The notes beneath the pieces were generated by a model that saw only the letters and a list, made by a program, of their open reading frames with translations, was not told where the DNA came from and ran no database searches. Shown here one piece after another: positions 1 to 44,149 of a stretch of 44,149 bases of DNA (positions are counted from its first letter, which is position 1; each line of letters begins with the position of its first letter). Origin of the DNA: a virus; the IMG/VR virus record IMGVR_UViG_3300031245_000003, positions 1-44,149 of that record; one strand, 5' to 3'. The position numbers and the translations under genes are program-made.

Positions 1-458
1 TCATTTTTATATTCGCTTGATAATTTGTCAACCTTTTCCTGCAATTCTTGTGCCAATCTTTCATCAAAAGAATCAACCTCAAGTTGATAAGCCTCCTGCT
101 CTTCAAGCGATGCGTCAGAATCTGGCTCAATAGGAAGATTAAATTTTGTACTGCGGTATGCCTCACGAACAAACTCAGTGTTTTTTAAAGCAATCAAGCT
201 CTCAATAAGTTGCTCCTTTGTGAGCGCTTCTAGGTCGGGAATATAAGCCATATACTCATCAGTATCTGGGTTTTTTAATTTTTCACGCATTTCTCTTGAC
301 ATTCTAAGAGCGAAAACTCTAGCTCTGTTTAGTTCCGCATCTCCAACTAATCGCATATAAACTGGAATCTTTTTTCCTTTCACATCCAGTTCAAACTTTT
401 CCGCGAAATGAAATAACCTTGAAATATCAACATCATTTTTGTCAATTGTACTGCTCAT
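1..458 (-). CDS. Partial tail-region protein, possible tail assembly chaperone
   Basis: Open frame from an ATG at 458 running off the left edge (152 codons visible, beginning MSSTIDKNDVDISRLFHF), with AAGGAGATATT before the start. The visible part is hydrophilic, rich in Glu, Asp and Lys, with helix-like stretches and no Cys motif or membrane segment. It follows the tail-tube gene on the same strand, separated by a hairpin terminator. In siphophages and myophages the gene after the tail tube commonly encodes the tail assembly chaperone, so that role is inferred from position only. No frameshift site can be judged because the 3' end is missing. Confidence 0.6.
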   Translation of the reverse strand, partial: MSSTIDKNDVDISRLFHFAEKFELDVKGKKIPVYMRLVGDAELNRARVFALRMSREMREKLKNPDTDEYMAYIPDLEALTKEQLIESLIALKNTEFVREAYRSTKFNLPIEPDSDASLEEQEAYQLEVDSFDERLAQELQEKVDKLSSEYKN

Positions 459-480
459 AATATCTCCTTCTTTCCTAAAT

Positions 481-519
481 TTAGAAAAGAAAGGACTACA
501 AGTAATTTGTAGTCCTTTC
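481..519 (-). terminator. Hairpin terminator or attenuator after tail-tube gene
   Basis: Perfect 13-bp stem (489-501 with 507-519) with a 5-nt loop. On the minus strand it is followed by TTTTCTAA. It sits between the tail-tube stop (550) and the next start (458), so it probably lowers readthrough after a highly expressed structural gene or protects the mRNA 3' end. Confidence 0.8.
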
Positions 520-549
520 AAAAATCCTTTTCGATTATGCTAGAATTTT

Positions 550-1743
550 TTAGGCGTCGCCTGAATAGACAATCATTTCTCCAGTTGAAGCCTTGAAGTT
601 GAATGCTTGCTGAACATTCTGATTGACATTTACAGTATAATTATCGCCTGTAATCATAATATTAGGCACAACAATTGTCTTTAAAACTGTATAAGGCGCG
701 GTTGTATCGCAGGGGTCTAAAATTTTAATCTTAAGATTTAGTCCAGACCCTGAGGCACAGGCGCCCTCGATTTGAAACTCCGTATCTCCAGAATTAGTCG
801 AACCATTCAAAAGTAAATCAATTAATTCGGTATCGGTATCTAGTACAGTAATCGTACCATTAATTGTCGGAACCTGCTTTTGAGTACCTACTTTATTTCT
901 GTTACCCAGCTCCATTACATCTTGAAGATTCATCGAGCCGTTAATGGTAACAGTCTGAACTCTTGGAATATTCTCAGTAGAGATTACAATTTTTACATCA
1001 CGACCTCTAACAACGGCAGGTTGAGTAGAATCACTGATATAACTATAAGAGCCAGTAGTTGAATTCGTCTGATATACACAAATAACTCTATCTGTTCTAG
1101 AATCGCCAGTTGTTAAAGTTGTCCCAACAATTCTATACTGTCCAGACCCAGGAGTTCCCGTAGTTTCGGTGAGGTATTGTCCATCTAGAATTACTGATAA
1201 AGCATAATTACCGTTTTTCAGTACCTTAGGTGTATTTGTTAACGTAAACGAGGTTGTACCTGTCGTAAAAACATCTACAATTAAATCACGCTTAAACCAG
1301 CGTTTTTCAGCAGCAGTAAGCGTATAACTTTCCGTAGCCTCGCCTGTAACATTATAAGATAGGGAGAAATCTCTCACTGTAGCATTTTTAACATGACCCG
1401 CTTTGACGTAGGTACTCAAAGTAGGGTCTTTGACATACATAACTCCATCAACGGGCGCAAACTCGGTAATATTAGCCCCTCCAGATGGATAAGACGCAGG
1501 ATTTTTCCCCGTTAAAATTCCGAATAATCTTACTCCAACATCAAAAGCGTTCAATGTTAACGTAATATTCGGCATATCAACAGCCGAGCCTACCTGATTT
1601 TTATTCCCGATTTCATAGGCATCGGTAACAGGGAGGTCGGTTGTCAAAGTGATTGATTGAAGACGAGGTACATCATATGCACCCGTTTTATTAATCAATC
1701 TTAGTTTAATCTCATCAGACGGAATGGCAACTCTTTTCGCCAT
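550..1743 (-). CDS. Tail tube (major tail) protein with internal duplication
   Basis: 397-residue beta-rich protein preceded by GGAGGTAGCTA. Residues 25-79 (VPRLQSITL...YEIGNKNQVG...ILTG) align with residues 259-313 (IPRVQTVTI...MELGNRNKVG...LLNG), and segments near 125-148 and 361-385 also resemble each other. The chain therefore looks like two copies of one fold joined by an insert around 150-255. Tail-tube proteins use this beta-barrel fold, and the position after neck and tail-completion genes fits. Its ATG overlaps the stop of the upstream gene (TAATG), indicating coupling. A sheath subunit is a less likely alternative. No lectin-like domain was recognised with confidence. Confidence 0.7.
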   Translation of the reverse strand: MAKRVAIPSDEIKLRLINKTGAYDVPRLQSITLTTDLPVTDAYEIGNKNQVGSAVDMPNITLTLNAFDVGVRLFGILTGKNPASYPSGGANITEFAPVDGVMYVKDPTLSTYVKAGHVKNATVRDFSLSYNVTGEATESYTLTAAEKRWFKRDLIVDVFTTGTTSFTLTNTPKVLKNGNYALSVILDGQYLTETTGTPGSGQYRIVGTTLTTGDSRTDRVICVYQTNSTTGSYSYISDSTQPAVVRGRDVKIVISTENIPRVQTVTINGSMNLQDVMELGNRNKVGTQKQVPTINGTITVLDTDTELIDLLLNGSTNSGDTEFQIEGACASGSGLNLKIKILDPCDTTAPYTVLKTIVVPNIMITGDNYTVNVNQNVQQAFNFKASTGEMIVYSGDA

Positions 1744-2192
1744 TAGCTACCTCCTATAATTTCTAATTGCGCAGTAAAAGTACCTGCACCTCTATAAAAT
1801 ATTTCTTCTGGGTTATCTATTTTAATATCAATAAAATCAAGCGTTATCGTAATAGGTCTAATTACACCTACTTGTGGAGGCAAGGGCGGAGGAAAATTTA
1901 CACCAAAATCATAAATAGGAATTGGTTTTTCCAGACTCGCCATCGCCTTGAAGATAATTCTATCACGCTGTGATTTTGTCCTGGCGAAAATATCAACCAG
2001 CCAATTAACTTCTCTTATATTATTATAATCACCTATCTGAAATTTGGTAAACCTAACTGATTGTATATCAATAGCTAAAGTAGGTGTATCCAAAAATTTT
2101 TCAGGAAAACTATCTAAAACCTGTGCTAGGCTGCCAAATTGATTTTTTAAGTGATGGATTAGAGAAAAATGGGCATTTTCTTCTATAAACAT
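1743..2192 (-). CDS. Tail terminator / tail-completion-like protein
   Basis: 149 residues with mixed alpha/beta character: an N-terminal helix (NAHFSLIHHLKNQFG), a central segment (REVNWLVDIFARTKSQRD) and a C-terminal strand-rich end. Size and position between neck genes and tail tube match tail terminators of siphophages and myophages, which cap the tail and join it to the head connector. No diagnostic residue can be named. The start has GGAG about 10 nt upstream, and the stop overlaps the tail-tube ATG. Confidence 0.5.
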   Translation of the reverse strand: MFIEENAHFSLIHHLKNQFGSLAQVLDSFPEKFLDTPTLAIDIQSVRFTKFQIGDYNNIREVNWLVDIFARTKSQRDRIIFKAMASLEKPIPIYDFGVNFPPPLPPQVGVIRPITITLDFIDIKIDNPEEIFYRGAGTFTAQLEIIGGS

Positions 2193-3275
2193 TTATTTCA
2201 TTCTCCATCTCACAAAGTGTCCTTTAGAATCCCGCACTACTAGCGTATATGCACCTGTTTTAGTTTGATTTATTTTTACTTTAACTCCATGTATACCAAT
2301 AGAACGAAGATACTCGCTTACAAGATTAATCAGCTCGCTTTCATTTGTACTTAATATATTAATGGCTTCTTTATCAATAACTCCTTTTTCTAAAAGCGAT
2401 TCAACGAGTTGATTAAAAGCTTCTTCTTTAGTAATGTTATCTGGCACGTCAATCTGAATTGAAACTATTTGATTAAAAAGTTCATTAAAATAATGAACAA
2501 ATTCAACTTCTAGCTGATATAATCGCCTCGTTACATTCATTATAATTCCATATCCCTTATAAGTGGGAGTAGGAATACCTCCTCTATTAGATGGCATGGG
2601 TAACCCCGTTCCTTTATCAAGAATCTCAAAAAATGGAAGAGAGTTTGATGGCATTGCACTTACCCTAGCTCTTATTGTTCTATTATAGTATTTTTTATAC
2701 CTTTCCGTTACATCTACAGCCCTCAGTTTACCTTTTTTAGTCCTGTAAACATCAATAATTTTTTGATTTCTCCTCCCCGCTCGATAAATCCTAGACCAAA
2801 TCCAGGATGCTTTAATAGGGTCTAATATATCCTCATCAGCATTTGAAAATAATTGTCTAGCATAAGTAACCGCATTGCTATATATATTCAAATCGAAATA
2901 TGATTCGTCAAAATCTATTTCAAAGCGAAGGCGAGAATACTCATCAAGCTCAGCAGTAACACGAACGGGAAAATATCTTTGATATTTCAAATTACTAATA
3001 AGATTAGTAAATGGGCTTCTGCCAAATTCTTCACTATATCTAGCTGCTTTAAGTGTTTCCTCAATAAAAATAACGGGAAAAATCTTATCTTCTATATAGT
3101 CAGAAATAGTCTGTAAAACATTTCTTTGATTTTCAAATAGCACATTATATAATCCCGCCTCTTTTACATTCAGTAGTATAGTCGTTCGCTCCGACTTCAT
3201 TATAGAAGCAATGGTTTCTCTTACAGCATCTATTTCCTTTTCAATGACACTCTCTAGTTCTTTAAGACTCAACAT
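2193..3275 (-). CDS. Putative neck/virion structural protein, function unknown
   Basis: About 360 residues, not recognised. The N-terminal third is predicted helical (repeated Glu/Lys heptad-like segments up to about 100). The middle is rich in Arg and Tyr (ERYKKYYNRTIRARVS), and the C-terminus ends in a small beta-like domain (GAYTLVVRDSKGHFVRW). It lies between head-closure and tail-terminator-like genes, so a virion neck or HK97-gp10-like role is inferred from order. The ATG at 3275 is chosen over a TTG two codons upstream. Its start overlaps the end of the 3262-3483 gene. Confidence 0.5.
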   Translation of the reverse strand: MLSLKELESVIEKEIDAVRETIASIMKSERTTILLNVKEAGLYNVLFENQRNVLQTISDYIEDKIFPVIFIEETLKAARYSEEFGRSPFTNLISNLKYQRYFPVRVTAELDEYSRLRFEIDFDESYFDLNIYSNAVTYARQLFSNADEDILDPIKASWIWSRIYRAGRRNQKIIDVYRTKKGKLRAVDVTERYKKYYNRTIRARVSAMPSNSLPFFEILDKGTGLPMPSNRGGIPTPTYKGYGIIMNVTRRLYQLEVEFVHYFNELFNQIVSIQIDVPDNITKEEAFNQLVESLLEKGVIDKEAINILSTNESELINLVSEYLRSIGIHGVKVKINQTKTGAYTLVVRDSKGHFVRWRMK

Positions 3276-3483
3276 CGCCAATTAAATCTCGACCGACTTC
3301 TCTACCAAAATCATTGATGTTATCTAAAATAATTTTTCTAACTTCAGGAAAAATTTCCTGTGGAATTTCCAAGGATTCTAATTTATTCATAATAATTGCC
3401 TGGTATTTTCTACTTAAAGCAGAGATAGTCTCCACTAGTTCTTTAGCATCAATACCTTTGATAATAATAATGTTACCATTCAT
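3262..3483 (-). CDS. Small helical protein in neck cluster, unknown
   Basis: 73 residues starting MNGNIIIIKG. The start at 3483 is chosen because AGGAGG lies 9 nt upstream, whereas the ATG three codons earlier directly abuts that site. Two amphipathic helices are likely (AKELVETISALSRKYQAI and EVRKIILDNINDFGREV). It overlaps both neighbours by several bases, implying coupled translation with neck proteins. Function not recognised. Confidence 0.55.
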   Translation of the reverse strand: MNGNIIIIKGIDAKELVETISALSRKYQAIIMNKLESLEIPQEIFPEVRKIILDNINDFGREVGRDLIGDVES

Positions 3484-3925
3484 CAGTCTCATCCTCCTGC
3501 CTTAATCCAAGTAAGATGCGATTAATTTGAGGCACACCTCGCATAATCTTTTTTGTAATCCTCATACTTTTATTATCGACAATAACATATTTAGTCATTT
3601 CAAGAATATTTAATATCTCATCTGTAAACTTTATTTGAATAACACAATCCCCATCAAAATATTGACCACCTGTAACCCATTGAGGTAAATCACTGTAACC
3701 CCAGGTTACATGCCCACTAACAGTTACTCCTGAATAGGTATAAATATAACCTAATCCAGAACAAACGGGGCATAAGGGGTCGATAGCCTGGTTAGTAAAT
3801 GGGTTTATACCGCAAGTAGTACAAACTCCTGAACCAGTAATTACAATAAAAGTTACAGGTCTTCCAATAGCTTTACGTATACCGTCTATGATTTCAACAG
3901 TATTTGAAGGAAAAGTTATTTCCAT
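3473..3925 (-). CDS. Head-closure-like neck protein with zinc motif
   Basis: 150 residues. Cys35-x2-Cys38 (CTTC) and Cys52-x2-Cys55 (CPVC) form a likely zinc site in an N-terminal insertion, and the rest is beta-rich (GHVTWGYS, DCVIQIKF, YVIVDNKSMRITKK). Such zinc-containing small beta proteins occur at the head-completion position of several tailed phages. The assignment rests on gene order and architecture. It overlaps the start of the 73-residue gene downstream and the stop of the glycosyltransferase upstream. Confidence 0.5.
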   Translation of the reverse strand: MEITFPSNTVEIIDGIRKAIGRPVTFIVITGSGVCTTCGINPFTNQAIDPLCPVCSGLGYIYTYSGVTVSGHVTWGYSDLPQWVTGGQYFDGDCVIQIKFTDEILNILEMTKYVIVDNKSMRITKKIMRGVPQINRILLGLRQEDETDEW

Positions 3926-5079
3926 AATCTTTCAAAGCTGGGTAGCATTTTTTCTTCAACAATATAATCCCAAGAATATTCCTTAGCTGTAAATTTTTCT
4001 AGAGTTTTCTGGGAAAGTTCATTATATAATTCTTTATTCGTATAAAGTTGATTTAATTTATTCGCCAAATCTTCAGCAGAAACAATGCCATGTTTTACAC
4101 TCATATCTCTGCCGAAAATCCACTCTTTTACATCAATTAACAATCCGCAATCTGTAAATAGCTCTTTTAAAGACGTATGATTAGCAACTACCTGAGGCGC
4201 TCCCGTGGCTGCGTGTTCTGTATTAACCAATCCCCATCCCTCTCCCTCCGCAGTATTAACTCCTACATCACAAGCATTATACAAAAGATTTAATGCTGCG
4301 ACTGGAATCTGAGGGAGAGATTTATCACTTTGGGTCATAATAACTTTTTCTTCTAATCCTAACGTCCTAACTAAATCTGGAATAAACCATCCTGCATCTT
4401 TTTGTCCACAATGTAAATAGAGTTTTACATTATTGGGCTTACCTTCAACAAAAAGTCTAAATCCTTGTAAAGTTAAGTCGATTCTTTTTCTCGGTTGATT
4501 CCTATTCCCATTTAGAACAATAAAAGAATCTTCATCTATTTCTTTAACAGATTGAAATAAAAGTTTTTTAGCGATATGCCTATCCGCAAACATTTTATGG
4601 TAATCAGCCTGATTAACTCCATGCGGAACGACTTTAGATTCTATACCGATTTTTTCTAACTCACCTTGAGCAAAATTTGTATAAACCCAGAGTTCCTTTA
4701 CAATATCATAGTTATCAAAAAATCTTTTTGGAGGATTATACCCATCAATTGGAGTATAAACAATAATTGGCGGAATCTTCTTTAATCCTAAAGATTTAAT
4801 CGTCTGTAAATAGCCGTCAATAATCGGCATGTCATTTAAAATAAAAATTCCGCTAAATTGTTCGAGTGATAATTGTTTTAATCGATTAATCCCATAAATA
4901 TCCCCGCCTAGCATGGCAGGATAAATTTTCCAATTATACTCGTGAGGGTCTCCAAAATAATTAATAGCTAAATGATGAACATCAAATCCTTTATTAACTA
5001 TTCTTGATATGATATTATGCAAAACTGTCGAAAATCCTGTAAAAGTAACGCCATCTCCTATAAACAATATTTTTCTCAT
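3916..5079 (-). CDS. Glycosyltransferase, GT4-like (GT-B fold)
   Basis: 387 residues with N-terminal MRKILFIGDGVTFTGFST (Rossmann start), then a C-terminal donor-binding domain with GNRNQPRKRIDLTLQGF near 190-210 and the retaining-GT signature EGEGWGLVNTEHAATG near 280-295, including the Ex7E-type pair. Family members move a sugar from a nucleotide-sugar donor to an acceptor in the cytoplasm. A strong AGAGGAG precedes the ATG, and both ends overlap virion-neck genes. Its place inside the head-tail cluster suggests that a virion protein or virion-associated glycan is the acceptor (inference). Confidence 0.85.
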   Translation of the reverse strand: MRKILFIGDGVTFTGFSTVLHNIISRIVNKGFDVHHLAINYFGDPHEYNWKIYPAMLGGDIYGINRLKQLSLEQFSGIFILNDMPIIDGYLQTIKSLGLKKIPPIIVYTPIDGYNPPKRFFDNYDIVKELWVYTNFAQGELEKIGIESKVVPHGVNQADYHKMFADRHIAKKLLFQSVKEIDEDSFIVLNGNRNQPRKRIDLTLQGFRLFVEGKPNNVKLYLHCGQKDAGWFIPDLVRTLGLEEKVIMTQSDKSLPQIPVAALNLLYNACDVGVNTAEGEGWGLVNTEHAATGAPQVVANHTSLKELFTDCGLLIDVKEWIFGRDMSVKHGIVSAEDLANKLNQLYTNKELYNELSQKTLEKFTAKEYSWDYIVEEKMLPSFERLWK

Positions 5080-5588
5080 GGCTCGTCTCCTCTTTCATAC
5101 CTATTTCCTAAATACCCAGGTAGTTTAGCTCCTCTAGTCTTTCCTAATCTTTTTGTAGGGGGCTTTAGTGTATTATATAGCTCTTCCCACAATTTATTTA
5201 AAATTTCATTCCTAGTCCTTGATTGTTCTAGATTAGAATATGAGATTTCGGCATCTCGCCAAGAATGAAAATTCCACGCGCTATTTTCCAGACTTCCCTC
5301 AAGAAGAATAATAGACGCCATTAAGACTATAACATCCTTATCACTAGGTTCAATAATTCCAAAAGAATCCTCAGGAAATACAAAACTAGCGTTAGGATTT
5401 CTATAAATATTATAGTTGGCATCTAAAAGATATTTAAAATTATTCCATTTTCCGAGCTTATCAACAGCCGATACTAAAGCCGTTCTAATCCATTCATCTA
5501 AATAACGATAAGGTTGAGAAGTATCTCCAATTCTCAACCTGACAAACTGAATAAGAAAATCTAAATTAGTCGGCGTTTGAATTGACAT
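5076..5588 (-). CDS. Head-tail connector (adaptor)-like protein
   Basis: 170 residues, mostly helical: an N-terminal LDFLIQFVRLRIGD, then WIRTALVSAVDKLGKW, a short beta hairpin, and long helices (KDVIVLMASIILLEG). This resembles the connector family that forms the ring below the portal in siphophages. The C-terminus is basic (KRLGKTRGAKLPGYLGNRYE). It overlaps neighbours on both sides. Identification is by architecture and position. Confidence 0.6.
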   Translation of the reverse strand: MSIQTPTNLDFLIQFVRLRIGDTSQPYRYLDEWIRTALVSAVDKLGKWNNFKYLLDANYNIYRNPNASFVFPEDSFGIIEPSDKDVIVLMASIILLEGSLENSAWNFHSWRDAEISYSNLEQSRTRNEILNKLWEELYNTLKPPTKRLGKTRGAKLPGYLGNRYERGDEP

Positions 5589-6078
5589 TTACTTCCGCCC
5601 CAAAAGATTCTTTCTGAACTTCAGCTAGTCTTGTCTCAATTAAAGTTAGAATCCTTTCGGACTTCTGTTTCTCCCTAGCAATTGTTAGAATCCTTAAAAG
5701 AGTTGTTTCAGATGTAATTTTCGGCAGTAAATTCTGTAAAGAAAAGAATCTAGAATCCAAGACTTCCTCAATTTCCTCATCGGTAATTTCATTAGGAGTT
5801 TTTTCCAAAGGCTGCTCCTTTCTTTTGTACTCAACAAGGTGTCCATTTTCAAAATGAAACCTGTTAGAACGCCTAAAAAATAAATCTTCAAGAGGAGACC
5901 ACATATCAATTACAGTTTCCTCTCCTTTATTCGGGTCGCCCTCTAGAATCATACCTTGAATTTGCTGAGTAAGAGGGTCAATATATTGTACATACAATTT
6001 GCCTAAAATTACTTTTTTATAACTCTTATAAGGTTTATTCTGCGCCATTAATTCTAGTACGCTTTCCTGAGAAGCCAT
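5566..6078 (-). CDS. Capsid-region protein of unknown function
   Basis: 170 residues starting MASQESVLELMAQNKPYKSY with AAGGAGG upstream. A small N-terminal beta part is followed by charged helices (EITDEEIEEVLDSRFF, RILTIAREKQKSERIL). It lies between major capsid and connector genes. It could be a head-completion or capsid-associated factor, but no family was recognised. Confidence 0.55.
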   Translation of the reverse strand: MASQESVLELMAQNKPYKSYKKVILGKLYVQYIDPLTQQIQGMILEGDPNKGEETVIDMWSPLEDLFFRRSNRFHFENGHLVEYKRKEQPLEKTPNEITDEEIEEVLDSRFFSLQNLLPKITSETTLLRILTIAREKQKSERILTLIETRLAEVQKESFGAEVNVNSNAD

Positions 6079-6100
6079 TTATACCTCCTTATAAAATAAA

Positions 6101-6131
6101 TAAAAGGGAGGAGGAGCTTATCCCCCTCCCC
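6101..6131 (-). terminator. Hairpin with T-rich tract after major capsid gene
   Basis: On the minus strand GGGAGG (6130-6125) pairs with CCTCCC (6111-6106) and is followed by TTTTATTTATTTTAT. It directly follows the capsid stop at 6139 and probably acts as a partial terminator or 3' stabiliser for capsid mRNA. Confidence 0.65.
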
Positions 6132-6138
6132 ATATCAA

Positions 6139-7044
6139 CTAGGTAAGTCCAGCAATAACGTAAATACCCTGAGCGTTCCAGACAAGGAGACCAAACTGCT
6201 GATAAAGTTCAAGATACCATTGAGGAGGAGTCGGTTTGGGGTCAGTATATTGCTTAGTCATGACATCTCCATAAAGTATAAATTCACCAACATTTTCCCC
6301 AATGACAACGACTTTATTCTCAGGAATGAGGGGAGTATAATCTTCTAAGTTATCATAAACCTGGTCGATAACAAAAAGTTTCGCCCCATAAAATTCACCT
6401 AAGAATCCCTCCCGCATAAGCTGGTCAATTCTGCTGGGGCTATAACCACTATCAGTATCACTGCGCCAGAAAGCACTATCAGCAGAAATTGGAGTTAGCG
6501 CTTTTCTAGAGCCTACAACTGCTCTAACACCTGGCGTTGTTTGATTAATCCTATCAATAGCGTTCTTTAAAGCAGTTGCGTTAAGAGGTCCTCCAACGCT
6601 GGTATAGTTATTAGGAGTATTTGCAGCAGACCACACAGTAGAAAGGGCGGTAAAAATTTTCCGATAGTAGTAATCACGCAGTGCTGCAACCATCTCATTA
6701 CGGATTTCTTCAATTGTCCCCAGCTCCCCAGATTCAAGTTCCCATTCATTATACGTAACTTTGACATTTGCACCGTCTAAGACATAGTTGATTCTATCAG
6801 AGACGGTAATTTCACTCGCTAGATGAACAGAACCTGGAACCAGTGTACGCACCTCGATTCCCTTACGAATCTTTTTAACTAGGGCATCTCCTGGTTTTAG
6901 AGTTCTAGTATTAAACAGCATTGAAATAAAGTCGGTTGTAATGTGGTTGGGATTAACGTATTCCACAATTAATTCGGCAACCGCCTGCTTATCACCCGAC
7001 TTCAGGAGTTCAGCTACTGCTTCGCGAATTTTCTCTTTTTCCAT
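6139..7044 (-). CDS. Major capsid protein (HK97 fold)
   Basis: 301 residues preceded by AAAGGAGTTTAAAG. The order protease/scaffold, decoration-like gene, this gene, connector is the standard head module. Sequence features fit an HK97-type coat: an N-arm helix (EKIREAVAELLKSGD), a long spine-like helix (TIEEIRNEMVAALRDYYYRKI), a P-domain-like stretch (VRAVVGSRKALTPIS) and late strands (KLFVIDQVYD, KVVVIGENVGEFILYG). It assembles the icosahedral shell. Identification is by order plus fold-like pattern, since HK97 coats share little sequence. Confidence 0.85.
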   Translation of the reverse strand: MEKEKIREAVAELLKSGDKQAVAELIVEYVNPNHITTDFISMLFNTRTLKPGDALVKKIRKGIEVRTLVPGSVHLASEITVSDRINYVLDGANVKVTYNEWELESGELGTIEEIRNEMVAALRDYYYRKIFTALSTVWSAANTPNNYTSVGGPLNATALKNAIDRINQTTPGVRAVVGSRKALTPISADSAFWRSDTDSGYSPSRIDQLMREGFLGEFYGAKLFVIDQVYDNLEDYTPLIPENKVVVIGENVGEFILYGDVMTKQYTDPKPTPPQWYLELYQQFGLLVWNAQGIYVIAGLT

Positions 7045-7059
7045 CTTTAAACTCCTTTA

Positions 7060-7617
7060 TTATTTGACTAATCTAAAGGTTAACTTATTAGCGGAACTAT
7101 CAAAGCGAACAACCTCAGCAACTACATTGGAAGTTCCATATTGTAATTTGCCTTTATCACTGCCAGCATGTGCAACGGACAAAGTAGCACCTGGGGTTTG
7201 AATGTTGCTTGAATAGATAAAAACTCCGCTAGATACGGTAAACACGCCATCGCCAAATGCCACAGCAAGTTGATTAGCGGGAATAGTCAACCCCTCCTGA
7301 ACCGAAGGATTAGTTACATAAACTGTTGCAGAAAACGGCGTATTATCAGGCCGGTCAAATCCATATCTCAATGCCCAGGAAAGGGCTGGTTCGGGGTTGT
7401 ACATCGGCATTTGAGCATTCGACTGAGCAAAAGCGACTACATATTTAGCTTGCGCTGCTTCAGTAGCATTTGCAGGAAGTTTTACTCCAGGAAGGTCAGT
7501 TCTCGACCCGAAATCATAATTTTCAGTGTGGGAGGTAAATAGAACCATCCGACCTTCTGGAATAGCTTCTGTAGTTACAACACCAAAAACTTTTCCATCA
7601 AATTCATTAATAATCAT
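7060..7617 (-). CDS. Capsid decoration/stabilisation-like protein
   Basis: 185-residue beta-rich protein (FDGKVFGVVTTEAIPEGRMV near the N-terminus; FSATVYVTNPSVQEG; SSGVFIYSSNIQ). The position between scaffold and coat is typical for head decoration proteins, which bind capsid hexamers. AAAGGAGAGTAGCG precedes the start. Only 15 bases separate it from the coat gene, so the two should be co-produced in large amounts. Confidence 0.6.
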   Translation of the reverse strand: MIINEFDGKVFGVVTTEAIPEGRMVLFTSHTENYDFGSRTDLPGVKLPANATEAAQAKYVVAFAQSNAQMPMYNPEPALSWALRYGFDRPDNTPFSATVYVTNPSVQEGLTIPANQLAVAFGDGVFTVSSGVFIYSSNIQTPGATLSVAHAGSDKGKLQYGTSNVVAEVVRFDSSANKLTFRLVK

Positions 7618-7629
7618 CGCTACTCTCCT

Positions 7630-8031
7630 TTATAAAATTTCTTTAAGTAATTTTGCTAATTGAGAAGGAGTATATTCTTTCTCTGCTCCATCAAATGTAT
7701 TTACATTTGGGACAGAGGCTTTTGCGGTTTTACTTTCACGAGAAGCGAAAGAAACCAGCTCTTGAACCATAAATTCAAGCGCAGAATCAGATAAATTAAG
7801 GAGCATATCTTTATTCTCCTCAAAATAAGATTCAGGCTTTTCAATTCCTCTATCAGCAAACAGACGTTTAATGTTTTCTAATTTAATTTGAGCTTCTTTT
7901 TCAGCTTCAGCTTGCTGCTTATACAAGCGAAGCTCTTCAAGTTCAGCTTCATAAGTCTGAAGTTGAGCTTGTAGCTCACCAATTGTTTTTTCAAGCTCGC
8001 CAATCTTGGCTAAGGCTTCTTCAAGTTCCAT
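7630..8031 (-). CDS. Nested scaffold protein from an internal start
   Basis: Within the protease-scaffold gene an in-frame ATG at 8031 (Met278) is preceded by GAGGAG with 8 nt spacing (GAGGAGAATGCAACTATG). It falls exactly at the start of the coiled coil (MELEEALAKIGELEK). This would yield a separate 133-residue scaffold sharing the C-terminus of the protease, the arrangement known for lambda C/Nu3. That it is used is inference from the ribosome binding site and domain boundary. Confidence 0.6.
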   Translation of the reverse strand: MELEEALAKIGELEKTIGELQAQLQTYEAELEELRLYKQQAEAEKEAQIKLENIKRLFADRGIEKPESYFEENKDMLLNLSDSALEFMVQELVSFASRESKTAKASVPNVNTFDGAEKEYTPSQLAKLLKEIL

Positions 8032-8862
8032 AGTTGCATTCTCCTCTTCATTAATTTGTTTCAAAATACGTCTAGCTTTTTCTAATAATCTTTTTCTCAA
8101 TTCTGGAGTTAACCATCCCTCTCCAGTATTTTCTTGAGATAACCTTACTATCGCATTGCGTAAATGAGGTAAGTCAATATTTCCCTCATCATCTTTATAA
8201 GGTAGATGCCTCAAAGAACGAGGAACTGTCTTTCCCTCCTCATCTTTTTTACCCCCGTCTTCGATATATAAGAAAGCAGAATCGGGTAAATCATTAATAT
8301 ATTTACGAGACCATTTCTCAGCATCTGAATCCTCAACGGAGGCTATTGCTAAAAATTTAGCTCTGTCGGCATAGGCAGGATTAGCCACAATTGCAACACC
8401 AGTTAAAATTGTACCTTTTAGAATTTCAACATCATTTTCAAACTCAGATTCGTGATAAGAGATTTCCCAAGAAACTTTAGGAAGATTCCCCTCCGATGCC
8501 ATTTCCTCCAATAAGCTAACATCATCAGGTCTTTCTTTTTTCCATAAAGCAGCCAGGGCAACTAGACTATTTCTATTGTTAATAACATCTTTCTTTATAT
8601 GCGTAATAACACCAATAGGCTTTTTCTCAGCCTCTTTATGCCCGTTTGAAATTTGATTAAAATCCATTTTAAGGGGCGTATATACTCCCGTCATAATCAA
8701 ATTATCAAATTCCGATTCTGGGATTTTCTGGTTATTCAAGTTAACATCATCATCTGTTAAAACAAACTTCGCCCACTTGAAAAATGGATTTAATCCAATT
8801 GAGGCTGTAGCCTCATTGGTTAAAAATTCAAAAGAGGTTTCAAATGTTTGTTTATTCGACAT
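7630..8862 (-). CDS. Fused prohead protease and scaffold
   Basis: 410 residues. Residues 1-175 look like a herpesvirus/HK97-type serine prohead protease: NGHKEAEKKPIG (His75), KVSWEISY (Ser131) and VANPAYADRAKF near 159-170. Residues 180-270 form a second domain (LPDSAFLYIEDGGKKDEEGK and PHLRNAIVRL) seen in phage protease/scaffold polyproteins. Residues 278-410 are a coiled-coil scaffold region (ELEKTIGELQAQLQTYEAEL). The protein should guide coat assembly and then cleave the scaffold before DNA packaging. TAGGAGGAGCA precedes the ATG. Confidence 0.85.
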   Translation of the reverse strand: MSNKQTFETSFEFLTNEATASIGLNPFFKWAKFVLTDDDVNLNNQKIPESEFDNLIMTGVYTPLKMDFNQISNGHKEAEKKPIGVITHIKKDVINNRNSLVALAALWKKERPDDVSLLEEMASEGNLPKVSWEISYHESEFENDVEILKGTILTGVAIVANPAYADRAKFLAIASVEDSDAEKWSRKYINDLPDSAFLYIEDGGKKDEEGKTVPRSLRHLPYKDDEGNIDLPHLRNAIVRLSQENTGEGWLTPELRKRLLEKARRILKQINEEENATMELEEALAKIGELEKTIGELQAQLQTYEAELEELRLYKQQAEAEKEAQIKLENIKRLFADRGIEKPESYFEENKDMLLNLSDSALEFMVQELVSFASRESKTAKASVPNVNTFDGAEKEYTPSQLAKLLKEIL

Positions 8863-8918
8863 TGCTCCTCCTAATTCATTTACTATTATATAAAAGTTTC
8901 ATTAATATTGGTTATTTA

Positions 8919-10268
8919 TCAATCAACTTCCTGTTGCATTTTTCTTTTTTCCTCATCATAATCAAGTCCAAAAACTCTTCCTAAACTCTCAAGTGATATT
9001 CCGCCTTCCTTTCTCAGCTCAAATAGACCTCTAACAAAATCGCTAAAACTATAAAAATCAATACTTCCGAATTTCACTTTTGGAATTGTCGTTAAATTAT
9101 TCAAAATACCGATTTGATTAACGATATATTTGGCGATGGGTAATAAATCTTTTTGCATTGTCTCCATTGTTTTTATTGGAGATTTTGTAGCTAACTCATG
9201 ATTAGACGCTTGAGTTCGTAAAGTTTCGCCTGTAGTCAAAATTCTAGGAAACCCAAGGGCAAAGAAAATATCATTATTAACCTCTTCATATTTAGATGAG
9301 CTTAATAAAACATCAATTTGAGGTATTACCCATGAGATTTCTACCGTATGATTTGTGAATAATTGAACAATTCTCTCAATGTTAGAATCACCGGCATTCT
9401 TATAACGCAATTGGTTCCGAATATTTAAAAAAATCTCCTCCTCTTCTCCCTCAAGAAGTGGGTATGTATCATTACCCACTTTAATATGCTGAATAGCTGC
9501 AATAACTCTAGCAGCTAAAGCGTAATCCATTCTGCGCATATTTCTCTTATGCTTTAGAGAATCCAGCGCTGGGTAGAGATAAGGAATTGGATAAGGCGAA
9601 TCTGGTAAATAACGTCCTCTTACAATTAATTCATTGTTTAGCAAAATTTCTCTTTTACCGTTAAGAACATCTCTAACAAAATCTGGAAAATTTTTCTCCA
9701 GCCACTGATACCTCTCTTTATCAATTGTCCCATCAGGATAAGTCCCCTTTGAGCGGATAAACATGATTAAATCATCAGGAATCATCAAAGAATAAGATGG
9801 TTTATCATTACTGATAAAAGATGAGTTAATCTTGATATGCTCTGAATTTCTAATCCACATTGAAACTGGAAAATAAAGTCGCATATATTTCTTAATACCA
9901 AAACTTCTAATTGCGACTCTATCTACAGGCTCAAAAGTTATCTCAGGGACAACTAAACCCGTAATTAAATATTCCAGTCCACACAGTCGTAAAAATTTAT
10001 TAATCTCTCCCAGATAAGCCTCATAAATTTTACGGTCGTTTTGAGGAAAGGAAGATAAATCTAACTCTAAATCTGTTATTCCAATTTCAACCAGTTTATT
10101 AATAACTGTGCTAGCAATGGGGTCGCTACGATAAAAAAAGCGGCATTCCTGCACAACTTTTTGATAATCTTCTAATCTAGATGTCTCCAGTCTATCGACA
10201 TCTAAATTTTTCCACACAACCGGCGCTTCTAAAATTGCAGAAGTAGCTTTTTTAGTGATTGTTGACAT
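8919..10268 (-). CDS. Portal protein
   Basis: 449 residues between the terminase large subunit and the prohead protease, the canonical portal position. Supporting features are the early CRFFYRSDPIASTVINKLVE, a central YPALDSLKHKRNMRRMDYAL (clip/stem-like helix) and a C-terminal helical crown region (ETMQKDLLPIAKYIVNQIG). Twelve copies would form the DNA-translocation ring at the capsid vertex. The start overlaps the terminase stop by about 17 bases. Confidence 0.85.
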   Translation of the reverse strand: MSTITKKATSAILEAPVVWKNLDVDRLETSRLEDYQKVVQECRFFYRSDPIASTVINKLVEIGITDLELDLSSFPQNDRKIYEAYLGEINKFLRLCGLEYLITGLVVPEITFEPVDRVAIRSFGIKKYMRLYFPVSMWIRNSEHIKINSSFISNDKPSYSLMIPDDLIMFIRSKGTYPDGTIDKERYQWLEKNFPDFVRDVLNGKREILLNNELIVRGRYLPDSPYPIPYLYPALDSLKHKRNMRRMDYALAARVIAAIQHIKVGNDTYPLLEGEEEEIFLNIRNQLRYKNAGDSNIERIVQLFTNHTVEISWVIPQIDVLLSSSKYEEVNNDIFFALGFPRILTTGETLRTQASNHELATKSPIKTMETMQKDLLPIAKYIVNQIGILNNLTTIPKVKFGSIDFYSFSDFVRGLFELRKEGGISLESLGRVFGLDYDEEKRKMQQEVD

Positions 10269-11838
10269 AATTTATACTCCAAACATTTAATCTTGGCTGC
10301 CCTAATTTAATAGCTTTACCCTTTCGAAAGCTTTTAAATTCATTTTTCACATAATAAGCAAGACAAAAACAAAGGAGAGCTGATGTAAAATGGTCATCTC
10401 CTCGTTTACCACCCCGTTCTGTTAAAGTTCTAAAAACCACTTCTCCTGCAGGAGTTTTTGTATAAGTCATTCTTTCAAGCTCAGCAACTGTTTCTAAATC
10501 TGTAGATGAATAAATTATTTTATGCTGATTAGAATAATCCTGTAAGATATTCACAGCTAGGGGTTTAGTTCGCATACTAATTGGCGAACCGTCTGCATTT
10601 ATACCTAAATCTGTATTGCCTGAAAAATTAACTGGATAAAGAATGTTATCATACTTTTTATGCGAATATTCTGGACTATTAATTAAATTAGGAATCACCG
10701 CCCTACCTGCATTTCCCTCATCTATCGCTACGAGAATGGGACTAAACTTTTCAAATAAGAAGTCCAAAATACGCTCTTGTAAATAATAATTGACCCTAGT
10801 CAATTGAATTTTAGCGTGGAATCTTATCCTACCATAATTATCAGCATACAAAATAAAAATCGCAGTAGGTTCAGTAACCCCTAGATCAACACCCATAAAA
10901 ACTGGATATTTTCTATCTGGTATAGAGGGAAGGATAGATAACTTGTTAATATACTCCACAATATTATCAGAAATAGCCGACCCATCAAACGCTAACTTAT
11001 ATACTGGATATTCTTCAATAGCCATCAACTCACGGTCAAACAAAGCAAAAATAGGTCTCCCAGGTAAACCTAAAACGTTATGAACATAATCATCAGAATC
11101 CTCTCCACCATAAGTTTCGATTGCCTTTTGCTTATCTATCTCAGTAAACCTGGGATTGTCAAAAGCTGATACATGATGTTTTGAATAATCTTTGTTTTCA
11201 TTTTGACAATGCCAGTTTACATTTTTTTCACGAATACCATTAGGCACGCCTGAAACAACCAGTCGATTTCCTTTTGTAAATGTTTTAATTACTGGCTGTA
11301 ATTCAAGAAATGTCTTATAAGGATAAAAAGCCGATTCATCTAAAATAACAAATGGTGTATGCAACCCCACAACATTAGCACCCGTCCCCGATGTACCTGC
11401 AATGCGGCAAATAAGAGATGACCCTAATCTAGTCGTAATTGTAAATGTCGAACCATTCACCCCCTTATTAGGGTCAAGAAAGTGTTGTAAAAATGAATTA
11501 CCTCGCAGAAGTTTTACCAAATAATTTACCCAAACAGGTTCTAGATGAACCCTATTAGGTACGGTATAGACAATATAATCATCTGGGAATACATTAAAGA
11601 TTAAACACCACAAAATTAAACCAGAAAGAGCTGCTGTTTTTCCTACAGAACGAGCGCAAGAAATACTAACATTATGGTTGAAATCCAGCATAAACTCTTT
11701 TTGATACACTGTTAATTCAAACTCTTCATCCCCCTCTAATTTATCATAATTCATTATAAACTCGAAGAAAAGAACTGGATTTCTCAAAATCTCATATAAA
11801 ACTAGGTCTTCTTGAGTTACTCTTTCAACAACTGCCAA
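10252..11838 (-). CDS. terL: Terminase large subunit
   Basis: 528 residues. The ATPase half has Walker A-like CARSVGKT (61-68), Walker B FVILDES with Asp167/Glu168, and coupling motif VVSGVPN (194-200). The RNase H-like nuclease half has MGVDLG (Asp318), VAIDEGNAG (Asp373) and RGDDHF (Asp481/482). It cuts concatemers and pumps DNA through the portal. The start is a TTG (TTG GCA GTT) with GGAGG upstream, overlapping the end of the glycosyltransferase gene. No adjacent small terminase was recognised. The zinc proteins at 18903-19798 are distant candidates. Confidence 0.95.
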   Translation of the reverse strand: MAVVERVTQEDLVLYEILRNPVLFFEFIMNYDKLEGDEEFELTVYQKEFMLDFNHNVSISCARSVGKTAALSGLILWCLIFNVFPDDYIVYTVPNRVHLEPVWVNYLVKLLRGNSFLQHFLDPNKGVNGSTFTITTRLGSSLICRIAGTSGTGANVVGLHTPFVILDESAFYPYKTFLELQPVIKTFTKGNRLVVSGVPNGIREKNVNWHCQNENKDYSKHHVSAFDNPRFTEIDKQKAIETYGGEDSDDYVHNVLGLPGRPIFALFDRELMAIEEYPVYKLAFDGSAISDNIVEYINKLSILPSIPDRKYPVFMGVDLGVTEPTAIFILYADNYGRIRFHAKIQLTRVNYYLQERILDFLFEKFSPILVAIDEGNAGRAVIPNLINSPEYSHKKYDNILYPVNFSGNTDLGINADGSPISMRTKPLAVNILQDYSNQHKIIYSSTDLETVAELERMTYTKTPAGEVVFRTLTERGGKRGDDHFTSALLCFCLAYYVKNEFKSFRKGKAIKLGQPRLNVWSINYVNNH

Positions 11839-12653
11839 AGCTCGTTGTAAAACCTCCGCATAATGTTAGCCCATGAAAATTGAGCTAATTTTTCTTTATT
11901 TACAGCTATCTTTTCCTTATTCTTTAGAATATTATAAATATTTTCCTCTAAATTGGGTGATTCTATATCGATTCTAATAGCTAGTTCATCATACCAATCA
12001 TAAGAAGGAAGTGTAGGTACGACCCCTGTAGCACCGCAAGCAATGCCTTCAAGAACAGCTACCTCAAATCCCTCAATTGCTCTTAAACCAAACACATAGC
12101 TAACCTGATTAAGTAAGTTTCGAAAGTCAACTTCTGACATATATTCTAGATGTAAATACGATTCACCAAACTTAAAATCCTCCCCAGTGTGAATAAACGG
12201 ATATTTAGCCTTTTTGCAGGCTCGATAAATTTTATCCAAATGCTCAGTCTCTGCTACATGACCAGTAGCGAAGACTAGATTAGCTCTACTATAATCGTTG
12301 AAATCATAGTAGATATTAGAGTCATAACCAAAAGGTAAATATAAAAAGTTAAATTTTTTATCAGTCTCTTTAGGTAAATCGTAAAAAGAAACGGTTAATA
12401 AAGACTTTTCCCATAAAGTATCCCAGGCATAATTACCCGCTGTTTTATAGCATTCCTGAAATAAAACAAGATTTTTAGCCTTCAAAGCGACCTCAACCTC
12501 ACCCAAACCAACAATGTGAACAATTTGAATATCGGAATCCTCCATTCTATCTACCCATTCAACCCAAACTGGCGAGTAATCTCTAAATGCTTTTCTAATC
12601 TTTTTAAAAACAATTCCCCAATCAGGATGTTGATATTCATAAATCCTTACCAT
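11817..12653 (-). CDS. Glycosyltransferase, GT-B/GT4-like
   Basis: 278 residues, short for the family. The C-terminal half carries VFGLRAIEGFEVAVLEGIAC followed by GATGVVP, the nucleotide-sugar binding signature of GT4-like enzymes with the Glu pair. The N-terminal part (QIVHIVGLGEVEVALKAKN) is a reduced acceptor domain. It ends with LAQFSWANIMRRFYNELWQL, typical of this superfamily. AAGGAGG precedes the ATG. It is the last gene of the sugar cassette and overlaps terL. Confidence 0.75.
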   Translation of the reverse strand: MVRIYEYQHPDWGIVFKKIRKAFRDYSPVWVEWVDRMEDSDIQIVHIVGLGEVEVALKAKNLVLFQECYKTAGNYAWDTLWEKSLLTVSFYDLPKETDKKFNFLYLPFGYDSNIYYDFNDYSRANLVFATGHVAETEHLDKIYRACKKAKYPFIHTGEDFKFGESYLHLEYMSEVDFRNLLNQVSYVFGLRAIEGFEVAVLEGIACGATGVVPTLPSYDWYDELAIRIDIESPNLEENIYNILKNKEKIAVNKEKLAQFSWANIMRRFYNELWQLLKE

Positions 12654-13462
12654 ACTTCCTCCTTAAAACTAACATTGGAAAATCCCCAGGCTTCGTTATT
12701 AAGAGTTGGTTGATTAAAGTTCAAAACAAATCTACCAGCGTCATTTGCTATTCCCGAACCGCCAAATCCTCCCTCGTGCCGAATATGAAACACGGGGCAA
12801 TCAAAAATAGGCACTAATTTATATCCCAAATTAGCAGCCTTACGCTGAACATTTGAATCTGAAAAACCCCGATAAACCATTTGCTCCTCAAAACCTCGAA
12901 TATCAAACCATATTTTTCTAGAGGCTAATTGAAAATCACCACAACAATCAATAATAGACCAGACATCTTGTTTATTAATCCCAGAATACCCATGACAAAA
13001 ATACCCATCATAATTTGAAAATAGATGCTCTTGAGGATTATTTATTTGGCGAAGTTCCTCCAAACTAATATCCCTTCTAGCTATAATATAAAAACAATTT
13101 TCATCTGGTTGAAAAGTTAATTTTAAAGGCGCAATAATATCAATGTTAGATGAAATAATAAAATCTCCCTTGGCGCGTCTAATTCCAATATTCCTAGCCA
13201 AAACCTCAACCACCGCCTGAGAACCTGAAGGCAGTCCTAAATTGAAAACAAATTCATTTGTTACTTGAATATGCCGAATACGCCCAGTTTTTTCAACATA
13301 ATCCTTAATTTCAGTAAACAACGAAATGTTATTTGGAGAATTCCAATCAACATAGATTACTTCATCGCATAATTTAACAAAGCTGTTCAAACAATAAACA
13401 GCCCTTTCGTTTAGATTTCCTCCGTAATTATCATTTCTAGCAATTAACACGCTGCTCAACAT
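12647..13462 (-). CDS. Glycosyltransferase, GT2/GT-A-like
   Basis: 271 residues. It opens with MLSSVLIARNDNYGG and has the GT-A pattern of a nucleotide-binding start, ARNIGIRRAKGDFIISSNID near 88-108 (SNID in place of a DxD motif) and a later GYFCHGYSGINKQD and GGFGGSG loop. Such enzymes add sugars using nucleotide-sugar donors and a metal ion. It is translated between two other sugar genes with short overlaps. The acceptor is unknown. Confidence 0.7.
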   Translation of the reverse strand: MLSSVLIARNDNYGGNLNERAVYCLNSFVKLCDEVIYVDWNSPNNISLFTEIKDYVEKTGRIRHIQVTNEFVFNLGLPSGSQAVVEVLARNIGIRRAKGDFIISSNIDIIAPLKLTFQPDENCFYIIARRDISLEELRQINNPQEHLFSNYDGYFCHGYSGINKQDVWSIIDCCGDFQLASRKIWFDIRGFEEQMVYRGFSDSNVQRKAANLGYKLVPIFDCPVFHIRHEGGFGGSGIANDAGRFVLNFNQPTLNNEAWGFSNVSFKEEVW

Positions 13463-13487
13463 AGTTACCTAATAAACTCCCTATAGC

Positions 13488-14570
13488 TTAAAATAAACTC
13501 ATCCAGTACTGATATGCCCTCCTCGCCCTATTAGGCATGTAAGTAAATAGAGAATCTGCATCTTCTCCCTGACAAATTGATTCTATTATCTTTTTATTAT
13601 GTGCATAACCTCGTAATTCATTCTCAAAATTAACTACAATGCTCTGTGGATTCCTTGCTTGAAAAACTGTTGCTTTAGTCAGCACTATTTGTGGCTTTGC
13701 TTTAGCAATTACGTAATAACTTGCCCAAATATCATCCATCCTTCCTACATGTGGAACTATAAAATAATACGGGACTATATTTCGATGAATAACAGTATTT
13801 TGAGAATTAAAAGGTGTTATATGATTTTTATCAAGTAATAAATAAGTATCAAATTTTGGTTCAAAAAGATACTGACTATTTTGCGTACACGCTCTTAATA
13901 CAGCATCAAAATCTGGTACTCCATTCCACAATCCTATAACAATACCGGGGCTAAAATCAGCATGTAAGTCATATTTAATATCAAATTCCTCTAGTAACCC
14001 ATCAAAGTACAACTCAAAAGGAAATCCCCTAACCCACATTGAGTCGTATACTATATCCGATAAAAGATAATTATACTTTTTTGCATAGTAATCAAGAATA
14101 TTCACGAGAACGGGTTTTTCAGGTTTAGGTCTTAAAACATTAAAGTTACTTCCAGTAAATTTTCGTAAAAACATGAAGTCATACCAATCATCGTAAGGAA
14201 TATTATCATCATCAACTAGGGCTATCCATTCAGCGCCCTCTTGATAAGCGTATAAAACACCTAAATTTCTTCTTTGGATGCAATTCCACCCGATTAGCTC
14301 AGAAAGTTCAACATCAATGTCTTGCTGAAATTCAGGCGAAAGATAAACTGTATTTCTGAAATTTTTTTCAAGTTCATAATAATCTTCATGAGGTGTTTTC
14401 AAATCACCAACTATAATAAATAAACAGTTATGTTGCTCGGCAATTTCACAAAATCGTAAGGTTGCTCTGGAAGGCTTATAAATAGTTGTAGTTACTATAG
14501 CAGTTTTAACTGAAAAATTTTTCAACTTTGTCTCAAGAATAACGTCAAGAAGATTTTCAGTAGTAATCAT
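13488..14570 (-). CDS. GT-A glycosyltransferase, STELLO/RGP-like
   Basis: 360 residues. The pattern KTAIVTTTIYKPSRAT, CLFIIVGDLKTP (51-60), RRNLGVLYAYQEGAEW and ALVDDDNIP (117-125, acidic DxD-type metal site) resembles the STELLO/DUF288 and reversibly glycosylated polypeptide group. A later segment covers an acceptor domain rich in aromatic residues. AAAGGAGTTAGC precedes the start, and the ATG overlaps the stop of the epimerase. A distantly related GT-A enzyme is the alternative. Confidence 0.65.
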   Translation of the reverse strand: MITTENLLDVILETKLKNFSVKTAIVTTTIYKPSRATLRFCEIAEQHNCLFIIVGDLKTPHEDYYELEKNFRNTVYLSPEFQQDIDVELSELIGWNCIQRRNLGVLYAYQEGAEWIALVDDDNIPYDDWYDFMFLRKFTGSNFNVLRPKPEKPVLVNILDYYAKKYNYLLSDIVYDSMWVRGFPFELYFDGLLEEFDIKYDLHADFSPGIVIGLWNGVPDFDAVLRACTQNSQYLFEPKFDTYLLLDKNHITPFNSQNTVIHRNIVPYYFIVPHVGRMDDIWASYYVIAKAKPQIVLTKATVFQARNPQSIVVNFENELRGYAHNKKIIESICQGEDADSLFTYMPNRARRAYQYWMSLF

Positions 14571-15541
14571 GCTAACTCCTTTCTAACCTGCTCTTCAATC
14601 CAAAAATACGTTCGTTTCAATCCCTCTCCCAAAGGAATCTTAGGAGACCAGTCTAAAAGTTTTTTGATTAATCTGTTATCAGAAGTTCTAGCTTTAACAC
14701 CGATAGGTGCATTATTTAGTATATACCTTACTCGAATATCTTTTCCAGCTATGCTGCTAATCATAAAAATCAACTGATTAATCGAAACCATCTCCTCAGA
14801 GCCGATATTTACCGTCTCTTTATAAGGAGAGTTTACCAAAGCTAACACGGCATCTAGACAATCTTCTACATGGAGGTATGACCTAGTTTGCGTCCCATCT
14901 CCCCAGACTTCAATTTCTCCTCCATTTTCGACTTGAGCGATTTTTCTACATAATGCCGCGATTGACTTTTCCCGACCTCCTTTCCACGTCCCTTTCTCCC
15001 CATAAACATTGTGGAATCTGGCAATTCTTATGTCTAAATTATAATTTCTTCTATAAGAATCATACACTATTTCACTAAACAATTTTTCCCAACCATAAAC
15101 GCTATCAGGATTTGCTGGAAAGGCTGTGTCCTCACTGATTTTGATATTATCAGGGTCAAGCTGATTATGGGATGGATAAACACAAGCTGAGGAACTAAAA
15201 AATAAAACTCCAATGTCAAACTTGACAGCCACCCGCGCCACATTCAAATTAATCATTGCCGAATTTGTTACCAAGTCAGCATCATGCTCCCCAGTAAAGA
15301 CAAACCCAGCTCCTCCCATATCAGCAGCCAGTTGAAACACAAAATCAAATGAACCCTCAAAAGACTTTTTAACAATATCTATATCCCGTAAATCTCCCAA
15401 AATAAAATGGTCGGTATATACAGGCTGCCACTCGTTTTGTTTTCTATCAACACCTCTAACCCAAAATCCTTCTTTCTTCAATCTGTTCACCAAGTGTCCT
15501 CCAATAAACCCTCCAGCACCTAAAACTAAAGCTCTTCTCAT
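14567..15541 (-). CDS. GDP-mannose 3,5-epimerase-like SDR enzyme
   Basis: 324-residue extended short-chain dehydrogenase. It has the NAD-binding GAGGFIGGHL (8-17), SSSACVYP with Cys120, and YGWEK giving Tyr149/Lys153. It also has RIARFHNVYGEKGTWKGGRE, WGDGTQTRSYLHVEDC, NIGSEEMVSINQL and a C-terminal DNRLIKKLLDWSP. This series matches GDP-D-mannose 3,5-epimerase very closely, including the catalytic Cys that most sugar epimerases lack. The enzyme would make GDP-L-galactose or GDP-L-gulose in the cytoplasm, a plausible donor for the adjacent glycosyltransferases. Confidence 0.88.
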   Translation of the reverse strand: MRRALVLGAGGFIGGHLVNRLKKEGFWVRGVDRKQNEWQPVYTDHFILGDLRDIDIVKKSFEGSFDFVFQLAADMGGAGFVFTGEHDADLVTNSAMINLNVARVAVKFDIGVLFFSSSACVYPSHNQLDPDNIKISEDTAFPANPDSVYGWEKLFSEIVYDSYRRNYNLDIRIARFHNVYGEKGTWKGGREKSIAALCRKIAQVENGGEIEVWGDGTQTRSYLHVEDCLDAVLALVNSPYKETVNIGSEEMVSINQLIFMISSIAGKDIRVRYILNNAPIGVKARTSDNRLIKKLLDWSPKIPLGEGLKRTYFWIEEQVRKELA

Positions 15542-15580
15542 ATCTACCTCCTCAATAAACTATCTATTTCGTTTAAATGC

Positions 15581-15799
15581 TTAAACATCTTCTGTAAAAA
15601 TTTCAGCGGGCATTGTAGAAAAAAGTCGCTTTATCAATGAATGAAATGTCATTCCTCGACCAGAACTTGCAGTTATTGAATAAATATACTCATCACCCGC
15701 TGGAGATTTACAACTTACAGAATAAACATTACCTTCTTTATTCATTGTAAAACTATATCCCTTTTTTCTTAGAAATTGGAATTTTTTATCCTCGTCCAT
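15581..15799 (-). CDS. Small protein, unknown
   Basis: 72 residues (MDEDKKFQFLRKKGYSFTMN...) with AAAGGAGCTTTTT before the ATG. A beta-rich middle (GNVYSVSCKSPAGDEYIYSI) is followed by a helix. It lies between methylase and epimerase genes. No family recognised. Confidence 0.5.
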   Translation of the reverse strand: MDEDKKFQFLRKKGYSFTMNKEGNVYSVSCKSPAGDEYIYSITASSGRGMTFHSLIKRLFSTMPAEIFTEDV

Positions 15800-15812
15800 A
15801 AAAAGCTCCTTT

Positions 15813-16808
15813 CTAATTTTTATTTACTTCTTTATCAACCATTAAACAATGAGGACTAAACCAAATTCGCTCTTTAAACCTGTTTTTAGCATTTTTATTT
15901 TCTCGCTTACTAGTACCATAGGCACGCCTCCCCACCCAACTTATTTTATGCCATCCCAACTCTTCTAACATATTATGCTCGCCCTCATAACCACAAAGTG
16001 CAATTCTAAGGCGAGGGTTGTTAGAATTCTCGACACACCAATTTCTAACTTCTGCAGCTAAATTATCATCATCAACTGTATAAATATTTTCTGAACGAAC
16101 TTCTTTTGAATACGGAGGGTCAAAAAATATACCTACAGTTTTAAATTCAGATAAATCTACTCCAGTAACAACACTTTTCCAATCTCCGCAACAAATCTTT
16201 ACACGGTGTAACCTGTTTGATAGTTGAGTAAGATAAGCTAAAACATCAAAATCTTTACCTCTAACGATTCCAATACTAGGTGATGTCAGGTGGGGTCTTT
16301 TTCTACGAACACCCTCCAATTTAGCGTCTTTACCTAAAACCTTTTTCCAATTAACCAATTTACCATCAATTTCAGTCCAGGGAGCATCTCCCTTACACCA
16401 ATCACCCCCACCTCCTAGCCAGATAGATACCCCCCATACCCACCAGCCTGCTACCTTGGGGTCATAAAAATTTAGGTCAGCGGGAACTCTAGATGCTAAT
16501 TCAGGTTTAATATATTTAACTAGCCAAATATGTCTAGCTGTTAAATCTGCCTCATTGACAGGATTATCTACATGCTTTGCGACCTCATCCGGCGCATTTT
16601 TAACAGCCCGCCAAAAATTAGCAACAAAATAATCTTTATCATTAATAATCTCAATTTTAGGAGTCGAAGGTCTTAAAAACAAAACCGCGCCGGCACCAAA
16701 AAATGGTTCTATATAACAATCTACATCACCAAAAAACCGCCAAACAGTGTCAGCGATACTCCTCTTATTACCAAACCAAGGAAATGGGGCAATATATCTT
16801 TTATCCAT
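15813..16808 (-). CDS. DNA adenine methylase, D12 class (Dam-like)
   Basis: 331 residues with the D12-class order: FPWFGNKR (9-16, SAM site), YIEPFFGAGAVLF (32-44, motif I), and GIFFDPPYSKEV (motif IV, DPPY). It transfers a methyl group from S-adenosylmethionine to N6 of adenine in a short DNA site. No restriction enzyme gene is nearby, so self-protection against host restriction is the likely purpose (inference). AGGATA precedes the ATG, and only four bases separate it from the macrodomain gene. Confidence 0.9.
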   Translation of the reverse strand: MDKRYIAPFPWFGNKRSIADTVWRFFGDVDCYIEPFFGAGAVLFLRPSTPKIEIINDKDYFVANFWRAVKNAPDEVAKHVDNPVNEADLTARHIWLVKYIKPELASRVPADLNFYDPKVAGWWVWGVSIWLGGGGDWCKGDAPWTEIDGKLVNWKKVLGKDAKLEGVRRKRPHLTSPSIGIVRGKDFDVLAYLTQLSNRLHRVKICCGDWKSVVTGVDLSEFKTVGIFFDPPYSKEVRSENIYTVDDDNLAAEVRNWCVENSNNPRLRIALCGYEGEHNMLEELGWHKISWVGRRAYGTSKRENKNAKNRFKERIWFSPHCLMVDKEVNKN

Positions 16809-16812
16809 TATC

Positions 16813-17265
16813 CTAATACTCCTTGGGTTTAATCAAAATAATCTCCTTACTGGGTAAATATCCTAAATATTTGATAGCTAGGTTCTTTACATCTTCCCAA
16901 TTCAAACCTCCTAAACCACATCCTACAGCAGGCAATGCAATATATCTAGATTCCTCTATATAACTTAGCATATCAAACCCTTTCTCTATCCACTCAAGTT
17001 TTGATTTATCTCTCCAGTGGTCTTTTGTAGCAAATAAAATCCAAGCAGGTCGAATATCGCCATAGAAACAGACCCTTACCACATCACCTGGTGAAAACGA
17101 ACCGCGATTGCAAATCTCTTTATATGCAGTAAAAAGAATCTTATGACGAGACATAACGTCTTTAGCCAATCCAGCGCCCGCAATACCGACACAGTTTACA
17201 GGTACAACAATTTCAAAATGTGAAGGTGTATCAAAAATATTGAAATAATTAGCTATCCTCAGCAC
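16813..17265 (-). CDS. Macrodomain ADP-ribose hydrolase, DarG-like
   Basis: 150 residues made only of a macrodomain: PVNCVGIAGAGLAKDVM (22-38, ADP-ribose loop), FATKDHWRDKSKL (78-90, including Lys81 at the position of the DarG catalytic Lys) and ALPAVGCGLGGLNW (110-123). DarG antitoxins remove ADP-ribose from DNA modified by DarT. The C-terminal DarT-binding half of DarG is absent and no DarT gene is nearby. A phage enzyme that reverses host DNA ADP-ribosylation is a reasonable inference. Start GTG with AAAAGGAAA upstream, overlapping the end of a 48-codon gene. Confidence 0.85.
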   Translation of the reverse strand: MLRIANYFNIFDTPSHFEIVVPVNCVGIAGAGLAKDVMSRHKILFTAYKEICNRGSFSPGDVVRVCFYGDIRPAWILFATKDHWRDKSKLEWIEKGFDMLSYIEESRYIALPAVGCGLGGLNWEDVKNLAIKYLGYLPSKEIILIKPKEY

Positions 17266-17395
17266 TTTCCTTTTCTTCTTTCTTTTTATTTATTTCATCC
17301 AAAATAATCTGCTCAGTGTCCAATTCTGCGTGCTGTTCATCATCTTCGTCATAGTAAATAATACAATAGCCATCTCTATATTGATTAGGAAACAT
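17249..17395 (-). CDS. Small acidic protein, unknown
   Basis: 48 residues, MFPNQYRDGYCIIYYDEDDE at the start, then a charged helical tail rich in Lys and Glu ending ESAEDS. The ATG at 17395 follows AGGAGGAG, a very strong but close ribosome site. It overlaps both neighbours (11 and 17 bases), which supports a real coupled gene. Confidence 0.5.
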   Translation of the reverse strand: MFPNQYRDGYCIIYYDEDDEQHAELDTEQIILDEINKKKEEKESAEDS

Positions 17396-17606
17396 ACTCC
17401 TCCTGCTTAATTCTTCTAATATTTACAATAATTATATTTTCATCTAAACTATCCGAAGTAATCTCTACGTGGAATTTTCTTGCCAAGTCTTCTAACTCAT
17501 CGAGAGAGATTGAAAAAACAGCCTCATCTGCGTCCTTAACAAGTTCCTTATAGACTAGTCCTAAACTAACAGTAGCTATAACATAATCTTCTTCTGGATT
17601 ATTCAT
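17385..17606 (-). CDS. Small protein, unknown
   Basis: 73 residues starting MNNPEEDYVIATVSLG. The start at 17606 is chosen because AAAGGAG lies 8 nt upstream. An earlier in-frame ATG at 17630 would place this ribosome site inside the gene. A compact alpha/beta pattern is likely (SISLDELEDLARKFHVEI). Function not recognised. Confidence 0.55.
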   Translation of the reverse strand: MNNPEEDYVIATVSLGLVYKELVKDADEAVFSISLDELEDLARKFHVEITSDSLDENIIIVNIRRIKQEEYVS

Positions 17607-17622
17607 TCTATGGTCTCCTTTC

Positions 17623-18378
17623 TTATGCAAAAATTAAATCTAATTTTCCAGCACAATTAGCCCAAAATGGACATAACTTTTCATTACAAAACGGACTGCT
17701 TGTGTTCAGTGGAAAATTATTATTTTTTATAAATAAATTCATCCTATACCAAACAAACTCTAAAAGAGCGTCCAATTTGTCCTCCACATCCTCCTTTGAT
17801 AAATTAACTACATAAGTTTCAATTCGAAACCCACTGTTTTTTGAGAATGAAATAAATTTAAATTTATTACCTATGCCAAATGTAGTTCGTACTCCTCTCA
17901 AATAAATAGCAGGTTGTAACCAATAACTTTCCCAGTGAAATTTACTGCCGAAAGTCTTAAAATCTACAACCGTACCATCTGCTAAAACACAGTCAACAAA
18001 TCCCTTTATTGGGATAGGAATTGACGCTGAGCTAAATTGAAATTCTTTTTCTAGAACTGGTTCAGCGTCTATATAGTATGGCTGTAGTTTAGATAATTCA
18101 CTCTCTACATGGGGTGATGAAAATAATAAATTACCTTTTTGAACGTAATCACTTGGTAAAGACAACTTCGATTTTTGACAAGTGGACTCCCAAATATCTT
18201 CTAATTTTTGCTGCTTATTAGATAAAAATTGCGCAACAGTTTGGTGGAATAAAGAGCCGAATAAGGTATCGATAGTTTGAGGTTTAGGCTCCTTATCAAT
18301 ATAAATTCGCTTCCACCTCTGGGCGCAATCTAAAAAAGTCGATATACTCGAATAGGATAAATGGTCTGTAGGAAACAA
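17623..18378 (-). CDS. PD-(D/E)XK nuclease, Cas4/AddB-like with Fe-S cysteines
   Basis: 251 residues. Nuclease motifs are GSLFHQTV (His45), KGFVDCVLADG (Asp129) and VVDFKTF (Asp139, Lys141). Cys18 near the N-terminus and Cys231, Cys236 and Cys242 near the C-terminus form the four-cysteine iron-sulfur arrangement of Cas4 and AddB/RecB-type exonucleases. It may process DNA ends in recombination. There are no Cas1/Cas2 genes, so a CRISPR adaptation role is unsupported. The start is TTG with GAGGA upstream. Confidence 0.85.
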   Translation of the reverse strand: MFPTDHLSYSSISTFLDCAQRWKRIYIDKEPKPQTIDTLFGSLFHQTVAQFLSNKQQKLEDIWESTCQKSKLSLPSDYVQKGNLLFSSPHVESELSKLQPYYIDAEPVLEKEFQFSSASIPIPIKGFVDCVLADGTVVDFKTFGSKFHWESYWLQPAIYLRGVRTTFGIGNKFKFISFSKNSGFRIETYVVNLSKEDVEDKLDALLEFVWYRMNLFIKNNNFPLNTSSPFCNEKLCPFWANCAGKLDLIFA

Positions 18379-18411
18379 TGTCTAATCCTCGCTTTCTTCT
18401 AAAATTTTTAA

Positions 18412-18485
18412 TGCCCCAGGCAGGATTCGAACCTGCATGACTAACGGTTTAGAAGACCGCTGTTCGTCCATTGAACTACTGGGGC
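18412..18485 (-). tRNA. tRNA-Arg (anticodon UCU)
   Basis: The minus strand folds into a full cloverleaf: acceptor GCCCCAG (18485-18479) with CTGGGGC (18419-18413), discriminator A, anticodon stem GCGGT/ACCGT enclosing CTTCTAA with anticodon TCT, and T-arm GCAGG-TTCGAAT-CCTGC. CCA is not encoded. It reads AGA (and by wobble AGG), a codon used heavily in this A+T-rich genome. It lies inside the minus-strand operon, so it must be processed from the long transcript. Confidence 0.95.
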
Positions 18486-18492
18486 GAAAAAA

Positions 18493-18816
18493 TTAACCCT
18501 CTAACACCTCTACAAAAATTGAACAATTATCTAGATACTCAACAATAAAATTTCCAGAGATTAAAATAGTTCGAGGGTAGGAAAAAATTCCTAATCTAGA
18601 CACATTTACGCCCTCTTTAAAAGATTTTATTTTTTCCCTTATCTCAGCATTAGAATAAAAAGAGTAAACGGGTACTCCCCAAATTTTATAAAGAGCCTGA
18701 CCATTAAGAGTTTTTATTTCTGGGTTAAGTAGATAAAAATCTTCAAAAGGTGTTTTCATAATCGCAGCGACAGGTACTTGTTTATAAACTTTTTCATCAT
18801 ATACAAAAGCGTTCAT
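18493..18816 (-). CDS. Unknown protein
   Basis: 107 residues starting MNAFVYDEKVYKQVPVAAIM. The start at 18816 is chosen because AAAGGAG lies just upstream. The longer frame reaching 18906 would translate the promoter sequence itself. The C-terminus is beta-rich (GIFSYPRTILISGNFIVEYL). It is the first gene after a consensus promoter and precedes the tRNA. No family recognised. Confidence 0.6.
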   Translation of the reverse strand: MNAFVYDEKVYKQVPVAAIMKTPFEDFYLLNPEIKTLNGQALYKIWGVPVYSFYSNAEIREKIKSFKEGVNVSRLGIFSYPRTILISGNFIVEYLDNCSIFVEVLEG

Positions 18817-18846
18817 TTTTTTTTCTCCTTTCATAAAGTGTGCTAT

Positions 18847-18867
18847 TTGTTGAAAAATTTTCAACAA
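18847..18867. promoter_or_regulatory. 21-bp palindrome in the leader of the 18816 gene
   Basis: Perfect inverted repeat TTGTTGAAAA/TTTTCAACAA around one central base. It lies just downstream of the expected transcription start from the promoter at 18906-18878. It could be an operator or a leader hairpin. There is no T-run on the minus-strand side, so it is unlikely to be a terminator. Confidence 0.45.
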
Positions 18868-18877
18868 TTCTGTCAGT

Positions 18878-18906
18878 ATTATAGCACACTTTTTCAAGTT
18901 TGTCAA
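18878..18906 (-). promoter_or_regulatory. Sigma70-type promoter
   Basis: On the minus strand, TTGACA (18906-18901), 17-bp spacer, TATAAT (18883-18878), with TGC before the -10 (extended -10). Perfect consensus. It overlaps the stop of the upstream gene and drives the 18816 gene, the tRNA and probably genes beyond. Confidence 0.9.
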
Positions 18907-19574
18907 GAGATTGATTCTGGAATTCTATTATCCTTTCTAACTAGCTCATCACCGGTCAAATCAAAGACAGTATCACAATAAGTACCATCTGAAAACTTTC
19001 TTTTGCAATGGAACCTCAATTTAGCCTTTTTGCTTTCTGGATAGAGCATCCAGACTGACGCAACCCAAGTTCCGCATTTCGGACAAAGAACAATCTTCAT
19101 TTTAGACTCATAGAATCTCTTAGCTTTCTGTTTCAGGCTCTCAACAAAGTCAATGATAGACTCCTGCTCGCTAGCTTTTCGATTTCGCCGAGTAATACCA
19201 AGACTGTCCTGTAACTTGTTAATATCATTGCGCAGATTAGACTTAATATTATTTAACTTTTCCAACCTGACGATATCAACCTCATCAAATCCTCCCTCAC
19301 CCTCTTGTAATTTATAGGAGTATCTTTCAAAATCTTCAAGGCTAATAAACGCCTGAGCTAAAGCCCTTAAAGCTAATAAGTCATTAATTTTCAAGTCAGA
19401 CAAATCATAATCACGAGAAAATTCATTTATTTTATCTTGGATTCGCTTCTCAAATTCTTGAGTAAGCGATACGCCCGTAACCATTTCAGAGTAAATTTTA
19501 TCAAACTCCTCGTCAGATAAATTCCTATATTGCTTAAGATTTCTAATCCTGTTTTTAGATATATAATCTTTCAT
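18903..19574 (-). CDS. Zinc-ribbon protein of unknown function
   Basis: 223 residues. The first 150 are charged helices (EFEKRIQDKINEFSRDYDLS, LNNIKSNLRNDINKLQDSLG). The last 70 hold CPKCGTW, FHCKRKF and a later Cys in GTYCDTVF, a likely zinc ribbon. A helical region plus DNA-binding zinc end could suit a small terminase or packaging factor, since no other candidate precedes terL, but nothing proves this. GGAG lies 10 nt before the ATG, which overlaps the preceding stop. Confidence 0.6.
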   Translation of the reverse strand: MKDYISKNRIRNLKQYRNLSDEEFDKIYSEMVTGVSLTQEFEKRIQDKINEFSRDYDLSDLKINDLLALRALAQAFISLEDFERYSYKLQEGEGGFDEVDIVRLEKLNNIKSNLRNDINKLQDSLGITRRNRKASEQESIIDFVESLKQKAKRFYESKMKIVLCPKCGTWVASVWMLYPESKKAKLRFHCKRKFSDGTYCDTVFDLTGDELVRKDNRIPESIS

Positions 19575-19798
19575 TCGAGCAAATCTCCTAAACTCATCTT
19601 ATAACTTTTGTACCTCATCAGGCTGTCAATTAAACTCTCCGTCAACAGAGAATCATCCTTCGAATATAAAAATCGGATAAGCGCTGTCAAGTCCTCTCTC
19701 GTAAGGTAAACTACTACCAGATTGTGGCTTTGTGCACACTTTACCGCATCGATTGATGCGTTATACTCAGCATTGCAATAAACACATCTATAAGCCAT
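19571..19798 (-). CDS. Small zinc-finger protein
   Basis: 75 residues. An N-terminal finger reads YRCVYCNAEY followed by VKCAQSHN, a C-x2-C-x12-C-x3-H arrangement. The rest is helical. AAGGAGGTTTT precedes the ATG. It is the first gene of the long minus-strand operon, immediately after the divergent control region, so an early regulatory role is possible. Confidence 0.6.
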   Translation of the reverse strand: MAYRCVYCNAEYNASIDAVKCAQSHNLVVVYLTREDLTALIRFLYSKDDSLLTESLIDSLMRYKSYKMSLGDLLE

Positions 19799-19835
19799 AA
19801 AACCTCCTTTATTATAATTATAACTCTTTTATTGC

Positions 19836-19864
19836 ATTTTAGCGCATAATCAACCTATTGTCAA
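19836..19864 (-). promoter_or_regulatory. Sigma70-type promoter of the leftward structural operon
   Basis: On the minus strand, TTGACA (19864-19859), 17-bp spacer, TAAAAT (19841-19836). The start site would lie about 30 bases before the ribosome site of the 19798 gene. Confidence 0.8.
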
Positions 19865-19874
19865 GGCTTGACAA
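19858..19874. promoter_or_regulatory. 17-bp palindrome over the -35 box, putative operator
   Basis: TTGTCAAG-G-CTTGACAA is a perfect inverted repeat covering the -35 element of the leftward promoter. The half-site CTTGAC recurs twice at the rightward promoter (19969-19984) and again at 27037. This suggests one regulator controlling both directions, although the half-site also overlaps the normal -35 consensus. Confidence 0.4.
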
Positions 19875-19969
19875 GTTACAGTTAGTTTGGTATTCTTAGG
19901 TATAAGCTAAAAGCAAAGATTCTAATGCTCTTCTTATAGAAAATTAACAAAACTCTAACGAAAAAACCC

Positions 19970-20009
19970 TTGACAAGTCTTGACTTTTCTGCTAAAAAAT
20001 AGGTAAAAT
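19970..20009 (+). promoter_or_regulatory. Rightward promoter(s) for the replication operon
   Basis: Two overlapping candidates: TTGACA (19970-19975) with 17 bp to TAAAAA (19993), and TTGACT (19980-19985) with 18 bp to TAAAAT (20004-20009). The leader to the polA start would be about 170 bases. Confidence 0.6.
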
Positions 20010-20170
20010 TGCGGGGACAAGACTTGGATAATAAATAAAAAATAAATTACAATGACCGTAAGCGGTGAACGGAATTCGGAATAAACTAAACGCTTATTAA
20101 CGATAAACGCAATTAAACTTAGGATAATTATGATAAAAATAAAAAATTATAGATGAACTAACTGCCCAAT
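20010..20170. other. A+T-rich leader/intergenic stretch, possible origin
   Basis: No gene seen. It contains A+T-rich runs (ATAAATAAAAAATAAAT), the near repeats AACGCTTATTAACG and ATAAACGCAATTAA, and short CCG/CGG-bearing repeats around 20058-20083. Such a stretch beside polA and between divergent operons could hold a replication origin or leader structure. Evidence is weak. Confidence 0.25.
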
Positions 20171-20192
20171 AATTTTTCCGAAAGGAGGTTTA

Positions 20193-22298
20193 ATGCGTGT
20201 AGATAAACAAACCGAAGTTTTAGAAAAATTGCAAAATTTTCTGCAAAATTGCAGAGTTCTTTGCATTGACCTAGAAACGAGCGGATTAGATTTTCTTACC
20301 GATTCCGTTTTGTTAATTGGTCTTTTTGTACCGAATAGTATCAACTTTGTTGATTCTAATAAAGCGTACTTAAAAGATAAAATCGATTTTCAAGCGAGTG
20401 CTGTTTCCCCACCCACCCACCCTTTCCGCTCAGAACAAAAAAATTTAAAATCGAATCTAGCCTCCTTAACCGAGGCTTCCGAAAATAGAACAATCGTTCT
20501 ACAAAAAGATTTTAATTCCTTTCGGGACTTTCAAACCGAATTTTCCGAAAGCGGAACAATCGTTTTACAAAAAGATGAGGGCATTCTTATAATTATAAAT
20601 CCTCGTCAAACCGCCCCGATTGTGAAATTTTTCACAAGTTTACAAGGTAAATTATTTATCGGGCATCATATTAAGTTTGATTTGAAGTTTATTTACGCTA
20701 AATATGGTGTTTTATTAAAAAATATTTTTGATATTTTTATTGCCGAGGGCGTATTAACCGCGGGTTTGGGTAGCTCCTTTTCATCCTTAAATGACTTGAC
20801 AAATAAATATTTTGGTGTACAATTAGAAAAGGAGATAAGAGATACTTTTATCGGTAAAGAGAATGATGAATTTTCTGAGGAGCAAATAGATTACTTGATA
20901 AATGACCTAAAATACCTTGATAGGATATACTTAAAGCAGGTAGAGCGTTCTAAGGAATTTAATTTAGAACATGTCTTAGATTTGGAAATGAAACTCGTTC
21001 CTGTAGTTACGATGATGGAATATCTAGGTATAAAAATTGATACAGATACTTGGACTCAAACATTACCTTTACTTGAATCAAGAAGAGATGAAGAGGAGAG
21101 AAATTTAAAATCTTATTTGTTTAATCATTTGATTGACCGTTTAAAGGGTAAAAATCTTTTAGAAATGTGTGAAGAGTTGAACATACCCGTAAAGACTAAA
21201 AAAGCTAAACAATTTCTAGAGACTGTTTATGATATTGATTATATAAAAGATTGGTTACTAGATAATATTAATTTAGATTCTCCTAAACAAGTGTTGTCGA
21301 TTCTACATTTGTTGGGAGTAAATGTACCAAATACAAACGAACAAACATTACAAGATTATCTATCTCATGATATTATAAAAATGCTTTTAAAATATCGAGA
21401 AATACAAAAGTTGTTAACAACTTATGGTACAAATATTATTAGTAAGATTCACCCTTTAACAGGATGTCTCCATCCTGAATTTAATCAGGTAGGGACAGCT
21501 ACTGGTAGATTTAGCTCAAGCAATCCTAATTGTCAAAATATTCCCGCTACTGAGGAGTTTAGAAAGATGTTTATTGCCCGACCTGGGTTTTTAATTTTAG
21601 ATGCTGATTATAATCAGCAAGAGTATAGATTAGCTGGGGCATTATCAGGAGATAAAAAGATTATAAATGCTTATAAAGCGGGACATGATATTCATACGGC
21701 TACAGCTTCAATTGCTTATAAAGTACCTTTAGAACAGGTAACTAAAGAGCAAAGAACAGATGGTAAAAAAATTAATTTTTTAACTTTGTATGGTGGTTCT
21801 GCAATGAAATTGCACAAAGTCTTGGGATTTAATTTGGAGTATGCGCGAGAAATTATTGATTCAATAAATACGTCTTATGTAACTTCAGTGCAATTTAGAA
21901 AATTGTTTGGTGAGAAAACTTTTGAGCGGGGTTATTCTGTTACAGCTTTTGGAAGAAGACGATGGTATGAAAAGCCAGCCATCTACAATTCGGTTGATGA
22001 GTTTAAAGAGTTAAAATCTAGGATTATGAGACAGGGTTATAATGCGCTTATTCAAGGCACGGGGGCAGATATTGTTAAACTAGCAATGGTTAGGTGTTTT
22101 TATGAAAATCCTTTCGGATTAGATAAGTTTAGAATTATTTTACAAGTGCATGATGAAATTGTGTTTGAGGTTGCGGAGGAGATTATTGATGACGCTAAAG
22201 ATTTTGTTATAAAAATAATGGAGGAGGTAGAACAAAAATTTTTGGGCGAAATACCTGCCGTTGTTGAGGTGAAGATTAACAAACATTGGACAAAATAA
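20193..22298 (+). CDS. polA: Family A DNA polymerase with 3'-5' exonuclease
   Basis: 701 residues. Exonuclease motifs: CIDLETS (Asp26, Glu28), GHHIKFDLKF (Asp163) and YLIND (YxxxD). Polymerase motif A is DADYNQQEYRLAG, motif B is RTDGKKINFLTLYGG, motif C is QVHDEIVFEV. There is no 5'-3' exonuclease domain, as usual in phage enzymes. It is the likely replicase. ExoI and ExoII are about 137 residues apart, roughly twice the usual distance, because of an extra low-complexity segment near 65-130 containing an in-frame repeat. AAAGGAGG precedes the ATG. Confidence 0.95.
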   Translation: MRVDKQTEVLEKLQNFLQNCRVLCIDLETSGLDFLTDSVLLIGLFVPNSINFVDSNKAYLKDKIDFQASAVSPPTHPFRSEQKNLKSNLASLTEASENRTIVLQKDFNSFRDFQTEFSESGTIVLQKDEGILIIINPRQTAPIVKFFTSLQGKLFIGHHIKFDLKFIYAKYGVLLKNIFDIFIAEGVLTAGLGSSFSSLNDLTNKYFGVQLEKEIRDTFIGKENDEFSEEQIDYLINDLKYLDRIYLKQVERSKEFNLEHVLDLEMKLVPVVTMMEYLGIKIDTDTWTQTLPLLESRRDEEERNLKSYLFNHLIDRLKGKNLLEMCEELNIPVKTKKAKQFLETVYDIDYIKDWLLDNINLDSPKQVLSILHLLGVNVPNTNEQTLQDYLSHDIIKMLLKYREIQKLLTTYGTNIISKIHPLTGCLHPEFNQVGTATGRFSSSNPNCQNIPATEEFRKMFIARPGFLILDADYNQQEYRLAGALSGDKKIINAYKAGHDIHTATASIAYKVPLEQVTKEQRTDGKKINFLTLYGGSAMKLHKVLGFNLEYAREIIDSINTSYVTSVQFRKLFGEKTFERGYSVTAFGRRRWYEKPAIYNSVDEFKELKSRIMRQGYNALIQGTGADIVKLAMVRCFYENPFGLDKFRIILQVHDEIVFEVAEEIIDDAKDFVIKIMEEVEQKFLGEIPAVVEVKINKHWTK
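20477..20576 (+). repeat. In-frame tandem repeat inside polA exonuclease domain
   Basis: Two 34-base units (20477-20510 and 20543-20576) differ at only four positions and lie exactly 66 bases (22 codons) apart. Both contain TTCCGAAA and GAACAATCGTT, and the first includes the small inverted repeat AGAAC-AATC-GTTCT. They encode ENRTIVLQKD and ESGTIVLQKD. Confidence 0.8.
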
Positions 22299-22310
22299 AT
22301 AGGAGATTTT

Positions 22311-23333
22311 ATGATAAAGAAAAAACAATTTGAAAATTTACTTGAAGAGTTAGCTGAGTATATAACGAATCCTGATGACACTTTGAAGGTAATCTCATCT
22401 GGAATTGTTAGTTTAGACATTATTTTGGGAACTGGAGGGATTCCTTTAGGTAGATTTATAGAGTTATTTGGTCCTCCTGCCAGTGGTAAAACGACAATTG
22501 CGATGACAATTGTTAGTGAGTTTTTAAAAGCTGATGATAGGTTTGTATCATATTGTGATGCTGAGCAGGGGTTATCTGAGTCTTTTATTAGTTATTTTAT
22601 TACGCCTGAATTGCGAGAGAGATTTTTGCTACTTCAGCCCGGCACTCTAGAAGATGCGCTTACAGTTTGCGAAAAGGCGATTAATTCAAAGTCATGCAGC
22701 CTTGTTATTTTAGACTCAATTGGGTCTTTAGTTCCTCAGGCGGTTTTGAAAAATAATTTGGGCGATAGTCATGTTGCTGTTTTATCTAGAATCTTTACCC
22801 AGTTTTTACAGCGAAATATGTCTAATGCGCGAATAAATGCGTGTACTTTTATCGGAATCAACCAGGTTAGAGCTGACTTTGGTAGTTATATAAAGTCATT
22901 TGCTACACCAGGTGGGTTTGCTTGGAAGCATCTAATTACTTTAGGCATTGAGTTAAAGTTCCCTAGTATGATAAAGCAGGGAGATGATAAAATCGGTCAG
23001 AATACTCCGATTGTAATAAAGAAGAACAAGTTAGCGACCCCTTTACGTAGTTTTCCAGTTCCGATTATTTATGGGAAGGGCGTAGATAAGATTAGAGATA
23101 TTATTCAATTTGGCGAGGTTGCTGGTATAATTAATAAAAGAGGCTCGTATTATGTCTTTGATGATATAAATCTTGGATTAGGTATGAATAATGCGATTAA
23201 ATTTTTAGAATCTAGTCCAGAAGTACTTGACAAAATCAAAGAAAGGTGCTATAATTTACTTGAAAAATTTGATAATGTATCTTTTGAGGTTCTAGAGAAA
23301 GGAGATGATGATGCCGAGGTCGATTTCAGTTGA
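22311..23333 (+). CDS. recA: RecA/UvsX-type recombinase
   Basis: 340 residues. Walker A GPPASGKT (54-61) follows GGIPLGRFIELF, Walker B is LVILDSIG (Asp135), and a DNA-binding loop region occurs around FIGINQVRADFG and ATPGGFAWKH. It forms filaments on single-stranded DNA and drives strand exchange for recombination-dependent replication and repair. The acidic C-terminus (KGDDDAEVDFS) is typical. It lies 12 bases after polA. A consensus promoter lies within its 3' end, and the next gene starts inside it. Confidence 0.93.
   Translation: MIKKKQFENLLEELAEYITNPDDTLKVISSGIVSLDIILGTGGIPLGRFIELFGPPASGKTTIAMTIVSEFLKADDRFVSYCDAEQGLSESFISYFITPELRERFLLLQPGTLEDALTVCEKAINSKSCSLVILDSIGSLVPQAVLKNNLGDSHVAVLSRIFTQFLQRNMSNARINACTFIGINQVRADFGSYIKSFATPGGFAWKHLITLGIELKFPSMIKQGDDKIGQNTPIVIKKNKLATPLRSFPVPIIYGKGVDKIRDIIQFGEVAGIINKRGSYYVFDDINLGLGMNNAIKFLESSPEVLDKIKERCYNLLEKFDNVSFEVLEKGDDDAEVDFS
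23227..23255 (+). promoter_or_regulatory. Consensus promoter inside the recA 3' end
   Basis: TTGACA (23227-23232), exactly 17 bp, TATAAT (23250-23255), with TGC before the -10. It matches the other phage promoters and sits about 50 bases before the ribosome site of the gene at 23311. Confidence 0.75.
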
Positions 23334-23640
23334 AAGAACGTATGCGATTAAGCAATATGAGAATATTAAACTATTTGATTCGTTTAGTCTTAGTGAGTTA
23401 GCAGATTTGATTTTAGAAGGAACTGGAAAGGAGGTGCTATTTGATAATGAATTTGTAGATAGAGTGCGTTTACTACAATTTGTGAATTTGGAGTTGGCTT
23501 TTCGTAGGTATCTAGAGTTGTTGAAAAAGCTAAGTGATTTGAATTTAGAAGATTCGATTACATTTTTAGAGACGGAGAAGGCTAATCTGATTGATTTAAT
23601 CAAAGAATCTATTTTATCTAAATTTGAAAAGGAGAGTTAA
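23311..23640 (+). CDS. Unknown helical protein downstream of recA
   Basis: 109 residues starting MPRSISVERTYAIKQYENIK. Three consecutive ATGs occur, and the third (23311) has AAAGGAG 6 nt upstream. A beta start is followed by long helices (LELAFRRYLELLKKLSDLNL). It overlaps the recA end by 23 bases and precedes the SSB-like gene by two bases. Co-location suggests a recombination accessory, but no family was recognised. Confidence 0.6.
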   Translation: MPRSISVERTYAIKQYENIKLFDSFSLSELADLILEGTGKEVLFDNEFVDRVRLLQFVNLELAFRRYLELLKKLSDLNLEDSITFLETEKANLIDLIKESILSKFEKES

Positions 23641-23642
23641 AA

Positions 23643-24473
23643 ATGAATTTTAATGAATTTTTTGGAACCGACATTAATCGAGAACGAACAGCTAATTTTG
23701 GGAAGATAATGTCTTTTAAAGACCCTGGCGTGTACAGAATTCGGATTTTAGAGCCTTTGAAGCTCCTTAATACGCATTATATTCGGAGTCAAAAAATTTC
23801 TGTATTATGCCTTGGGGATAGTTGTCCGATTTGCGCTAATAATATGAAGTTAATGGCTGCTGACCCTCAAAATTATTGGAAACTACCTAATTACTATTCA
23901 ATTAATTATCGATATGTTTGTAATATTTTAGATAGAACACGCGTAAGAATTTGCCCAGGATGTGGGACATCTAATTATTATTTCTTATTACAGAAAACTG
24001 GTAATAAGTGTACAAATTGCGGGATGTCTTTAGTATCTACGGAATTGGCGCCCTTAAATGAGATTAGAATTGCATCTTTTAGTGAAACTTTTAGAAATCA
24101 ATTAAAGACTGCTGCACTTTCTGTAATGGATGCTGAGGGTAGTATTATTCCTGTAAATAAGTATGATATTAATGTTACAGTAACAGTTTCTAGTAACGGT
24201 AAGAAAACAATTACCCCAGCGCCCGCTCTGGATGGGATTGAGGATGTTGAAGTTGATACGTCTCAGTTTATTGAGCATACAAAAGCAGCATTAAATTTTT
24301 CGGCAGACGAGCTGGTGAGAATTTTAGAGGGAGAAAGTTTTAGAGATGTTCTTGCTAGCCGAAACGTTACTAAAGAGTCTTCATTTGTAACCTCAGATTT
24401 TGTATTGGATGGCAATAATGAAATTGCAGATGAGGTTGCGGAAACTTTAAAACAATTCTTAGGTAATGATTAG
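23643..24473 (+). CDS. Putative single-stranded DNA-binding protein, gp32-like
   Basis: 276 residues. After an N-terminal segment with KDPGVYRIRILEPLKLLNTH there are zinc-type pairs VLCLGDSCPIC (about 55-65), CPGCGTSNYYFLL and KCTNCGM, then an OB-like beta region and an acidic C-terminal tail (ADEVAETLKQFLGND). This plan (zinc insertion, core, acidic tail) resembles phage T4 gp32-type proteins, and the place between recombinase and resolvase fits. It would coat single-stranded DNA at forks. Identification is by architecture, not by a close match. Confidence 0.6.
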   Translation: MNFNEFFGTDINRERTANFGKIMSFKDPGVYRIRILEPLKLLNTHYIRSQKISVLCLGDSCPICANNMKLMAADPQNYWKLPNYYSINYRYVCNILDRTRVRICPGCGTSNYYFLLQKTGNKCTNCGMSLVSTELAPLNEIRIASFSETFRNQLKTAALSVMDAEGSIIPVNKYDINVTVTVSSNGKKTITPAPALDGIEDVEVDTSQFIEHTKAALNFSADELVRILEGESFRDVLASRNVTKESSFVTSDFVLDGNNEIADEVAETLKQFLGND

Positions 24474-24481
24474 TTTGCTGT

Positions 24482-24871
24482 ATGAAAGGGTCAATATCAG
24501 AAAAGTATTATAATCTTCTCGAAAAATCTGCAAATAAACCAGCCATATTGGTTGCATTTTTACGGGAATTTTATCCTGTTGAGAATAAGTTATATGGGTT
24601 TATCGGTAAACTAGTGCAACTTTACGGTGAGGTAATCGTTTTCGAGGGTATTTTGATTACCGTTATGTCTGATATTGACCCTCTTAATTTTAAATCTTAT
24701 TTGGCTAGAGTTTGTAAAAATCTTTTTTTGGAGAGAACTTTACAAAGTACATCTTCTGATTTAACAAATATTGCTAATAATAACTTGGTAAGATTATATC
24801 GGAGTGATGATGAACAGACAAAAACGGAAAGGAGTGGCTTGGGAAAGAGAATTTGTCGAATTAGTAAATAG
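24482..24871 (+). CDS. Unknown protein
   Basis: 129 residues, helical start (SEKYYNLLEKSANKPAILVA) and a hydrophobic middle (YGEVIVFEGILITVM). No clear ribosome site is visible, so translation may depend on the SSB-like gene ending nine bases before. The last 62 bases overlap the following nuclease gene in another frame. Function not recognised. Confidence 0.5.
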   Translation: MKGSISEKYYNLLEKSANKPAILVAFLREFYPVENKLYGFIGKLVQLYGEVIVFEGILITVMSDIDPLNFKSYLARVCKNLFLERTLQSTSSDLTNIANNNLVRLYRSDDEQTKTERSGLGKRICRISK

Positions 24872-25256
24872 TATTCCAGAATGTTCGGCAAAGCGAATCG
24901 CCGGCTCTGGTGCGTTTGGAACCCAATTGGATGAACCTCAATTAACAGGAGATGTTGTCTTCGCTGCTAATGATTTTCCCAGAAAATTTAGATTTGAGTG
25001 TAAGACTGGGTATGGTAATGAAACTCAATTAACAATAAAGCGAGAATGGTTTGATAAGATAAAAGAAGAAGCATCTAAAACCATGAGTATTCCAGGGGTT
25101 GCACTGAAATTTTCGGGTGTTAGGGCAAAGGGGCAGGTAAGATATGTAATTGCTTTTGACTTTGAAACTTTTGTTGAATTGCTGACTTATTGTTTAAGTT
25201 TGAAAAAAGAGCTGGATTTGCTGTATGACAGAGCTAACGGTTTGGGATTTGGTTAA
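24810..25256 (+). CDS. Holliday junction resolvase-like PD-(D/E)XK nuclease
   Basis: About 149 residues: NRQKRKGVAWEREFVEL at the start with a helix-borne Glu, then AKRIAGSGAFGT and TGDVVF (Asp), and FECKTGYG (the ExK pair), followed by REWFDKIKEE. This is the Hjc-like order of catalytic residues and a typical phage resolvase length. It would cut four-way junctions before packaging. Start choices GTG 24804, ATG 24807 and ATG 24810 are close, and GGAG favours the last. Confidence 0.75.
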   Translation: MNRQKRKGVAWEREFVELVNSIPECSAKRIAGSGAFGTQLDEPQLTGDVVFAANDFPRKFRFECKTGYGNETQLTIKREWFDKIKEEASKTMSIPGVALKFSGVRAKGQVRYVIAFDFETFVELLTYCLSLKKELDLLYDRANGLGFG

Positions 25257-25629
25257 GAAATATTATCAGGATACTTTTAATGTGCCTCCTCGATATTTAG
25301 ATTTAGCAGCCTGTATTGATATTCTTAGACTATGTGTTGAGGGGTATAGCAATCTGACTATTAGCAGGAGGCTAAAATTACCTGTTGATTATATAGAGGA
25401 TGTCCTCTATGATTTTTTGAATTTTTATGGCTGGGATGCCGATTTAGATATAAGTCCCATTGCTATTTATAATTTATCGGCTAATGATTTTGAATATTAT
25501 CGTCAAAGGTTTTTGATGCTATCTCCCTTTTATTATAACGATAGATTGATAAAAAAATCTTTTAAAGTGTGTCAAAGGTATAAGGAATTATTGAAGGAAC
25601 TGGAGGATTTATATGACAAAGTTAGTTGA
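25225..25629 (+). CDS. Unknown protein with possible helix-turn-helix
   Basis: 134 residues. Residues about 35-66 (LCVEGYSNLTISRRLKLPVD) resemble a helix-turn-helix, suggesting DNA binding. The C-terminus is a Lys/Glu-rich helix (YKELLKELEDLYDKVS). It overlaps the resolvase gene by 32 bases and lacks a strong ribosome site. Confidence 0.5.
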   Translation: MTELTVWDLVKKYYQDTFNVPPRYLDLAACIDILRLCVEGYSNLTISRRLKLPVDYIEDVLYDFLNFYGWDADLDISPIAIYNLSANDFEYYRQRFLMLSPFYYNDRLIKKSFKVCQRYKELLKELEDLYDKVS

Positions 25630-25966
25630 TTTACCTGATATTGAAAAAGTTCAAGATACAATTTTTGAATTATATCAATTAGAACAAGAGCTGGGTAAAG
25701 TTAAATTGGCAATCAAACTTAAAGAGGCTGAGGTTGTTAATCTTGTAGCAAATAATCCTCAATATTTTAAAAATGGTAAGCCATTGCCCATCTCACAGAT
25801 TCAAGCTACTTATGCTATTACGGGTTTAAACAATGAGCTTTCAAAATTACGAGCTAAGCTGATTGAATTAGAATCGGAAGTAAATTATAAATCCAGGCAG
25901 TTAGACCTCTATAAAATGATTGCTGATTTGTGGCGAACGCAGTCGGCAAATGAACGAAAGGCATGA
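25613..25966 (+). CDS. Coiled-coil protein, unknown
   Basis: 117 residues with two heptad-rich helices (FELYQLEQELGKVKLAIKLK and ELSKLRAKLIELESEVNYKS) joined by a short loop with Pro. GGAGG lies 6 nt before the ATG. It overlaps both neighbours. Function not recognised. Confidence 0.55.
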   Translation: MTKLVDLPDIEKVQDTIFELYQLEQELGKVKLAIKLKEAEVVNLVANNPQYFKNGKPLPISQIQATYAITGLNNELSKLRAKLIELESEVNYKSRQLDLYKMIADLWRTQSANERKA

Positions 25967-26391
25967 GTGCTTATATTAAACTGTTATTGTTAAATCGAGA
26001 CGAAATAAAAACATCTATCGTTCAGCAAGTAGATGATGTTGTTTATTTTAATTTTGATTCTGATTTGTATGACGATTTAATGGCATTGGAGACTAAGATA
26101 GAAACTCTATATAAAGCTGGTTTAATTACAGATGAGGAAATTTTAATTTTAAATCTTATTACGCTAAATAAATCTTTTCGTAGTTTGGAAAAGATTTATG
26201 GCATTTCCAGAATAACAATCTCCAAAAAATTTGATAGTATATGTAATAAATTAGCTTTGTATTTAGGCGGGAAATTCACAAATGAAGGTTACGCTAGATA
26301 TTTGATGAAGAAATATAATCTTACAGAAGCCGAATTTAGAAAACTAATTCAGACTTTTAATAAGGAGTTAAGTAGTGATATTACGTTGTAA
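25963..26391 (+). CDS. Sigma-region-4-like helix-turn-helix protein
   Basis: 142 residues. Residues about 55-97 (GLITDEEILILNLI, then KSFRSLEKIYGISRITISKK) match the helix-turn-helix pattern of sigma factor region 4 and related regulators. The rest lacks sigma region 2, so it is more likely a transcription regulator or divergent sigma-like factor than a complete sigma. The ATG overlaps the previous stop (ATGA). Confidence 0.55.
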   Translation: MSAYIKLLLLNRDEIKTSIVQQVDDVVYFNFDSDLYDDLMALETKIETLYKAGLITDEEILILNLITLNKSFRSLEKIYGISRITISKKFDSICNKLALYLGGKFTNEGYARYLMKKYNLTEAEFRKLIQTFNKELSSDITL

Positions 26392-27034
26392 GCATAGACA
26401 CACAATTGAAGAGCATCCATCTTGTTTTGCGCAGGGATATGTTGATGATAAAGACTTCGAAAAGAAGACTGGTCAGCCTTGGTATAAATATCCTGCATAT
26501 AGAATTGGGTATTTAGATATTGAAACAACCCAATTAAACGGTGATTATGGTTTTATGCTTTCTTGGTGTATAAAAGAAAAAGATGGTAAGATATATTATG
26601 ATGTAATTTCAAAAAAGGATTTATCTTCATATTTATTTGATTATCGGATTGTAAAATCTTTGATTGGACAACTTAAGTCTTTTAAAATCATTATTACATA
26701 TTACGGTGATAGGTTTGACCTACCTTTTGCAAGGACTAGGGCTTTGTATCATAGACTAGAATTTCCAGCTTATGGAGAGATTTATACTTGGGATTTGTAT
26801 TGGACAGTGCGTTCTAAATTGAAATTGAGTAGAAATACTCTAGAGAACGCTTGTCATCTGATGGGCATAGAGGGTAAAACTCATCTAGATTCTCTTATTT
26901 GGATGAAAGCATCGCTAGGTGAGCCAAACGCGTTGAAAACTGTCCTAGAGCATAACAAGGCAGATGTTGAGATACTGGAAGCGTTACATAATCAACTTGA
27001 ACCATTCAGAAAATGGTTAAAGAGAAGTATTTAG
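26375..27034 (+). CDS. DnaQ-like 3'-5' exonuclease (DEDD family)
   Basis: 219 residues. Exo I is YLDIETTQL (Asp48, Glu50), Exo II is ITYYGDRFDLPFAR (Asp115), and Exo III is EHNKADVEILEAL. The spacing and the single-domain form match YprB/RNase_H-like exonucleases. The N-terminus has RCKHRH with a further Cys, possibly a metal site. It may trim DNA or RNA ends. GTG start with AAGGAG seven bases upstream, overlapping the preceding gene. Confidence 0.8.
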   Translation: MILRCKHRHTIEEHPSCFAQGYVDDKDFEKKTGQPWYKYPAYRIGYLDIETTQLNGDYGFMLSWCIKEKDGKIYYDVISKKDLSSYLFDYRIVKSLIGQLKSFKIIITYYGDRFDLPFARTRALYHRLEFPAYGEIYTWDLYWTVRSKLKLSRNTLENACHLMGIEGKTHLDSLIWMKASLGEPNALKTVLEHNKADVEILEALHNQLEPFRKWLKRSI

Positions 27035-27037
27035 CTC

Positions 27038-27065
27038 TTGACAAGCTGATAAAGTGTGTTATAAT
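27038..27065 (+). promoter_or_regulatory. Sigma70-type promoter
   Basis: TTGACA (27038-27043), 16-bp spacer, TATAAT (27060-27065), with TGT before the -10. It is flanked by CTTGACAAG as in the divergent control region. It lies just after the exonuclease stop and drives the small-gene/Csx16/RNA-ligase segment. Confidence 0.85.
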
Positions 27066-27104
27066 ATATGTACAATACCAACTAAAGAAAGGATGAGCTA
27101 TAAT

Positions 27105-27365
27105 ATGAAAAACCCAGATGCGGAAATTATTTCTGTAATGCAGGTAAAAGCCTTGAACAATAATATTGTTCAGGTAGACGTTAGTTATAAAAGAATTATT
27201 TATAAAGACGGGCAGCCTGAGGAAATGATATTTAGCGCATCAGGTTTTGATAGGGATATATTCAGGGCATATCAAAAAGCTATGTTAGAAATATATGTTG
27301 CCTTGGGAGTAATAGAAGAATTTGACGGTATTGAATTAGTACAACCTAGTTCTTCAGTATTATGA
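27105..27365 (+). CDS. Small protein, unknown
   Basis: 86 residues starting MKNPDAEIISVMQVKALNNN. The start is placed after the promoter, since an earlier in-frame ATG at 27054 lies within the promoter. AAAGGA is 11 nt upstream. A beta-rich N-terminus (NIVQVDVSYKRIIYKDG) is followed by a helix. First gene of this transcription unit. Confidence 0.55.
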   Translation: MKNPDAEIISVMQVKALNNNIVQVDVSYKRIIYKDGQPEEMIFSASGFDRDIFRAYQKAMLEIYVALGVIEEFDGIELVQPSSSVL

Positions 27366-27568
27366 TTTATATTCATAAATTAAAAAATAATTTAGTTATA
27401 AAAAATCCTCATAATCTGGGGATTTACATAACGAAGGATGGAAATTTAGTAATCCCTATATTTGCGCTAACAGCAATTCTTAAATTTATATTATTTAGGA
27501 AATTTATTAATTATAAAACAATTCAAATGGTTGTTAATGAATATAAAGAATGGATAGAAAGGAGTTGA
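27362..27568 (+). CDS. Small basic protein, unknown
   Basis: 68 residues with a hydrophobic stretch (VIPIFALTAILKFILF) that might be membrane-associated or a buried helix. The ATG overlaps the previous stop. No family recognised. Confidence 0.4.
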   Translation: MIYIHKLKNNLVIKNPHNLGIYITKDGNLVIPIFALTAILKFILFRKFINYKTIQMVVNEYKEWIERS

Positions 27569-27570
27569 AA

Positions 27571-27765
27571 ATGGAGTGGAGACTTCAAGATAATATAGTT
27601 GAAGAAGATTATCACTATGATAATTTTGATTTTTATTCTATAGCAACGGATGAAGAAAAAGAAAGCTGGTGGGCGTGCGTCTTAGGTGATAAGCCTGAGA
27701 TTGACTATGAGGTAAGTTATGAAGATTGGCTAAATCTAATTTTACAGGAGGTTAATTATGCGTAA
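27571..27765 (+). CDS. Small acidic protein, unknown
   Basis: 64 residues starting MEWRLQDNIVEEDYHYDNFD, with AAAGGAG 6 nt upstream of the chosen ATG. Very rich in Asp, Glu, Trp and Tyr. Small acidic proteins next to counter-defence genes sometimes act as DNA mimics or inhibitors, but nothing specific supports that here. Confidence 0.5.
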   Translation: MEWRLQDNIVEEDYHYDNFDFYSIATDEEKESWWACVLGDKPEIDYEVSYEDWLNLILQEVNYA

Positions 27766-28063
27766 ACTAATTGTAACTAGACATAAAGGAGCTGTTGATT
27801 GGATTCACAAGCATTATCCCAATACACTAGATTGGGAGGTAAAGGCGGAAGTTTCTGAAGCCGATGTTAATGGCGCAATTGTAATTGGGGTATTGCCTCC
27901 TCCTTTAGCATCTTTAACGGCTAAATATTTTGCAATTGAATTTAAGTCTGGGAAGTCTCCTAGAGGCCAAGAATGGACTCTGGAGGATATGGAAAATGCC
28001 GGGGCAACCCTTCAGCAGTATGAGATAAGAAAGGGTGATGAGGATGTATCATTCCTATCCTGA
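27758..28063 (+). CDS. Csx16-like protein, putative cyclic-oligoadenylate ring nuclease
   Basis: 101 residues. The series VTRHKGAVDW (6-15), GAIVIGVLPPPLASL (39-53), RGQEWTLEDMENAG (69-82) and TLQQYEI (84-90) matches the Csx16 family, ancillary proteins of type III CRISPR systems. Csx16 has been reported as a ring nuclease that degrades cyclic oligoadenylate second messengers. In a phage without CRISPR genes it would act as an antagonist of host type III signalling (inference). AGGAGG precedes the ATG, and the 3' end overlaps the RNA ligase gene. Confidence 0.8.
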   Translation: MRKLIVTRHKGAVDWIHKHYPNTLDWEVKAEVSEADVNGAIVIGVLPPPLASLTAKYFAIEFKSGKSPRGQEWTLEDMENAGATLQQYEIRKGDEDVSFLS

Positions 28064-28910
28064 AGTTTTTAGTTTGTATCATAAACAAGTTAGAGATATT
28101 TTTTCTACGCCTGTTATTGTTGAAGAAAAGGTTGACGGCAGTCAGTTTTCTTTTTACAAAGACAGGAATACTGGCATTGTTCATTGTTTCTCAAAAAATG
28201 TTGAGATTAATTTGGATTATCCTCAAAGCCTTTTTAAACCTGCCGTTGATTTTGTTTTATCTATTCAGGCGTTATTAATTCCTGGGTATGTCTATAGAGG
28301 GGAGTGTATAAGCAGGGAAAAACACAACGTTATTAAATACTCTAGAACGCCTAGAACTTTTATTGCTGGTTTTGATATTGATAGGGGGTATGAAGATTAT
28401 CTCTCTCCTGAAGAGAAGCTGGAAGAGTTTAATCGGTTAGGTATTGAAGTTGTGCCAGTCCTCTACAGTGGAGTTGTATCTAATGTAGAAGAATTAGAAA
28501 GTTTATTAGATAAAGAATCTTTTTTAGGAGGTTCGCTTGTTGAGGGGGTTGTAATTAAAAACTATAATCTTTTTGGCGCTGATAAGAAAATTTTAATAGC
28601 TAAGATTGTATCAGATAAATTTAAAGAAGTGGCTAAGCAGGTTTGGTCTCAATCTAATATAGTAAAAGAGCTAGGTACAGCTCTGAGGACTGAGGCTAGG
28701 TGGCAGAAGGCTGTAATCCACCTGAAAGAGCGAGGATTGTTAGAAGATAGTCCGAGGGATATTCCTAGGATTATTGATGAGGTTTTAGCAGATGTTAGAA
28801 AGGAAGAGTATGAAAATATTTGCGAGGCTTTATTCAATCATTATTGGAAAGATATTTCCCGTGAAATTATCAAAGGAATCCCAGAGTGGTACAAAAATCA
28901 GTTGGGATGA
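28044..28910 (+). CDS. RNA ligase, Rnl2-like nucleotidyltransferase
   Basis: About 288 residues. Motif I is EEKVDGSQFSF (Lys29 counted from the ATG at 28044, the adenylated residue). YRGEC follows as motif III-like, EGVVIKNYN is motif IV and ILIAKIVSDKFKE is motif V. It seals RNA nicks with ATP, commonly to repair tRNAs cut by host anticodon nucleases. Alternative starts at 28035 (GTG) and 28038 exist. It overlaps the Csx16-like gene by about 20 bases, so the two are translated together. Confidence 0.85.
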   Translation: MYHSYPEVFSLYHKQVRDIFSTPVIVEEKVDGSQFSFYKDRNTGIVHCFSKNVEINLDYPQSLFKPAVDFVLSIQALLIPGYVYRGECISREKHNVIKYSRTPRTFIAGFDIDRGYEDYLSPEEKLEEFNRLGIEVVPVLYSGVVSNVEELESLLDKESFLGGSLVEGVVIKNYNLFGADKKILIAKIVSDKFKEVAKQVWSQSNIVKELGTALRTEARWQKAVIHLKERGLLEDSPRDIPRIIDEVLADVRKEEYENICEALFNHYWKDISREIIKGIPEWYKNQLG

Positions 28911-29181
28911 GTTTAGTACACGTACTGATACTGTTGGAAAGTGGCATAAATACACCACTTTAAATACAATAATAGATGATTTAGAGGTTTTTGTTTTCCG
29001 ACCTGATGAGATGACAATGACTTTAAGTGAGGCTTTGGATTTTCTTTATAGGAATAAGGATAGTTTTAGAAATATCGACTCAGAAGATATTGAAGGGCTA
29101 TGTGATTTATTTAGTAGTAGCGAGTTTATCGAAGATTTACTTAGCGGAGAATATGGGCATAATGAATTTGGAGGGCGATGA
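28810..29181 (+). CDS. Unknown protein overlapping the RNA ligase gene
   Basis: 123 residues if started at 28810, where AGAAAGGA lies just upstream (MKIFARLYS...). This gives an unusual 101-base overlap with the ligase. The part beyond 28910 is clearly coding-like (DDLEVFVFRPDE, EALDFLYRNKDS, acidic C-terminus). A shorter start at ATG 29011 is possible but lacks a good ribosome site. Function not recognised. Confidence 0.45.
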   Translation: MKIFARLYSIIIGKIFPVKLSKESQSGTKISWDEFSTRTDTVGKWHKYTTLNTIIDDLEVFVFRPDEMTMTLSEALDFLYRNKDSFRNIDSEDIEGLCDLFSSSEFIEDLLSGEYGHNEFGGR

Positions 29182-29381
29182 GTTTTATGAAATGTAAATT
29201 TTGTAACTCCTGTCTTAAGATAATAAGAATTGATTTTGATGATGAATCTATAATTTATTTTGTCTGTCTATTTTGTGGCAGAGTTTATCGATACATTTCT
29301 GATTGGGAATTTCCCCAAGAAGATAATTCTGAGAAAGCTGATAAGGTTAGAGAAATCTTTAAGCTATCAAAAGTAGGTTAA
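29178..29381 (+). CDS. Small zinc-ribbon protein
   Basis: 67 residues with CKFCNSCLKI and VCLFCGRVY, a four-cysteine zinc knuckle, then an acidic helix. GGAGGG precedes the start, and a second in-frame ATG three codons in is possible. It directly precedes the helicase gene. No specific function. Confidence 0.6.
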   Translation: MSFMKCKFCNSCLKIIRIDFDDESIIYFVCLFCGRVYRYISDWEFPQEDNSEKADKVREIFKLSKVG

Positions 29382-29382
29382 A

Positions 29383-30669
29383 ATGATTGAAGATTCTACT
29401 ACTTTAGAAGTTGCTGTACTGTCTTTATTTATTAATAACCCTGAGTTAGTGCTTGAATATCAGAGTTTACCCTCTGATATTTTTTCATCGTCTGTTAATA
29501 AAAGCCTTTTTGAGGTAATTAAATCTCTTTCTATTAGCGGATTCTTGCCCTCCTTTGACTTGGTGCATAGTACTTTAGCGTCAAGAAATATGCTTGAAAC
29601 TTGTGGAGGGATTGATTATCTTAAGTATTTGAAAGATTCTCAATATTATGTTGAGAATTTAAAAGAGTATATTAGTTTATTGGTAAAGCATTATAAAAGG
29701 CGCCGGCTTGTTAGAATGCTGAATAATTTAGATTCATCTACTATTCCAGTTGATAGAGTTGATAATTTGGTTTATGAGCTAAAAAATTATCTAGATAATC
29801 TGGATACTCTATCTGATGATTCTTTTGTATCTAAACTTGGGGCAGCAATTCCAGAATCTATCGGAGCCTTGGAGCATAAAATACAATCTCAAAATAAAAT
29901 AGATATTACGACTGGATTTAAACACCTTGACGCTATTACTGGAGGATTTATTTCAGGTGATTTGTGGTATGTAGCGGGTAGACCTAGTATGGGCAAAACT
30001 GCATGGTGTTTGAATTCAATAAACGCAGCTATTTCTAACGGAATACCTAGTCTCATTTTTTCTTTAGAAATGAATAAAATGGCTTTAGTTTATCGGCTAT
30101 TAGCTTTGAGAACTGGGATTCCGATTACAAATATTCGATTGGGATTGATTAATCAAGAGCAATTGGAAATTATTAAACAAGAAGCGCAAAATATAAAAGA
30201 ATTGCCTTTATTTATTGATACAAAGTTTGACGCAAATATTTACTATATTAGAAATACAGCTAGAAGACTGGTTCACACAAACGGAATAAAACTTGTTCAT
30301 ATAGATTATCTACAACTTATTGATATTGCGGATAATGCAAATGCAGTGCGAGAGTTTTCATCCATATCAAGAAGTTTAAAAATTTTAGCAAATGCTTTAG
30401 ATGTTACTGTAATTGCGTATTCTCAATTAAATAGACTCGTTGAACTAAGAGGTGATAAAAGACCTATACTATCCGATTTAAGAGAAAGTGGCGGGCTAGA
30501 GCAAGATGCTAATGTTGTTCTTATGCTTTATAGGGATGTAATGTATAACCCAAACACTGACCAAAAAGATTTGATGGAGTTTATTATCCGCAAACATCGA
30601 GAGGGGCCTATAGGCACATTATTTGCCATTTTTAATGCTGAAACAAATAAGATTATTGAGCATCTATGA
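29383..30669 (+). CDS. dnaB: Replicative DNA helicase, DnaB-like
   Basis: 428 residues. The N-terminal helical domain (1-140) is followed by a RecA-like motor: ITTGFKHLDAITGG, Walker A GRPSMGKT (199-206), IFSLEMNK, Walker B VHIDYLQLID, and AYSQLNR with SDLRESGGLEQDAN. A hexamer would unwind DNA ahead of the polymerase and recruit the primase encoded next. The primase start overlaps its stop (ATGA), so the two are translationally coupled. Confidence 0.95.
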   Translation: MIEDSTTLEVAVLSLFINNPELVLEYQSLPSDIFSSSVNKSLFEVIKSLSISGFLPSFDLVHSTLASRNMLETCGGIDYLKYLKDSQYYVENLKEYISLLVKHYKRRRLVRMLNNLDSSTIPVDRVDNLVYELKNYLDNLDTLSDDSFVSKLGAAIPESIGALEHKIQSQNKIDITTGFKHLDAITGGFISGDLWYVAGRPSMGKTAWCLNSINAAISNGIPSLIFSLEMNKMALVYRLLALRTGIPITNIRLGLINQEQLEIIKQEAQNIKELPLFIDTKFDANIYYIRNTARRLVHTNGIKLVHIDYLQLIDIADNANAVREFSSISRSLKILANALDVTVIAYSQLNRLVELRGDKRPILSDLRESGGLEQDANVVLMLYRDVMYNPNTDQKDLMEFIIRKHREGPIGTLFAIFNAETNKIIEHL

Positions 30670-31544
30670 GCGTTCTAGCTAAATTGGTGCAAGAGGATTT
30701 TGGTATTAAGAATGAAACTGAGCGATGGTTAAAGGCTCGGAAACATGATTCACTTGTAGTTGATAAACAACATGAAAAGTTTTATTGGAATTCCGTTGGT
30801 TTATCTGGCGGGGTAGCTGAATATCTTATCTTTGTAAGAGGTTTTTCTAAGGAGCAAGCTAATAATTTTTTAAGAGAGAATGGTTATTTAAATTACTTGC
30901 AAACGATTTCTGAAGCTTCTGATGAGCAAGAGCAGGAACAAGATGGGAATTTAGTCAAATTTTTTTATGAAGCTGGAAAAAATAATCGAGATTATTTCTA
31001 TCGCCGAAATTTAACTGATGCTACCATTGATAGATTTATGTTAGGATATTACAATGGTTGGTATTCAATACCGTACTATAAGAGCGATAAGCTACTTAAT
31101 ATTGAACTTAGACGAGATACTCCATCTAAGCAAATTAAGCAATACTATGCGAATGTAGGTCAAGTTATTTTTAATGTGGATATTCTTAATTTTGTGAATA
31201 CCGTCTTTATTACAGAAGGCTCAATAGACGCTTTGAACTTAATTCAAGTCGGGCTACCTGCGATTAGTTCATTTGGTATTATTAGACCTCGATATTATTT
31301 TTTATTTGTTAATGTAAAAAAGATTTTTATTTTATTTGATAACGATAGCGGTGGGATGAATATGGCACTAGCTACTGCTAGACGGCTTGGCGTTGAGCGT
31401 TGTTATATCTACTGCTTCGAGGATTTTGAAAAGAAGGGTTATGACCCAGTTGATTACTTTAGAGATGGCGGTAGCAAAGCCGACTTGTTAAAGATTGTTA
31501 ATTCAAAGAGTCGAAAAGCCTATCAGATTGTTAAGAAGCCTTAA
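30666..31544 (+). CDS. DnaG-type primase with TOPRIM, no N-terminal zinc finger
   Basis: 292 residues. The TOPRIM core is VFITEGSIDAL (Glu184) and ILFDNDSGG (Asp225, Asp227). The RNA polymerase basic segment lies around NLTDATIDRFMLGYYNGWY. The first 75 residues resemble the fold region that normally holds the CHC2 zinc finger (EKFYWNSVGLSGGVAEYL) but contain no cysteine. It would make primers for lagging-strand synthesis. Coupled to dnaB. Either the zinc site is lost or template recognition is supplied by one of the small zinc proteins nearby. Confidence 0.85.
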   Translation: MSVLAKLVQEDFGIKNETERWLKARKHDSLVVDKQHEKFYWNSVGLSGGVAEYLIFVRGFSKEQANNFLRENGYLNYLQTISEASDEQEQEQDGNLVKFFYEAGKNNRDYFYRRNLTDATIDRFMLGYYNGWYSIPYYKSDKLLNIELRRDTPSKQIKQYYANVGQVIFNVDILNFVNTVFITEGSIDALNLIQVGLPAISSFGIIRPRYYFLFVNVKKIFILFDNDSGGMNMALATARRLGVERCYIYCFEDFEKKGYDPVDYFRDGGSKADLLKIVNSKSRKAYQIVKKP

Positions 31545-31555
31545 CCTATGACTTC

Positions 31556-31584
31556 TTGACATTTTCCAAGCTCTAGGCTATAAT
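31556..31584 (+). promoter_or_regulatory. Sigma70-type promoter
   Basis: TTGACA (31556-31561), 17-bp spacer, TATAAT (31579-31584), 12 bases after the primase stop. It would drive the small zinc proteins and the following methylase genes. Confidence 0.9.
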
Positions 31585-31617
31585 ATAAGTACAAACAAAA
31601 TAGAAAGGATTGAAGCC

Positions 31618-31788
31618 ATGAAACGTTGTCCTATTTGTCGTAAGAAACGACCAGATTATTTATTTGATAAGTATCAAAATATTTGTTTGGACTGTTTTTT
31701 GAAAGTTACCGACATGCAAGTTCAAAAAGTCCAAACGAAAAAGAAAAAGTATTGGAAGGAGCAAAGGGATGAGAAATATTGGAACTAG
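31618..31788 (+). CDS. Tiny zinc-knuckle protein
   Basis: 56 residues, MKRCPICRKKRPDYLFDKYQ at the start, then CLDC, then a Lys-rich tail. CPIC and CLDC give one zinc site. GAAAGGA lies nine bases before the ATG. First gene after the promoter at 31556. The basic tail suggests nucleic acid binding. Confidence 0.65.
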   Translation: MKRCPICRKKRPDYLFDKYQNICLDCFLKVTDMQVQKVQTKKKKYWKEQRDEKYWN

Positions 31789-31933
31789 GTTTTATTTGGA
31801 GGCTGGGTATTTTTGGGGTGAAACTCCCAGCTTACTTTCAATCGAAATTTTTAGTTATATGTCAGGTATTTTAGATATTTTACATATCAAAATTTATAAA
31901 TTTGTATTTTCATTTGGATTGCAAATAAGGTAA
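31769..31933 (+). CDS. Small hydrophobic protein, unknown
   Basis: 54 residues starting MRNIGTRFYLEAGYFWGETP, with AAGGAG 7 nt upstream inside the preceding gene and a 20-base overlap. The C-terminal part is hydrophobic and aromatic (IFSYMSGILDILHI). It contains the 31802-31831 inverted repeat. Confidence 0.4.
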   Translation: MRNIGTRFYLEAGYFWGETPSLLSIEIFSYMSGILDILHIKIYKFVFSFGLQIR

Positions 31934-32103
31934 TGTGAATATTAAATGAAAAATTTGCGGAAAGCAGATTGCTGCGAAACTTGCAAACATTTTCGCAGCG
32001 TTTTTAATGATTATTTTTATTGTGGTTTCTATGGAGAAAAGCCCCCTAAATTTAATCCCAATGATGGGGAAGCCTCTAGAAAAGCGCTTCAAAAATTTTT
32101 GAA
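31802..32103. repeat. Smaller patch of intragenic hairpins
   Basis: GCTGGG/CCCAGC (31802-31807 with 31826-31831), GCTGCGAAA/TTTCGCAGC (31971-31979 with 31991-31999), and the 16-base palindrome at 32088-32103 (TTCAAAAATTTTTGAA). The last two lie in cysteine-rich copy 1. Confidence 0.75.
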
Positions 32104-32152
32104 ATTATATGGAATAGAGCCTGATTACATCTGTGATTATTATGAATCATAG
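31946..32152 (+). CDS. Small cysteine-rich protein, copy 1 of a tandem pair
   Basis: 68 residues: CCETCKHFRSVF, YCGFYGEKPPKFNPNDGE and DYICDYYES. It aligns along its length with the next gene (CxTCK..RS, YCG..G..PP, ND, C-terminal C..Y), so the two are tandem paralogues. Four conserved cysteines suggest zinc or iron-sulfur binding. Hairpins at 31971-31999 and 32088-32103 lie in its coding sequence. No strong ribosome site seen. Function unknown. Confidence 0.6.
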   Translation: MKNLRKADCCETCKHFRSVFNDYFYCGFYGEKPPKFNPNDGEASRKALQKFLKLYGIEPDYICDYYES

Positions 32153-32179
32153 TGGGTCGATTAGAAAGGAGAATATAAA

Positions 32180-32404
32180 ATGCGTAAAAATTTTCGTCGG
32201 GTAAATACTTGTTATACATGCAAGTATCTTCGCTCAATAGAGAGTAGTTTTGATAATTTATATTGTGGATTAGGAGGTCAAACTCCTCCAGAATATGACC
32301 TAAATGATAATGATTATTGGAATGCTCTAGAAAATTTTTTAGATAATAACGGAGTGGCTGTAAATTACGTATGCGATAATTATACAGCGGAAGAGGTTAA
32401 CTAA
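32180..32404 (+). CDS. Small cysteine-rich protein, copy 2 of a tandem pair
   Basis: 74 residues: CYTCKYLRSIES, YCGLGGQTPPEYDLNDND and NYVCDNYTAEE. Paralogue of the preceding gene with all four cysteines and the PP...ND block conserved but otherwise diverged. AAAGGAG precedes the ATG. Function unknown. Confidence 0.65.
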   Translation: MRKNFRRVNTCYTCKYLRSIESSFDNLYCGLGGQTPPEYDLNDNDYWNALENFLDNNGVAVNYVCDNYTAEEVN

Positions 32405-32411
32405 AAAGGAA

Positions 32412-33008
32412 ATGACTGGTAACATTACTTTATATAATGATGATTGTTTTAATATTTTTGATAAAATTCCAAGTGAAAGTATAAAGGTAGTTGTACTCGA
32501 CCCGCCTTATGCTAAACAGTATCTCAATCTTTATATAGATATTTTGCCTCATATTTATCGGATTTTACAGAAAGGAGGTAGTTATTTTGCAATAATTCCT
32601 CAACATACCATGCCTAAAATTATTGAAGAAACAAGTAAGGTTTTGAAATGGCGTTGGATTATCTGTATAAATCAGGAGAAATATAATCACGCCAGGCTAA
32701 GCATGGGAATCGAGGTGATGTGGAAGCCCATGGGTTGGTGGGTAAAAGGTTCTTTTCAACGTAAAAGTTTTATGAAAGATATGGTTTTTTCTGATAGAGA
32801 GAAAACTTTACATGGTTGGCAGCAGAGTTTATCCTGGGCTTCCTACTGCTTACAAGTTACAAGTCCAGGTGATACCGTTTTAGACCCTTTTATGGGTACA
32901 GGGACTGTTGGAGTAGCTCGCAAGAAACTAGAGAGAAATTTTATAGGAATTGAGTTAGACAAGGAAACTTTTGAAATTGCTAAAAAACGAATAGAGGAAG
33001 TTGATTAG
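32412..33008 (+). CDS. DNA methyltransferase, beta class (N6-A or N4-C)
   Basis: 198 residues. Motif IV VVLDPPYAKQY (Asp30) precedes motif I VLDPFMGTGTVGVARKKLER near the C-terminus, the beta-class order, followed by NFIGIELDKE. DPPY usually indicates adenine N6 methylation. Short for the class, so the target-recognition part is minimal. No cognate restriction gene. AAAAGGAA lies very close to the ATG. Confidence 0.85.
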   Translation: MTGNITLYNDDCFNIFDKIPSESIKVVVLDPPYAKQYLNLYIDILPHIYRILQKGGSYFAIIPQHTMPKIIEETSKVLKWRWIICINQEKYNHARLSMGIEVMWKPMGWWVKGSFQRKSFMKDMVFSDREKTLHGWQQSLSWASYCLQVTSPGDTVLDPFMGTGTVGVARKKLERNFIGIELDKETFEIAKKRIEEVD

Positions 33009-33021
33009 AAAGGAGAATAAA

Positions 33022-33333
33022 ATGGACATCGCTAATGTTGTATCATTTACACTGGAAATTGCAAAATATACTACTGCAACCCCTGAAGAATTGACTGAGT
33101 TAATTAGCCTAACCAGGAGATTGCATACTGTAAACGAACGTCTTTGCATGGAGGAAAATAATATAGAACGCTTGCTAAAAAAGCAGGAACGCATTGAAAA
33201 TCGCATAAAAGAACTAGCTGGTAAAATCGGGGCTATTGGTGTTATTTGTAGTAATGACCCTCGATACGCAACTGTTAAACTTTACTTCGAGGGTATGCCA
33301 GATTTCATGGATGGAATAAGTGTACCATATTGA
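33022..33333 (+). CDS. Coiled-coil protein, unknown
   Basis: 103 residues starting MDIANVVSFTLEIAKYTTAT, with AAAGGAG before the ATG (a start seven codons earlier would include the ribosome site). A long charged helix (NNIERLLKKQERIENRIKEL) is followed by a small C-terminal domain. Function not recognised. Confidence 0.55.
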   Translation: MDIANVVSFTLEIAKYTTATPEELTELISLTRRLHTVNERLCMEENNIERLLKKQERIENRIKELAGKIGAIGVICSNDPRYATVKLYFEGMPDFMDGISVPY

Positions 33334-33363
33334 TAATAACTCGAACGGGGAAAGGAGGATAAA

Positions 33364-34110
33364 ATGGAACTAGAACAATATGCTTACTGGGCATTTAATC
33401 ATATGTTACGGGTAAATCCCGCATTACCACTCACTGCACGAGATTTTAATCGAGCAGTAAGAAAAATAAAAGCAACCGCAGCTCTCCTTTATACTCTAGC
33501 AGTGAGTGATGAGGAGGAGGGCGTGCTTCGGTTTCTTGCCCAGGAGTTAGTAGATGAGGGGTCGGCAATAGGCATTGTCGGTTCCTGGTCTGGTATTGGC
33601 TCCTGCCGTCGGTACGCTAAAGACAGAGGGGGATATTATGCGTATGCCATGAAAAGGGCAATAGATGCAGCCCTCCTGGATGGTGGTATGTTGTGCCTGC
33701 CTCTAAAAGACGCAAACAAAGTGATATTATCACTATATCCGCATACATGGTGTGCCGTGCGTGCGTTAATTAATTGCCAGAAGTTCCCCGAACTAAACTG
33801 CGAGGGGGAGGTAGCATTAGCAGTTTTACGCGAGTGGGATGTGTTCTATAAAATTTATCACATCCCCAAATTCACGGAAAGAATGGCACGAGAGCTTAGC
33901 TCCCCCATCAAATTCGCAATCGATGAGGATTGTGGATACATGACTTTATGGACAAAACAAGATACTGATGGGAATATTAGCGCTATCGATGACGGTTATT
34001 GGCATTTCTTCAGCGGTACTCTAGAAAATGCCCACACTAAATGTGGAGGAGTCATTCGTGGTGTGGGATGGTACGTAAGCTTACGACCTTTTACAATAGA
34101 AGGAGAATAA
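33364..34110 (+). CDS. Unknown protein with atypical base composition
   Basis: 248 residues, not recognised. Tyr- and Trp-rich, with segments GSAIGIVGSWSGIGSCRRYA and GGVIRGVGWYVSLRP. Six cysteines are scattered rather than paired. Base and codon use is clearly richer in G+C (GGG, GCC, CCC codons) than the surrounding replication genes, and the sequence contains many perfect inverted repeats (for example 33428-33437 with 33499-33508). Both traits are shared with the leftward operon at 38-44 kb. AAAGGAGG precedes the ATG. Confidence 0.6.
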   Translation: MELEQYAYWAFNHMLRVNPALPLTARDFNRAVRKIKATAALLYTLAVSDEEEGVLRFLAQELVDEGSAIGIVGSWSGIGSCRRYAKDRGGYYAYAMKRAIDAALLDGGMLCLPLKDANKVILSLYPHTWCAVRALINCQKFPELNCEGEVALAVLREWDVFYKIYHIPKFTERMARELSSPIKFAIDEDCGYMTLWTKQDTDGNISAIDDGYWHFFSGTLENAHTKCGGVIRGVGWYVSLRPFTIEGE

Positions 34111-34112
34111 AA

Positions 34113-34532
34113 ATGAACGATATACTATATATACTTATTGAAAAAACTTCAAAAGGGTTCCCTGCTATTTGGGTTGGAGGTGGGGCAACCGCTCGCCAGT
34201 TTTCAGCCCAGTTTGTCTTGCGGGATAAAAAACTTGCTCCAGCAAGCTTTATTGTCGAGAGTGAGTTTGTATGCAATAATAATCAGGCATTAGTCCCCCT
34301 CCAAAGGGGGGATGTAATTGTGGTAATTCAGGGGATGTATCCCGCCCATCCAGATAACCCCGTAATCGGGCTTCACGGGTGGAAGGTAAAAGGATTCAAA
34401 ATCAATGATGACAATTGTATTGCCATTGCTAAATCTGTCGACATTAGCATAAACGATGTACCCTTCTCCGTCTGGGAGGGATGCAGCGTTTATCACAACC
34501 GAGATGCACGTTACTTTATCGCTGATGAATAA
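34113..34532 (+). CDS. Unknown protein, same unusual class as its neighbour
   Basis: 139 residues starting MNDILYILIEKTSKGFPAIW, with AGAAGGAG upstream of the chosen ATG. Beta-rich (FIVESEFVCNNNQALVPLQR, GDVIVVIQGMYPAHPD). It shares the higher G+C and inverted repeats of the 33364 gene. Not recognised. The stop overlaps a possible small gene (TAATG). Confidence 0.6.
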   Translation: MNDILYILIEKTSKGFPAIWVGGGATARQFSAQFVLRDKKLAPASFIVESEFVCNNNQALVPLQRGDVIVVIQGMYPAHPDNPVIGLHGWKVKGFKINDDNCIAIAKSVDISINDVPFSVWEGCSVYHNRDARYFIADE

Positions 34533-34633
34533 TGTGTAACCCTCCCCCTATCCCCATTGCAATAGTGCAACCGGGGCTGGAGCTATTTATGAGAATAACC
34601 TCTTTAGAAGCTATTTTATTAGGAAAGGATTAG
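34532..34633 (+). CDS. Possible 33-residue peptide
   Basis: An ATG in a TAATG overlap with the preceding stop opens a 33-codon frame (MCNPPPIPIAIVQPGLELFM at the start). It ends just before the next gene, whose ribosome site AAAGGAT lies at its 3' end. Translational coupling is possible. No other support. Confidence 0.25.
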   Translation: MCNPPPIPIAIVQPGLELFMRITSLEAILLGKD

Positions 34634-34637
34634 CGAG

Positions 34638-34841
34638 ATGGATGACGATTATACACCTCTAACAATTGGTGAATGTTTAAAAATTGTCTCAATGTTTGCT
34701 ATATTTTTTATTCTTTTCACCGTCGGTGCTGTTTTTGAAAGTGGGATATTACAAATATTTTTTGCCTTTTCAGCCACAGCTACCTTTGCATTAATTTTAA
34801 TTTTAGTTCATGACGTTATAAAATATGGAGAAAGAAAATGA
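34638..34841 (+). CDS. Small membrane protein, two transmembrane segments
   Basis: 67 residues. Two hydrophobic segments, about 15-32 (IVSMFAIFFILFTVGAVF) and 38-58 (ILQIFFAFSATATFALILIL), with acidic N-terminus and basic C-terminus. Function unknown. Its stop overlaps the dUTPase start. Confidence 0.6.
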   Translation: MDDDYTPLTIGECLKIVSMFAIFFILFTVGAVFESGILQIFFAFSATATFALILILVHDVIKYGERK

Positions 34842-35236
34842 AGGTCTGCAAACTTACTGAAGAATCTAAACTACCAACTAAAAAATATGCGGGTGATGTG
34901 GGGTTTGACTTATATTCTACTATTGATGTAGTCATTGAGCCTCACACAACCGCGATTATTCCCACAGGCATTGCTATTGAATTGCCAAGTGGGTTTTTTG
35001 GCTGGATTACAAACAAAAGCTCTAAAGAATATCTAGTCGGAGCTGGGATTGTAGATAATAATTATAGAGGCGAGATAAAAGTTAGAATATTCAATGTGCT
35101 GAATAAAAAAATTTATATCAAGGAGGGTGATGCAATTGCCCAGCTAATTCTTTTACCGCAGATTAGTGATACAATTGAATTGGTTTTATTCCTCTCCGAG
35201 ACAGATAGAAATAATGATGGAGGAATTAATCGATAG
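34838..35236 (+). CDS. dut: dUTP diphosphatase
   Basis: 132 residues, trimeric dUTPase type. Motif I AGDVGFDLYS (18-27), motif II TNKSSKE (58-64), motif III GIVDNNYRGEI with catalytic Asp73, motif IV GDAIAQLIL (97-105). The C-terminal motif V is RNNDGGINR, lacking the usual Phe of RGxGGFG. It hydrolyses dUTP to dUMP, keeping uracil out of phage DNA and feeding dTMP synthesis, alongside the ribonucleotide reductase downstream. GGAGAAAGAAA precedes the ATG. Confidence 0.9.
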   Translation: MKVCKLTEESKLPTKKYAGDVGFDLYSTIDVVIEPHTTAIIPTGIAIELPSGFFGWITNKSSKEYLVGAGIVDNNYRGEIKVRIFNVLNKKIYIKEGDAIAQLILLPQISDTIELVLFLSETDRNNDGGINR

Positions 35237-35255
35237 AAAGGAAGTTTTAGGTAAA

Positions 35256-36086
35256 ATGAATTTTTTAGGTGGATTTACGGTGATGGAGTACAATACAATA
35301 ATTTGTGGCGACTCTCTAGAAGTATTAAAAACTTTTCCAGATAGTTTTATTGATTGTATAGTTACATCACCACCTTACTATGCTGGAAAAGAGTATGAGG
35401 ATACTTATAAAACTCAATCTGGATATGAAAAATATTTGAATTCTCTAATCAATATTTTTATAGAGTCTGAAAGGGTTTTGAAACCTGGCGGTCATTTGTG
35501 GATTAATGTTGATGATGTCCATACTAGTTTGAAGTCGGAATATAAGCGTAATATTACGCTTCCTACTCACGCCTTTTTGACTGTTGAGTTGTCAAAGGTT
35601 TATGATTATAAGGATTTAGTGCTTTGGAGGAAGATTAGAGGAAAGCACGCTAGCGGAGGAGCTTCTAGATTATTGGGTAGTTATGGAAGATTTGGTTCGC
35701 CAGGTTCTATTCCTATTGTTGGGGAGTGTGAATTTATTTTATGGTTTAAAAAGAAAGGCAAAAGAACTGATGTTACTGATGAAATGAGAAGATTATCTAG
35801 CCTAACCAGTGAGGAGTTTAAGGTATATGGTATGCAAGTCTGGGAGGTACGACCAGAGAATGCTTTAAGAGCTAAACACCCAGCGCCGTTTCCTGAAGAA
35901 ATTCCTGCCAGGATAATAAAACTATCAACTTTTGTAGGAGATTTAGTTCTTGACCCTTTTGTAGGAAGCGGTACTACAGCCGTTGCTGCAAAAAAGTTGG
36001 GTAGAAATTTTATCGGAATAGATATAAGTCCTAAATATTGTGAGATTGCAAATGAGAGATTAAATTCTTTAGATAGAAAGGAGTAG
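35256..36086 (+). CDS. DNA methyltransferase, beta class (probably N4-cytosine)
   Basis: 276 residues from the ATG at 35256. Motif IV VTSPPYYAGK (SPPY at 38-41) comes first, and motif I LVLDPFVGSGTTAVAAKKLG near the end, then NFIGIDISPKYCEIA. SPPY is typical of N4-cytosine methyltransferases. A target-recognition region lies between (KHASGGASRLLGSYGRFGSP). No restriction partner. The start is the least certain point, since a frame open further upstream overlaps dut. Confidence 0.87.
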   Translation: MNFLGGFTVMEYNTIICGDSLEVLKTFPDSFIDCIVTSPPYYAGKEYEDTYKTQSGYEKYLNSLINIFIESERVLKPGGHLWINVDDVHTSLKSEYKRNITLPTHAFLTVELSKVYDYKDLVLWRKIRGKHASGGASRLLGSYGRFGSPGSIPIVGECEFILWFKKKGKRTDVTDEMRRLSSLTSEEFKVYGMQVWEVRPENALRAKHPAPFPEEIPARIIKLSTFVGDLVLDPFVGSGTTAVAAKKLGRNFIGIDISPKYCEIANERLNSLDRKE

Positions 36087-36091
36087 AAAAT

Positions 36092-36286
36092 ATGGAAGAA
36101 AGAATTATTTATTTACCAGTTTATATAGGAGAAGAGAAACTTTGGCAAATCGCCAAATATTCATTAGACTTCGAAACAATTGTAGGGTATGTAACAGGGT
36201 TAGCTTTTGATACGGAAAGGGAGGTTTATGAGGCTATCCTTGCTTTAGAGGCTGCCGAAGTTAATAAAAAGATTAGTAAGGAGTAG
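36092..36286 (+). CDS. Small acidic protein, unknown
   Basis: 64 residues (MEERIIYLPVYIGEEKLWQI...) with AAAGGAG nine bases upstream. Alpha/beta pattern with an acidic helical C-terminus. Followed by a 121-base A+T-rich gap with no gene. Function unknown. Confidence 0.5.
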   Translation: MEERIIYLPVYIGEEKLWQIAKYSLDFETIVGYVTGLAFDTEREVYEAILALEAAEVNKKISKE

Positions 36287-36407
36287 TCATACTATTGAAA
36301 AATTTTAATGTCTTAACTGGTATTCGATAATTCTGACACAAACAGTTTTTTAATAATTTTGGTTAACTAAAATCGCCATTTTAACACAATTTTAAGGAGG
36401 TATTTTT

Positions 36408-38003
36408 ATGTCCTTATCACAAGAAATTCTCAACTTGCGTTATGCTTGGGATAAAGGTAATGGTATGAAAGAGACTTGGGAAGAGGTTGCTCAAAGGGTT
36501 GTTGATAATGTTTTAAATGTTTTTAATGTCCAGCAATCTATAAAGGACGCTATTTATGAAATTATTGTACGGAAGAAGTTTATACCTGGTGGGAGGTTTT
36601 TAGCCCAGGCGGGAAGAAAGTTTCACCAGGTAAATAACTGTTTTCTCCTTCGGGCTGAAGATTCAAGAGAAGGCTGGGGAGAATTGATGAAAAAAGCCTC
36701 TTTAATGCTGATGTCTGGGGGCGGGGTTGGTGTAGATTATTCACAGATTAGACCTTACGGTTCTGCTCTTAAAAGCTCCGGAGGAACTGCTTCGGGTCCT
36801 CTTCCCTTGATGAATGTAATCAATGAAATCGGCAGGGGAGTGATGTGCGGAGGAAAGCGAAGGTCAGCAATTTGGGGTGGGTTAAGCTGGAAACATGACG
36901 ATATTTTTGACTTTATTAAGATGAAAAACTGGCAGCCAGAAATTAGAAAGCTAAAGGAAAAAGATTTTAATTTTCCTGCCACAATGGATATGACCAATAT
37001 TTCAGTTATTTTAGATAAGGATTTTTTTGAGGCGTTTGAGAAGGGCAATGAGAAGGCTCAAAAAGTCTATTGGGATACTGTAAAAAGAATGTGTAAAACA
37101 GGCGAGCCTGGTTTTAGCATTAATTACGACAATCCCAATGAGTCTTTACGGAATGCTTGTACGGAGATTGTCTCCGAAGATGATTGCGATGTTTGCTGTT
37201 TGGGAAGTATTAATCTAGCGAATATTAGTAATACGGATGAATTGGAGTGGGTTACTGAACTGGCTATGATATTTTTATTATGCGGGACAGAATATTCTGA
37301 CGTTCCCTATCCCTTAGTAAAAGATGTTAGGGAGAGGAATAGGCGAACTGGTTTAGGATTAATGGGCATTCATGAGTGGTTAATTTTGAGGGGCTATCAA
37401 TATGAAGCCAACCTTGAATTAGGAGAATGGTTAAGAATTTGGCAGGAGAAATCAGATGAATTTGCTGAAAAATGGGCAAATAAGTTTAGTATTAATGTCC
37501 CGATAAAGAAGAGAGCTATTGCCCCGACTGGTTCGATTTCTATCATAGGTGAGACGACTTCCGGCATTGAGCCGATTTTTGGTGTAGCCTACTTAAGGAG
37601 GTATTTAACACCCTCTGGCTGGAAGGAGATGGTAGTTATTGACCCTGTAGCGGAGAGGTTAGTTAACCTTCTGGGGATAAATCCAGATGATATTGAGGAC
37701 TCATTTTCTCTGGCGCAGGATGTAAAAAGAAGAATTGAATTCCAGGCGTTTGTTCAGAAATATGTTGATAACGCAATTTCAAGTACCATAAATTTGCCTG
37801 CCTGGGGAAGTGAATTTAATAATGATTACGAAAAATTTGGGAAAATACTTTTGCCATTTTTAAGACATCTAAGGGGTATAACTGTCTATCCAGACGGTGC
37901 TAGAGGAGGGCAGCCCTTGACAAGAATATCTTATAGGGACGCAATTAAACATCAAGCGGTTTATGAAGAAGTAGAGTGTCAGAACGGGGTTTGTGGATTA
38001 TGA
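36408..38003 (+). CDS. nrdJ: Ribonucleotide reductase, class II (cobalamin-dependent)
   Basis: 531 residues. Features: GGRFLAQAGRKFHQVNNCFL (Cys78, substrate-site redox Cys), LMSGGGVGVDYSQIRP, ESLRNACTEI (Cys251 and Glu253 of the active site, Asn249), VCCLGSINL (second redox Cys) and APTGSISIIGETTSGIEP. The C-terminus CQNGVCGL has the swinging Cys524/Cys529 pair. It uses adenosylcobalamin to reduce ribonucleotides, needs no second subunit and works with or without oxygen. At 531 residues it is compact. AAGGAGG precedes the ATG. Last gene of the rightward operon. Confidence 0.9.
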   Translation: MSLSQEILNLRYAWDKGNGMKETWEEVAQRVVDNVLNVFNVQQSIKDAIYEIIVRKKFIPGGRFLAQAGRKFHQVNNCFLLRAEDSREGWGELMKKASLMLMSGGGVGVDYSQIRPYGSALKSSGGTASGPLPLMNVINEIGRGVMCGGKRRSAIWGGLSWKHDDIFDFIKMKNWQPEIRKLKEKDFNFPATMDMTNISVILDKDFFEAFEKGNEKAQKVYWDTVKRMCKTGEPGFSINYDNPNESLRNACTEIVSEDDCDVCCLGSINLANISNTDELEWVTELAMIFLLCGTEYSDVPYPLVKDVRERNRRTGLGLMGIHEWLILRGYQYEANLELGEWLRIWQEKSDEFAEKWANKFSINVPIKKRAIAPTGSISIIGETTSGIEPIFGVAYLRRYLTPSGWKEMVVIDPVAERLVNLLGINPDDIEDSFSLAQDVKRRIEFQAFVQKYVDNAISSTINLPAWGSEFNNDYEKFGKILLPFLRHLRGITVYPDGARGGQPLTRISYRDAIKHQAVYEEVECQNGVCGL

Positions 38004-38057
38004 CAAAATTATTTAGGACTTTAGATACGAGGAATGCTAGATGTAAATTGTGGATAT

Positions 38058-38084
38058 AAAAGCTAGGAAAAATCCTGGCTTTTT
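38058..38084 (+). terminator. Terminator of the rightward operon
   Basis: AAAGCTAGGA (38059-38068) pairs with TCCTGGCTTT (38073-38082), one G-T pair, four-base loop, followed by TT. It lies 55 bases after nrdJ. Confidence 0.8.
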
Positions 38085-38369
38085 AATGCTTTAAATTTAA
38101 TTTTTGAATGGGTAGCGAAAGTGGAAGAGAATAATGTGTAAAATAATTGCCGTCATGTTAGAATTGAAATTGAAGAGAAGGTATTTTTGCCGGTAAAAAA
38201 TCGCTTGGAAAAATTCTAGAAAGTTTAAGCGCCATTTCTAGTAAAATTTTACTTTTGGAATTAAATTTTTTACCACCCTCAAAAATTAGGGTGGTGAAAA
38301 TAAAACTAGATTGGCTTTGAATCGTTTCACTGGTAGAAGATTTGGTCTAGAATATATCTTCCCTTAAAT
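38085..38369. other. Convergent intergenic stretch with an odd hairpin
   Basis: No gene seen in about 285 bases. A perfect 8-bp hairpin ACCACCCT/AGGGTGGT (38272-38279 with 38288-38295) has a T-run on its upstream plus-strand side and A-rich sequence downstream, so it is not an intrinsic terminator in either direction. The rest is A+T-rich without a convincing promoter. Confidence 0.4.
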
Positions 38370-38395
38370 AAAAAAGCCCCGCTTAGAGCGGGGCT
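38370..38395 (-). terminator. Terminator of the leftward operon
   Basis: AGCCCCGC (38375-38382) and GCGGGGCT (38388-38395) form a perfect 8-bp G+C stem with a 5-base loop. On the minus strand it is followed by TTTTTATTTA. It lies 20 bases after the stop at 38417. Confidence 0.92.
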
Positions 38396-38416
38396 AAATT
38401 TTAATTTTGATTTTTT

Positions 38417-38812
38417 TTATACTACATTTCTTGTTACACAATATTTACACATAACCTGGTCGGGAAAATATACTGCTCTGTATTTTCTTATTACATCACC
38501 ACATACAGAGCATATTTCATAATATTCATTGAAACAAGTGAGGCAATACCCCCTTGTGTCTTTAAACTTGTAGTCAAAGAAAAACACCCCGCAATTTTTA
38601 CAATTGCGGGCATCTTTCATACACTTCCTGCAATAATAAATTTTTAAAGCATAATTATATGTACATACATTATCTTCATCCTCATAATTTCCACATTTGT
38701 TGCAGAGGAAAAGTAATTCCCTGCAGGATTTACAAACCCATTGCAATTTTCCTTTATAAGGAATTAAAGTATCCCCCTCTTTTTCTTTACATACAACGCA
38801 TTTATTATTCAT
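38417..38812 (-). CDS. Protein made of tandem zinc knuckles
   Basis: 131 residues with eight CxxC pairs (CVVC, CKSC, CNKC, CRKC, CKNC, CLTC, CSVC, CKYC), enough for four treble-clef or LIM-like zinc sites. The spacing of CSVCGDVIRKY with a later CKYC resembles the zinc repeats in the C-terminal half of the 40263-41429 protein. Probable protein- or nucleic-acid-binding module. AAAGGAGGATTAAA precedes the ATG. The coding sequence holds perfect hairpins (38588-38610). Last gene of the operon. Confidence 0.65.
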   Translation of the reverse strand: MNNKCVVCKEKEGDTLIPYKGKLQWVCKSCRELLFLCNKCGNYEDEDNVCTYNYALKIYYCRKCMKDARNCKNCGVFFFDYKFKDTRGYCLTCFNEYYEICSVCGDVIRKYRAVYFPDQVMCKYCVTRNVV

Positions 38813-38830
38813 TTTAATCCTCCTTTTATA

Positions 38831-39487
38831 TTAATATTCTTCATCATCTTCTGGATTTTCTTCTATTTCCTTTTCAAGTTGAAATAAGAACTTTTTGTTC
38901 TTGTTTTCCTCATAAAAATAAAGGAACTTTTCGACGCTTTCTCGTGTCGCATCAAGGGAAGCGTAACAATTAATTTGGTGTGCGTCGTAGTAATTTATTC
39001 CGATATTAAATGCCATGGTTTTTAGGTGATACATGGAACAAATGTCGGAATAATTGCCCTCTACAATGGGGTCAAAATATTTATATAAATATTTTTTATC
39101 CCATTTGTAATTGTAGATGGCAACTCCGTACCCACTTTTGTCAAATTCCACTATCCAGTTATACTCCTTTTCTGGATAGAAGAATTTTCCGGTAGATAAT
39201 TCAATCTCTTCGTTGTTTGTTATTAGAACATCTATTTTTGCAAACCTAGGTAGATATTCTAATAACAGAAAAACCCCTAATCTATCGTCAAGATTGGGGG
39301 AAAAAGCTAGATTTAGCGTATTGTTATAAGCAAAATACCATTCCTTTTGCAAAAAATGAACGTCAGCATGGGCTACGCCCAAAACTGACGAATTATTATC
39401 GATAAATAAATACATTTCGTTGTTAAGTATCTCCCTTGTGGGAGCTAAACAATAATCTTTTAAAGTTTTTATATCTTTCCTGTTCAT
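38831..39487 (-). CDS. M20/M28-fold zinc metallopeptidase, paralogue B
   Basis: 218 residues. Putative metal ligands and catalytic residues, in order: GVAHADVHF (His40, Asp42), SPNLDDRLGV (Asp67/68), ITNNEEIE (Glu93/94), VEFDKSG (Asp116) and NIGINYYDAH (His170), with NYSDI before the last helix. This is the order of two-zinc aminopeptidases and related amidohydrolases. There is no signal peptide, so it acts in the cytoplasm. Paralogue of the gene at 41441-42235. The C-terminus is very acidic. GAAGGAG precedes the ATG. Substrate unknown. Confidence 0.8.
   Translation of the reverse strand: MNRKDIKTLKDYCLAPTREILNNEMYLFIDNNSSVLGVAHADVHFLQKEWYFAYNNTLNLAFSPNLDDRLGVFLLLEYLPRFAKIDVLITNNEEIELSTGKFFYPEKEYNWIVEFDKSGYGVAIYNYKWDKKYLYKYFDPIVEGNYSDICSMYHLKTMAFNIGINYYDAHQINCYASLDATRESVEKFLYFYEENKNKKFLFQLEKEIEENPEDDEEY
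38995..39053. repeat. Hairpin in peptidase B at the homologous position
   Basis: TTATTCCGA (38995-39003) pairs with TCGGAATAA (39045-39053), with an inner stem CCATG (39013-39017)/CATGG (39032-39036). It spans the same SDI...NIGI codons as the hairpin in paralogue A, but the inner stem uses different bases. Confidence 0.85.
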
Positions 39488-39502
39488 TTTTAACTCCTTC
39501 TT

Positions 39503-40270
39503 TTATATTAATATTTTCCCTGTAAATTCCCTACCTCTTGACGAAATTCTAATAAAATCCTTTTTCACGAGGTAGGGCTCAATTTCATTAATGATTGTAT
39601 TTTTATCCAATCCCGTTCCTCTCTGGAGTCTTTCCAAAGAGGATACTTTTACTTCCTGTAAGAATTCCAAATACTTTAAATCTAGTTCATTTAACCCGTA
39701 TTTGTAAATTCCTATTCTGTTTAAATATCTTTCTAGTTCCCTTATTGTTTGAGGAACCCTCTCATAGTTGCAAATAATTGATAGCCTTTTAGCTATCATT
39801 TTTGCTATGCGAGGATTATTCCTACATTTATAACTGAGGAAATTAATTAATTCATTTTTTAAGTTTACTTCTAAAGATGATTTTAAAATTTCCTCTATAT
39901 GATAAGGAGAATAATCCTCAAAAATTAAATTTATACACCTATTTATAACGGGTTCGGGTAAGGAACCCGATAAATTCGTGGCGAGGATGATTGTATATTT
40001 CCTCGAATCCATAAAATAATAAAGGAATTCGAAATTTTTGAGGGTATGGGCTTCATCGAAGAAATGAAACCTTTTATTTGTAAAAAAGTTCATCTCCCCT
40101 GGTGGATACATTATATAATCCTTACCCTCAAGGAATGAAAGGGCAAGGGTAGTTTTACCATATCCAGAGGGCGCCCTAAGTAAAATGTTAAAATTCTCGC
40201 CCCTCTCGACTTCTTTTTGTAAATAGCCCAGTTGGGCTATTATTTTTTCCTGATTAATAAACTTATTCAT
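39503..40270 (-). CDS. RuvB-like AAA+ ATPase
   Basis: 255 residues. P-loop APSGYGKTTLA, Walker B HFFDEAHTL, sensor 1 ATNLSGSLPEP and arginine-finger region VINRCINL. CRNNPRIAKMIAKRL follows as the sensor 2 helix, then a winged-helix end with LNELDLKYLEFLQ, IEPYLVKKDF and SSRGREFTGK, matching the RuvB C-terminal domain. RuvB drives branch migration of Holliday junctions. There is no ruvA or ruvC in the window, so it may be a RuvB-derived motor with a new partner. GGAGG lies seven bases before the ATG at 40270. Confidence 0.85.
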   Translation of the reverse strand: MNKFINQEKIIAQLGYLQKEVERGENFNILLRAPSGYGKTTLALSFLEGKDYIMYPPGEMNFFTNKRFHFFDEAHTLKNFEFLYYFMDSRKYTIILATNLSGSLPEPVINRCINLIFEDYSPYHIEEILKSSLEVNLKNELINFLSYKCRNNPRIAKMIAKRLSIICNYERVPQTIRELERYLNRIGIYKYGLNELDLKYLEFLQEVKVSSLERLQRGTGLDKNTIINEIEPYLVKKDFIRISSRGREFTGKILI

Positions 40271-41429
40271 CACCTTTCCTCCTACAGTACCAACAAATAT
40301 TGTTGTAATCTAGATTTACATCATAAAACCTTGCCCCGCATTTGGAGCATTTTTCTGTATATCTAAAATAACATTCTTCACATATATAATCCCCCTCTCC
40401 GTCTAAGTAAAGAATGTCCTCATTTCTAATGTACCTTTCACATTTACCACACCGGGTGTAATAATTTTCTAAACAATAACTACAGAGGATTCGGTCATAT
40501 TCCTCTAAATAGGTAGCTTCATCCCGCCTCACCACCTCCCCGCATCTATCGCAGGAGGTGAAAAGGTCGTTAAAGCATTCCTCGCAATACGGGTAATCAT
40601 TCCCCCAGTATACTTCAGATTCCCGTAATCTTGTCCCACATCTTTCGCAATAATACGGGGACTCTTTACATTCCTCGCAAAATACCTCGTATTGAGTATA
40701 TCCGTACGAGGACCAATCAATTTTTTCCCCACATTCTGAACAATAAAATGTGGGGTCTATTATTATCTCATTCTCAGCTAATAATTCTGGGTCATTAGAA
40801 ATTAAAATTCCAAAATTATTGTTGATGAACATGAGATTCTCGGCATCATCCTTTACCGAGAATCTTACCTCAGTGAAGCCCAGCCTTATTCCCTTTTTAT
40901 AATAATGCTGGGTTAAAATCCTTGCTACATCCTCTAATCGTAGATGATTAGAGGAGTACATATTGAATAGAATCCAGGAGGATTCCCCTATGGGATATGC
41001 CCAGCACCGGGAATTTCCCTGTTGGGAAAAAATTTTGATTGCTCTCCCCCCATTTTCAAGGAGGACTTCTTTTGCCATCTTTCTGTGCCCCCAGTAGCAG
41101 GAGTTATGGTCGGAGAATTCCCCCGCACGCCAATCTATTTTGGCGGTAATTTCGAGGGTTAACTGGAGGTTGGGACTAAGATTTTCAGCGTAAATCTTAC
41201 TTAACTCCCCCATCTTCTCATTTGAAATTTTTATTTTTAGTCTTGTTTCTATTAGCCTCTTTATCGCCTTCATGGGGCGAATATTTCCTCGCTCCATAAG
41301 GAGGCTAATCATTTCCTCCTTTAAGCCAAAACAGCTAAAGGAGTAACAAATTTTTTCTACCCCCAATTCAATTTGAGTGGGGGTTAATTCCCGTAATGCG
41401 GTAATTGTTTCACCATTTTCTAGTAGCAT
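40263..41429 (-). CDS. GEFxDxNSC-core protein with five zinc knuckles (long paralogue)
   Basis: 388 residues from the ATG at 41429 (AAAGGAGG five bases upstream). The N-terminal region is helical. Around 99-180 lies a core shared with the 42247 gene: DWRAGEFSDHNSCYWG, ENGGRAIKIF, RCWAYPIG and WILFNMYSSN. The last 155 residues hold ten CxxC pairs (CSEC, CEEC, CERC, CEEC, CDRC, CSYC, CGKC, CEEC, CSKC, CWYC), giving about five zinc sites in LIM-like array. I do not recognise the core family. It overlaps the RuvB-like gene, so they are translated together. Confidence 0.7.
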   Translation of the reverse strand: MLLENGETITALRELTPTQIELGVEKICYSFSCFGLKEEMISLLMERGNIRPMKAIKRLIETRLKIKISNEKMGELSKIYAENLSPNLQLTLEITAKIDWRAGEFSDHNSCYWGHRKMAKEVLLENGGRAIKIFSQQGNSRCWAYPIGESSWILFNMYSSNHLRLEDVARILTQHYYKKGIRLGFTEVRFSVKDDAENLMFINNNFGILISNDPELLAENEIIIDPTFYCSECGEKIDWSSYGYTQYEVFCEECKESPYYCERCGTRLRESEVYWGNDYPYCEECFNDLFTSCDRCGEVVRRDEATYLEEYDRILCSYCLENYYTRCGKCERYIRNEDILYLDGEGDYICEECYFRYTEKCSKCGARFYDVNLDYNNICWYCRRKGDE

Positions 41430-41440
41430 TTTTTCCTCCT

Positions 41441-42235
41441 TTATCCGAATGCACAAGAAGCGCACATTCGGTATTGTTCATAAATTAATTCTTCCTCCTC
41501 CGTTATCTCTGCTCCGCAAAATGGGCAGAAATTCTTTCCCCCACTTTCCTCATAAAAAGAGGGAGAAAGCCAATATTTGCTGTACTTATAATTATTTTTA
41601 CTCACCTTTTTGAGTGGAGGAGGGGGGGAAGGTTTATGTTTAAACCGTCTATTTTTATTTTCCTCAAAAAATTTGAGGAATCTTTTTATCGCCCTTTCTG
41701 TTTCAGAGAGGAGGGCGTAACAATTTATCCTATGTTTATAGTAATACCCAATTCCGATATTTAGACCTAAACACCCGAGGTGTTCCAGGTCAACAATATC
41801 GGAATAAGAGCCATAATTAACAGCGGGGAAATATTTCCTTAGAAATTTTTCATCCCACTGGTATTGGTACGTTGCTATATCATCATCCTCCCGGTCAAAT
41901 TCTACCACCCAGTGGTAGGTTTTAGGGGGGAAGAACAGTTTCGCAGAGGAATTCATGGATTCCTCTCCCGTAGTTATTAGAATATCTATATCGACATTTT
42001 TAAGTACTTCTAGTAGAATATACACCCCCAATCTATCATCTAGACCGGGGGAAAATACGATGTTTTTTCGTGGCTCATAGAGGAAAAATAATTCACTATC
42101 TTTGAAAACGGTATCCGCATGGGCTACCGCTAAAACTTTACCCCCTTTATCAATATATAGGAAGTCCTGGTTATTCACCAGGTTAGTAGTCTTTTCTAGG
42201 GCAATTTCCCTTAATTTTTTAATATTAAAAAACAT
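41441..42235 (-). CDS. M20/M28-fold zinc metallopeptidase with zinc ribbon, paralogue A
   Basis: 264 residues. Putative catalytic series: AVAHADTVF (His39, Asp41), SPGLDDRLGV (Asp66/67), ITTGEESM (Glu91/92), VEFDRED (Asp114), GSYSDI and NIGIGYYYKHR (His168). The C-terminus adds a Pro-rich linker (KPSPPPPLKK) and a zinc ribbon (CPFCGAE, CASC) not present in paralogue B. It probably hydrolyses a peptide or amide in the cytoplasm. AGGAGGCAAAA precedes the ATG. Its coding sequence contains many perfect hairpins, including the nested one at 41751-41805. Confidence 0.82.
   Translation of the reverse strand: MFFNIKKLREIALEKTTNLVNNQDFLYIDKGGKVLAVAHADTVFKDSELFFLYEPRKNIVFSPGLDDRLGVYILLEVLKNVDIDILITTGEESMNSSAKLFFPPKTYHWVVEFDREDDDIATYQYQWDEKFLRKYFPAVNYGSYSDIVDLEHLGCLGLNIGIGYYYKHRINCYALLSETERAIKRFLKFFEENKNRRFKHKPSPPPPLKKVSKNNYKYSKYWLSPSFYEESGGKNFCPFCGAEITEEEELIYEQYRMCASCAFG
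41751..41805. repeat. Three-tier hairpin in peptidase A
   Basis: Stems ATTCCGATATT (41751-41761) with 41795-41805 (11 bp), GACCT (41764-41768) with AGGTC (41787-41791), and AACACC (41770-41775) with GGTGTT (41779-41784). It spans codons for the SDI...NIGI segment. The paralogue has a hairpin at the same codons (38995-39053). Confidence 0.9.
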
Positions 42236-42246
42236 TTTTGCCTCCT

Positions 42247-43053
42247 CTATTTTGCTACTGGTATATCACACGAGGGACAGTAAAGATTACTGTCCCTCGT
42301 ATATGTTTTCAAATTTAATACGGGGTAGGATTTTTCGCAGGTGGGGCAGAATATTAAGGTATCTGAAAGATACCTTTCCAATTTCTCCCAATAAAATTCT
42401 GCCCCTTCCATAGTTACAAAATAAAAATAATTGTGATTTGTATAAATATTGGGGATATCCCCGTTTATCATTTCGTAAATTCCCCCTAAATAAATCGCCA
42501 GTAACCTGGCGAAGAAAATTAAATTGTAATTCCTGGTGTTGTAGGAATTAAACACCAGGAAATTTCTTTCATTTTTATCATAGGGCAGAACCCAAGCCCT
42601 GCCCAAGGGGGATTGAGATTCATCAAAAACCTTCATTGCATACCCCCCTAGTAATTTAATTCTCGTTCTTTGGTATTTGTATACACCAAAGAAGCAAGAA
42701 TTCTCATCACCGAATTCCCCAGGAGTCCAGTTAAAATCCCGGGAGAACTCGATGAAATATTCCCGATTATAAAGGGTATGCTTCTGGGCAATATTTCCAA
42801 CCTTGCCCAGAATTTTGCTGTCTAGAACAACCCCCCACTGACGCTTGCAAATTTTTGCAAGCCTCTTGGGGAATGTTCCCGCTATCTCCCCCCTCGTTAT
42901 CACCCAATCGGGGGAGATTTTGGCGATTATAAAGGGAAAGTCCAGGTAAAATCCTGCCTCCCTTAGAGTCCTCTCAATTTCCTCTAACCCCCTTGAGTCA
43001 ATTTCCGCGTCCTTAAGGGGGACATTTACTTTTGTTTTCCCTTCTGGCAGCAT
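42247..43053 (-). CDS. GEFxDxNSC-core protein with single zinc ribbon (short paralogue)
   Basis: 268 residues. Core at 108-190: NWTPGEFGDENSCFFG, LGGYAMKVFD, GRAWVLPYDK and FLVFNSYNTRN, matching the long paralogue at 40263-41429. The C-terminus has one zinc ribbon (CPTC, CPSC). The strictly kept GEF, D, NSC, GG, K, W and FN suggest an enzyme or binding site, but no known family is recognised. AAGGAGAG precedes the ATG. Paired with peptidase paralogue A directly downstream, mirroring the long paralogue with peptidase B. Confidence 0.68.
   Translation of the reverse strand: MLPEGKTKVNVPLKDAEIDSRGLEEIERTLREAGFYLDFPFIIAKISPDWVITRGEIAGTFPKRLAKICKRQWGVVLDSKILGKVGNIAQKHTLYNREYFIEFSRDFNWTPGEFGDENSCFFGVYKYQRTRIKLLGGYAMKVFDESQSPLGRAWVLPYDKNERNFLVFNSYNTRNYNLIFFARLLAIYLGGIYEMINGDIPNIYTNHNYFYFVTMEGAEFYWEKLERYLSDTLIFCPTCEKSYPVLNLKTYTRDSNLYCPSCDIPVAK
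42270..42300. repeat. 13-bp perfect inverted repeat in coding sequence
   Basis: ACGAGGGACAGTA (42270-42282), 5-base loop, TACTGTCCCTCGT (42288-42300). It covers the last cysteine pair codons of the 42247 gene. It is the longest simple hairpin in the operon. There is no T-run on the minus-strand side. Confidence 0.9.
42343..42405. repeat. Nested inverted repeats in coding sequence
   Basis: The outer stem GGGGCAGAAT (42343-42352) pairs with ATTCTGCCCC (42396-42405). Inside lies AAGGTATCT-GAA-AGATACCTT (42356-42376), a perfect 9-bp hairpin. All within the 42247 gene. Confidence 0.9.
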
Positions 43054-43210
43054 TTTTTTTTCTCTCCTTATCCTAATATAATTTCCATTTTTTGCTGAGA
43101 CTAATTATATCCTGGATATATAATTAGCCCCGGCAAAAAATAACCAGCACTCGCTGGGGGCGCTGGTTTGGTTATGTGTGTTATTTTTTTTTTAGTTTTG
43201 TGGGAGGCAT
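43054..43210 (-). promoter_or_regulatory. Intercistronic structured region, possible attenuator
   Basis: No gene in this 157-base gap. On the minus strand a stem AACCAGC/GCTGGTT (43168-43162 with 43148-43142) is followed by ATTTTTT, a terminator-like shape. Its T-run is also one arm of a second stem, TTTTTTGC/GCAAAAAA (43140-43133 with 43095-43088), enclosing a 10-bp A+T stem (43127-43118 with 43110-43101). The two forms are mutually exclusive, as in attenuators. The gap separates the two promoter-proximal genes from the rest of the operon. Confidence 0.5.
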
Positions 43211-43414
43211 TTAAATTATTCGGAACCCTCGCTCCTCTGCGAGGGTTTTTAATTCAAGGAAAAAGGATTCCTGTTCTTCCCAGGGAAGGGAGCTGGAGAG
43301 CCTTTCCAGCTCCCTTTGAAAAATGAAATCCTTTTCTCTTGTTTCCAAGAGGAATAATTTTTCGAGGAAGTATGATAGTATTTCCTCTTTGTTAATATTA
43401 GATACTTTTTTCAT
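43211..43414 (-). CDS. Small helical protein, unknown
   Basis: 67 residues starting MKKVSNINKEEILSYFLEKL. The ATG at 43414 has AGGAG seven bases upstream and is preferred to one five codons earlier. It is charged and helical throughout. The last codons lie in a perfect 9-bp hairpin, AACCCTCGC/GCGAGGGTT. No family recognised. Confidence 0.55.
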   Translation of the reverse strand: MKKVSNINKEEILSYFLEKLFLLETREKDFIFQRELERLSSSLPWEEQESFFLELKTLAEERGFRII

Positions 43415-43418
43415 CTTA

Positions 43419-43874
43419 CTACTCCTCATGAAGAAATAATATTTTTCCTCTCCTTCTAATGAGGGAGAAGATTTTTTCCGCCTCCTCCTTGGAGGCGATG
43501 AAATCTACTTTAAATTTTTTATAAGAAGTGCCTTGAGGGGATTGAGGTGAAAGGTTCGCGGGAGGAAGCAGGAGTTTTTCCAGCTCCTGCCAATCAACCC
43601 CCAAGGATTTCAGTTCCCTGGGGGTTGTTCTTATCAATTTTTTCTGCGGGGAGATAATTCCTCCCCATATCCTTAAAGAAATTAAGGAGGCCTTGAATTT
43701 AATGCCTCCTATTTTAAAAAATACACACCCCTCCCCTTTTTCAATAGAAGGGGGACGGGACGAGAAAATGTTCCCTTCCTCCAATACGTACTGTAGGAGG
43801 GTCTTTTTTTCAAGGGGAGGCTTTTTGGGAGCCTCCCCAAAATCGTTTCTGAAAATGTGTTTCCTTTTTATCAT
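43419..43874 (-). CDS. Unknown protein, first gene of the leftward operon
   Basis: 151 residues starting MIKRKHIFRNDFGEAPKKPP. The ATG at 43874 follows AAAGGAGAGGT. An open frame extends to 43940 but would translate the structured leader. The protein is basic, with segments FFKIGGIKFKASLISLRIWG and KVDFIASKEEAEKIFSLIRR. No cysteine. No family recognised. The position directly after the promoter suggests it may be needed first or in quantity. Confidence 0.55.
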   Translation of the reverse strand: MIKRKHIFRNDFGEAPKKPPLEKKTLLQYVLEEGNIFSSRPPSIEKGEGCVFFKIGGIKFKASLISLRIWGGIISPQKKLIRTTPRELKSLGVDWQELEKLLLPPANLSPQSPQGTSYKKFKVDFIASKEEAEKIFSLIRRRGKILFLHEE

Positions 43875-43885
43875 ACCTCTCCTTT

Positions 43886-43938
43886 CCCCTCCTTTTGGGG
43901 AGGAGGGGGTGCTAGGCATAGGCATCTGGCTAGATGCC
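43886..43938 (-). promoter_or_regulatory. Two leader hairpins before the 43874 start
   Basis: On the minus strand GGCATCT-AGCC-AGATGCC (43938-43921) comes first, near the expected mRNA 5' end. CCCCTCC/GGAGGGG (43908-43902 with 43892-43886) follows, its 3' arm touching the ribosome site AAAGGAG. A 5'-end hairpin can protect phage mRNA. The second may limit ribosome access. Confidence 0.6.
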
Positions 43939-43949
43939 ACGCTTGTAGC

Positions 43950-43978
43950 ATTATACCAGTATGTTGTCGTACTGTCAA
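43950..43978 (-). promoter_or_regulatory. Consensus promoter of the leftward operon
   Basis: On the minus strand, TTGACA (43978-43973), exactly 17 bp, TATAAT (43955-43950), with TGG before the -10 (extended -10). Perfect sigma70 consensus, suggesting strong early transcription by host polymerase. Confidence 0.93.
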
Positions 43979-44149
43979 GTCCGTTCGCTAGTCGTTAAAT
44001 TTTTGAGGGAGTGAGGAATAAATAAAAATTTTTAGCCATATTCTACTGCCATTTTTAAGTTGACTTTTTGTGAAACTTTTATTAACGTTTTTTCCTTGGC
44101 AACTTTCACCGCCCCTTGAAAAATTCCGCCTCGTCCTCCTCAAAAAATC
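43979..44149. other. Right-hand edge, no gene supported
   Basis: About 170 A+T-rich bases. A minus-strand frame is open from the edge to a stop at 43988, but its translation has no recognisable character. It could be the end of a gene lying outside the window or chance. Confidence 0.3.

What the first reader, a model, noticed from the sequence alone, without database searches (positions are those of the whole stretch)
38417..43938. A 5.5-kb operon whose coding sequence is packed with near-perfect hairpins
Reading the plus strand I find an inverted repeat with a 7-13 bp perfect stem and short loop about every 50-100 nt, almost all inside genes. Examples are the 13-bp stem 42270/42288, 11-bp stem 42530/42551, and 10-bp stems 40834/40856, 42782/42803 and 43288/43305; many are nested. 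Stretches of the structural operon and dnaB read for comparison show only isolated 5-6 bp stems. Codon choice seems bent to make the message fold on itself. Possible reasons (inference): protecting early mRNA from RNases, slowing translation, hiding the transcript from RNA-guided defences such as type III CRISPR, DNA cruciform or single-strand functions, or polymerase template switching that perfects quasi-palindromes. I cannot choose between them. G-U type pairs occur in both orientations, so the strand of action is not settled.
Basis: partly seen in the sequence, partly recalled or inferred. Interest (0 to 1): 0.93.

Follow-up and report, generated by a model that had tools for sequence, protein, structure and literature searches.

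The report
Phage operon packed with DNA palindromes
One cluster of eight genes in a Yellowstone hot-spring phage, and the matching cluster in its sister phages, is full of short perfect mirror-image DNA segments inside the protein-coding sequence, about eight times more than in the phage's other genes or in other phages, and the pattern looks like a DNA-level palindrome-making process rather than simple protection of the messenger RNA.

Summary
All eight genes of 38417-43940 (minus strand) fold far better than synonymous-codon shuffles (z -3.6 to -10; operon-wide about -20; 0 of 100 shuffles reach any gene). Most other genes lie near 0 to -2. Perfect stems of at least 8 bp inside genes number 4.1/kb, against 0.52/kb in the rest of the window and 0-0.66/kb in 17 other phage sequences. 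Two sister phages, with cores about 94-98% identical, have the same property in the same locus, partly in unrelated genes. So it belongs to the locus, not to a gene family. The simple mRNA-protection reading is not supported. Excess pairing is Watson-Crick and strand-symmetric: G-U and A-C mismatches are equally common, antisense structure is as extreme, stems show no codon-register bias, spans are at most about 35 nt, and unstructured 36-nt windows are not depleted. Best explanation (confidence 0.42): DNA palindromes made and kept perfect mainly by replication template switching (two clean loop inversions seen), with some purifying selection on stems. Template-switch footprints are rare between sisters, so selection at DNA, guide or RNA level remains open. 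Host, expression timing and function are unknown.

The parts
43950..43978 (-). Predicted sigma-70 promoter of the operon: TTGACA, 17 nt, TATAAT, with TG before the -10
   Evidence: 12 of 12 consensus match; prediction only
43921..43938 (-). 7-bp hairpin GGCATCT-agcc-AGATGCC near the predicted 5' end of the transcript
43419..43940 (-). Gene 1, 173 aa, no family match (P0005)
   Evidence: sense z -4.7, antisense -5.8
43286..43316 (.). 12-bp perfect stem, 7-nt loop
43211..43429 (-). Gene 2, 72 aa, no family match (P0006)
   Evidence: sense z -3.6, antisense -5.0
43101..43127 (.). 10-bp intergenic stem, 7-nt loop
42247..43053 (-). Gene 3, 268 aa with C-terminal Cys pairs; 27% identical to gene 5; strongest folding signal
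   Evidence: sense z -10.0, antisense -7.4; sister copy L023:16405-17223, about 70% aa identity, sense z -5.6
42782..42812 (.). 10-bp perfect stem, 11-nt loop
42530..42561 (.). 11-bp perfect stem, 10-nt loop; 10 of 11 pairs kept in the sister phage
42270..42300 (.). 14-bp perfect stem, 3-nt loop; mostly absent in the sister phage
41441..42235 (-). Gene 4, 264 aa, weak M42-peptidase-like N-terminal part and a Cys-rich tail
   Evidence: sense z -6.5
40263..41465 (-). Gene 5, 400 aa, double zinc ribbon and many Cys pairs
   Evidence: Pfam DZR 2.2e-6; sense z -9.3
40930..40955 (.). 10-bp perfect stem, 6-nt loop
40834..40865 (.). 10-bp perfect stem, 12-nt loop
39503..40273 (-). Gene 6, 256 aa, AAA ATPase with RuvB C-terminal domain or clamp-loader-like
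   Evidence: Pfam RuvB_C 2.8e-15, PHROG 168 4.3e-8; sense z -6.2; sister L023:17393-18163, about 82% aa identity
38831..39487 (-). Gene 7, 218 aa, M42-peptidase-like, 45% identical to gene 4
   Evidence: sense z -6.1
38588..38610 (.). 9-bp perfect stem, 5-nt loop
38417..38812 (-). Gene 8, 131 aa, zinc-ribbon-like (weak)
   Evidence: sense z -4.5
38375..38395 (.). Predicted bidirectional intrinsic terminator, 9-bp GC-rich stem

Best explanation
The operon carries many short, discrete, perfect DNA palindromes (arms 7-14 bp, loops 3-14 nt) written into a fast-changing accessory gene cassette. I propose that they are made and kept perfect chiefly at the DNA level. During replication the polymerase switches template at short imperfect inverted repeats, copies one arm onto the other and sometimes inverts the loop. 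Events survive where proteins tolerate change, and established stems are then partly conserved. Shown: the enrichment, its confinement to the operon, its recurrence in sister phages, strand symmetry, indifference to codon register, short range, preference for perfect over one-mismatch stems, two loop inversions, and slower change in stems. Inferred: that template switching is the main source, that the cassette is expressed early, and why only this locus is affected.
For: Strand symmetry: mismatches inside hairpins are 21 G-U against 26 A-C in hairpin-rich regions, against 30:10 in control genes. Excess pairs are G-C and A-U, while G-U pairs fall on both strands. Changes giving G-U and A-C in stems are equally accepted (both 0.71 of the outside rate). 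Perfect stems of at least 8 bp (loops up to 40) are about 4.4 times the shuffle level, summed over the eight genes, but one-mismatch stems with at least 8 paired positions only about 1.7 times. Register: 22/23/24 stems in the three phases, although synonymous-only change should disfavour 12/21/33; amino-acid-level complementarity in that phase is 15 against 4.9 +/- 2.2. Enrichment is confined to loops of 3-14 nt and spans of 18-35 nt. Loop inversions: tcat/atga between conserved 12-13-bp arms in the sister cassettes, and a 14-nt loop reversed with one mismatch near 38057-38084 of the window. Arm homogenization, loop inversion and short spacers are the described marks of template switching (PMC8604942).
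Against: Direct footprints are rare. Of 46 gap-free mutation clusters between the two sister cassettes only 2 fit a local reverse-complement copy of at least 9 nt, and 0 of 60 do so for genes 3 and 6 between window and sister. Both clean loop inversions lie in terminator-like hairpins, one outside the operon. The general process should also affect core genes and non-coding gaps, yet core genes and nearby non-coding DNA such as 38101-38250 are not enriched. Stems are GC-rich (0.44-0.47 against 0.375) and conserved (0.107 against 0.156 +/- 0.017 expected), which fits selection. The boundary coincides with the predicted transcript.
Confidence: 0.42

Rival explanations
1. Selection for folded mRNA: hairpins protect a host-promoter transcript from RNases, Rho or R-loops in a cell living near 60 C.
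For: Signal begins at the predicted start site and stops at the terminator. A 7-bp hairpin lies near the 5' end. Synonymous choice supplies most of the energy. Structure persists at 60-70 C in silico (-11.5 against -6.1 at 60 C). Regions just before start codons stay open (0.60-0.64 unpaired against 0.46). Stems are GC-rich and conserved.
Against: No preference for G-U over A-C, antisense equally extreme, no register bias, no enrichment of stable RNA tetraloops, and the start-codon opening is also present on the antisense strand. Four other perfect consensus promoters occur in the window, and the operons around them are not structured.
Confidence: 0.28
2. Selection at the DNA or guide level: short self-complementary segments spoil guides or spacers of either strand (CRISPR, Argonaute), or act as single-stranded DNA hairpins or cruciforms.
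For: Strand symmetry is predicted, because a guide can come from either strand. Enrichment ends at a span of about 35 nt, near common spacer lengths. Stems are conserved.
Against: 36-nt windows without structure are as common as in shuffles (0.17 against 0.17; both strands 0.28 against 0.31), so there is no uniform shield. The host is unknown; 231 genomes related to one candidate gave no near-perfect full spacer-length match to 24.2-44.1 kb.
Confidence: 0.18
3. Artefact or compositional side effect: assembly or amplification chimeras, GC content, or protein-family composition.
For: Third-position GC is raised in the operon (0.30-0.48 against 0.27), and the contigs are metagenomic.
Against: Shuffles keep composition and protein. 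Genes are intact. The gene 3/gene 6 region with its stems is essentially identical in two separate sister contigs from different samples. Distant M42-like relatives in 11 contigs are mostly unstructured.
Confidence: 0.03

Closest known systems
Coding palindromes in mitochondrial genes of Nematomorpha (PMC6649704)
   Same: Perfect inverted repeats inside functional protein-coding genes, gained and lost between relatives; the authors suggest repeat conversion or template switching.
   Different: Those repeats reach 284 bp and show codon-phase bias. Here arms are at most 14 bp, far denser, show no phase bias, and sit in one operon of a DNA phage.
Template-switch (quasi-palindrome) mutagenesis (PMC8604942, PMC8794818, PMC3820800)
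   Same: Short spacers, perfect arms, loop inversion, coding changes; one study ties such mutations to high transcription.
   Different: Known as scattered single events, not as a property that dominates a whole operon; footprints between sisters are few here.
Genome-scale ordered RNA structure and conserved coding structures of viral mRNAs (e.g. PMC6563262)
   Same: Coding sequence with more folding energy than codon-preserving shuffles.
   Different: Those concern RNA genomes or mRNA. Here pairing is strand-symmetric and confined to one operon of a double-stranded DNA phage.

Membership tests
Template-switch palindrome formation | Loop (spacer) inversion between conserved arms | tested here: met
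   Two clear cases, tcat/atga and the 14-nt loop near 38057-38084
Template-switch palindrome formation | Multi-base arm homogenization copied from the other arm | tested here: inconclusive
   2 of 46 clusters in the sister cassettes, 0 of 60 for genes 3 and 6; ratio above chance only for clusters of 3 or more
Template-switch palindrome formation | Short spacers and strand symmetry | tested here: met
mRNA-level structured coding region | Excess folding over codon-preserving shuffles | tested here: met
mRNA-level structured coding region | Sense-strand polarity (G-U tolerated more than A-C) | tested here: not met
mRNA-level structured coding region | Structure forms in the transcript and alters its fate | not testable with these tools
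   needs infected-cell probing
Nematomorpha-type coding palindromes | Perfect inverted repeats within functional coding genes | tested here: met
   22 of 23 stems of 8 bp or more inside genes
Nematomorpha-type coding palindromes | Long arms (tens to hundreds of bp) and codon-phase bias | tested here: not met
   Longest local (loop up to 14 nt) arm 14 bp; phases 22/23/24; paper's values
Guide or spacer evasion | No protospacer-sized window left unstructured | tested here: not met
   0.17 against 0.17 in shuffles

The most novel reading that the evidence does not exclude
A phage accessory operon is under sustained selection to be built of short double-strand-symmetric palindromes, a DNA-level signal carried on top of the protein code that blunts nucleic-acid-guided immunity or serves an unknown single-stranded DNA function, with new genes acquiring it when they enter the cassette.
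Probability: 0.18. Interest if true: 0.92.

Novelty: new variant of a known kind. Interest (0 to 1): 0.68.

Why it matters
Coding DNA rarely carries dense perfect palindromes because they conflict with the protein. A locus where whole genes, even unrelated ones in sister phages, take on this form is a natural experiment. It can show whether mutation alone (template switching) can rewrite genes into hairpins, or whether phages use palindromes as a second code. It also warns that a folding excess over codon shuffles is not by itself proof of an mRNA function: strand symmetry has to be tested.

Tried and rejected
1) Property of the gene families: distant M42-like relatives in 11 viral contigs are mostly unstructured, with only mild signals in three. 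2) Strong host promoter as sufficient cause: four other perfect promoters are present without structured genes. 3) Uniform anti-guide shield: unstructured 36-nt windows not depleted. 4) Template switching as sole driver of recent divergence: few footprints; an earlier looser count (8 against 1) overstated it because one loop inversion is counted in both directions and gapped stretches were included. 5) Host by spacer match: 231 genomes around a Nitrospirae genome, no near-perfect full-length spacer match; four further genomes, nothing. 6) Relatives of genes 5 and 6 in viral contigs by single-protein search: none; an alignment of genes 5 and 3 also found none. 7) Rfam: only a tRNA. 8) RNA-stable tetraloops: no enrichment. 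9) Bulk compensatory change: 26 both-changed Watson-Crick pairs against 23 broken, close to what transition bias gives by my estimate, so no proof of structure.

Full report
Where it is. The window is a virus record of 44,149 bases. Four contigs matching its terminase at 98-99% come from IMG/VR metagenomes; one of these, 3300005452, is tied to a Mushroom Spring mat study sampled at 60 C. The phage encodes terminase, portal, PolA-type polymerase, UvsX-like recombinase, DnaB, primase, RNA ligase, ribonucleotide reductase and methyltransferases. The finding covers a minus-strand cluster of eight genes between a perfect sigma-70-type promoter (43978-43950) and a bidirectional terminator (38375-38395). 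Its products are two M42-like proteins (45% identical to each other), an AAA/RuvB_C protein, zinc-ribbon proteins and orphans. That the operon is expressed early is an inference, not shown.

Observation. Every named stem is present, two of them longer than stated. With protein and codon use held fixed, all eight genes fold far better than chance: z -3.6 to -10 sense and -5.0 to -8.8 antisense, with 0 of 100 shuffles reaching the native value. Operon-wide z is -19.8 sense and -16.7 antisense in 100-nt windows. Other genes are mostly 0 to -2, with mild exceptions at 550-1743, 7630-8862, 17623-18378 and 33364-34110. Coding stems of at least 8 bp with loops up to 14 nt: 22 in 5.4 kb, against 19 in 36.7 kb for the rest of the window and 0-0.66/kb in six isolated phages and eleven viral contigs. 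Among 775 3-kb windows of phage and bacterial DNA, the twelve most extreme all belong to this phage and its two sisters.

Sister phages. IMGVR_UViG_3300031512_000004 (G001; loci L023 and L024) is about 94-97% identical to the window in the core, but its matching cassette is rearranged: gene 3 is about 70% and gene 6 about 82% identical in protein, genes 4 and 5 are reduced to a fused remnant, and unrelated genes stand upstream. That cassette is hairpin-packed (several genes with z between -3 and -6, some intergenic stretches beyond) while the rest of the genome is not. A third contig, 3300031948_000002 (L025), shows the same. The property therefore goes with the locus. A gene family present in the cassettes and also at window 34.1 kb, outside the operon, is less structured there.

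Strand of action. If sense RNA were the object of selection, G-U pairs should be preferred over A-C mismatches. They are not: 21 against 26 inside hairpins in the cassettes, 30 against 10 in control genes. In folded structures G-C and A-U pairs rise and G-U pairs fall on both strands. Between sisters, changes that turn a pair into G-U or into A-C are equally accepted in stems (0.71 each). The window/sister pair alone leans towards G-U and the sister/sister pair leans the other way, neither significantly. Antisense structure at 60 C is as extreme as sense.

Coding register. Synonymous choice supplies most of the energy. Yet stems are spread evenly over the three codon phases (22/23/24), although synonymous change alone should rarely yield the 12/21/33 phase, and amino-acid-level complementarity in that phase is in excess (15 against 4.9 +/- 2.2). 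So the process is partly blind to coding. Nematomorph coding palindromes, by contrast, do show phase bias (PMC6649704).

Range and perfection. Enrichment is confined to loops of 3-14 nt and spans of 18-35 nt. Perfect stems of at least 8 bp are about 4.4-fold enriched (sum over genes), but one-mismatch stems with at least 8 paired positions only about 1.7-fold. This binary character is what conversion between arms predicts. The hairpins are discrete: unstructured 36-nt windows are as common as in shuffles.

Footprints. Two loops are inverted between relatives while their arms stay in place, the hallmark of template switching described for yeast (PMC8604942). But stringent tests find few other copy events. 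Stem sites change less than codon-phase-matched shifted sites (0.107 against 0.156 +/- 0.017; 0.0004 of shifted sets as low; the two directions are not independent). Purifying selection or arm-to-arm conversion could each cause this.

Judgement. The mRNA-protection reading keeps real support from transcript boundaries, GC-rich conserved stems and open start sites, but it fails the polarity test. A DNA-level process with template switching as source explains symmetry, register-blindness, range and perfection, but not why only this locus is affected. I rank it first at 0.42, RNA selection 0.28, DNA- or guide-level selection 0.18. The host is unknown; a Nitrospirae-like epimerase as best match (61%) is only a hint.

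Noticed in passing
window 38057-38084 against L023 (sister): A terminator-like hairpin near the end of the replication operon has its loop inverted between the phages (taggaaaaatcctg/caggatttttcctg), a template-switch signature outside the operon.
   Followed up: partly
window 7630-8862: A late-operon gene of unknown function with strong antisense folding excess (z -7.4; sense -4.0).
   Followed up: no
window 33001-34600: A segment inserted in the replication operon whose genes have homologues inside the hairpin-rich cassette of the sister phages; 33364-34110 is itself structured (z -4.8).
   Followed up: partly
window 18906-18878, 23227-23255, 27038-27065, 31556-31584, 43978-43950: Five perfect TTGACA/TATAAT promoters where 0.14 are expected by chance; four precede unstructured operons.
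   Followed up: partly
L023:12092-14050: The most extreme hairpin packing seen, GC up to 0.65 in a 0.35 GC phage, with coding and intergenic hairpins nearly back to back.
   Followed up: partly
L023:14160-14370, 14930-15000, 16080-16160: Repeated intergenic elements with GCGCCA...TGGCGC ends and 'taaaaatggcg' cores between cassette genes, possibly regulatory.
   Followed up: no
L023:17210-17390: A fused remnant of genes 4 and 5 of the window, showing deletion within the cassette.
   Followed up: partly
L122 (phage T7): T7 has no perfect stem of at least 8 bp with a loop of 14 nt or less in 39.9 kb, below the chance expectation.
   Followed up: no
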